Below are positions 1 to 42,577 of a stretch of DNA of 42,577 bases, in pieces (position 1 is the first letter of the stretch; the number at the start of each line of letters is the position of its first letter). The stretch is from Candidatus Levybacteria bacterium RIFCSPLOWO2_01_FULL_38_21 (GTDB lineage: Bacteria > Patescibacteriota > Microgenomatia > Levybacterales > UBA12049). The DNA lies in NCBI GenBank assembly GCA_001782475.1, contig MFOT01000024.1:1-42577 (forward strand). The letters are read 5' to 3'. The position numbers and the translations under genes were made by a program. The notes beneath the pieces are model-generated. The model was given only the letters and a program-made list of their open reading frames with translations. It was not told the DNA's origin and did not search any database.

Positions 1-1
1 A

Positions 2-394
2 AAACAACTATATGATAACGGGGTTTCCAAATTTATGGCCAAAACAACAAATGGATTTAGCCATTACTTTAATTTAAGACATGAAAGAGTAGGACATCTT
101 TTTCAAGGAAATTTTGGTGCAGTAAGAATAGAAAACGAGGAACAGCTCGTACATGTATCGCGGTACATCCATCTTAACCCAGTATCTTCTTATTTTATCA
201 AGATTGAAGACATTGATGATTATGAGTATTCATCATTTCCGGAATACATAAACAAAAAAATAGGTTTTTGCAATACAAAAGAAATACTTTCTTACTTTAA
301 AAATAGAGACGACTACAGGAAATTCGTCTATAATCATGCAGATTATGCAAAACAACTTGAAAACATTAAGCACTTAACACTAGAAAATAACTAA
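2..394 (+). CDS. REP-associated tyrosine transposase (Y1_Tnp/IS200-like), 5' end truncated by window edge
   Basis: Frame is open from base 2 (KQLYDNGVSKFMAKTTNGFSHYFNLRHERVGHLFQGNFGAVRIENEEQLVHVSRYIHLNPV). GHLFQGxF and SRYIHLNPV are RAYT-type motifs. Confidence 0.85.
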   Translation, partial: KQLYDNGVSKFMAKTTNGFSHYFNLRHERVGHLFQGNFGAVRIENEEQLVHVSRYIHLNPVSSYFIKIEDIDDYEYSSFPEYINKKIGFCNTKEILSYFKNRDDYRKFVYNHADYAKQLENIKHLTLENN

Positions 395-547
395 ATCCAC
401 ATTCAGCTCCTATAAATTTTACCACTTCATCGTATCTGTACCGATCCCATATCGGATATTTGTTAAGTTCTTTTATACCTGTTAAAATAGTCAATACTAT
501 CTCATATAATGTTCTAGAATGCAGTCCAAAACCTGCTACAGCCTACA

Positions 548-1819
548 ATGATAAATGAACTCAAGAAAATATTTTATTTTCCTTTTGCCTATTATTTTAG
601 GTTTTTTGCAAAAATAAGACTTGCGCGATGGAACCCATATATAATAGCAGTGACCGGCTCAAGCGGAAAAACGACTCTTCTTAATCTTTTGGAATCCCAA
701 ATAAAAGATAGGGCAAAATATAGTCACCATGCCAATAGCAGTTATGGAATTCCGTTTGATATCTTGGGATTTAAAAGAACCAACCTTACGCCTGATGAAT
801 GGATTTTTCTTTTTTTACTTGCGCCATTTAAGTTGTTTGCGAAATTACCAAGAGAAAAGCTATATATTGTCGAAGCAGATTGCGACAGACCAAATGAAGG
901 TAAATTCTTAGCAACTCTTCTTAAACCCGAAGTTACGCTTTGGACTAACTCAACAAGAACACATAGTATGAACTTCGATTCTTTGGTAAAAAATAGAATT
1001 TTTGATCGGGTCGATGACGCAATTGGTCATGAATACGGGTATTTTATTGAACATACATCAAGATTGGCCATAGTAAACGGTGATTCCGAAATTATCAGAA
1101 GAGAGCTTCCAAGAACAAAAGCAAGAATAGTCTCAATATCAATAAAAGATCTTTTGGATTACGAGATCTCGCTTAAAGGCGCGGAGTTTGAAGTCAAAAG
1201 AAAAACATTTAAATTTAAACAGCTTTTGCCAAAAGTTACTTATTATTCGCTTTCGATGTGTCTTTCTCTTCTTAAATATTTGAAAATACCACTTGATCAG
1301 TCATTCGCTAAGTTCATCCTTCCTCCGGGAAGAAGTAACTTGTTTGAGGGAATTAAAAAGACAACTATTATAGACAGCAGTTATAATGCAAATCTTGACT
1401 CTATGGCTTCGGTTTTGGATATGTTTGATCATATTACAGCACAGAAAAAATGGATAATCTTGGGAGATATGCTTGAGCAGGGACAAAGCGAACAAGAAGA
1501 ACACGAGAGGCTGGCGGAAATAATATCCAGAATGAAACTTGAGAATATTGTATTCATGGGTCCCCGTGTATCAAATTACACCTATCCTAAGCTTAAAAAA
1601 CTACTTGGGGACAAAACCAAAATAGAAAAGTTTATCAACCCAAAAGAAGTTCTTGATTATCTAAAACTAAATGTCAAAGGGAATGAATTACTTCTTTTCA
1701 AAGGAGCAAGATTTCTAGAAGGTGTGGTGGAGAATTTGCTCTTGGATAAATCGAATTCAAAATATCTATGCAGACGTGAAAAAACCTGGGAAAAAAGAAG
1801 AAAGATGTGGGAACTGTAA
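548..1819 (+). CDS. Mur ligase family protein (MurF-like central and C-terminal domains) with hydrophobic N-terminus
   Basis: P-loop AVTGSSGKTTLLNLL; IDSSYNANLDSM and ILGDMLEQG motifs typical of MurF-type ligases. The usual MurF N-terminal substrate domain appears absent. Confidence 0.75.
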   Translation: MINELKKIFYFPFAYYFRFFAKIRLARWNPYIIAVTGSSGKTTLLNLLESQIKDRAKYSHHANSSYGIPFDILGFKRTNLTPDEWIFLFLLAPFKLFAKLPREKLYIVEADCDRPNEGKFLATLLKPEVTLWTNSTRTHSMNFDSLVKNRIFDRVDDAIGHEYGYFIEHTSRLAIVNGDSEIIRRELPRTKARIVSISIKDLLDYEISLKGAEFEVKRKTFKFKQLLPKVTYYSLSMCLSLLKYLKIPLDQSFAKFILPPGRSNLFEGIKKTTIIDSSYNANLDSMASVLDMFDHITAQKKWIILGDMLEQGQSEQEEHERLAEIISRMKLENIVFMGPRVSNYTYPKLKKLLGDKTKIEKFINPKEVLDYLKLNVKGNELLLFKGARFLEGVVENLLLDKSNSKYLCRREKTWEKRRKMWEL

Positions 1820-2529
1820 ATAAATTAAAAATTGAAAATTTAAAATTAAAAATTTTTGTATTACATGGTTGGACTTATTCAAGACAAAAGTGGGATCCTT
1901 TTTTGTCATTCCTAAAATCTGAGGGGTTGAACCCTTATTTACTCTCGATTCCGGGTTTAACCGATAAGATAGACCGGCCTTGGGACATAGATGATTATGC
2001 TAACTGGCTTTATAAAAAATTCGAAAATGAAAAAGACAAAATTATTCTTATCGGTCATTCAAACGGCGGAAGAATAGCGCTTGCGTTTGCCTGCTCTTAT
2101 CCTGAGAAAATTTCAAAATTGATTTTGATCGACAGCGCTGGAATTTACCATAATGAATTTTCTTTGAGAATAAAGCGTGCAATATTTAAAGCGGCTGCAA
2201 AAATCGGGAAAAGACTTATTGACTCCAAAAAAGCTAAAGATTTACTTTATTTTTTAGCCCGGGAAAAAGACTACAAAAATGCAAGTCCGAACGTAAAAAA
2301 GACTATGCTAAATCTTTTAAAATCCGACAAAAACTTAGCTTTAGGAAATATAAAAGCACCAACCATTATAATATGGGGGAGAGGGGATAGGATTACCTCT
2401 CTCTCCGACGGAAAAATGCTAAATCAAAAAATCCGAAACTCTAAATTATTTATTATTGATAACTCTTCGCATTCTCCTCAATTTACTCATCCAAAAGAAG
2501 TAGTAAATATCATAGCCGGACAATTATGA
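1807..2529 (+). CDS. alpha/beta hydrolase
   Basis: LHGWTYSRQKW, GHSNGGRIAL nucleophile elbow, C-terminal SSHSPQFTHP histidine region; overlaps upstream ORF by 13 nt. Confidence 0.85.
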   Translation: MGTVNKLKIENLKLKIFVLHGWTYSRQKWDPFLSFLKSEGLNPYLLSIPGLTDKIDRPWDIDDYANWLYKKFENEKDKIILIGHSNGGRIALAFACSYPEKISKLILIDSAGIYHNEFSLRIKRAIFKAAAKIGKRLIDSKKAKDLLYFLAREKDYKNASPNVKKTMLNLLKSDKNLALGNIKAPTIIIWGRGDRITSLSDGKMLNQKIRNSKLFIIDNSSHSPQFTHPKEVVNIIAGQL

Positions 2530-3773
2530 GTATATTTAATTCTTTGGGCTCCAATTACGACCTAAGCTTTGCTTTAAAAGCATTGTTACCAAATCTGTCC
2601 CAGGTAGCGAGGCTGTTTCACCTGGAAGGTGAATTAGCTTCACGACGTGTTTCCTTTAATAAGAAAAATGGTCTTAAAAAATTCTTGCAAGATAAATACG
2701 ATGGGGAAACGGTTTTGCTTTTTAAAGGCAGGGAGGCTATAACCCTTGCACTTAAAATTTTAAATCTTCCCAAAAATTCAAAAGTTGCGATAAATGGGCT
2801 TACTTGTTACGTTGTATATCACGGAATAGAAGAAGCGGGATTAAGACCCGTACTCCTTGATATCCCAAAAGACGATATTAATTTTTCACCAGAAACTCTT
2901 GCACACAGCTTAAAAGCAAATCCTGATATTAAAGTAGTCATTGTTCAGAACACATTAGGATACCCATGTGAAATAGAAAAAATTTCAGAAATTTGTAGAG
3001 ATAATAATATCATCCTTATCGAGGATTTAGCGCACAGCGCTGGAGGTAAATATGAAAATGGGGAGGAAATGGGAACAGTAGGGGACTTCGCCGTTCTTTC
3101 ATTTAGTCAGGATAAAATCGTTGACGCAGTATCAGGCGGTGCATTAATAATAAGAAATAAAAAATATGAAAAAAATAAAATTGCTCATTTTGAAAATCCA
3201 CCACTGCAAAAAGAACTAACTGATAGGTTATATCCATTATTTACTTATAAAATCAGAAAAGCTTACACAGTAGGGCTAGGAAAAATAATCCACTTTTTCC
3301 TGAAAATTACTCAACTGCTATCAACCCCGATGGATGATAATCTTTATAAAAATTTTTTACTTCCGAATTGGTACTGCGGACTTATAATTTTTGCTTTTAA
3401 AAATCTTAATAAAGATTTAGAACATAGAAAAAAAATAGCAAAAATATATAAAAATAATTTAGACAAAAAAATAATTCCAGATTTAATAGATAAAATAGAT
3501 TTATCAACTAATCTTCGCTTTCCTATTTTTGTTGAAAATAGAAATAATCTTATAGATTATCTAGAAAAATACAATATTTTTATCTCTGACATTTGGTATG
3601 ATGCACCCATTACGCCAAAAAAATATTTAAGTAAAACAGACTACGAAGGAGAATGCCCAAATGCTGAAAAGATATCGTCTTTAACTCTCAATCTACCAAC
3701 TCACAAAAATATTTCAGAAAAAAATGCAATTTTTATAACAGAAAGGGTAAATAAATGGCTCAAATCATCATAA
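2526..3773 (+). CDS. DegT/DnrJ/EryC1/StrS-family PLP aminotransferase
   Basis: EDLAHSAGG, SFSQDKIVDAVSGGALI (PLP-lysine region); overlaps neighbours by 4 and 19 nt. Confidence 0.8.
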   Translation: MSIFNSLGSNYDLSFALKALLPNLSQVARLFHLEGELASRRVSFNKKNGLKKFLQDKYDGETVLLFKGREAITLALKILNLPKNSKVAINGLTCYVVYHGIEEAGLRPVLLDIPKDDINFSPETLAHSLKANPDIKVVIVQNTLGYPCEIEKISEICRDNNIILIEDLAHSAGGKYENGEEMGTVGDFAVLSFSQDKIVDAVSGGALIIRNKKYEKNKIAHFENPPLQKELTDRLYPLFTYKIRKAYTVGLGKIIHFFLKITQLLSTPMDDNLYKNFLLPNWYCGLIIFAFKNLNKDLEHRKKIAKIYKNNLDKKIIPDLIDKIDLSTNLRFPIFVENRNNLIDYLEKYNIFISDIWYDAPITPKKYLSKTDYEGECPNAEKISSLTLNLPTHKNISEKNAIFITERVNKWLKSS

Positions 3774-4780
3774 AAGAAACTGTAGAAAAAAAAGACTGGG
3801 AAGATTTTATTAAAAAACATAAAGAAGCTAACTTTTTACATTCTTGGTATTGGGGTAGGTTTCATAAAAATCTCGGAAAGACTATAAAAAGAACAGGGTT
3901 TTACAAAAACGGGCAATTAATTGGAGTCGTATTGTCCATTGTTGAAGATGCAAAAAGAGGCAAGTATTTAACAGTACCCGGTGGACCGATTATAGATTGG
4001 AAAAATTCTTCACTCATCAAAGCTTTTGCTACCGAAATAAAAAGAACCGCAATGCTAAACGACTGCGCTTTCGTAAGAGTTAGACCGCAACTTTTATCAG
4101 ATGGCTTTTCAAAAAATATTTTCAAGAAAAATGGTTTTATTAACGCACCAATGCACCTTCATGCAGAATTGACAAATCAGCTTGATATAGCAAAACCAGA
4201 AGAAGAGCTTTTGAAAAACATGAGGAAAACAACCCGACACGAAATTAAGAAAGCTCAGTCTATTAAAACAGAACTACTTGAGTCGCAAGACCCAAAAGAG
4301 ATAAAAAAATTTTACGATTTGCAAATTCAAACCTCAAAAAGACAAAAATTTGTTCCATTTTCCTATGAATATCTTTATGAACAATTTAGAGGTTTTGCAG
4401 AAAATAATATGGCTATTTTATACAAAGCAAGAATAAAGAATAAACTTCTTGCGCAGGCGTTTGTAATTTTTTACGGAACCGAGGCAGTTTATCACTATGG
4501 CGCATCAACGGATGAGGGACGTAAATACCCCGGAGCCTATCTTATCCAATGGAGAGCAATTTTGGAGGCTAAAAAACGCGGCATGACCCGCTACAATTTC
4601 TGGGGAGTATCACCAGCTGATAAACCCAAACACAGATTTCACGGACTTTCTCTTTTTAAACGCGGCTTCGGAGGAGAAGACTTAGAATATTTGCACGCCC
4701 AAGATTTTATTATAAATTATCCTAAATATCTTATAAATTACGCCGTTGAAGTAGTTAGAAAAATAAAGAGAAATGCCTAG
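3755..4780 (+). CDS. FemAB/FemX-like peptidoglycan bridge aminoacyltransferase (GNAT-fold)
   Basis: ANFLHSWYWGRFHKNLGK, MRKTTRHEIKKA, YHYGASTDEGRKYPGAYLIQWRAI and FKRGFGGE motifs. Confidence 0.85.
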   Translation: MAQIIIKETVEKKDWEDFIKKHKEANFLHSWYWGRFHKNLGKTIKRTGFYKNGQLIGVVLSIVEDAKRGKYLTVPGGPIIDWKNSSLIKAFATEIKRTAMLNDCAFVRVRPQLLSDGFSKNIFKKNGFINAPMHLHAELTNQLDIAKPEEELLKNMRKTTRHEIKKAQSIKTELLESQDPKEIKKFYDLQIQTSKRQKFVPFSYEYLYEQFRGFAENNMAILYKARIKNKLLAQAFVIFYGTEAVYHYGASTDEGRKYPGAYLIQWRAILEAKKRGMTRYNFWGVSPADKPKHRFHGLSLFKRGFGGEDLEYLHAQDFIINYPKYLINYAVEVVRKIKRNA

Positions 4781-4787
4781 ATCCTAG

Positions 4788-4820
4788 CCTTTCGTGCTCC
4801 GACCCCTGGGGTCGGAAGCT
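4788..4820. repeat. REP-like palindrome CCGACCCCTGGGGTCGG (left flank of the Y1 transposase)
   Basis: CCTTTCGTGCTCCGACCCCTGGGGTCGGAAGCT. Confidence 0.9.
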
Positions 4821-4826
4821 AAAAAT

Positions 4827-5417
4827 TTATAGGAATGGATCTTTTATTAATACCTTTTCATTTTCTTCAAGTTCGTATTCCACGAAGCTTTTGTAGTCTT
4901 TTGAAGGATTATTTTTGGCAAAATAATTTAAAATAAAAGCTGGATCAACTAATTTATCTTTCATACCTTTAACATACTGGGGGTAGCTCGACCATTCATA
5001 GTTCGCAAGCTCAACCCCTGGGGTCGAAGGAAGAATTTCTATAGGATTGCGGTGGATATAACGCGACAGATGTAATAAATATTCGTCAGTTTCAATTAGC
5101 TTAGCTCGAAAACGACTCTGAAAAAGACTGCCTACTTGCTCGTATTTTATATTAAAATACTTAGCATGGCTTGTGCCCAGTCTCAGCATAAAAGATGTTA
5201 TCGGAATATCTGTGTTTTGCTTAAGAAGAAAATGAAAATGATTTGGTATAAGACAGTAGCACATGATAGTAACACCGAATTTGCTTTTATATTTAAGTGT
5301 TTTTTCCAGAAACCTTTTATAATCTCTTCTTGCAAGAAATACGCTCTGCTTTCTATTCCCTCTGTTATACACATGATAATAAGACCCTTTTTGAAAATAG
5401 CGGGGTGGAGTTGCCAT
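4827..5417 (-). CDS. REP-associated tyrosine transposase (Y1_Tnp), apparently intact
   Basis: YYHVYNRGNRKQSVF, CYCLIPNHFHFLLKQ (HFHF/HUH), GSLFQSRFRAK, LSRYIHRNP. Confidence 0.9.
   Translation of the reverse strand: MATPPRYFQKGSYYHVYNRGNRKQSVFLARRDYKRFLEKTLKYKSKFGVTIMCYCLIPNHFHFLLKQNTDIPITSFMLRLGTSHAKYFNIKYEQVGSLFQSRFRAKLIETDEYLLHLSRYIHRNPIEILPSTPGVELANYEWSSYPQYVKGMKDKLVDPAFILNYFAKNNPSKDYKSFVEYELEENEKVLIKDPFL
5001..5031. repeat. REP-like palindrome inside the Y1 transposase CDS
   Basis: GTTCGCAAGCTCAACCCCTGGGGTCGAAGGA, encoding LPSTPGVELANY on the minus strand. Confidence 0.85.
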
Positions 5418-5423
5418 TTATAT

Positions 5424-5452
5424 ATAGTAAATTATAAACTTTCGTGCGTCAA
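5424..5452 (-). promoter_or_regulatory. Promoter of the Y1 transposase
   Basis: Minus strand TTGACG-N17-TACTAT, 6 nt before ATG at 5417. Confidence 0.6.
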
Positions 5453-5472
5453 CCCCAGGGGTCGAGCTTCGA
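5439..5472. repeat. REP-like palindrome (right flank of the Y1 transposase, contains its -35 box)
   Basis: ACTTTCGTGCGTCAACCCCAGGGGTCGAGCTTCGA. Confidence 0.9.
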
Positions 5473-5536
5473 ATAATCTAAGCAAATACTTGAGGTTTTT
5501 GCTCTTTAAATCCGCTTCGGTTTTTTGTATAATTAA

Positions 5537-7561
<2,025 letters not shown>

Positions 7562-7574
7562 TATTTTGATAATT

Positions 7575-7627
7575 CCTAGGGTGTCAAGGGAAACCCACCC
7601 CTGGGGTGTCAAGGTGGGGGTGTCAAG
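7575..7627. repeat. CCTAGGGTGTCAA...CCACCCCTGGGGTGTCAAGG palindromic element
   Basis: Inverse-orientation relative of the elements at 29893 and 31253. Confidence 0.75.
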
Positions 7628-7716
7628 ATGCCAAGGCAAGCAACTCTCGATTTATGATTTAAGATTTATGATTTCAAATGGTCAATAGCAAATTGTCAAT
7701 TGTAAATAGTTAAAGT

Positions 7717-8229
7717 ATGGATATTAAAAAATTATCAATTGGGAAAAATCCGCCGGAGGAAATAAATGTTTTTATAGAAATCCCGGCAGGAGTTTCGGTA
7801 AAGTATGAGATTGACAAAGATTCGGGAATTATTTTTGTGGACAGATTTCTTTATACCGAAATGGAATATCCTTTTAATTACGGATTTATACCAAATACAT
7901 TAGCAGATGATGGAGATCCTGTAGATGTTTTGGTTTTATCAAGTAAGCCCGTCGTCCCGGGCGTAGTAATTCCCTCAAGACCGATAGGAATGCTTGAGAT
8001 GGAAGATGAAGCGGGTATTGATAATAAAGTGATTGCTGTTCCGATGGGAAAGATTGACCTAAGATTTAAAGACTACAACGACGTATTAGATATTCCAAAA
8101 GACATAAAAGAAAAAATTAAATATTTTTTTGAAAATTACAAAAAAACCGAGCCGGGAAAGTGGGTAAAGATAAGAGATTGGAGGGGGAAAAAAGAGGCGC
8201 TCGGGGAAATAAGAAAAAGCATCAAATAA
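7717..8229 (+). CDS. ppa: inorganic pyrophosphatase (family I)
   Basis: [54 protein letters not shown]. Confidence 0.95.
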
Positions 8230-8326
8230 TTTCTAATTGACCTAATTAACCTAATTTCTAAATTTAGGACTTGGTGCTTGGGATTTGTTTAGAAATTAGA
8301 AATTAAAAATTAGAAATTTTTATTTT

Positions 8327-10828
8327 ATGGCAGATATTGGAAAAATTAAGAAAACAGAAATAACTAAAGAGATGAAAAGCGCGTATTTGGATTACGCAAT
8401 GTCTGTTATTGTCCAACGCGCGCTCCCCGATGTTCGCGACGGCTTAAAACCAGTACACCGAAGGATCCTCTATGCAATGCATGAGATGGGCCTAACCCAC
8501 AGTGCAAAATATTCAAAGAGTGCCAAGATTGTCGGAGAAGTTATGGGGAAATATCATCCTCACGGAGACATGCCGATTTATGATGCACTGGTAAGACTTG
8601 CTCAGGATTTTTCTCTTCGGTATCCGCTTATAGACGGACAGGGAAATTTCGGTTCGATGGACGGAGATCCACCAGCTGCGATGAGGTATACCGAAGCAAG
8701 ACTCGCCGCAGTTACCTCGGAAATGCTTTTTGATCTCGATAAAGAAACTGTTAATTACATTGAAAATTTTGATGCAACCTTAAAGGAACCGGTATTTTTA
8801 CCGGCAAAACTTCCCAATCTTCTTCTTATGGGTTCTGAGGGAATTGCAGTCGGAATGGCAACAAAAATTCCTCCTCACAATCTTTCAGAGGTAATTGACG
8901 CAATCATTTTTACAATCGAAAAAACAAAGTTTGAAAAACACCTGCCTGCCGGCAAGGCAGGAGATAAGGAAGAAATTCCAAACCTTTCATCGAACACAAC
9001 CGTTGATGAGCTTTTGGAATTTATAAAAGGTCCGGATTTCCCAACTGCGGGAGCTATATATGATACAAACGAAATAAAAAATGTTTATACAACAGGACGG
9101 GGAAGAATTTTAATTAGAGGAAAGGCAGAGATTGAGGACATAGGGCAGGGCAAATCGGCAATAATCGTTACAGAACTTCCTTATCAGGTAAATAAGGCAC
9201 TTTTGGTTGCCCGGATTGCAGAACTTGCAAAAGGCAAGAAGATTGAAGGGATATCGGATCTTCGGGATGAATCGGACCGGCATGGGACAAGAATTGTTAT
9301 TGAGCTAAAAAGAGACTCAGCGCCTCGAAAAGTTTTAAATAATCTGTTTAAACACACAAATCTTCAGACTGTTTTTTCTGCTAACGTTGTTGCGCTTGTT
9401 AACGGAACACCTCAAACCCTAAATCTTAAAACTATTATTGAGGAATATTTAAAACATAGATATTTGGTTGTAAAAAAGAGATCCGAATTTGAACTTCGCG
9501 CGGCCCGGGCAAGACTCCATATCTTAGAAGGTCTAAAAATTGCAGTGGATAATATTGATGCTGTTATTAGAACAATTAGAGAATCTAAAGATCAGGAAGA
9601 TGCAAAACAAAACTTAATTAAGAAATTCAAGCTGACCGAAATTCAGGCAACTGCAATCCTGGATATGCAGCTGCGTAGACTTGCCGCACTTGAAAGACAG
9701 AAGATTGAGGATGAATACATAATGGTTAAAGAAACAATCGCATATTTGGAGAATCTGTTGGGAAGTCCGCAGAAAATTTTAAAAGTCGTAAAAGATGAAC
9801 TTGTAAAGCTTAAAGAAAAATACCAGGATCCAAGACGCACAAAGGTTTTCAAAAGCAAAGTAGGCGAGTTTTCCGATGAGGATTTAATTACAAACGAACC
9901 GACTGTTATAACTTTAACCGAAACAGGCTACATAAAAAGACAGAGTATGCTTTCTTTTAAAACCCAGCATAGAGGCGGCAAGGGAATTAAAGGAATGACA
10001 ACAAAAGAAGAGGATAGCATTGCTCACATTCGATACGCACAAACCCACGATAACCTTTTGTACTTTACGAATAGAGGAAAAGTTTATCAGCTTAGAGCCT
10101 ATGATATTAATGAATCAGCCCGAACGAGCAAAGGTACGGCAATAGTTAATTTACTAAATATCGAACAGGGAGAAAAAGTGGAGTCATTTATAAATTACGG
10201 AAAAGAGGATAAAAGTGAATATGTTTTCTTAACAACCCGGAAAGGAATTGTTAACAAGTCAAGGATATCGGATTTTGAAAATATAAGAAGGAACGGAATT
10301 ATCGCAATTAAACTTGAGCAGGGTGATGAACTCGTCTGGAGTGAGTTAACAAACGGAGAGAACGATATCATTTTAGCAACCAAAAACGGCAAAGCAATTA
10401 GATTTTCCGAAAAGGGAGCAAGACCTACGGGAAGGGCAACAAGAGGAGTTAGGGGAATAAGGCTTGACGGAGATGATATTGTAATTGGTATGGATGTTAT
10501 AAATAAAGAAGGAAAAGACGATCTTCTAACAATTATGGAAAACGGTCTTGGCAAAAAAACCGCGTGCAAGCTCTTTAGGGGACAGAGCAGGGGAGGAAAA
10601 GGTGTTAAGGTTGCAAAAGTAACATCAAAAACAGGAAGAGTAGCTTTTGCTCAAGTTATTCCGACAAATTGTGAAGAAATTATCATTACTTCCAAAAAGG
10701 GTCAGGTTGTAAAACTAGAGCTTTCCGGAGTTCCAAGACTCGCCCGAAATACCCAAGGAGTTATCTTAATGAGATATTCAAATCCAAACGACCACGTCGC
10801 ATCCGCCACTTTTATTGGAAAGGACTAA
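8327..10828 (+). CDS. gyrA: DNA gyrase subunit A, carrying an in-frame palindromic insert (HLPAGKAGD)
   Basis: [81 protein letters not shown]; GyrA beta-pinwheel repeats at the C-terminus. Confidence 0.95.
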
Positions 10829-11695
10829 ATGAGAATTGACGGGCGAGGGATAGCACAGGATATTTTCAGTGATTTAAAAATAAGAGTTGGAAAACTCAAA
10901 AAAAAGGGGATTACTCCGCATCTTCATATAATAACTCTTACAACTGATTCAGCATCGCAAGCTTATGTCGGGCAGAAAAAACTAAAAGGAGAGGAAATCG
11001 GCGCAAAGATTACGGTTGAGAACCTGGATTCGAGTATATCTACCAAGCAGCTTCTTAAAAAAATTGAAAAATTGAATAAAGATCCGTTGGTGCATGGAAT
11101 AATAATTCAACGGCCCCTTACAGCGCAAATTAATGAACAGAAAATCGCCGAATCAATAAATCCAAAAAAGGACGTCGATGGATTCCACCCTAATTCAAAA
11201 TTTTCACCACCTGTTGGAGAAGCAGTTTTAAGAATTTTGGAAGAGATTCACTCTTTAACCTCAGAGGTTGACGTACGAGAACCTCTGAGGTTTACTGGTT
11301 GGCTCCGCTCAAAAAAAATATCAGTTATTGGGAGGGGAGTAACCGCAGGAACTCCAATTATTAAAACTTTGGTGAGAATAGGGGTTCAACCCCTAATCGT
11401 GGCGAGTCAAACACAAAACAGAGCTGAAATTTTGAAAAATTCCGATATTATAATTTGCACAGTAGGAAAACCTAATATCCTAGCAAAATCAGATATTAAA
11501 AAAGGTGCAATACTTGTCGGAGTAGGAATGTATAGGGGAAAGGACAGCAAGCTTCACAGCGATTACGAAGAAGATGATATAAAAGATATTGCCTCTTTCT
11601 ACACTCCGACTCCCGGCGGAGTCGGCCCCGTAAACGTCGCAATGCTTCTTAAAAATCTGCTAAAAGCCGCCGAAAATCAATTTCTTTCGAAATAG
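10829..11695 (+). CDS. folD: bifunctional methylenetetrahydrofolate dehydrogenase/cyclohydrolase
   Basis: SQAYVGQKKLKGEEIGA, VHGIIIQRPL, PKKDVDGFHP, TPTPGGVGPVNVAMLLKN. Confidence 0.93.
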   Translation: MRIDGRGIAQDIFSDLKIRVGKLKKKGITPHLHIITLTTDSASQAYVGQKKLKGEEIGAKITVENLDSSISTKQLLKKIEKLNKDPLVHGIIIQRPLTAQINEQKIAESINPKKDVDGFHPNSKFSPPVGEAVLRILEEIHSLTSEVDVREPLRFTGWLRSKKISVIGRGVTAGTPIIKTLVRIGVQPLIVASQTQNRAEILKNSDIIICTVGKPNILAKSDIKKGAILVGVGMYRGKDSKLHSDYEEDDIKDIASFYTPTPGGVGPVNVAMLLKNLLKAAENQFLSK

Positions 11696-12687
11696 TCAAC
11701 TATTGCATCTTTTATCTCCTGAGACGATCTGCTGTTGTCCATAATTTTCCCTGTCAATAAAAAGAATGGAATATTATATGCGCGTGACATCTGGGCAATT
11801 ACTCGGGGACCAACAACAGGAACAGGGCCTTCTCCTGTAAATCCATGATCCGCAAGCCATTTTCTTAAGATTTCTTTATCAAAACTTTCAGGAGTTTCTC
11901 CGTTTCGAAATCTTTTCTGATATGAGTCAGCCTTCCAAATTCTTGAAGAATCAGATGTATGAAGTTCGTCAATAACCATTAATTCTCCGTTTTCATCTAT
12001 TCCAAATTCATACTTTGTATCTACGAGTATAAGACCGCTTTCGCTAAAAACCCTAGATCCTTTTTCAAACAGTCTTCTGCTTGCATCTTTTACTTTTTCC
12101 CAAGTTCCAAGACCTCCAATCTTATCTGCAAGCTCCCGCGCTGCATATTCAGTAAGTTCTAAATCATGTCCTTCATCTGCTTTTGTAGAAGGAGTAAGAA
12201 TTGGTCCCATTGGAAATCTTTGGTTTGCCAAAAGACCATCTGGAAAATCTATTCCGTGTATCCTTCTTCTCCCTTTATCCACATAATTATGGTACACAGA
12301 TGTTGACGTTGCGCTTTTTGCCATATACTCTCTCCAAACCACCTCAACTGGGATAACCTGAGCTGCTTGTCTTGCAATTAAAATATTTTGATGGACGTCG
12401 ATCACGTGATTCGGAATAATGTCTTGGGTTTTCTTAAACCACCAAGCAGATGTTGCATTCAAAACTATTCCTTTTAAGGGAATGGTGCAAATAAGGCGAT
12501 CAAAGGCAGATTGGCGGTCTGTAGTCACCATTATTCTAACTCCGTTTCTTACCCAAATATCTCTAACTTTACCCGAAGTTTTGGGACCAAACTCGGGAGG
12601 AAGATTCACCTCAAGCAAACCTTGGCGAAAGTTTTCCTCCGGAGCATCTTCAATATATGATGGTTGTCTTTTATCTTCGGCTGGCAT
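11677..12687 (-). CDS. purC: phosphoribosylaminoimidazole-succinocarboxamide synthase
   Basis: SGKVRDIWVRNGVRIMVTTDRQSAFDR, STKADEGHDLELTE, ILVDTKYEFGIDENGELMVIDELHTSDSSRIW. The 3' end overlaps the folD 3' end convergently. Confidence 0.93.
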   Translation of the reverse strand: MPAEDKRQPSYIEDAPEENFRQGLLEVNLPPEFGPKTSGKVRDIWVRNGVRIMVTTDRQSAFDRLICTIPLKGIVLNATSAWWFKKTQDIIPNHVIDVHQNILIARQAAQVIPVEVVWREYMAKSATSTSVYHNYVDKGRRRIHGIDFPDGLLANQRFPMGPILTPSTKADEGHDLELTEYAARELADKIGGLGTWEKVKDASRRLFEKGSRVFSESGLILVDTKYEFGIDENGELMVIDELHTSDSSRIWKADSYQKRFRNGETPESFDKEILRKWLADHGFTGEGPVPVVGPRVIAQMSRAYNIPFFLLTGKIMDNSRSSQEIKDAIVDYFERN

Positions 12688-12832
12688 AATTTCTCGGATT
12701 ATACCACAAAGTTTTCTATTGACACATCTTTTATTTGCAACCCTAGCCCCTGGAGTTGAAAGCAGAATAAATCCACAGAGAGTATCTATTGATTTCTCTG
12801 ATTTTCTGAAAATTTGTTATAATACACCGCAG

Positions 12833-13168
12833 ATGACATTAGAAACAGAGCAAGGAATTAAAACAGGAGGAATTTTTTTTGAAAACCCGTTAAGAGAAGA
12901 CGTACATGGAGCTACGGTAACAATAGTTGTCAGTAAGAGAAGACTTAAGGAGATTCAATCGAGAATGGGCTCCGCCTTTATAGGTAAGGGAGGATCCGTC
13001 GAAGATTATAAAAGACTTCTACAGATGGGAAATAATTTGGCGAATATTTTAATGCCTGGTCATGTAAATTATGTTCTGCAAGAAGTTTTAACTCTAAGAC
13101 AATACCAAAGAGCCTTAAGAGCAAATCAGGAAGGAAAAATTCTTAAGTTTTCTAGAGCTAGAAGATAA
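12833..13168 (+). CDS. hypothetical protein, 111 aa
   Basis: ATG at 12833, preceded by TATAAT (12818-12823). The ORF track start at 12419 would run antisense through purC and is not credible. Confidence 0.6.
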   Translation: MTLETEQGIKTGGIFFENPLREDVHGATVTIVVSKRRLKEIQSRMGSAFIGKGGSVEDYKRLLQMGNNLANILMPGHVNYVLQEVLTLRQYQRALRANQEGKILKFSRARR

Positions 13169-13239
13169 ACATCATTAAACTCCGTCGCTTCTTGTATTTT
13201 AGCTATTGACGAGAATTTCAGTTTCTGTTAAAGTTAACC

Positions 13240-13267
13240 CCCAGAACTAAAAAGTTCTGGGTTTTTT
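13240..13267 (+). terminator. Rho-independent terminator-like hairpin
   Basis: CCCAGAACT-aaaa-AGTTCTGGG followed by TTTTTT: perfect 9-bp stem plus T-tract. Confidence 0.85.
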
Positions 13268-13516
13268 ATGGAGGAAAAAGAAGGACAACCCATAAGGCTT
13301 GAGGGATCTGATGCATGCGGATTAGAGGGAGTAAGGGAAAGACCAATGGACTGTCCAAATAATCCCTGGCGCCATCCAGAGAATCACCGACCAGGGATAT
13401 GTAGACAGTGTCCGGGAAATTCAGAAATATGGAAAGTTGCAAAAGGGCCATTACCCCCTATACATATACAAACCAAGCAAGGCGAACAAATAATTCTTCC
13501 AAAACCTAAAACTTGA
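13268..13516 (+). CDS. hypothetical small Cys-containing protein, 82 aa
   Basis: Open frame with CPNNPWRHPENHRPGICRQCP. The start codon directly abuts the T-tract of the hairpin. Confidence 0.4.
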   Translation: MEEKEGQPIRLEGSDACGLEGVRERPMDCPNNPWRHPENHRPGICRQCPGNSEIWKVAKGPLPPIHIQTKQGEQIILPKPKT

Positions 13517-13549
13517 CTCCAAACGTCCTATAGTTTATACTAATCGGCC

Positions 13550-14638
13550 ATGATTAATCCAGAAGGTGACCATCCTTTTAATGCTATAGAGCAGAGAGTT
13601 GAACCTGCGCCGAATTTTGCAGTACTTACACCTTTTGAATTTTTAGCAGACTTTAGAATGGAAGCACGAAAAGCAAAGCACAGGGTATGGGGGCAGGCAC
13701 TAGACATGCAGACAGGTCATCCCGGAGGAGCTTTTTTTCATATTTTTGAAGAAGCAACTAAAAGAGGTCTTGACGCAAGACTTAATATAGACTGGTTCTC
13801 AAGACTTGTCTCTGAGCCGGGAATAAATTCAACAATAACAATTAAATCAGCAATTGGAAAAGGGAAGTATCATAGATTTTTTAAAGACCACAACCAAAAA
13901 ACTTATAGAAGACTTGCTAGAGCTGGGGTAAAAGTAAGCTTCTTAAATCCGCCCGATGTCTTACAAAGGGTTTTTCCGTTTTTCGGCCGAAATCATATAA
14001 AGATTTATATTATTGATAATATTGCGTATCTTGGAGGGATAAATATCGACGATTCATCTTTTAAAAGCGTAGACTTTGTTGTCAAAATTTCGGATCCAGA
14101 AATAGTAGAAACTCTTACCGAACAGTTCGTATCGGAAAATCAAGAAAAAGAAGATCAGCAAATAGATTTAGAAAATGGGACAGTTTTTGTCGATGGAGGA
14201 AAAGCCGGTCAGTCAATTATTTTGGATGCCGCTATCTATATGATAGATATAGCAAAAAAAGGAGTGAGAAATATTTCCTCTTTCACGCCCGATGGGCCTT
14301 TTCTTAATGCACTGAGAAAAGCTCACGAAAGGGGAGTAAACGTAGAGGTTCTAAAACCAACAGGAACGAGGGGAGTTTATGCATTACTTGATTTTAAAAA
14401 CAAATTGTTTATGACTGTAAATAGAAAAAGGGTTCCTTTTACACTAACAGAGGAGCCTGTCCATGCCAAACTTTTGATCGTAGACGATGAAGCAGTCTTA
14501 TTTGGATCTCATAATTTAATGCAGTCAGGGGTTAACGCGGGAACGCGAGAAATTGCATTATTTTCAACAAATCCTCAGCTTGTCCAAAATTTAGTATCTT
14601 TTTATACAAAAATTAGAAGCCAAGCAGTAAAAAGATAG
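13550..14638 (+). CDS. phospholipase D-family (cardiolipin synthase-like) protein
   Basis: Two HKD motifs: HIKIYIIDNIAYLGGINIDD and HAKLLIVDDEAVLFGSHNLM; promoter TTGACT-N17-TATACT upstream. Confidence 0.85.
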   Translation: MINPEGDHPFNAIEQRVEPAPNFAVLTPFEFLADFRMEARKAKHRVWGQALDMQTGHPGGAFFHIFEEATKRGLDARLNIDWFSRLVSEPGINSTITIKSAIGKGKYHRFFKDHNQKTYRRLARAGVKVSFLNPPDVLQRVFPFFGRNHIKIYIIDNIAYLGGINIDDSSFKSVDFVVKISDPEIVETLTEQFVSENQEKEDQQIDLENGTVFVDGGKAGQSIILDAAIYMIDIAKKGVRNISSFTPDGPFLNALRKAHERGVNVEVLKPTGTRGVYALLDFKNKLFMTVNRKRVPFTLTEEPVHAKLLIVDDEAVLFGSHNLMQSGVNAGTREIALFSTNPQLVQNLVSFYTKIRSQAVKR

Positions 14639-14806
14639 CCTTCACTTATTTCCAGAATAGAAGATTCCATACAAAACTTTTAATTGTTGATGATAAAATC
14701 GCCATACTTGACACATAAACTAAGATCTTGATCGACCTCGCAGGTCGGTTTAAATTATTACTTTTCTTGCTTGACTAAAAACAGCAATTTCTTTTATGAT
14801 AGGATT

Positions 14807-15283
14807 GTGAAATCTGCTGCTGCCCCTCCCCAAAAAAAAACAAAAAACTCAGGAGGGTTTACCTTAGTTGAGCTTCTCATTGTAATTGGTGTCATTGGTG
14901 TTTTAGCTGCAGGAATACTTATACTCATAAGTCCCCTTGGACAGCTTCAAAAAGCCCGGGATGCGCAAAGAAAAACAGAGATTGCCCAATTAGCAAGAGC
15001 ACTGCAAACTTATTATACGATCACAGGAAGCTATCCAACGTCATTAGCTGACTTAGTTACCAGCGGTGACATTAAAAAACTTCCGACACCGCCCAATCCA
15101 GACAGTGGTACAGCTGGCTACAACTATGGATATACCCCAGGCGGTTGTTCACCAGGTGGCAACCCCTGTGTTGATGCTGTAATTTTTGAGACTTTAGAGG
15201 CTCCTAATAATCCCGCAACGGACCAGTGGTGTTTTAGAACTTCTCAAGGTACAGCCACAGAACTAGCAAGCTGTGTTTTTTAG
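14807..15283 (+). CDS. type IV pilin / pseudopilin-like protein
   Basis: Prepilin motif GGFTLVELLIVIGVIGVLAAGIL and RDAQRKTEIAQLARALQTYY. GTG start at 14807 is preferred because the TTG at 14771 coincides with a -35 box (TTGACT-N18-TATGAT). Confidence 0.85.
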   Translation: MKSAAAPPQKKTKNSGGFTLVELLIVIGVIGVLAAGILILISPLGQLQKARDAQRKTEIAQLARALQTYYTITGSYPTSLADLVTSGDIKKLPTPPNPDSGTAGYNYGYTPGGCSPGGNPCVDAVIFETLEAPNNPATDQWCFRTSQGTATELASCVF

Positions 15284-15468
15284 AAAGTCTCCCCCCTTGA
15301 TATGACCCAAGATTTGTCGATCCGGCAAGACCTACTTGGGACTATACTGTCTGGTCATCGGAGACGTTTCGAAAGGGTGGTAAATTATTACTTATTCCCT
15401 GAGTGGTATTCCCTGAGTGGAATGCCTTATGGACCTTGTCCTTCGACGAGCTCAGGATAAACTCCGTT

Positions 15469-16398
15469 TTATTTGTTGCCACTGTGAAAGGCTTCGTGGA
15501 CTTCCCGGAGCTGGCGATTGGTAATATGGGTATAAATTTGTGTTGTTGAAATATTTTTATGTCCTAGCATTTCCTGAACCGACCGAAGATCCGCTCCGTT
15601 TGTAAGAAGATCTGTTGCAAAAGAATGTCGAAGTGTATGAACTGTTGCATCAACCGGAAGACGAGCAGCTTTTACATATTTTTTTACAATTCGCTCAATA
15701 CTTCTTGCCGTAAGTCTCATTTTTTCTCCTCGACCTTCCGGAATTTCTTTTCCCGAATACCGAATAAATAACGGATTATAGATATCTTCCCTTGTGTCCA
15801 AATATTGCTTAAGCCAGGCAGCTGCTCTATCGGAAATAAAAACAAGGCGAGCTCTCCCTCCTTTTCCTATTACCCCAAACTCGCGCCTTTCTAAATTTAT
15901 CTTATCCCGGTTTAGAGAAACAAGCTCCGAAACCCTAAGACCTGTTGAAAAAAGAAGCTCAAGAATTGCCCGGTCTCGTTTGCCCTGTGGTTTTGACGTA
16001 TCTATAGATATAACAAGTCTGTCTATCTGGTCCCGGTCCAAAAACTTTAAGCTTCTGCTTTCTGTTTTGGGAAGATCTATCTTGGATGGCTCAAGAGTTT
16101 TAATATCGTTTTTAATAAGAAATCTCAAAAATGATCTAAGAGCAATAACATAGTAGTTTTGGGTAACTCTTTTTAAAGTAAGTCCTTTATCATCAACGCG
16201 ATTAGATAGGTAAACTCTATATTTTCTAACTATTGATAAGTCTAGATCTTTTATTGTCTTTCCCGGAAGAGTAGAGGATAGCCACCGGTTAAAAATATCA
16301 AGATAATGCCTGTAATCTCGAATCGTCAGTTTTGAACAGTTCTTCTCGATTTCCAAATATTCTAAAAACTCGTCAATCAACTCGGGCAGCTCTTTCAT
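15469..16398 (-). CDS. XerC/D-like tyrosine recombinase (intact catalytic residues)
   Basis: FSTGLRVSELVSL, HTLRHSFATDLLTNGADLRSVQEMLGHKNISTTQIYTH. Start MKELPEL at 16398 is preferred over 16458 because a TTGACA-N17-TACAAT promoter lies between them. Confidence 0.9.
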   Translation of the reverse strand: MKELPELIDEFLEYLEIEKNCSKLTIRDYRHYLDIFNRWLSSTLPGKTIKDLDLSIVRKYRVYLSNRVDDKGLTLKRVTQNYYVIALRSFLRFLIKNDIKTLEPSKIDLPKTESRSLKFLDRDQIDRLVISIDTSKPQGKRDRAILELLFSTGLRVSELVSLNRDKINLERREFGVIGKGGRARLVFISDRAAAWLKQYLDTREDIYNPLFIRYSGKEIPEGRGEKMRLTARSIERIVKKYVKAARLPVDATVHTLRHSFATDLLTNGADLRSVQEMLGHKNISTTQIYTHITNRQLREVHEAFHSGNK

Positions 16399-16404
16399 AA
16401 AAAT

Positions 16405-16433
16405 ATTGTACGACAGGAAACATCTCTTGTCAA
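16405..16433 (-). promoter_or_regulatory. Promoter of the xerC-like gene
   Basis: Minus strand TTGACA-N17-TACAAT, 6 nt before ATG at 16398. Confidence 0.75.
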
Positions 16434-16480
16434 ACCCAGAGGTTGACATATAAGGCAAAAAAACTAATACTTAATATATC

Positions 16481-17923
16481 ATGCAAAAATCTCTGGGTCT
16501 TATCCCGGCCGATTTTATTAAAACCCTCAAGACAGAACCTAAGCTAGACTATGAAAAAGAATATAAAGATTGCCTTGATTACATAGAATCTTACTGGAGT
16601 AAAATCATTCACAAGCCCGCAAGAGAAAAAATTCGCAATAACTTTCTTAATATTCCTTACCACTTTGTAACCCCCAATGATAAAAAGTTTTACTATATTT
16701 TCTACTGGGATACATTTTTTATCTTCCGAGGCCTTATGGGAACCAAAAGAGAATGGGTGATGAGAGAAATGGTTGAAAACTTTGCCTACTTTTTTGAAAA
16801 GTATGGAATAATACCAAACTTCAGCTCCCATGCTTCTGTTGGCCGTTCCCAGCCCCCTTTTCTAACCTCAATGATTCTTGATGCATACAAAACTTTCAAT
16901 AACGGCAATCGTGCCAGATCAACCCTGTCTATCCTTGCGAGTTTTATATTAGAGCCTCACAAAACTTTTGGCCATCTTGGGTGGCTTTCGGAAAAAATGG
17001 AAACAGCCAAAAAAGAATACAACTATGTATGGAATAATTCAGAACATTACAATCATTATGTAGAAAAGTACAAGCTTAACAGATATGGAGATCGGGATAT
17101 TGGCTATGCTCACTCCTCAGAACTTGAATCCGGATGGGATTTTACTTCAAGATTTTACGGAAGATGCAATGAATTTTTGCCAATTTGTCTCAACAGCTAT
17201 CTTTATAAATATGAAAAAGATTTCGAGCTTTCGGCAATAATTCTTGAGGACAAGAAAGAAGCAGATTTTTGGGAAAAACAATCAGAAAAAAGAAAAAATG
17301 CAATGAATAGGCTGATGTGGAATGAGGAAAAAGGATTTTTCTTCGATTACGGATATGTTCATAAAAGACAAAGTGATTTTCTGTCTCTTGCCGGTTTTGT
17401 TCCTCTCTGGGCAGGAATCGCAACTAAGGATCAGGCACGGAAAATGATTTACAAGCTTTCATATTTTGAAACAAAATACGGACTTACGATTACTGCAAGG
17501 CAATCTCTTGCGCCCAAAATCGACATATCAAAACTTCCCCCAAGATTTCGTCCGGTAATAGAAGAACTTATAAAACCCAAGCAATGGGATTATCCAAATA
17601 TTTGGCCGCCTCTTGAATATCTTACAGTTATTGGCCTTCTTCGATACGGGTTTGTCGAAGACGGAAGAAGAATTATGGAGAAATCCTTAGAAGCTCATAC
17701 CCGAATATTCAGAAAATACGGAACTTTTTATGAAAGGATAAACGGAATAAAGGGGACCAGAGCATTAAATAACGGCGGGTATAATCTTCAATCCGGCTTT
17801 GGATGGACTAATGCAATTTTTTATAGATATACAAAAATCCTGCAAAAATTGGAAAAAGGAATTGATATTTATGGATTTTCAAAAGAGGAAGATCCGCCAT
17901 ACGATTTAAACATCCTTCATTGA
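16481..17923 (+). CDS. alpha,alpha-trehalase-like glycoside hydrolase (GH37)
   Basis: FYWDTFFIFRGL, GRSQPPFLTSMI, ESGWDFTSRF, QWDYPNIWPPLEY (trehalase signature-like), SGFGWTNAIF. Confidence 0.85.
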   Translation: MQKSLGLIPADFIKTLKTEPKLDYEKEYKDCLDYIESYWSKIIHKPAREKIRNNFLNIPYHFVTPNDKKFYYIFYWDTFFIFRGLMGTKREWVMREMVENFAYFFEKYGIIPNFSSHASVGRSQPPFLTSMILDAYKTFNNGNRARSTLSILASFILEPHKTFGHLGWLSEKMETAKKEYNYVWNNSEHYNHYVEKYKLNRYGDRDIGYAHSSELESGWDFTSRFYGRCNEFLPICLNSYLYKYEKDFELSAIILEDKKEADFWEKQSEKRKNAMNRLMWNEEKGFFFDYGYVHKRQSDFLSLAGFVPLWAGIATKDQARKMIYKLSYFETKYGLTITARQSLAPKIDISKLPPRFRPVIEELIKPKQWDYPNIWPPLEYLTVIGLLRYGFVEDGRRIMEKSLEAHTRIFRKYGTFYERINGIKGTRALNNGGYNLQSGFGWTNAIFYRYTKILQKLEKGIDIYGFSKEEDPPYDLNILH

Positions 17924-17948
17924 CAAGAGCATTTAGGACTGATAGTAT
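17920..17948 (+). promoter_or_regulatory. Promoter for ORF 17955
   Basis: TTGACA-N17-TAGTAT, 6 nt before ATG. Confidence 0.7.
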
Positions 17949-17954
17949 CAAGAT

Positions 17955-18644
17955 ATGGAGGGACAAGGACGAGAAGATGTTTCTCAGTTTAGAAAAAACA
18001 GGTCTTTAAAACCATCCTTTCTTTCAAAAGCAAGGAATCTACTGGCGGGTTTAGGAATTGTAGCAGGAAGTGGAGCAGTAATAGAAGCAACTGCGCATCC
18101 TATTGAATCTTTAACCGACACAACTAAAACAGCAGTTGTTGACGTGGCCGAAGGCATTAAAAAAACAGGAGAAAGTCTTGTAAGTTTTTATAATGAGAGT
18201 GCGGAAGTTCGAAAATTTAATGAAGAAACTGCCGGAAAACTTAATGGATCAATTCCGCTTGAAGAAGGAGAGCAAATATTTGAGCAGGTAAAAGTTGTTC
18301 CTGCGGGAGCAAATTTTGAAGAACTGCGAAAAATGCAACAAGAGGGAACACTTGTAAATGTTAGAAATTATCCCGGAACAAATACGCCAAGCGGGCAATT
18401 ATCGCGAATAATCGGGAAACTTCCTCAAGAAACAATAATTGAGCATGCAATTCTAGTACAAGGATTAAGGCCTCATCCGACAACCTCGGATAACTCCGGT
18501 ATGAACGAGTGGATAGGTTTTGTTTATAAAAAAACAGACGCTGATCCTAATGAGCCGGGCGAAATTGGGTATATCTATCGTATTTTTGGAGAACCACAAA
18601 GCGCAGTAGAAAGCCCACCAGCTCCCATTACTCCAAACGAATAA
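17955..18644 (+). CDS. hypothetical membrane-anchored/secreted protein, possible SH3-like C-terminal region
   Basis: N-terminal hydrophobic segment ARNLLAGLGIVAGSGAVIEA; VNVRNYPGTNTPSGQLSRIIGKLP resembles a bacterial SH3-like region; promoter TTGACA-N17-TAGTAT. Confidence 0.55.
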   Translation: MEGQGREDVSQFRKNRSLKPSFLSKARNLLAGLGIVAGSGAVIEATAHPIESLTDTTKTAVVDVAEGIKKTGESLVSFYNESAEVRKFNEETAGKLNGSIPLEEGEQIFEQVKVVPAGANFEELRKMQQEGTLVNVRNYPGTNTPSGQLSRIIGKLPQETIIEHAILVQGLRPHPTTSDNSGMNEWIGFVYKKTDADPNEPGEIGYIYRIFGEPQSAVESPPAPITPNE

Positions 18645-18674
18645 TTTTTATTTATTTTTGACCACACCCTCTCC

Positions 18675-19652
18675 TTAAGTCTTTTTAAACCTAACCAGAT
18701 TTCTTCCTTTAAGATTCACAAAAGCAAGTCCTCTCAAAACCCTATCAAATTGAACATAAGGAAGAAAAAACTCATATAATTGAACTCTGTGACCGAATTT
18801 TCTTCCGATGGAGTTTCCTTCTGGACTTATCATTTTCCCTGAATTAATTATTGCAAAAACCAAAGATTGCCAAACTAACGTTAGTGGAATTGTTACTTCA
18901 TTAATCGCGCCGAATGCCGCTTCTCCTGAAAACATGAAGGCATATGGACCCAAAGACATAATGATTCTTCTTCTTAATAGCGGATCTTTTACTGTCGTTA
19001 ATTTTTCTCTTAGTATTACTTCGCCCAGAGCTTGTCTTAATTGTTGATTAAATCTTGCGACAAATCTTTTACCCAATGGTTTTTCACTTTCTTGTCTTGA
19101 AAGTTCTTCCATAATATCCTGTCCGGGGATTTCGATTCGCCAGCCTTCGGGAACTGATTTTACAAGAGATCGTGGGCTCTCCTCGTCCTCAATCTTTTCT
19201 CCCCAGAATAATCTTCTTCGTCCTGTAACTGAACCATCTGAATTAACTCCAGCAATTGAGCGACTTCTGTCCATTGGAAGATCCACAAGAATTAGTTTCC
19301 CCTCAATTCCTCCCATTTCCAAAAGTTTTTCTGCGTTTTTTCTATTTAATTCCATTTGTTGACCAAATGGTCCACCATATAAATTAATAAATCTTTGCTG
19401 CGGAGCCGGCTTGCTTAGGAATGACTCCCAGTCGCTTTGTCTCTTGAGGTCTTGAACTTTCTCTGGGTGATTTTCCAAACTACCTCCGGCTTTATTTTTT
19501 TCAGATCTCGGTTCTTCGCCGATTCTTGAAAATAAAACTACTTCTCCTGATGGAACAAATGGCTCAAGCTCAGTTGTATTCATTATGGACTCACGAGTTT
19601 CAGATGAATGAGTTTCGGGAAAATACGACCCAAAAGATCTTTCTAGTCTCAT
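18675..19652 (-). CDS. hypothetical protein, 325 aa
   Basis: Long ORF, no confident family assignment. Confidence 0.6.
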   Translation of the reverse strand: MRLERSFGSYFPETHSSETRESIMNTTELEPFVPSGEVVLFSRIGEEPRSEKNKAGGSLENHPEKVQDLKRQSDWESFLSKPAPQQRFINLYGGPFGQQMELNRKNAEKLLEMGGIEGKLILVDLPMDRSRSIAGVNSDGSVTGRRRLFWGEKIEDEESPRSLVKSVPEGWRIEIPGQDIMEELSRQESEKPLGKRFVARFNQQLRQALGEVILREKLTTVKDPLLRRRIIMSLGPYAFMFSGEAAFGAINEVTIPLTLVWQSLVFAIINSGKMISPEGNSIGRKFGHRVQLYEFFLPYVQFDRVLRGLAFVNLKGRNLVRFKKT

Positions 19653-20430
19653 AGAATTGGAATTTTAGCAATTTTAATTTAAATAAGCAAGAAAATTTTA
19701 TATTGAATCCTATAGTAGGGGACAGGGCGGATTTTTAGCGGGGTTTTAGACAGAGAATAAATGGCAAAAAGAAGTAGTACACAATTTACGAATTGAATAA
19801 ATACCAATAAAAAATAAACAATTCAAGACCACTTCCCCCAGAGTATAAACCTGAGAGACGTCGTAAAAGTATTATTGTACGACGTAATCAATTCCCGCTT
19901 CCCAACACTGATCCTTTCATTTTTTAGGACAAGAAGCTCTTGAGGGAACAACAATAGAGAAATACACCTTCCTATCAAAGACTACTTATTACTTATTAAC
20001 CACTATTGTCAATCATTTATAGCTCGCGCTCTACTTTTTCTTCCACTATTCCCTAGGGTTTCAAATCACATTGAATTTAGGTTGATTTATCAGCCTAAAC
20101 ATCAATTTTTAGCCTCAAAAATTAATAAAACAGCACGCAGATTTAGGCAGGGGGAAACATAAAAGGATAAGCGTTCGTATTTTTTTGTTTTTATACAATT
20201 TGTTCTAAAAATCTGCCTCAAGGAAGAACAGAATGAGGAAGACAATGAGCTATCCCTGCGGCTGTGAAAAGTAAGCTGAATAACTGTGAAAACTAAAAAG
20301 TTATCCACATAAACTATCCTATAATTTTTAAATTACTATATCAAACTATCTCACCTAGCTCGGAAGTTGTAAGAATTGTAAGAAGCGGAATCGATATATC
20401 CTCCCCTGTCCCCTTGTGCTACTGCCGGGT

Positions 20431-21264
20431 TTATCCGCTCCACGAAGTAAATAATAATAAAGTTATAAGTACAATACTCGAAACCCAAATATATTCCCAC
20501 ATAACACTCTTAAATAATCTTTTCTCAAGCCAGACCTGATAAAGACCAACAATGGTATAAAATACGCCGGTTAGAAAAATCGCAAGAACCGTAGGGGTGC
20601 TTGGCCAAAACCAGAGTATACTTGCTGTCTCCAAAAGCAAAAGGGCTAAGATCAGTGGCCAATAAATATTTTGGAATAAATTTTTCTCAAGCGTATATGT
20701 CCAAATAGAGTGGACTATAAGAGGGAAAGAAAAAAGAAAAAGAAAAATTAAAAAGGGCACAAACTGAATATGAAGCGAAAAAAGAACATTAGTCAGAAAA
20801 AAATAAGAAATAAGTGTTATAACAAAGGCAACTGTTCTTGCCGATTGAAGAAGAGCTATTGTTCTAATTGAAGAAACTATAAAAATATTTTCGCTTAAAA
20901 ATAAAGAATAAAGACCTACTCCGTAGAGTGCTGTAGTAAATATTCTTGTTAGATATCTTGCAGGAACCAAAAAATAAAAAAGTCCGAAAGAAAGACTAAA
21001 AAAGAAGGGCAAAATAAAAATCTGAGGAGATGAATTTTCCTTTAAATCATAATAGAGAGATAAAAAAAGAAGCAAACCTGTTAAAAAGGCCATCGTAAAA
21101 ATCATAAAAATTCCCGATTTTCCCAGTAAATGCTCCGCAACAAAAAGACCAATGGATAATATTACAACTGAAAATATAAATCTCTCTCTTTTATTAAGAG
21201 ATACTAGAACCTTTACTGCTCCCCTGCCCTTTCTTGCGAGTCTAGATCTCCTATTAAAAATCAT
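20431..21264 (-). CDS. polytopic membrane protein, unknown function
   Basis: Many hydrophobic helices; start overlaps the yebC stop by 4 nt. Confidence 0.75.
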   Translation of the reverse strand: MIFNRRSRLARKGRGAVKVLVSLNKRERFIFSVVILSIGLFVAEHLLGKSGIFMIFTMAFLTGLLLFLSLYYDLKENSSPQIFILPFFFSLSFGLFYFLVPARYLTRIFTTALYGVGLYSLFLSENIFIVSSIRTIALLQSARTVAFVITLISYFFLTNVLFSLHIQFVPFLIFLFLFSFPLIVHSIWTYTLEKNLFQNIYWPLILALLLLETASILWFWPSTPTVLAIFLTGVFYTIVGLYQVWLEKRLFKSVMWEYIWVSSIVLITLLLFTSWSG

Positions 21265-21989
21265 AATTGTCTAAGATTAGAGTAAACATTTTGTACATCA
21301 TCTAAATTATTGATTGAATCTAAGAAATTGTCTATTTTGCTCAGTTGATCCGGGTCTTTAATATCTATAGTAACAGTGGGTTTTCTAAAAAGTCCTGCAT
21401 CTACTATTTTAAAACCGGACTCAATCAGCTTATCCCTCATTTTAGACAGTTCTTGGGTTTTTGTAAAAATAACGATGTTATCATCCTCCTCATCCACATC
21501 CTCTGCCCCATTCTCAACTGCAACAGAAAATATTTCATCAAAAGATCTTCCGTTTTTTCCAACAGTAATTTTTCCCAATTTACTAAATTGATAAGAAACC
21601 GAGCCGGGCTGTCCAAGACTTGCTCCCCATTTATTAAAAATGTTTCTTATGTTAGCTGTTGTTCTCTGGGGATTGTCTGTTGCTGCCTCAATTATTACCG
21701 AAACTCCGAAGGGCGCAAAACCTTCGTAAATAACTTCCTCTATATCCCCTGCTTTCTTTTTAGCGGCTCTTTGAATTGCTCTTTCTATGTTTTCCTTGGG
21801 CATATTGTAAGCTCGTGCGCTGTCTATTGCCAAACGAAGTCTGAAATTCTGATTTGGATCTGTTACTCCCCCGCCGTTCTTTACCGCAATTATTATTGCA
21901 TTGGCAAGTTTTGTAAAAGTTAATCCCCTTTTAATATCGGCTTTTTCTTTTTGTCTTTTTATTTGAGACCACTTAGAGTGTCCGCTCAT
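21261..21989 (-). CDS. yebC: YebC/PmpR-family transcriptional regulatory / translation factor
   Basis: MSGHSKWSQIKRQKEKADIKRGLTFTKLANAIIIAVKNGG, RAYNMPKENIERAIQRAAKK. Confidence 0.95.
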   Translation of the reverse strand: MSGHSKWSQIKRQKEKADIKRGLTFTKLANAIIIAVKNGGGVTDPNQNFRLRLAIDSARAYNMPKENIERAIQRAAKKKAGDIEEVIYEGFAPFGVSVIIEAATDNPQRTTANIRNIFNKWGASLGQPGSVSYQFSKLGKITVGKNGRSFDEIFSVAVENGAEDVDEEDDNIVIFTKTQELSKMRDKLIESGFKIVDAGLFRKPTVTIDIKDPDQLSKIDNFLDSINNLDDVQNVYSNLRQL

Positions 21990-22076
21990 AAACTAGTAGC
22001 TAGTATTATAGTGTTTGTGCCTTGACATTTGCAACAAAGAATAGTAAAATTTTCGACATCATTTTTATAATTTTTC

Positions 22077-22796
22077 ATGACTTCGTTTAAAGACCAAGCC
22101 ATCCAAACCGCACTAACAGGAGACTGGGAAAAAGCAATTTCTATAAACAAATTACTAATAAAAGAAAATCCAACAGACATTGATGCCTTAAATCGCCTTG
22201 CTTTTGCATTTAGTATTCTAGGACGCACAAAGGATGCAGTAAGCACTTATCAAAAGGTTCTTAAAATAGATTCGCTAAATCCGCTGGCATTGCAAAACCT
22301 GAAAAGAATTGGAGACTTAAAGACAATAAAAAATAACAACAGGAAGAATTCTGCCACGTCCTTAATGTATGTAAACAACATGTTTATCGAGGAACAGGGA
22401 AAAACAAAAATAGTCGAGCTTGTCAATGTTGCCCAGCCATCTTTGATTAATGCTCTTCGATCAGGTCAGGCTCTAAATCTTTCTGTCAAAAGACTTAAAA
22501 TATTTGTCTTATCAGAGGGCAAGCAATATATCGGCGTTCTTCCGGATAATATTGGAAAAAGACTTATTAAGTTTATAAAAGCAGGGAATCAATATAAGGC
22601 TTATGTTAAATCTGCATTAAACCATCATATTATTATTTTTATAAAGGAGGTAAAAAGAGTTTCAAGACTTAAGGATCAGCCCTCTTTTATCTCTATCTCA
22701 GAAAGAAGTCTTGAGCTAGGTAAAAAACTAGGTAAATCAATAGCAAGTATAGGGAAAGATTACGAAGAAGAATCTCCCGAAGAAGACGAAGAATGA
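22077..22796 (+). CDS. TPR-repeat protein
   Basis: DWEKAISINKLLIKENPTDIDALNRLAFAFSILGRTKDAVSTYQKVLKIDSLNPLALQNL. Confidence 0.8.
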   Translation: MTSFKDQAIQTALTGDWEKAISINKLLIKENPTDIDALNRLAFAFSILGRTKDAVSTYQKVLKIDSLNPLALQNLKRIGDLKTIKNNNRKNSATSLMYVNNMFIEEQGKTKIVELVNVAQPSLINALRSGQALNLSVKRLKIFVLSEGKQYIGVLPDNIGKRLIKFIKAGNQYKAYVKSALNHHIIIFIKEVKRVSRLKDQPSFISISERSLELGKKLGKSIASIGKDYEEESPEEDEE

Positions 22797-22936
22797 TCGG
22801 CTTTAAATATTACCCTGCCCCTTTTTAAAATCTGCGAAGCTTTTTCAATTTCACTCTTTTCTTTTAAATTTTTCAAAGATAAAAAAGACAGTAAAATCGA
22901 AATTAAAGCAATAATGATTACCGCTATGATAAACAT
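22760..22936 (-). CDS. small single-TM protein, 58 aa (below the ORF-track cutoff)
   Basis: Translated by hand: MFIIAVIIIALISILLSFLSLKNLKEKSEIEKASQILKRGRVIFKADHSSSSSGDSSS*. Starts just after the stop of the LytR_C gene on the same strand. Confidence 0.5.
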   Translation of the reverse strand: MFIIAVIIIALISILLSFLSLKNLKEKSEIEKASQILKRGRVIFKADHSSSSSGDSSS

Positions 22937-22938
22937 TT

Positions 22939-23736
22939 TTAAAAGTTTGAAAGATTTTTATAATCTTTCCCTATGCGTATGGTAATATCTGCTAGGGTTT
23001 GGTCTTTTATTTCTGAAACACTAAGCCCCAAAAATTTGCCTAATCTTTCTAAAGTATAACTCTTTTTTCCCTTATATAAAATTAGGGATTTGTCTTCTTT
23101 TTTCTGAGAGGTAGAGACCAGAATAACATTTCCCGAAATATTTGTAATAAGGCGCGCCAATCTATTCCCTACCCCGAATTCATCTGTTGCATTCACAACC
23201 TCTATACTTAGTCTTTCATCAGAAATCTTAGGATCGGCAAATAAAAGTGAAGAAATTTTGTCTCTTTCGGCCTCGTCTAAATTTACCGAAACGCTGCGGA
23301 CGGTAAAATTACCGGGATTAGCAGTTTTAGTAAATAAGAAAATCCTAAAAAGATCAAGAGGCGTAAAATTTGTTTTGATGTCCGAAAGCGCGAAAAAAAT
23401 ATCTGAAATAAGTGTGGGCGGGGGTTTTTTAAGATCTAGAAGGCTGTATCTTACCTCCCCATCTAGCGGGACCTCCGCAAACCTGTTAATATTTTCTATA
23501 TTTCCTTCTATTTTTAAAACAGAGACAGAATGATTTTGAGGCAAAAAGGAAATTATACTGCTTTCTTTATTGTTTGTTATTAAAAAATTAAAACGGCTGT
23601 CAGAGCGGAATCTACTGTTTTTTACAATTGTAAAACCCTTTAAAATAAATGAGGTTATAATAACTCCCAAAATAAAAGCAAAAAAGTAGACTCCAATCTT
23701 GGTATTTCTACCCTGTTTTTTCTTTTTTCTTTTCAT
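22939..23736 (-). CDS. membrane-anchored LytR_C (LytR/CpsA/Psr C-terminal domain) protein
   Basis: Basic N-terminus plus TM (IGVYFFAFILGVIITSFIL); C-terminal IEVVNATDEFGVGNRLARLI...DITIRIGKDY. Confidence 0.7.
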   Translation of the reverse strand: MKRKKKKQGRNTKIGVYFFAFILGVIITSFILKGFTIVKNSRFRSDSRFNFLITNNKESSIISFLPQNHSVSVLKIEGNIENINRFAEVPLDGEVRYSLLDLKKPPPTLISDIFFALSDIKTNFTPLDLFRIFLFTKTANPGNFTVRSVSVNLDEAERDKISSLLFADPKISDERLSIEVVNATDEFGVGNRLARLITNISGNVILVSTSQKKEDKSLILYKGKKSYTLERLGKFLGLSVSEIKDQTLADITIRIGKDYKNLSNF

Positions 23737-23740
23737 ACTA

Positions 23741-23881
23741 TTATTCTTGTTTTTTCTTTTTAGAAATAATCTTAGGAGGTGTAAATATAGAGGCGCTTAA
23801 GGAAGACTGCGAAAAATCCTTATCCAAGTTTTTCTTTTTTTTCCTTTTTTCGCCTTTATAAAATCCGCCAAATCTACCCAT
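23741..23881 (-). CDS. small basic protein, 46 aa (below the ORF-track cutoff)
   Basis: Translated by hand: MGRFGGFYKGEKRKKKKNLDKDFSQSSLSASIFTPPKIISKKKKQE*; directly upstream of the LytR_C gene on the same strand. Confidence 0.5.
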   Translation of the reverse strand: MGRFGGFYKGEKRKKKKNLDKDFSQSSLSASIFTPPKIISKKKKQE

Positions 23882-23965
23882 AAAAATTCACCACCTTGTT
23901 TAAAATACTATCAGGAATAAACTCCCCAATCAACCCCAGCCAGTAAATTTTTATTTGGCCTCTTA

Positions 23966-24007
23966 TTCAACCTCGTAGGTTTAGTACGTGCAACCTACGA
24001 GGTTGAA
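23966..24007. repeat. 16-bp-stem palindrome TTCAACCTCGTAGGTT...AACCTACGAGGTTGAA
   Basis: Perfect inverted repeat with 10-nt loop, just 3' of the RluD-family gene. Confidence 0.95.
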
Positions 24008-24029
24008 TTGATAGAGATCGAATTGATAC

Positions 24030-24923
24030 TTAATTTAGTGTAGCCAGAAAATCTTCGAGTTCTTTTGGGAGATAACTTTTAAAAGACGTCATCGTATTAT
24101 TTTTTGGATGGTTAAATGAGATCTTTGATGCATGAAGAAAAAGACGCGGTAAAAGTTTTCTGTCATTTCGTGCTGTTTTTCGCCCTGCGTAAAGCGGGTC
24201 TGAAAAAACCGGATGGCCAAAATATTTTAAATGCACTCTTATCTGATGCGTTCTTCCGGTTTTTGGGTAAAGCTCAAGCAAACTAAGTGATTCTTTTTGT
24301 CCGTCTGATACCTGTCTGCCGGCAGGCACGGCATAATACTTAATACTTAATACTTTATACTCGGTCACAGCTTCCCTTCCTCCTGCCACAATTCCAAATC
24401 TTTTTCTGTTATAAGAAAGTCTTCCAAGCGGAATATTTATTTCTCCTTTATCAGGAACTATTTTCCCGTGAACAAGCGCAGTATATGTCTTCTCTACTCT
24501 TCTTTCTTTAAACTGTTTTTGAAGATTTAAAAAAGAAGCAGGATTTTTTGCAATAAGTAAAATGCCCGAAGTTTCTTTGTCCAACCGATGAACTATACCT
24601 CCCCTATTTATAAATTCTAAATCTAAATTTTCGGAGGATTGCCCATTTGCGAAAGAACTGAAAGCCGTTTGGGTTTTGTTACTTTTAAGTTTTTTATTTC
24701 TAAAAAGGCTTTCGCTTAGCGAGCGGCGCGAACTTTGGTTCTTTGAAAAATCTGAGCGAGCGTCTTGAGCAACATGGGCAACCTCCGAAAAGATCCCCAA
24801 CTTCTTCTCTGCCCAATCTTGTATTGTTTCTTCTTTTGCACTCTCTGATTTATTTACCGTAACACCCGAAGGCTTATCTATTACCAAAAGATCTTCATCC
24901 TCATAAATTATTTTGATTGACAT
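24030..24923 (-). CDS. RluD/RluC-family 23S rRNA pseudouridine synthase with two in-frame insertions
   Basis: GIVHRLDKETSGILLIAK, ALVHGKI, LYPKTGRTHQIRVHLKYFGHPVFSDPLYA; unusual inserts around SEVAHVAQ...NGQSSE and KYYAVPAGRQVSDGQ. Confidence 0.9.
   Translation of the reverse strand: MSIKIIYEDEDLLVIDKPSGVTVNKSESAKEETIQDWAEKKLGIFSEVAHVAQDARSDFSKNQSSRRSLSESLFRNKKLKSNKTQTAFSSFANGQSSENLDLEFINRGGIVHRLDKETSGILLIAKNPASFLNLQKQFKERRVEKTYTALVHGKIVPDKGEINIPLGRLSYNRKRFGIVAGGREAVTEYKVLSIKYYAVPAGRQVSDGQKESLSLLELYPKTGRTHQIRVHLKYFGHPVFSDPLYAGRKTARNDRKLLPRLFLHASKISFNHPKNNTMTSFKSYLPKELEDFLATLN
24628..24791. mobile_element. 164-bp MITE-like structured element with terminal inverted repeats, inside the RluD-family CDS
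   Basis: Left end TTTTCGGAGGATTGCCCATTTGC; right end GCAACATGGGCAACCTCCGAAAA (reverse complement TTTTCGGAGGTTGCCCATGTTGC). Internal nested pairs AAAGAAC/GTTCTTT and GAAAGCC/GGCTTTC. Confidence 0.75.
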
Positions 24924-24926
24924 AAA

Positions 24927-25637
24927 TTATCTTGGCCGTCTTATGATTCTTATAAGTTTTTCCTGCTTTATGAAAGCGGCTGCGGATATAATCAAAATTA
25001 CAAAAAGAATCGGATTTTCCGGTCTACCCAAAAACGGATTGCTTTTAAATTTATCGATGATATTTACCGCAAGTGATATTGCGGAAAATGAGATTAAAAA
25101 AAGCAGTCCCCCGCTCCCGTCTTTGAGTATTCCTTTTAAAAGATACTGATGTATGTATTTTAAAAAAACATAGAACAAAATTATATATATGAGAATTAGA
25201 AAAATTGGTTTTGCGGAAAATAAATTTTGCCTCGAAAGTAAAAAGAATCCGAAGTATCCCAAGGATAAACTGCTTAAGAGAGAAATAGAAAAAATGTCAA
25301 AAATTCTTCCGGCAGGCAGGTTCTTTGATTTCGAGATAAGAAGCAAAAAAAATAACCCTCCGGTAATTCCTCCTGTTAATAAAAGCCCTGGAAAATAAGG
25401 AAAAAGAAAAAATATTAAAGGATTCAAAAACATTTTTGTTGAATATAATGCTGCGTAAGAAAGGCGCGCAAAAAAAAGCCCAACTAAAAAAGTAGTAAAT
25501 GCGAGATTAAAAATCCGCTCTATCGTTACATCTTTTCTAAGAAGAATAAGATCATCGCGGGAAAGATAATAAATAGTAAATAAGCTTAGGAAAAGTCCCA
25601 ATAGCAAAAAGATGATGAAAAAATTCATATTATTCAA
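24927..25637 (-). CDS. polytopic membrane protein, distantly prolipoprotein diacylglyceryl transferase (Lgt)-like
   Basis: Hydrophobic helices and PYFPGLLLTGGITGGLFFLLLISK resembling the Lgt central motif; family call is weak. Confidence 0.5.
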   Translation of the reverse strand: MNNMNFFIIFLLLGLFLSLFTIYYLSRDDLILLRKDVTIERIFNLAFTTFLVGLFFARLSYAALYSTKMFLNPLIFFLFPYFPGLLLTGGITGGLFFLLLISKSKNLPAGRIFDIFSISLLSSLSLGYFGFFLLSRQNLFSAKPIFLILIYIILFYVFLKYIHQYLLKGILKDGSGGLLFLISFSAISLAVNIIDKFKSNPFLGRPENPILFVILIISAAAFIKQEKLIRIIRRPR

Positions 25638-26916
25638 AAACCAGAAAAAAAATTCCTATTAAAAGCATGAGGATGCCAAAACCGGTTATGACAGTTGCAA
25701 CTCCAAAAAGATCTGCAAGTCCCCCTGCTAAAACAACCGGCAAAAATGATACTGCTCCAATTAAAGCATTTAATAAGCCGTAGACTCTTCCTCTCATTGA
25801 CTCGTCTGTTTCTATTTGAATGGTTGTATTTGAAGGAATAAAAACTAAGGAAATTGCAAAACCCATAATCGCAGCCATAACTACGACAATATGCAGGCTG
25901 GTAATGTTAAGAAAGAGAGGTAAAATTTTATTCAAAAACTGCACAAAACCATGAGAAGTTACCTTGCTAAGAAATGGAAATATAATAAAAGATGCACCAG
26001 CCAGTAAAAAACCGAGGCTCGAAAGCCATTTTCGATTAAATTTTTTTCCGATGCTTCCTAAAATTACAGCTCCCCCTCCCATCCCCACAGCAGCCGGAGC
26101 AATAAGAATCCAGGATAAACTCTCGAGCTGTACTTTTAAAATATTTGTTGCATAACCGGGAGCTAAAACTGCAAACATAAAAATTACAGCTTGGGCAATA
26201 GTAAGCATTGTTAGGGCATACATAACTTTTTTAGTTTTTCTTATAAAAGAGAAAATTTCTCTTGCTTCATAGGTAAGCGAGGGCGTGGTTTGAATCTTGA
26301 TCTTCTTTCTTTTATTATTTTTTGAGATTGAAATTAAAGTTATAAACAAAGCGCTGATAAAAAAGAGACTTGCCAGGAAAACAAAGGTGTAGGTTTTGCC
26401 CAGAAGAAGAAGAACCGGCCCTGAAAAAATATAACCTAGAAGAGTTGTAATATAAATTCCTAGCGAAAAAACTGCATTTGCCGAAAAAAGGAGACTCTTG
26501 GGAACAAGACTTGGGATAATTGCAGATTCTGCTGGAAGGAAAAACTGTGTTGCAACAGCTATTAAAAAAGTGAATGTATAAATAAACCCAACATGAAGAT
26601 TAGGCAGAAAAAAAGGTATTAAAAAAATACCTCTTAAAACATTTGTCAAAAATAAAATATTCTTCTTATTCCACCTGTCTACAAAAACCCCAGTTATTAA
26701 ACTAAAAAGAACAGCCGGAATCGTAAAAGAAAGAATTATTCCAGAGACCGCAGTATTTGAGTGGGTAAGCTCAAAAATTACAAAAATCAAAACAAAATGC
26801 TGCATGTTAAAAGCAAACTGTGAAAAAAACTCGGAGATCATCATAAAAGAAAAGGGGTGAATGCGAAGAACTGAGAGCATGTCGTTTCGGGAGATTGTTT
26901 TTCTAATAAATTCCAT
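25630..26916 (-). CDS. MFS transporter
   Basis: About 12 hydrophobic helices; GVFVDRWNKKNILFLTNVLRG and DESMRGRVYGLLNALIG motifs typical of MFS_3-type permeases. Confidence 0.85.
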   Translation of the reverse strand: MEFIRKTISRNDMLSVLRIHPFSFMMISEFFSQFAFNMQHFVLIFVIFELTHSNTAVSGIILSFTIPAVLFSLITGVFVDRWNKKNILFLTNVLRGIFLIPFFLPNLHVGFIYTFTFLIAVATQFFLPAESAIIPSLVPKSLLFSANAVFSLGIYITTLLGYIFSGPVLLLLGKTYTFVFLASLFFISALFITLISISKNNKRKKIKIQTTPSLTYEAREIFSFIRKTKKVMYALTMLTIAQAVIFMFAVLAPGYATNILKVQLESLSWILIAPAAVGMGGGAVILGSIGKKFNRKWLSSLGFLLAGASFIIFPFLSKVTSHGFVQFLNKILPLFLNITSLHIVVVMAAIMGFAISLVFIPSNTTIQIETDESMRGRVYGLLNALIGAVSFLPVVLAGGLADLFGVATVITGFGILMLLIGIFFLVFE

Positions 26917-26918
26917 AG

Positions 26919-27515
26919 TTATGCTTTTTGCGTGTATGCGCCTGTTCTTGTATCTACTGTTATTATATCGCCTGTTCTTATAAAAAGAGGAACTTTTGTC
27001 TTAATTCCGTTTTCAAGTATCGCATCTTTGAAGACATTTGTTGCACTGTTGCCTTTCGCAGAAGGTCCTGTTTCCGTAACTTTAAGGTTTACTTTTGGGG
27101 GAAGGTTTAAAGAGAGAGGTTCGTTATTATAAAAACTTAAGGAGAAGTTCTCTCCCTCTTTTAAAAATTCATGTCCTGAGAGTTTATCTAAAGAAATACC
27201 AACTTGCTCAAAATTATCAGGGTCCATAAAATAAGCCAAACCTTGCCCTGAGCTCTTGTCCTGAGTTTTACCGAAGGATGTCGAAGGGTCTTTATATAAA
27301 AACTGGATGTCTTTTTTAATAAGATTTATATCGTTAACACGGGCACCGCTTATGAAACTCTTATTTGTTGTTGCACCACTTTTTAAATCCTTTACCTTTA
27401 CTTTAATATTCGCACTCCCCCTGCCCATCTTAATATGTTCGTAGGAAATGACTTGAAAAATTTGCCCCCCGTCTTCAAAAACAGTACCGGCTCTTAAATC
27501 CGTTGCGGAAATCAT
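26919..27515 (-). CDS. efp: translation elongation factor P with in-frame insert
   Basis: MISATDLRAGTVFEDGGQIFQVISYEHIKMGRGSANIKVKVKDLKSG; PPKVNLKVTETGPSAKGNSATNVFKDAILENGIKTKVPLFIRTGDIITVDTRTGAY. The MISATDLRAG start is preferred over 27551. Confidence 0.93.
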   Translation of the reverse strand: MISATDLRAGTVFEDGGQIFQVISYEHIKMGRGSANIKVKVKDLKSGATTNKSFISGARVNDINLIKKDIQFLYKDPSTSFGKTQDKSSGQGLAYFMDPDNFEQVGISLDKLSGHEFLKEGENFSLSFYNNEPLSLNLPPKVNLKVTETGPSAKGNSATNVFKDAILENGIKTKVPLFIRTGDIITVDTRTGAYTQKA

Positions 27516-27541
27516 AATATTTAAAATAAAACAATTGCTTA

Positions 27542-27679
27542 GGAGGTGCAAATTTTCTTTGTTCGCATTTTGAGCTTAACACTCAAAAGTTCTCTATTTA
27601 AAAAATCTATTAATTAAAATAAAATATTGATATTTATATTAAGTATTGCGAACTGCGGAACAAGAAAATTTTGTACCAA
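27542..27679. repeat. Long imperfect inverted-repeat element (copy 1)
   Basis: GGAGGTGCAAATTTTCTTTGTTCGCATTTTGAGC ... GCGAACTGCGGAACAAGAAAATTTTGTACCAA; arms related to those at 32011-32105. Confidence 0.75.
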
Positions 27680-28660
27680 CTAAGCAATCCTTCTTACTCT
27701 AATTAGCCCTGAGCAAGGAATAACTTTTACTCCCCGCTTCTCTATCTCGTCCAAAAATATATTTGCCCCGATTGAATCCGATGCCATATGACCCGTGTTA
27801 ATAAAATTTATGTGTAATTTTCTCAACTCTTGAACCACGTCTTCAGGTACATGCATCTCAATAATGGTTCCGACTCCGGCTTTTGCTAATTCAATGTAAA
27901 GTTCCTTTGATGGATTTGTCCCTCCTGTAAGCGAAACAAAAATTTTCCCGGTTCTATTTTTTTCTGACCCCGCAACAAGGCTTGGTCCTGCTTTCCCTTT
28001 AGTTGCCTCTATAAATTCTGGGATCTTATTTATTTCGTCCATTATGTCTCCCGCTGTTTCAAACTTTTTATTCCCAAGATATTTGGTCATAAACTGATGA
28101 GTTAAATTATCCCAAACAGTGTGGATGGCAAGAAGTGGAATGTCCAAAAGCTTTGCAGTATCAACCACCTGTGTATGATTTCGGGGATCTATTCGTCTTT
28201 TGACCATTGATTTTCTCTCTTCAAAAAGCGCATGAGCCACATTTGCTGGAACTCCTGCCTCCTCAAACATATCTATCTGCATATCCATTACCTCATGCAA
28301 AGAGGCAAGTGCATGCGAAGATGGATGATGAGAGACAAGAAGATCAATTCCCCCTTGTCCTGAGCCTGTCGAAGGATGCTCTTTTTGATTAAGACGATCC
28401 AAAAGGAGAACTTCTGCAACTCCTGCATCAATTCCTGCCATAAGTTTCCCGACTTTTATTTTTGGATCACCAAAGAGAATTCGGGAATCGGAATAAGGAT
28501 TTTTAAAAGATTCCTTATCAAAATACTGCTTTTTCTTTTGGGGCATTTCTTCGTATTCTTTTTTGGTTCGGGCAAGAAATCGCTTTACCCCATTTTTTTC
28601 ACGAGGGTCTGCCTTTATCCCCATTTCAACAGCCAAATCGTAAATTTCTTGAAGCGTCAT
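27680..28660 (-). CDS. Nif3-like dinuclear metal centre protein
   Basis: GIDLLVSHHPSSHA, NVAHALFEERKSMVKRRI, LTGGTNPSKELY, NTGHMASDSIGANI. Confidence 0.8.
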   Translation of the reverse strand: MTLQEIYDLAVEMGIKADPREKNGVKRFLARTKKEYEEMPQKKKQYFDKESFKNPYSDSRILFGDPKIKVGKLMAGIDAGVAEVLLLDRLNQKEHPSTGSGQGGIDLLVSHHPSSHALASLHEVMDMQIDMFEEAGVPANVAHALFEERKSMVKRRIDPRNHTQVVDTAKLLDIPLLAIHTVWDNLTHQFMTKYLGNKKFETAGDIMDEINKIPEFIEATKGKAGPSLVAGSEKNRTGKIFVSLTGGTNPSKELYIELAKAGVGTIIEMHVPEDVVQELRKLHINFINTGHMASDSIGANIFLDEIEKRGVKVIPCSGLIRVRRIA

Positions 28661-28836
28661 GGTTCGAGTCTCCTCACCATGATACGCAGCGTAGTTGAAT
28701 GTATCATAAAGGAAAGTATATAATATAAAAGGTCAAAATTCAAAGGTCAAAATTCAAAATTGCAATTCAAAATTAAAAACTTTTGACTTTTTACTTTAAC
28801 TTCTTATTTTTGATTTTTAACTTTTGATTTAATTTC

Positions 28837-28922
28837 GGGCAAGTGGCGGAACGGTATACGCGGTAGTCTCAAAAACTACTAGCCGCAAGGCTGTGTGGGT
28901 TCGACTCCCTCCTTGCCCACCA
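28837..28922 (+). tRNA. tRNA-Leu (anticodon CAA), CCA encoded
   Basis: Acceptor GGGCAAG/CTTGCCC, anticodon arm GTAGT-CTCAAAA-ACTAC, long variable arm AGCCGCAAGGCT, T-arm GTTCGACT, followed by A-CCA. Confidence 0.93.
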
Positions 28923-29045
28923 GTGGTGGAATGGAGCGGACGAGCGAAGCGACGGAGCTCGCTTGCGTGACAAGCGTGGACGACACGCTGCTCTCAAAAA
29001 GCAGTGAAGGCAACTTCATGGGAGTTCGACTCTCCCCCGCGCCAC
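28923..29045 (+). pseudogene. tRNA-Leu(CAA)-like sequence with extra ~45-nt palindromic sequence in the D-arm region
   Basis: Anticodon arm CTGCT-CTCAAAA-AGCAG, variable arm TGAAG-GCAA-CTTCA, T-arm GGGAG-TTCGACT-CTCCC, 3' CCGCGCCA. The 5' side GTGGTGGAATGG is separated from GACACG by GAGCGAAGCGACGGAGCTCGCTTGCG-type sequence, and the 5' acceptor pairs poorly. Confidence 0.55.
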
Positions 29046-29406
29046 AAGCTGTACTGTTTGAGAGTTCGACCTGCCTACCGGCAGGCAGGATCTCTCTCTC
29101 AGCACAAAGCCCTATAGTTTGACTTCTGACCACGAATTAGTTATACTCCAGTAAATATGCCACGCCCGATAGAGCAACAACAGTCCCCGGAAGTTCATGA
29201 ATCCGATCACCTCCATTGTCACCTCGAGGGTGAAACAGCCTCGGTACCTGAAAGGTGAAATCAAAGGTGAAATCATGTCTTACTCCATTTTTGTAATCGT
29301 TTAATTTCCTGTTCAGACATAGTCGAATTTTAACTTAAAAAGTGTTCGCTATGCCCTGCAGTTTTATAGTATACCTCCATGGTATGAGAATGTGATATAA
29401 TATTAA

Positions 29407-29823
29407 ATGATGTCGGAGTATAGTCGGGAAGAATTTAAATCAAGTGATGTCCAGGATACTGTCTTGGCGGTAGAGAGATTCTTAAGACAAAACAGGGAGG
29501 CGAAAAAGATTTTAAAGGAGGCTCAAGCTAAAGGAGAGTTTGTGGAGACTCCTTACGGAAGAAAGAAACTTTTTGTTGAGACGTATGTTATTGGTAAAGT
29601 AAAAGAATGGCGGCCAAAAGATCGAGGGAGCGAACACGTGGGATGGGGCATTTATCCAATCGATCCATTACGTTCAACTGAGACAATAGTGTTTGAAGCC
29701 CCTGACGCTGTAAGTTTTGAGGACATTGATAATGTGGTTCCAGAAAAAGGCGACATCGTTTTATCAAAACGGGTTGAAGATTGGACGGGCAGAAGGGTCT
29801 CTCTCCAGATCATAAAAAGTTAA
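29407..29823 (+). CDS. hypothetical protein, 138 aa
   Basis: Open frame; TATAAT at 29396-29401. Confidence 0.55.
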   Translation: MMSEYSREEFKSSDVQDTVLAVERFLRQNREAKKILKEAQAKGEFVETPYGRKKLFVETYVIGKVKEWRPKDRGSEHVGWGIYPIDPLRSTETIVFEAPDAVSFEDIDNVVPEKGDIVLSKRVEDWTGRRVSLQIIKS

Positions 29824-29892
29824 GATTCTTACTTTATAGAATAGAAACATCCAGACTAAACAACCCTTGACAAAAAATACGCCCGGAGTAGG

Positions 29893-29929
29893 TAGACACC
29901 CCGGGGGTGGATTTGTATTGACACCCTAG
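29893..29929. repeat. AGACACCCCGGGGGTGGATTTGTATTGACACCCTAG element
   Basis: Near-identical to 31266-31303 (AGACACCCCGGGGGTGGACTTCTATTGACACCCTAGG). Confidence 0.9.
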
Positions 29930-30087
29930 TCTCTTACTGGTCGCCTTCTCAAGCAAAAATATAATCCTTTTTCTTAGACTCCTAGTTTTACCGCGATTGC
30001 TGCAATAAGTGAAAAAAAGCAAGAAATCCACGGACAGAGCAATAGTGGCGTTTGTGAATGTATACACTATAGGTGTATAATTGAAGT

Positions 30088-31194
30088 ATGAATGAGCAAA
30101 TAGGAGGAAACTCCAAGCCATTTGCCATTGAGGGTGCGGTTGTATTACGAACGCACAGAGATATTCCGGGTCAAATTGCCCGTGAAAGAGTTATTGTTAT
30201 TCCCGAGAATAGTATTGCAGATTTTGAGGCGCGCCAATTGCCAAATCTAGGCGACTTTCGTATCCGTTATAACCCGAAAGGAGAATTATTCATCCGTTCG
30301 TTTCGTGAGACAGGTATTCAGTTCAAGCTTCCAAAATCTGCCCCTACTGATCAATTAGGATTTGACCGGGTTGAGATTGTCAAAGCCCGATGGCCTAGAC
30401 TTCCCGATGTTGAAACAGCAATACGTTATGCAGATCATATTGCTGAGGATTACGATAAAAAAGAGGGCAGGGAAACACGATCTATTCTAGGTATGCATAG
30501 AGTGCTACGTGATGTTTCAGAGGAACTTCAAAACCCCACCGAAACAAGAATTTCTCTTAATGAATTAGAAGAGCGAGTAATAAAAATTTTAGTACGTGAA
30601 GGGTATGACAGAGCACAAGGTCAGGATAAATTATATATAGCGCGCGAAATGGTAAAAGCAGTGCAAAGAGATAAACTTGGAAGAGAGAATCCGAGTAGGA
30701 CGCGTTTGATTCTGGCAAATTTACAACCAAGGTTTACAAAGATGCTACTTGGAAACGAGCAGAAACTGAATAAATATCGCTATATCGGAGGGTATCTATA
30801 TAGAGAACGTGCAAGAGAGCGTTTTGAGCTTTCAGAATTGAGCAGTGTAATTAAAAATGTAAGTAATATGGGGAAAAGAAATCTTGAGTCGCATCATTTA
30901 TTGACATCTACCCGCAATAATGCATTTAGAAGAATTGACCCTAAGAAAATGCGCGTAGCACCTTATGTTCAGGTTGCGGCTGAAGCCCGATATCTAATGT
31001 ATGCAAGGAACAGCGACGAAGATGTAGGAAAACTGACAATATACGTAGGGCATGATAGAGCCAGAGAGCTTAGTGCATTATCTTCGTTTTATAATCTAAC
31101 TTATGATGAACGAAGGCAGAGGCTTTTGGAGATTGCGGAGTCCATTGATGCTTCTTTGGCATACGCTGATACACAATTGCTGGAGGATGTTTAA
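30088..31194 (+). CDS. hypothetical protein, 368 aa
   Basis: Long ORF; TATAAT at 30076-30081 overlapping palindrome TATACAC-TATAG-GTGTATA. Confidence 0.65.
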   Translation: MNEQIGGNSKPFAIEGAVVLRTHRDIPGQIARERVIVIPENSIADFEARQLPNLGDFRIRYNPKGELFIRSFRETGIQFKLPKSAPTDQLGFDRVEIVKARWPRLPDVETAIRYADHIAEDYDKKEGRETRSILGMHRVLRDVSEELQNPTETRISLNELEERVIKILVREGYDRAQGQDKLYIAREMVKAVQRDKLGRENPSRTRLILANLQPRFTKMLLGNEQKLNKYRYIGGYLYRERARERFELSELSSVIKNVSNMGKRNLESHHLLTSTRNNAFRRIDPKKMRVAPYVQVAAEARYLMYARNSDEDVGKLTIYVGHDRARELSALSSFYNLTYDERRQRLLEIAESIDASLAYADTQLLEDV

Positions 31195-31252
31195 ATCTAC
31201 AGTAGCTCTATTTCTAACTCTACAAAATCCGACGACCTTTTGCAGTAGACAG

Positions 31253-31303
31253 TAGACACCCCGGACCAGACACCCCGGGGGTGGACTTCTATTGACACCC
31301 TAG
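31253..31303. repeat. Palindromic element, second copy with partial duplication of GACACCCCGG
   Basis: TAGACACCCCGGACCAGACACCCCGGGGGTGGACTTCTATTGACACCCTAGG. Confidence 0.9.
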
Positions 31304-31570
31304 GATTTTAGTACCGTTCGACATGCAGCTTCGTCACCTGAAAGATGAAATAGCCTCGCTACCTAGAGATCTTTCTGCACTTCTGCTATAACTAATCCCA
31401 ACATCAAGATATTGTGAATAAAAATAACAGACCGCTTGTTGGGGTTTCGGTAATTGTTAAAAAAGATAATAAAGTTTTAATCTCCCCATCCTCTTTTTCT
31501 TCCGATAAAAAATCTTCTAAAGCAAAACTTCAATCCCTTTGATCCTTAATCCCTAAGTCTTATATCTTTA

Positions 31571-31924
31571 TTATCCCATTCCTCCGCCTGTTCCTCCTGA
31601 ACTATCTCCTTTGTTTTGATCATCACCAGGCATTTGACCCGGCATTGTCCCGCCCTGATCCGGCGAAGCAGGTCCCTCTGGTGTTGGTGTTGTTGGATCT
31701 GGCTCCGGCTGGGGCGGAGTTGGTTCGGGCCCCGGTCCCGGCATTGGCCCGGGTGTAGGCGCTCCCGGGGGTGGTTGTGGTCCTCCCGATGGCCCTGTCG
31801 GCTCTCCCTGGGGAGGAACAGAACTTGGACCGACTCCCGGAGTTTGCCAGCCCTGACTCGGCGAGGCAGGCTTGTTTGGATCTTGTTGTCCCGGCATTTG
31901 TCCTTGATTATTTTGATTGTCCAT
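31571..31924 (-). CDS. Pro/Gly-rich low-complexity protein, 117 aa
   Basis: MDNQNNQGQMPGQQDPNKPASPSQGW...GGTGGGMG; GGGGGTG Shine-Dalgarno-like sequence 7 nt before ATG. Confidence 0.6.
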   Translation of the reverse strand: MDNQNNQGQMPGQQDPNKPASPSQGWQTPGVGPSSVPPQGEPTGPSGGPQPPPGAPTPGPMPGPGPEPTPPQPEPDPTTPTPEGPASPDQGGTMPGQMPGDDQNKGDSSGGTGGGMG

Positions 31925-32010
31925 TAATTATCACCCCCATTCTAACATTTAACATTTTACAACTTACCATTGACCATTTTTATCAATTTTTATCTATTAT
32001 ATAAAACTTG

Positions 32011-32105
32011 CGGGGAGGGACAAAGTTTTCGCTCTTCGCATTTCGAGCACCTCTATTTTTAAGATAATGCGAGCTGCGGAAAAGAAAATTTTCGTCCCGA
32101 CCTCG
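32011..32105. repeat. Long imperfect inverted-repeat element (copy 2)
   Basis: CGGGGAGGGACAAAGTTTTCGCTCTTCGCATTTCGAGC ... GCGAGCTGCGGAAAAGAAAATTTTCGTCCCGACCTCG. Confidence 0.8.
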
Positions 32106-32111
32106 AAAAGC

Positions 32112-33431
32112 TTACTCCTCTCTCTTTTTCTCCACATTATAAAATCTTATCCTATCTCCCCTAAAAAGTAAATCTATTTCTCCGGTTGGTCCGTTTCTAT
32201 GCTTTGCAATTAAAAGTTTTGTTGGAATTACATTACCCAAAATTTCCTCTACTCTGTACAAAAACATTACGACATCTGCATCCTGTTCTATTGCCCCACT
32301 TTCTCTTAGATCTGCAAGTTGCGGTTTTTTCTCTCCCCTATGCTCAACTGCACGAGACAACTGGGAAACTGCAACCACCGGAATTTTTAGTTCTCGTGCC
32401 AAATTTTTCAAAGACTGGGAAACAATAGAAACTTCCTGGACTCTATTATCATAGTGCCTTCCCGGATCAACCAGTTGAAGATAATCTACTATTAAAAGTC
32501 CGATATGATGCTCAAGCTGAAGTCTTCTTGCCCTTGTTCTTATTTCCGCAACAGAAATTCCGGGTGCATCATCTATAAAAATCGGCGCATCTGCCAAAAG
32601 CCCCATTGCCTCGGACAATTTTGCAAAATCAGATTCGGATAATTTTCCTGTTTTAAGTCTCCATGCATCAACATCTGCCTGCCCAACCAAAAGCCTATCC
32701 ACCATTTCTTCCTGACTCATTTCCAAAGAAAATATTCCAACAGGAATTTTTTCCAAAACCGCAACATGCTGGGAGATATTGGCAACCATTGCTGTTTTTC
32801 CCTGTCCCGGGCGAGAAGCCAAAATTAATAAGTTAGATGCCTGCATTCCCGAAAGAATATTATCCAAATCTACAAAGCCTGTCCTTATTCCCCTAAGCCC
32901 TGCGCCCTTTTTATGAAGCTCGTCAATTCTGTCAAAACTCTCAGCAAGCATTTCCTTAAGCGGAATAAACCCTCGCATTCCATGCCCCTGAGAAATAGAG
33001 AAAATAAAAGATTCAGCCTTATCCAAAAGATCATCAACTTCCTTATCCTCCATAAAGCCCATTTCGGTTATTTGACCGCCTGCTACAATCATTGATCTTT
33101 TTGTTGAATTTTCTTTTATTATTTGGGCATAATGCTCAACATTTGCAGCTGTTGGAACAATTTCAAAAAGTGAAGTTAAATAAGAAGGATCGATTTTATC
33201 TTTAAGCTTATCTTTCTTAAGCTGGGTAGTTAGAGTTAAAATATCGATTGGTTTCCTCTCCTCATATAAGGAAAGCATGGCAGCATAAATTATTCCGTTG
33301 ATATCGTTATAAAAATCCGACGGTTTTATTAATTCTGAAACAATACTTACAGCGTCCTTGTCTATAAGCATAGCGCCTAAGACGCTTTGTTCTACCTCTT
33401 CGTTGTGTGGGGGAATCTTCAGCCCTGCCAT
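32112..33431 (-). CDS. dnaB: replicative DNA helicase
   Basis: PPHNEEVEQSVLGAMLIDKDA, LLILASRPGQGKTAMVANI, GIFSLEMSQEEMVDRLL, GLLIVDYLQLV, AVSQLSRAVEHR. Confidence 0.95.
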   Translation of the reverse strand: MAGLKIPPHNEEVEQSVLGAMLIDKDAVSIVSELIKPSDFYNDINGIIYAAMLSLYEERKPIDILTLTTQLKKDKLKDKIDPSYLTSLFEIVPTAANVEHYAQIIKENSTKRSMIVAGGQITEMGFMEDKEVDDLLDKAESFIFSISQGHGMRGFIPLKEMLAESFDRIDELHKKGAGLRGIRTGFVDLDNILSGMQASNLLILASRPGQGKTAMVANISQHVAVLEKIPVGIFSLEMSQEEMVDRLLVGQADVDAWRLKTGKLSESDFAKLSEAMGLLADAPIFIDDAPGISVAEIRTRARRLQLEHHIGLLIVDYLQLVDPGRHYDNRVQEVSIVSQSLKNLARELKIPVVAVSQLSRAVEHRGEKKPQLADLRESGAIEQDADVVMFLYRVEEILGNVIPTKLLIAKHRNGPTGEIDLLFRGDRIRFYNVEKKREE

Positions 33432-33439
33432 AATTTAAT

Positions 33440-33578
33440 TAAATCCTAAATTCGAAATTCCAAATCCTAAATAAACTCCAATTCTTAAATCTTCAAATTT
33501 CCAAAATGTTTTAGATTTTGATTATTTATGATTTTAATATTATTTAGAATTTAGAGATTAGTACTTAGAATTTATAAT
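33440..33578. repeat. AT-rich intergenic inverted-repeat tract
   Basis: AATCCTAAATTCGAAATTCCAAATCCTAAAT...ATTTAGAATTTAGAGATTAGTACTTAGAATTTATAA between two minus-strand genes. Confidence 0.6.
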
Positions 33579-33579
33579 T

Positions 33580-34110
33580 TTAACTTAATATTACTACCTC
33601 TGTCTCGGGAGGCAGTTTATCAGCCGAAACCGAAAATTTTTGAGATTTAGTGATTTTTTCTCCAAACATTCTTAAGACATCCGGAGCTTTTTCTCCATAT
33701 AATATAACCGCATTTTTAGAAAATGCCGTTATCATTGTATCCTTAAAATCGGAGTCAACGTTTAATATTAAAATATTATAGTCTCCTGCTTCTTGAATTT
33801 TCGAAAGAGCTGAGGTTCGCGCAATAAAAACATTCATATTATCTATAGTCAACGAATATAAAAAATTCCCCGAAGTCTTTGTTCCGACAATTCTTACTCC
33901 TCCTATTTCGTATTCTCCTTCTCCCTTAATAACTACTCTATGATCTAGAACTCTTAAAATTCCCTCTTCGTCTTCTTTCTCTCGCAGTAAAATAACTGCA
34001 TCGGATACGACTTTTGGAATCTTAGGTTTGGGATCAATTACGAAACTTGAACCTTTGCCCCTAATTTTAATTGAATTGTTTCCCAAGATTGAAACGTCCA
34101 CAAACATCAT
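33580..34110 (-). CDS. MBL-fold (UlaG-like) protein, apparently lacking the HxHxDH motif
   Basis: VDVSILGNNSIKIRGKGSSFVIDPKPK, EGEYEIGGVRIVGT fold signature; no metal-binding histidine cluster. Confidence 0.55.
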   Translation of the reverse strand: MMFVDVSILGNNSIKIRGKGSSFVIDPKPKIPKVVSDAVILLREKEDEEGILRVLDHRVVIKGEGEYEIGGVRIVGTKTSGNFLYSLTIDNMNVFIARTSALSKIQEAGDYNILILNVDSDFKDTMITAFSKNAVILYGEKAPDVLRMFGEKITKSQKFSVSADKLPPETEVVILS

Positions 34111-34174
34111 CCTATCACAGAAACAATTTTCTTGACAAGAGGACTTTTTTATCCTATCATTCTTTTTATCAAAA

Positions 34175-34600
34175 ATGAATAAGGAAAAAGTTGTTCTCTC
34201 TTTTATTGCAGTCGTTTTGGGAATTTTGGTAACAGGAATTGCTTTTTATCTATATCAGACAACCCGGACAATTCCTTCATCGAAAATAAAAACAATCAAA
34301 ATTCCTTCCCAAACTCCCACTTCAAAACCTTCTGTTTTTTTAACAATTAGAGAGCCCTCCGATGAAACTGTTGTTAATAAAAAGGTTGTTGCAGTTTCTG
34401 GAACAACAACAAAAGACGCAACAGTGGTAGTGCTTTCTCCTATTGACGAAGAAGTTATAAAACCTTCCTCAACAGGAGATTTCTCAACAACCATTAATAT
34501 AGACAACGGACAAAACAATATCGAAATAACTTCGATTTCCCCAAACGGAGAAGAAACAAGAATTTTAAGAACAGTTACCTTCTCAACCGAGGAGTTTTAA
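34175..34600 (+). CDS. membrane-anchored protein with Ig-like/glucodextranase-B-like domain
   Basis: N-terminal TM; IREPSDETVVNKKVVAVSGTTTKDATVVV...DNGQNNIEITSISPNGEETRILRTV; promoter TTGACA-N17-TATCAT. Confidence 0.6.
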   Translation: MNKEKVVLSFIAVVLGILVTGIAFYLYQTTRTIPSSKIKTIKIPSQTPTSKPSVFLTIREPSDETVVNKKVVAVSGTTTKDATVVVLSPIDEEVIKPSSTGDFSTTINIDNGQNNIEITSISPNGEETRILRTVTFSTEEF

Positions 34601-34604
34601 AAAT

Positions 34605-35399
34605 ATGAAAAAGATTCTTAACATCTTAATATTCAACATCTTAATATTCAACATCTTAATATTCAACATCTTAATATTCAACATCTTAATAGGAGACGCA
34701 TATGCTGCCATTAGTCCCACTCCAGAAGAAACCTTAACCCGAGAGAGAATAAATGCATTAACAAATAAAATTGCATCCCGGGTTGCTCAGCTTAAGCTGG
34801 TTGAAAAAAGGGGTGCAATTGGAAAAGTAACAGATGTTTCTAACACACAAATAACATTAGGCGATGTAAATGGCAACACACGGTTTGTGGATGTTGATGA
34901 GTTTACAAAATTTATATCCGGTTCTAAATCTTTTGGTATTTCCGATATAAAAAAGGGACAAAAAATAGGAGTTTTAGGTTTATACAATAAGGAATCAAGA
35001 AGAATGCTTGCAAGGGTAATAGAAGTTCTTAAAATTCCGGATTTTATTCATGGCGCTGTTTCCGAAATAAATAGCAAGAATTTTTCTATAGAAGTTGCTT
35101 TGGAAAACGGAAAACGAATAACGTTAGAAGTTGAAAGTTCCACAAAAACCCTATCATTTGACAGCGAAAAGTCAGAGCTTATAAGATCGGGGTTTTCCAA
35201 AATTAAAGAGGGGGAAAACATAATTGTTATCGGCTTCTTCAGCCAAAAAGACCCAGGTGTTATTATCGGATCAAAGATAATTTTGCTGCCCGGAATTCCC
35301 AAAAATCCAAAAATTAAAATACTACCCAAGCCCTCTCCCACAGAAGGTTCTGTCTCCCCTACTCCGACAGCTTCAGGCAAAAAAACTACATCTTATTAA
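34605..35399 (+). CDS. secreted/periplasmic protein of unknown function with repeat-built signal peptide
   Basis: MKKILNILIFNILIFNILIFNILIFNILIGDAYA then a beta-rich domain (GKVTDVSNTQITLGDVNG). Confidence 0.6.
   Translation: MKKILNILIFNILIFNILIFNILIFNILIGDAYAAISPTPEETLTRERINALTNKIASRVAQLKLVEKRGAIGKVTDVSNTQITLGDVNGNTRFVDVDEFTKFISGSKSFGISDIKKGQKIGVLGLYNKESRRMLARVIEVLKIPDFIHGAVSEINSKNFSIEVALENGKRITLEVESSTKTLSFDSEKSELIRSGFSKIKEGENIIVIGFFSQKDPGVIIGSKIILLPGIPKNPKIKILPKPSPTEGSVSPTPTASGKKTTSY
34621..34690 (+). repeat. 15-bp tandem repeat ACATCTTAATATTCA, ~4.7 copies
   Basis: Identical units at 34621, 34636, 34651, 34666 and a partial at 34681. Confidence 0.97.
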
Positions 35400-36499
35400 T
35401 GGAAGATAAAATAAAAAGACTAAAGCTTCTTTTAAAAGAATCGGGATCGGATGCAATTTTAATTTCCTCAGTTCCCAACATCATATATCTTACCAGCTAC
35501 TCTGGGTTTTCTTATTTTGAAAGAGAAGCATTTTTGATTATCACAAATAAAGAAAACTATTTAATAACAGACGGAAGATATGCAGAAATTGCAGCTGATA
35601 TTCCCGGTTTTAAGCTTATTGAAACCTCTTCGGAAAATACTATTGATAGTGTTTTTGAAAATCTAGGTAAAAAAATCAAAAAAATAGGAGTTGAGGAAAA
35701 TGACTTAAGTGTCTCGGAATATCGAAAAATCAGGAAATATTTTAAAACTGCAAATCTTAAAAATCTTCAAAATCTTCGGATTATAAAAAATGATAATGAA
35801 ATAAAAGCGATCAAAAAAGCATGCAGAATCGCAGATATGGCTTTTGATTACATTTTAAGAAAAATAAAAAAAGGGGTAACCGAAAAAGAACTTGCTTTTG
35901 AAATTGGATTTTTTATAAAGAGGGGTGGAGGGGATATTTCATTCCCGCCGATTGTCGCATTTTCAAAAAACTCCTCTATTCCCCATCATCAATCCTCCAA
36001 CCGAAAACTGAAAGCAGACAACATCGTACTACTTGATTTTGGAGTAAAGTTTGATAATTACTACTCCGATATAACAAGAACAGTATTCTTCGGCAAAGCG
36101 GATGATAAATTTAGAAAAATATATCAGACAGTTTTAACTGCGCAACAAAAAGCAATCCACTATATCAACCTCGTAGGTCGTAGGCATCCGACCTACGAGG
36201 TTAGAGCTCGAGAGACTAGAGTTCGAGATATCGATGAAGTGTCTCGAGGGCATATTACTAAACATGGATATCCCACAATCCCTCACTCCTTGGGTCACGG
36301 CATCGGCATTGAAGTTCATGAACCGCCAAGACTTTCCCCAAAAAGTAAAGACATCTTAAGGCCCGGCATGGTTTTCTCAATAGAACCGGGCATCTATATT
36401 CCCGGCTACGGCGGCGTAAGAATTGAAGATTTGGTTTTAATCAAAGAAAATAAGCTCGAAATCCTCACCCATTCCCCAAAAGAGATTATTGAGATATAA
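35399..36499 (+). CDS. pepP: Xaa-Pro aminopeptidase, M24B family, with in-frame palindromic insert
   Basis: LLDFGVKFDNYYSDITRTVFFG, PHSLGHGIGIEVHEPPRL, VFSIEPGIYIPGYGGVRIEDLVLI. Confidence 0.9.
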   Translation: MEDKIKRLKLLLKESGSDAILISSVPNIIYLTSYSGFSYFEREAFLIITNKENYLITDGRYAEIAADIPGFKLIETSSENTIDSVFENLGKKIKKIGVEENDLSVSEYRKIRKYFKTANLKNLQNLRIIKNDNEIKAIKKACRIADMAFDYILRKIKKGVTEKELAFEIGFFIKRGGGDISFPPIVAFSKNSSIPHHQSSNRKLKADNIVLLDFGVKFDNYYSDITRTVFFGKADDKFRKIYQTVLTAQQKAIHYINLVGRRHPTYEVRARETRVRDIDEVSRGHITKHGYPTIPHSLGHGIGIEVHEPPRLSPKSKDILRPGMVFSIEPGIYIPGYGGVRIEDLVLIKENKLEILTHSPKEIIEI

Positions 36500-36515
36500 T
36501 CTTTTCTAAAATAGA

Positions 36516-36544
36516 TTGACATTTTAATCTTTATTAGATAAAAT
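36516..36544 (+). promoter_or_regulatory. Promoter for ORF 36553
   Basis: TTGACA-N17-TAAAAT, 8 nt before ATG. Confidence 0.75.
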
Positions 36545-36552
36545 CAGCCAAA

Positions 36553-37443
36553 ATGACGACAGAAGCAGTTAGAGCTACGGAAGTTTTTCAACAAGATGGG
36601 GTAAGACAAGCCCTTGGTCAATATATAAATTCCGAAAGGTTCTCTGGGGGTACTCTATCTAGAGATACTCGGCTGGCATACTGTGGGGATCTTGCTCAAT
36701 TTGAAAAATTTTGCCAAAACCATGATATTCTTCCTATGAATGCCCTAACGCAACAAGACATTGGTGATTGGCTAAAAGAAATGAAAGAAGAAAAAGGTTA
36801 TGCTAGAGCTACCATTGATAGAAAACGCTCAAGTTTGTCAGGATTTTTGGACTGGGCTCAGACTGAAGGACTAATTCGACCAGATTTTACAATAAGTCTT
36901 CCTAAATCCGAACCGGTAGGGAAAAAGCATAGACCGATTTTGTCGGCCGAACAAGTAGATTCACTAATCTCAAAAGCAAAAAATTTGCGAGATGCTTCTT
37001 TAATTTTGATTGCTCTGACAACTGGTGCAAGCGTAAAAGAAATTGTTAATTTAAATGTAGAAGATATTTTAAGAACCGGAGATGGGAATATTGCAATCAG
37101 ATTTAAGGGGATTGTAAAAAGAGTTCAATCAAGAACATTAGAAGTAGATAAAAAGGCGGGAAGTAAGATCGCCGAATATATCGGAAAATCAGGATTAAAA
37201 CCCAAAGATCCTTTATTTAAAGGCAGAAAGGGACACAGATGGTTAATTCGACAGGGGTTTAATTTTATGTTAAATGGATATGCCCCTAAAATCGGAATGC
37301 AAAATCTCAATCCGCGTATGTTGCGAAATACTTTTATCGCAAACTTTGCTGGAACTGCGCGTCAACTTGATGCGATACTGGGAAAAAGAGAGCCTGAACC
37401 CGCTCGATCCACCTATTTCCCAAGACGCCTTCTTAAGATATAA
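36553..37443 (+). CDS. tyrosine-recombinase-fold protein with degenerate catalytic residues
   Basis: SAM-like N-terminal domain (TRLAYCGDLAQFEKFCQ), ALTTGASVKEIVNLNVEDI in place of TGLRxSEL, LNPRMLRNTFIANF. Confidence 0.7.
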   Translation: MTTEAVRATEVFQQDGVRQALGQYINSERFSGGTLSRDTRLAYCGDLAQFEKFCQNHDILPMNALTQQDIGDWLKEMKEEKGYARATIDRKRSSLSGFLDWAQTEGLIRPDFTISLPKSEPVGKKHRPILSAEQVDSLISKAKNLRDASLILIALTTGASVKEIVNLNVEDILRTGDGNIAIRFKGIVKRVQSRTLEVDKKAGSKIAEYIGKSGLKPKDPLFKGRKGHRWLIRQGFNFMLNGYAPKIGMQNLNPRMLRNTFIANFAGTARQLDAILGKREPEPARSTYFPRRLLKI

Positions 37444-37450
37444 TACAAGA

Positions 37451-38680
37451 GTGATAAAAATAAAACCGCAAACATTAAAGGGTTTTCGAGACTTCTTGCC
37501 CAAAGAGGTAAAAAAAAGACAGTGGCTGATAAATATTTTAATATCGGTCTTTGAGTCTTATGGTTTTGAACCTTTGGAAACTCCCTCTCTTGAGTATGCA
37601 GAAGTTCTCCGCGGTAAATACGGGGAAGAAGAAAAACTAATATATGAATTTGAGACAAGAGGAAAAGATAAAGTAGCACTAAGATATGACCAGACAGTCC
37701 CTCTTTCGCGTGTAATAACTCAATATCAAAACGAATTAGTTTTCCCTTTTAAACGTTATCAAATTCAAAATGTTTGGAGAGGGGAAAATCCTCAGAAAGG
37801 ACGGTACAGAGAATTTATTCAGTGCGATGCAGATATTATCGGCTCCTCCTCCCCTATTGCAGATGCGGAAATACTAAGGCTTGTTCTTGATGTTTACAAA
37901 ACACTTAGGCTTAATATTACTATAAAAATAAACGATAGAGAAAATTTCAAAAACATGGATAAGAAATATGTTTCGGCAATTGACAAACTTGAGAAAATCG
38001 GAGAAAGCGCAGTTCTTTCTGAGATGGTTGATAAAGGAATGGCAAGTGAGGGTGCCAAAAAAGCATTGTCAAGTCTTCAGAAAAAACCACAGACAGCAAA
38101 AATTAAAGAAATACTTTCTGTTCTTAAAAAGATAGGCGCTGATATGGGCAGGATAATTTATGAACCCACTCTTGCCCGCGGTCTCAACTATTATACAGAG
38201 ATGATTTTTGAGACGGTTGCACAAAATAGCTCAGGTTCTTTGTGTTCAGGCGGACGCTTTGATAAATTAATAGGAAAATTCCTGCCTGCCGGCAGGCAAG
38301 GTTCAGGGGTTAATGTTCCCGCGGTTGGTTTTGGGTTGGGGTTTGACAGAACTTTAGAAATTCTTGAGGAAAAAAATCTTATTCCCCAACTAAAATCTTC
38401 CTCAAAATTTCTGGTTACAACATTTAATAAGGATTCTAAAGATAAATCTCTTGAAGTTTACAAAAAATTAAGAGATGAGAGCATCAATTGCGAAATCTTT
38501 CTAGATGAGACTGCAGGTTTGGAAAAACAATTAAAATATGCCGACAAAAAGGGTATTTCCTATGTTTTAATAATCGGACCAAAAGAAATAAAAGAAGACA
38601 AAGCTACTATTAAAAACTTAAAAACCGGAGATCAAAAAACAGTTTCCGTTGAAGAATTGATCAAGCAGTTTAACAATTGA
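37451..38680 (+). CDS. hisS: histidyl-tRNA synthetase with in-frame LPAGRQ insert
   Basis: KGFRDFLPKEVKKRQW, ALRYDQTVPLSRVI, GRYREFIQCDADIIGS, ARGLNYYTEMIFE. GTG start at 37451 follows TATAAT; the ORF-track start at 37274 lies inside the preceding gene. Confidence 0.93.
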   Translation: MIKIKPQTLKGFRDFLPKEVKKRQWLINILISVFESYGFEPLETPSLEYAEVLRGKYGEEEKLIYEFETRGKDKVALRYDQTVPLSRVITQYQNELVFPFKRYQIQNVWRGENPQKGRYREFIQCDADIIGSSSPIADAEILRLVLDVYKTLRLNITIKINDRENFKNMDKKYVSAIDKLEKIGESAVLSEMVDKGMASEGAKKALSSLQKKPQTAKIKEILSVLKKIGADMGRIIYEPTLARGLNYYTEMIFETVAQNSSGSLCSGGRFDKLIGKFLPAGRQGSGVNVPAVGFGLGFDRTLEILEEKNLIPQLKSSSKFLVTTFNKDSKDKSLEVYKKLRDESINCEIFLDETAGLEKQLKYADKKGISYVLIIGPKEIKEDKATIKNLKTGDQKTVSVEELIKQFNN

Positions 38681-38705
38681 ACAATCTAACAATTTTCTGT
38701 ATAAT
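38677..38705 (+). promoter_or_regulatory. Promoter for rpmE
   Basis: TTGAAC-N17-TATAAT, 8 nt before ATG. Confidence 0.75.
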
Positions 38706-38713
38706 TATAGCGT

Positions 38714-39013
38714 ATGAGAACAGCAATTCACCCACAATATTTTGAGAATGCACAGGTTATTTGCGCCTGCGGCAACAGATTTACTGTGGGATCAACAAAG
38801 GAAATAATCCATATTGAGCTTTGCAACAAATGTCACCCATTTTATACAGGCGAGCAAAGATTCGTAGACTCCGCATCCAGAATTCAAAAATTCCAAGAAA
38901 AACAAAAAACAGCAGCCGAACATACTGCAAAAAAAATTAAAAAGACAGAAGATAAAAAGCAAAAAGATACAACCCCAAAGACTCTGCGGGAAATGCTAAT
39001 GTCAATAAAATAA
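38714..39013 (+). CDS. rpmE: 50S ribosomal protein L31 with Lys-rich C-terminal extension
   Basis: MRTAIHPQYFENAQVICACGNRFTVGSTKEIIHIELCNKCHPFYTGEQRFVDSASRIQKF. Confidence 0.93.
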   Translation: MRTAIHPQYFENAQVICACGNRFTVGSTKEIIHIELCNKCHPFYTGEQRFVDSASRIQKFQEKQKTAAEHTAKKIKKTEDKKQKDTTPKTLREMLMSIK

Positions 39014-39065
39014 GCACTAGCTACTAGTTACTAACTACTAGTTGCTAGTTGCTAACTACTAGCCT

Positions 39066-39968
39066 ATGAATGACTATAGAAAAGCACAAATTGAAGAACT
39101 CTTAAGAAAAATTGAAGAAGCAAAAGCACTTCTTAATGACCCAGTGATTTCCGAACTTGCGGCAAGAGAAATAAAAGAATTCGAAGTTCAAAAAAAAGCT
39201 TTAGAGCAGGATCTGTTAAAAAATAATGGTGCTGAAGAAGAATCGCTTGATGATAAAAATGTGATTATGGAAATAAAAGGCGCTGCGGGAGGTAAAGAAG
39301 CAAAGCTATGGGGAGAAGAACTCCTTAGAATGTATATAAAATTTGCTCAAAAAAACGGATTTAAAATTGAACAAATCGATGATGATGTAATTAGAATTTC
39401 TGGAAAAAATCCATTCGGCAAGCTCAGGACAAGCGTTTTTGGATTTTTCAAATATGAAGCGGGTGTCCACAGAGTTCAGCGTATCCCAGAAACAGAAAAG
39501 CGCGGAAGAGTCCACACATCAACAGCGATAGTTTCTGTACTTCCCGAACTTGAGGATATAGATCTTCACATAAGCCCGGAGGATATCGAATTTGAGGCAT
39601 TTAGAGCAGGCGGACACGGGGGGCAGAATGTAAATAAAGTCTCAAGTGCGGTAAGAATAAAACATAAACCAACGGGAGTAGTTGTAACTTGCCGTACAGA
39701 GCGCTCGCAAGGCCAAAACAGAGAAAACGCAATGAAACTTCTTCGTTCCAAACTTTGGGAGGTAGAAATTGAAAAACAAAATAAAATAATCGGCGAGCTT
39801 AAGTCCACGCAGGTTGGAAAAGGAATGAGAGCCGAAAAAATAAGAACTTACAATTTTGCGCAAAACCGCCTAACAGACCACAGAGTACATAAATCTTGGT
39901 ACAACCTTGAAAAGATAATGGACGGTGATCTCGATGAAGCACTGAATACCATCCGGGAAAGAATTTAG
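39066..39968 (+). CDS. prfA: peptide chain release factor 1 (short N-terminal region)
   Basis: GAAGGKEAKLWGEELLRMY, EAGVHRVQRIPETEKRGRVHTS, FRAGGHGGQNVNK (GGQ), RSQGQNRENAMKLLRSKL. Confidence 0.93.
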   Translation: MNDYRKAQIEELLRKIEEAKALLNDPVISELAAREIKEFEVQKKALEQDLLKNNGAEEESLDDKNVIMEIKGAAGGKEAKLWGEELLRMYIKFAQKNGFKIEQIDDDVIRISGKNPFGKLRTSVFGFFKYEAGVHRVQRIPETEKRGRVHTSTAIVSVLPELEDIDLHISPEDIEFEAFRAGGHGGQNVNKVSSAVRIKHKPTGVVVTCRTERSQGQNRENAMKLLRSKLWEVEIEKQNKIIGELKSTQVGKGMRAEKIRTYNFAQNRLTDHRVHKSWYNLEKIMDGDLDEALNTIRERI

Positions 39969-40120
39969 AATCTAAAATTGCTCTATTTTTCAATATTTTG
40001 ATCCAGAAGATCTCAGTTGACAAAAAGAGCATAATGCAATATTATTGCGTTGGCAGGATGAAGTAGGAAGTTTTATCGAAAGATGAAATTTTCGAAACAT
40101 TCTGCTTTTTTATTGACTTT

Positions 40121-41839
40121 TTAGAAGGGGGAAAGTCCCAAAAACTTTATGTCCTTATTCTTCAAAGTTTCTATTTTATCTAAATTATTCTCTTCTATTA
40201 ACTTTGCGACTTGCCTTCCGCCTGCAAGATGTGGCAGAACAACATAATCAGCCCCTGCTTTATATAAAGCCTTGGTTTCATCTAAGTCAAAAGCCATTAC
40301 TACAACTTTTGCTTTCCTGTTTTCATGCCTTAATTCCTTAAGAATAAGCAGATTGTCTTCAAAATCCGGAATAGTAGAAATAACAAGTTTTGCGCTGTCT
40401 AATTGTGCTCTTTCTTGAATATCCAAATCGGAAATATCTCCAAAGAGTTTATGAGCTTTATTTCCTGCCTTGCCGGCAGGCAGGTGCTCAAGTTTCTTAA
40501 AAATTTCAGGATCAAAATCCACCAAAACAACATCTATATCCATATCATCAAGGGATGAAAGAACGCTTTGTCCCATCTGATCTCCTCCTATTACAACAAC
40601 GTGGTCTTTTAAAACCGGAATTTTGGAAATGGACTCAACCGCTTCTTCTGCCCCAGCATTGGTAAACTCCAAAAAAGAAAGACCGTACTTTAAAAACTTA
40701 TAGATATTTTTGCTCCAAACCATTAGATATGTTGAAATCGTAAATGTAATAATTGCGCAAAGGGTTATAAGAGATACTACCTCATTTGAAATATGACCGA
40801 GTTTTGCTCCCAAAAAAACAGCGATAAGAGAAAATTCCGAAACTTGCCCAAGATTTACTCCGGTTAAAAACGAGGTTCTTTTTTTAAAACCCAAAATCCC
40901 CATAATAATCATTACAATAAAAGGCTTTAGTATCAAAACTAAGACAGACAGCACAATCGCCGCCTCAAAAATAGACAAAATATTTCCGAAAGTCATCTGA
41001 ATGCCCAAAAGAACAAAAAACAGTATTATAAAAAAATCCTGTAAAATTTTTGCCCGGGCGATAATCTGATAATTTACAATTGAGTTGGCAAGAGCAAGAC
41101 CTGCCAAAAATCCTCCAATCTCCAAGGAAAATCCGATAGAACTTACCAATGCTGACAAACCAAAAACCCACGCGATACTTGCCAGAAAAAGAGTTTCTGT
41201 GGACCCCGCAATCCTGTCTATAAGTTTTGGAAAAACATTACTGCCCAAATACCAGACAGCTCCAAATAAAATTACCCCTTTTATAAGTATCTGCGCAAAT
41301 TTAGCAAATGGTTCTATTGTAACAAGCTGGGGGTTAAAACCGGAGAGAAAAATAAGTATGGCAATTGCCAAAAAGTCCTGAATAAGAAGTACGCCAATTG
41401 CTATTTTCCCGTGCAAACTATGGAGCTCTCTTTTCCCGGATATAAGTTTTAAGACGATAACCGTTGATGAAAACGTGACTGCAATACCAATATATACTGC
41501 GCTTAGCACATTAAATCCAAAAAGAAGAGAAATTATGTATCCGCTCAGAAAAGAAAGTAAAACCTGAACTGCCGAAACTATAATTGCAACTCTTGTGATT
41601 GATGTAAAATCTTTTATCCTGATTTCAAGACCAAGTGTAAAAAGCAAAAATGTAATTCCAAGTTCACCTAATGTCTTTAGGAACTCCGGGTTTTGAATAT
41701 TCAAAAATCCCAGAGGCCCGATTACAACACCCGTTAAGATATAAGCTAAGATCGCAGGCTGTTTTAAAAGCCGGAAAACAAATGCCAGAACCGCTGCAAG
41801 ACATATAATAATTGTTATTTCCAAAAAAACAGGCGCCAC
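40121..41839 (-). CDS. Kef-type K+/H+ antiporter (CPA2) with C-terminal TrkA_N/RCK domain and in-frame LPAGKAG insert
   Basis: ILAYILTGVVIGPLG, FTLGLEIRIKDF, TFSSTVIVLKLI; C-terminal KDHVVVIGGDQMGQSVLSSLDDMDIDVVLVDFDPE. Confidence 0.9.
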   Translation of the reverse strand: MAPVFLEITIIICLAAVLAFVFRLLKQPAILAYILTGVVIGPLGFLNIQNPEFLKTLGELGITFLLFTLGLEIRIKDFTSITRVAIIVSAVQVLLSFLSGYIISLLFGFNVLSAVYIGIAVTFSSTVIVLKLISGKRELHSLHGKIAIGVLLIQDFLAIAILIFLSGFNPQLVTIEPFAKFAQILIKGVILFGAVWYLGSNVFPKLIDRIAGSTETLFLASIAWVFGLSALVSSIGFSLEIGGFLAGLALANSIVNYQIIARAKILQDFFIILFFVLLGIQMTFGNILSIFEAAIVLSVLVLILKPFIVMIIMGILGFKKRTSFLTGVNLGQVSEFSLIAVFLGAKLGHISNEVVSLITLCAIITFTISTYLMVWSKNIYKFLKYGLSFLEFTNAGAEEAVESISKIPVLKDHVVVIGGDQMGQSVLSSLDDMDIDVVLVDFDPEIFKKLEHLPAGKAGNKAHKLFGDISDLDIQERAQLDSAKLVISTIPDFEDNLLILKELRHENRKAKVVVMAFDLDETKALYKAGADYVVLPHLAGGRQVAKLIEENNLDKIETLKNKDIKFLGLSPF

Positions 41840-42022
41840 AAACTAATAATAACAGAATATTTAAAAACTTTACAAATCATATTGATTGGAGCATGGCGTT
41901 TCGCCACAAAACATCAAACAAAACTTCTTCCCCAGATATCCCAATGAGTAATTAAGGGTTTGTAAATAGTAAGTTGTACTTTTGTACTCAAATATGCTAT
42001 AAACTCAGCGATACCTAATATC

Positions 42023-42577
42023 ATGTCTGGAAGAAATGGAAAAATAGTCAATCAAGCTAATCTTACCTCATATGCATATAAAAGTGGAGAAAATTTAACC
42101 TTACGAGCGGCTCTTTATAAAAATACACGGCCTAGATACGTTGTTTGGGAAGAGGTTATAAAAGGATTAAATCTTAAAGGAAATGAATCCCTACTTGATG
42201 TTGGATGTGGAGACGGAACTCTTCTTATAAAACTTCGCAAAGAAAAAGGGCACTCCGGAGCTCTTTTTGGCATGGACATTTCTTCTGGAATTCTTAAGCG
42301 CCCAATAAATCCTGCAGACTCTCAAAGACTGAGTATAGATTTCATTGTGGCAGATGCTCAATATATTCCTTTTCCCGACAACAGTTTTCATGTTGTTACC
42401 GCGTGTCACATGATTTATCATGTTCCAGACATTGCAAAATCGCTTTCTGAGATGTCACGTGTTTTGAAAAAGGGCGGCAAATTTGCTTTAAGCGCAAACA
42501 GTCAAAAGAGTAAGATTGAGGTTTTAAAACCATTAAAAGAGGCCATATCTCAAAGATTTAGTACGGTCTTTTCTGAT
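42023..42577 (+). CDS. class I SAM-dependent methyltransferase, truncated by window end (not in ORF track)
   Basis: Translated by hand: NESLLDVGCGDGTLLIKL, GMDISSGILK, DFIVADAQYIPFPDNSFHVVTACHMIYHVPD; no stop before 42577. Confidence 0.85.
   Translation, partial: MSGRNGKIVNQANLTSYAYKSGENLTLRAALYKNTRPRYVVWEEVIKGLNLKGNESLLDVGCGDGTLLIKLRKEKGHSGALFGMDISSGILKRPINPADSQRLSIDFIVADAQYIPFPDNSFHVVTACHMIYHVPDIAKSLSEMSRVLKKGGKFALSANSQKSKIEVLKPLKEAISQRFSTVFSD

Follow-up and report, generated by a model that had tools for sequence, protein, structure and literature searches.

The window analysed here, a stretch of 42,577 nucleotides from a genome of the ultra-small Levybacteria, contains a palindromic element lying in frame within a pseudouridine synthase gene. 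Only metagenome-assembled genomes (MAGs) were considered, and open frames are the basis on which translation is inferred. The features of the window on which our interpretation depends are as follows.

24030–24923, minus strand: host gene, an RluA-family pseudouridine synthase of 297 aa (PF00849; TIGR00005 above cut-off)
24564–24590, minus strand: catalytic motif HRLDKETSG, residues 112–120, intact just downstream of the insert (invariant alignment columns)
24628–24791, minus strand (the coding orientation): whole palindromic element, window copy (inverted repeat, fold, model match)
24628–24648, minus strand: 3' outer arm in coding orientation, copy-specific, pairing with 24771–24791
24660–24670, minus strand: 3' strand of the inner stem in coding orientation (GGCTTTC side; covarying helix 2, 97% paired)
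24703–24713, minus strand: 5' strand of the inner stem in coding orientation (GAAAGCC side), pairing with 24660–24670
24714–24726, minus strand: most conserved core, CGCTCGCTAAGCG, peptide RSLSE, carrying a TAA that closes another frame
24750–24764, minus strand: second conserved core, GACGCTCGC, peptide DARS
24771–24791, minus strand: 5' outer arm in coding orientation
5046–5387, minus strand: Y1/RAYT-type transposase gene, with flanking CCCCTGGGG palindromes at 4803, 5015 and 5453

The host gene is single-copy, being the only match in its own genome at E ≤ 1e-20. A reading made from the sequence only had assigned it to the RluD family; membership of the broader RluA family is supported by both profiles, but the RluD-specific profile NF008385 is not reached (116 of 351 bits), and the name RluD is loose. 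The element occupies residues about 45–99 of the protein. AlphaFold, applied to the window protein only, models the insert as a low-confidence loop (pLDDT about 41–60) on an intact, confident core fold (above 90): a predicted disordered segment at an exposed position that the host fold can accommodate. One relative (G079) carries an eroded copy at the same site, its inner stem now reading GAAAATTC/GAATTTTC, paired and in frame.

The inverted-repeat ends proposed in the sequence-only reading are borne out: the arms at 24628–24656 and 24763–24791 are 72% complementary over 29 nt, with the outer 21 nearly perfect. The nested segments that it listed, GAAAGCC/GGCTTTC (24660–24670 and 24703–24713) and AAAGAAC/GTTCTTT, are all present, and the host frame runs uninterrupted through the element, with no stop, to give exactly the peptide described. 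The proposed hairpin CGCTTAGCGAGCG needs correction: no sequence of the family is more conserved, but it forms only a weak hairpin; the inner stem of the family is instead AAGYGAAAGCC/GGCTTTCRRTT. The folding energy of the 164-nt segment is −50.8 kcal/mol as RNA (z −4.6) and −32.2 kcal/mol as DNA (z −4.9), and none of 200 dinucleotide shuffles of the element gave an equally good fold.

A plain DNA search revealed a second copy in the same genome, 79% identical over 134 nt and in frame in a WecG/TagA-type glycosyltransferase, and the peptides of the two copies align (DARSDFSKNQSSRRSLSESLFRNKKLKSNKTQTAFSSFANG and DARSGSFQKQSVRRSLSESLFKDKDFKKSKDQTAFSSFSNG). Further copies came from relatives, and an alignment of 19 copies was used to build a structure-plus-sequence (covariance) model of 149 positions, which matches the window copy, itself a member of the building set, at 24635–24782 with E 3e-29. 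Searches with this model found about 90 copies in the order, with matches in 32 of 82 genomes; in the family, 31 of 73 genomes were matched, and in a sample of the phylum, 8 of 380. Three genomes from beyond the order gave weak matches (E 1e-3 to 3e-3), which we treated as chance. In a pattern scan of 85,462 species, the exact core occurred on nine contigs, each of which carries the label Levybacteria, Levyibacteriota, Patescibacteria or unclassified MAG. It was absent from 2.9 million viral contigs, and we reject viral carriage of the element on that basis. A known structured RNA family is likewise rejected, as no family in Rfam 15 matched above its gathering score and the only match, far below the cut-off, was at chance level.

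Restriction to RluD orthologues, which the sequence-only reading had named as evidence against its proposal, is not what we see: coding copies span about 15 unrelated gene families, mostly essential genes, and other copies lie at intergenic sites. Among the 92 copies aligned, 44 fall within long open frames and share a single frame of the element; the remainder are mostly intergenic. The genome of the window has seven copies, six of them coding (in the RluA-family gene, WecG, DnaX, GT4, uL3 and bL17). Hosts identified by profile are uL3, NusA, GT4, Prs, an AlkD-like protein, two Mur ligases (MurD among the hosts), Tgt, bL17, WecG, RadA, DnaX, TopA and LeuRS. The uL3 gene is a host in 11 genomes, with the insert in the C-terminal tail, DnaX in 7, WecG in 4 and the RluA-family gene in 2; a single LeuRS gene of G023 holds three copies, and there are other LeuRS copies too.

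Very probably, the window segment belongs to a dispersed family of palindromic mobile elements in Levybacterales (CPR/Patescibacteria) that are non-autonomous and tolerated in coding frames. By this explanation, a copy would land in a gene in a permissive orientation, phase and loop, and would then be transcribed with it and, on translation, add about 50 hydrophilic residues, an insertion that the host protein would survive. The insert would persist as a tolerated selfish insertion, and the element would be inherited vertically, erode over time, and have seeded new sites in the past.

The anatomy of the element shows how a single frame is kept open. In coding orientation, the order is a copy-specific outer arm; TCGGCAnnCAC...GATGACGCTCGC; a 5' loop, near-constant in length and variable in sequence; CCGCTCGCTAAGYGAAAGCC; a variable loop; GGCTTTCRRTTCAYCT...GGAnTGCC; and the second copy-specific outer arm. 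Direct reading of the sequence shows that the other forward frames are closed by invariant parts, with a TAA from the core and a TGA from GATGACGC, and thus only one forward frame is open. Frame-preserving loop lengths are a property of the coding copies only: the 5' loop (loop 1) is off-frame in none of 44 coding copies but in 34 of 48 non-coding copies, and the second loop in 2 coding and 32 non-coding copies.

The stems, in contrast, are maintained by compensatory change in coding and non-coding copies alike. In an alignment not fitted to the structure, 18 of 26 pairs have changed on both sides and pairing is 84.6% (30–48% when slid); after fitting, coding copies pair at 90.5% (33–48% when slid) and non-coding copies at 88.3%. 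Because copies and pairs are related, these pairing figures, like the loop and codon-position figures, are descriptive and do not represent independent trials. The outer ends carry little information across copies, and the outer arms are complementary within each copy yet unlike between copies, a pattern that would be explained if the stems were kept by arm-to-arm re-templating during replication (quasi-palindrome correction) and not by selection. This account concerns the structure only and is compatible with a mobile element; we regard it as nearly as probable as its converse. The equally high pairing in coding and non-coding copies agrees with it, as do the nearly perfect 21-nt arms of the window copy and the copy-specific complementarity just outside the model, where arms of coding copies pair better with their own partner (−5.35 kcal/mol) than with that of another copy (−2.35 kcal/mol), a signal that fades beyond about 10 nt. 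However, selection for a mobility hairpin predicts an identical pattern, and the inner cores are conserved in sequence, which templating alone does not require.

The nearest neighbour of a copy comes from the same genome in 36 of 92 cases (4.1 expected from shuffled labels) and, for 17 of the 44 coding copies, shares the host gene (4.3 expected from shuffled labels), which fits the expectation from spread within lineages plus vertical descent. No copies are identical, the best identity within a genome being 84.5%, and present-day or recent movement is therefore not demonstrated. In one genome (G004; L126, L173–L182) about twelve AT-rich copies, diverged and with their frames closed, resemble one another by up to 84.5%; they form a separate subfamily that is perhaps the most recently active.

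Elements of the classical MITE or REP type, whose ends are recognised by a DDE or Y1/RAYT transposase acting in trans, would share the small size, terminal inverted repeats and hairpins of the element, and the genome of the window has five Y1_Tnp matches, one of them within the window. Nonetheless, we judge this origin unlikely. Across 73 genomes, the element and Y1_Tnp do not co-occur (16 of 28 vs 25 of 45; Fisher p = 1.0), the core was not found in 30 Y1 loci, the outermost arms are not conserved in the family, and the Y1 gene of the window is flanked by a different palindrome, CCCCTGGGG, which is probably its own REP. A Y1/RAYT transposase as mover is accordingly rejected. A further CCCCTGGGG palindrome lies at 7598. 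The description of the insert as MITE-like thus holds insofar as it is a mobile, in-frame element but does not extend to formal MITE membership, given that the outermost arms are copy-specific, no parental transposase was found in the Y1 family, and no target-site duplication is visible at empty sites, which lie in length-variable linkers where exact junctions are unreadable.

That each host protein has exapted the peptide as a loop under selection for function, as the term "domesticated" in the sequence-only reading implied, appears highly improbable. The insert is kept at the same site in orthologues of DnaX, uL3, WecG and RadA from several genomes, which speaks for exaptation, but it is predicted to be disordered and is eroded or missing in relatives, with empty or short sites in orthologues of RadA and the AlkD-like gene. 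Moreover, divergence across the three codon positions is nearly flat in the element (43/38/47%, compared with 32/22/56% in host genes), so that tolerance seems a better description of the peptide than functional selection, and the encoded amino-acid sequence seems nearly unconstrained. The peptide is 23% serine, with 15.5% hydrophobic residues against 34% in the hosts, and it is alike across hosts because the DNA element is common to them. Practically no probability attaches to an ordinary, non-mobile loop extension gained by RluA-family enzymes in this lineage, with DNA palindromes that arose by chance: the linker before HRLD does vary in length across the family, but the same DNA element, with covarying stems, recurs in about 15 unrelated gene families and between genes, which refutes an extension confined to RluA.

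The element is accompanied by at least two further in-frame palindrome families in the same genomes. The second family (GGGTCCTGCC...GTCACCC) has matches in 20 of 73 genomes of the family. In the genome of the window it lies in frame in an IF-2-like gene, a host named from sequence and not by profile (G000:C8:44399-44485, L234; peptide GPAPTFPPVSAPPITSEMRAVGSPSSRVTPFSEN), and it also occurs in the DnaX linker of three relatives (G001, G007 and G091; L226, L225 and L227, respectively). At some intergenic sites, the first element (copies L017, L105, L115, L154) is flanked on both sides by second-family arms. The third family (ENFRVHNA...GANAHSENF) is found in an RluA-family gene of G008 (L040) and in RadA of G062 (L211), where it seems to have inserted into a remnant of the first element. 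In the closest relatives, other palindromic inserts occupy the same DnaX and RadA sites. Shorter palindromes are also present. CTGCCGGCAG occurs at 24316–24325 and 38286–38295 of the window; the former lies in frame in the RluA-family gene (VPAGRQV), which thus carries two palindromic inserts. An elongation-factor-P-like gene at 26919–27551 includes an in-frame DPSTSFGKTQDKSSGQG stretch of the short-repeat kind, and relatives have similar short in-frame stretches (SAKASAG, PARNASASVAGG and FDFAQDK).

We tentatively propose that an RPE-like population of several palindromic families may have arisen independently in Levybacterales, inserting in frame and nesting in essential genes, with arms kept complementary by arm-to-arm templating. 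If this is true, inserted selfish DNA would keep supplying new protein segments to the reduced genomes of Levybacterales. In-frame palindromic selfish DNA has so far been known chiefly from Rickettsia and Wolbachia. An independent case in the CPR, where dozens of copies lie in genes for ribosomal proteins, a tRNA synthetase and replication, opens two questions to testing: how a structured mobile element persists within essential coding sequence, and whether insertions of this kind contribute to protein evolution in reduced genomes.

Among known systems, the element shares with prokaryotic MITEs its size, imperfect terminal inverted repeats, lack of its own transposase, and a mixture of intragenic and intergenic copies; unlike in MITEs, its terminal arms are not conserved between copies. 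No target-site duplication was visible in the length-variable linkers, and no parental transposase was found in the Y1 family. REP/RAYT repeats are likewise imperfect palindromes, and Y1 genes are present in the same genomes, but the Levybacteria element is several times longer, often intragenic, and without Y1 co-occurrence. PARCEL repeats (PMC2996958) are also palindromic protein-coding DNA with a horizontal distribution; they are described as intragenic tandem amphipathic repeats, whereas the Levybacteria copies are mostly single hydrophilic insertions in essential genes.

The closest likeness is to the palindromic elements of Rickettsia (RPEs, especially RPE-1 to RPE-3) and Wolbachia. RPEs are palindromes of about 150 bp that lie in frame in unrelated genes, encode a conserved peptide exposed on the protein, and occur as several families per genome (PMC3767692, PMC10969869; RPE features were also drawn from PMC3733652), and a 2024 review considered in-frame palindromic selfish DNA conceivable in other prokaryotes (PMC10969869). 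Literal word matching in an open-licence paper collection returned no description of elements of this kind from Levybacteria or Patescibacteria. Like the Rickettsia and Wolbachia elements, which are 100–150 bp palindromic repeats in many copies, the Levybacteria element is a dispersed palindrome of ~100–150 bp with many copies that leaves unrelated ORFs unbroken in one frame; the likeness extends to insertion in housekeeping genes with a conserved, solvent-exposed peptide, to intergenic copies, to several families per genome, and to orthologues with common sites. Unlike RPEs, it belongs to a different phylum, and, judged by its exact core, it is absent from the Rickettsia genomes in the GTDB set; outer arms that are complementary but copy-specific, and a 5' loop of near-constant length, are features shown here in Levybacteria. 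The best reading is that the element works like an RPE but constitutes an independent family in another phylum.
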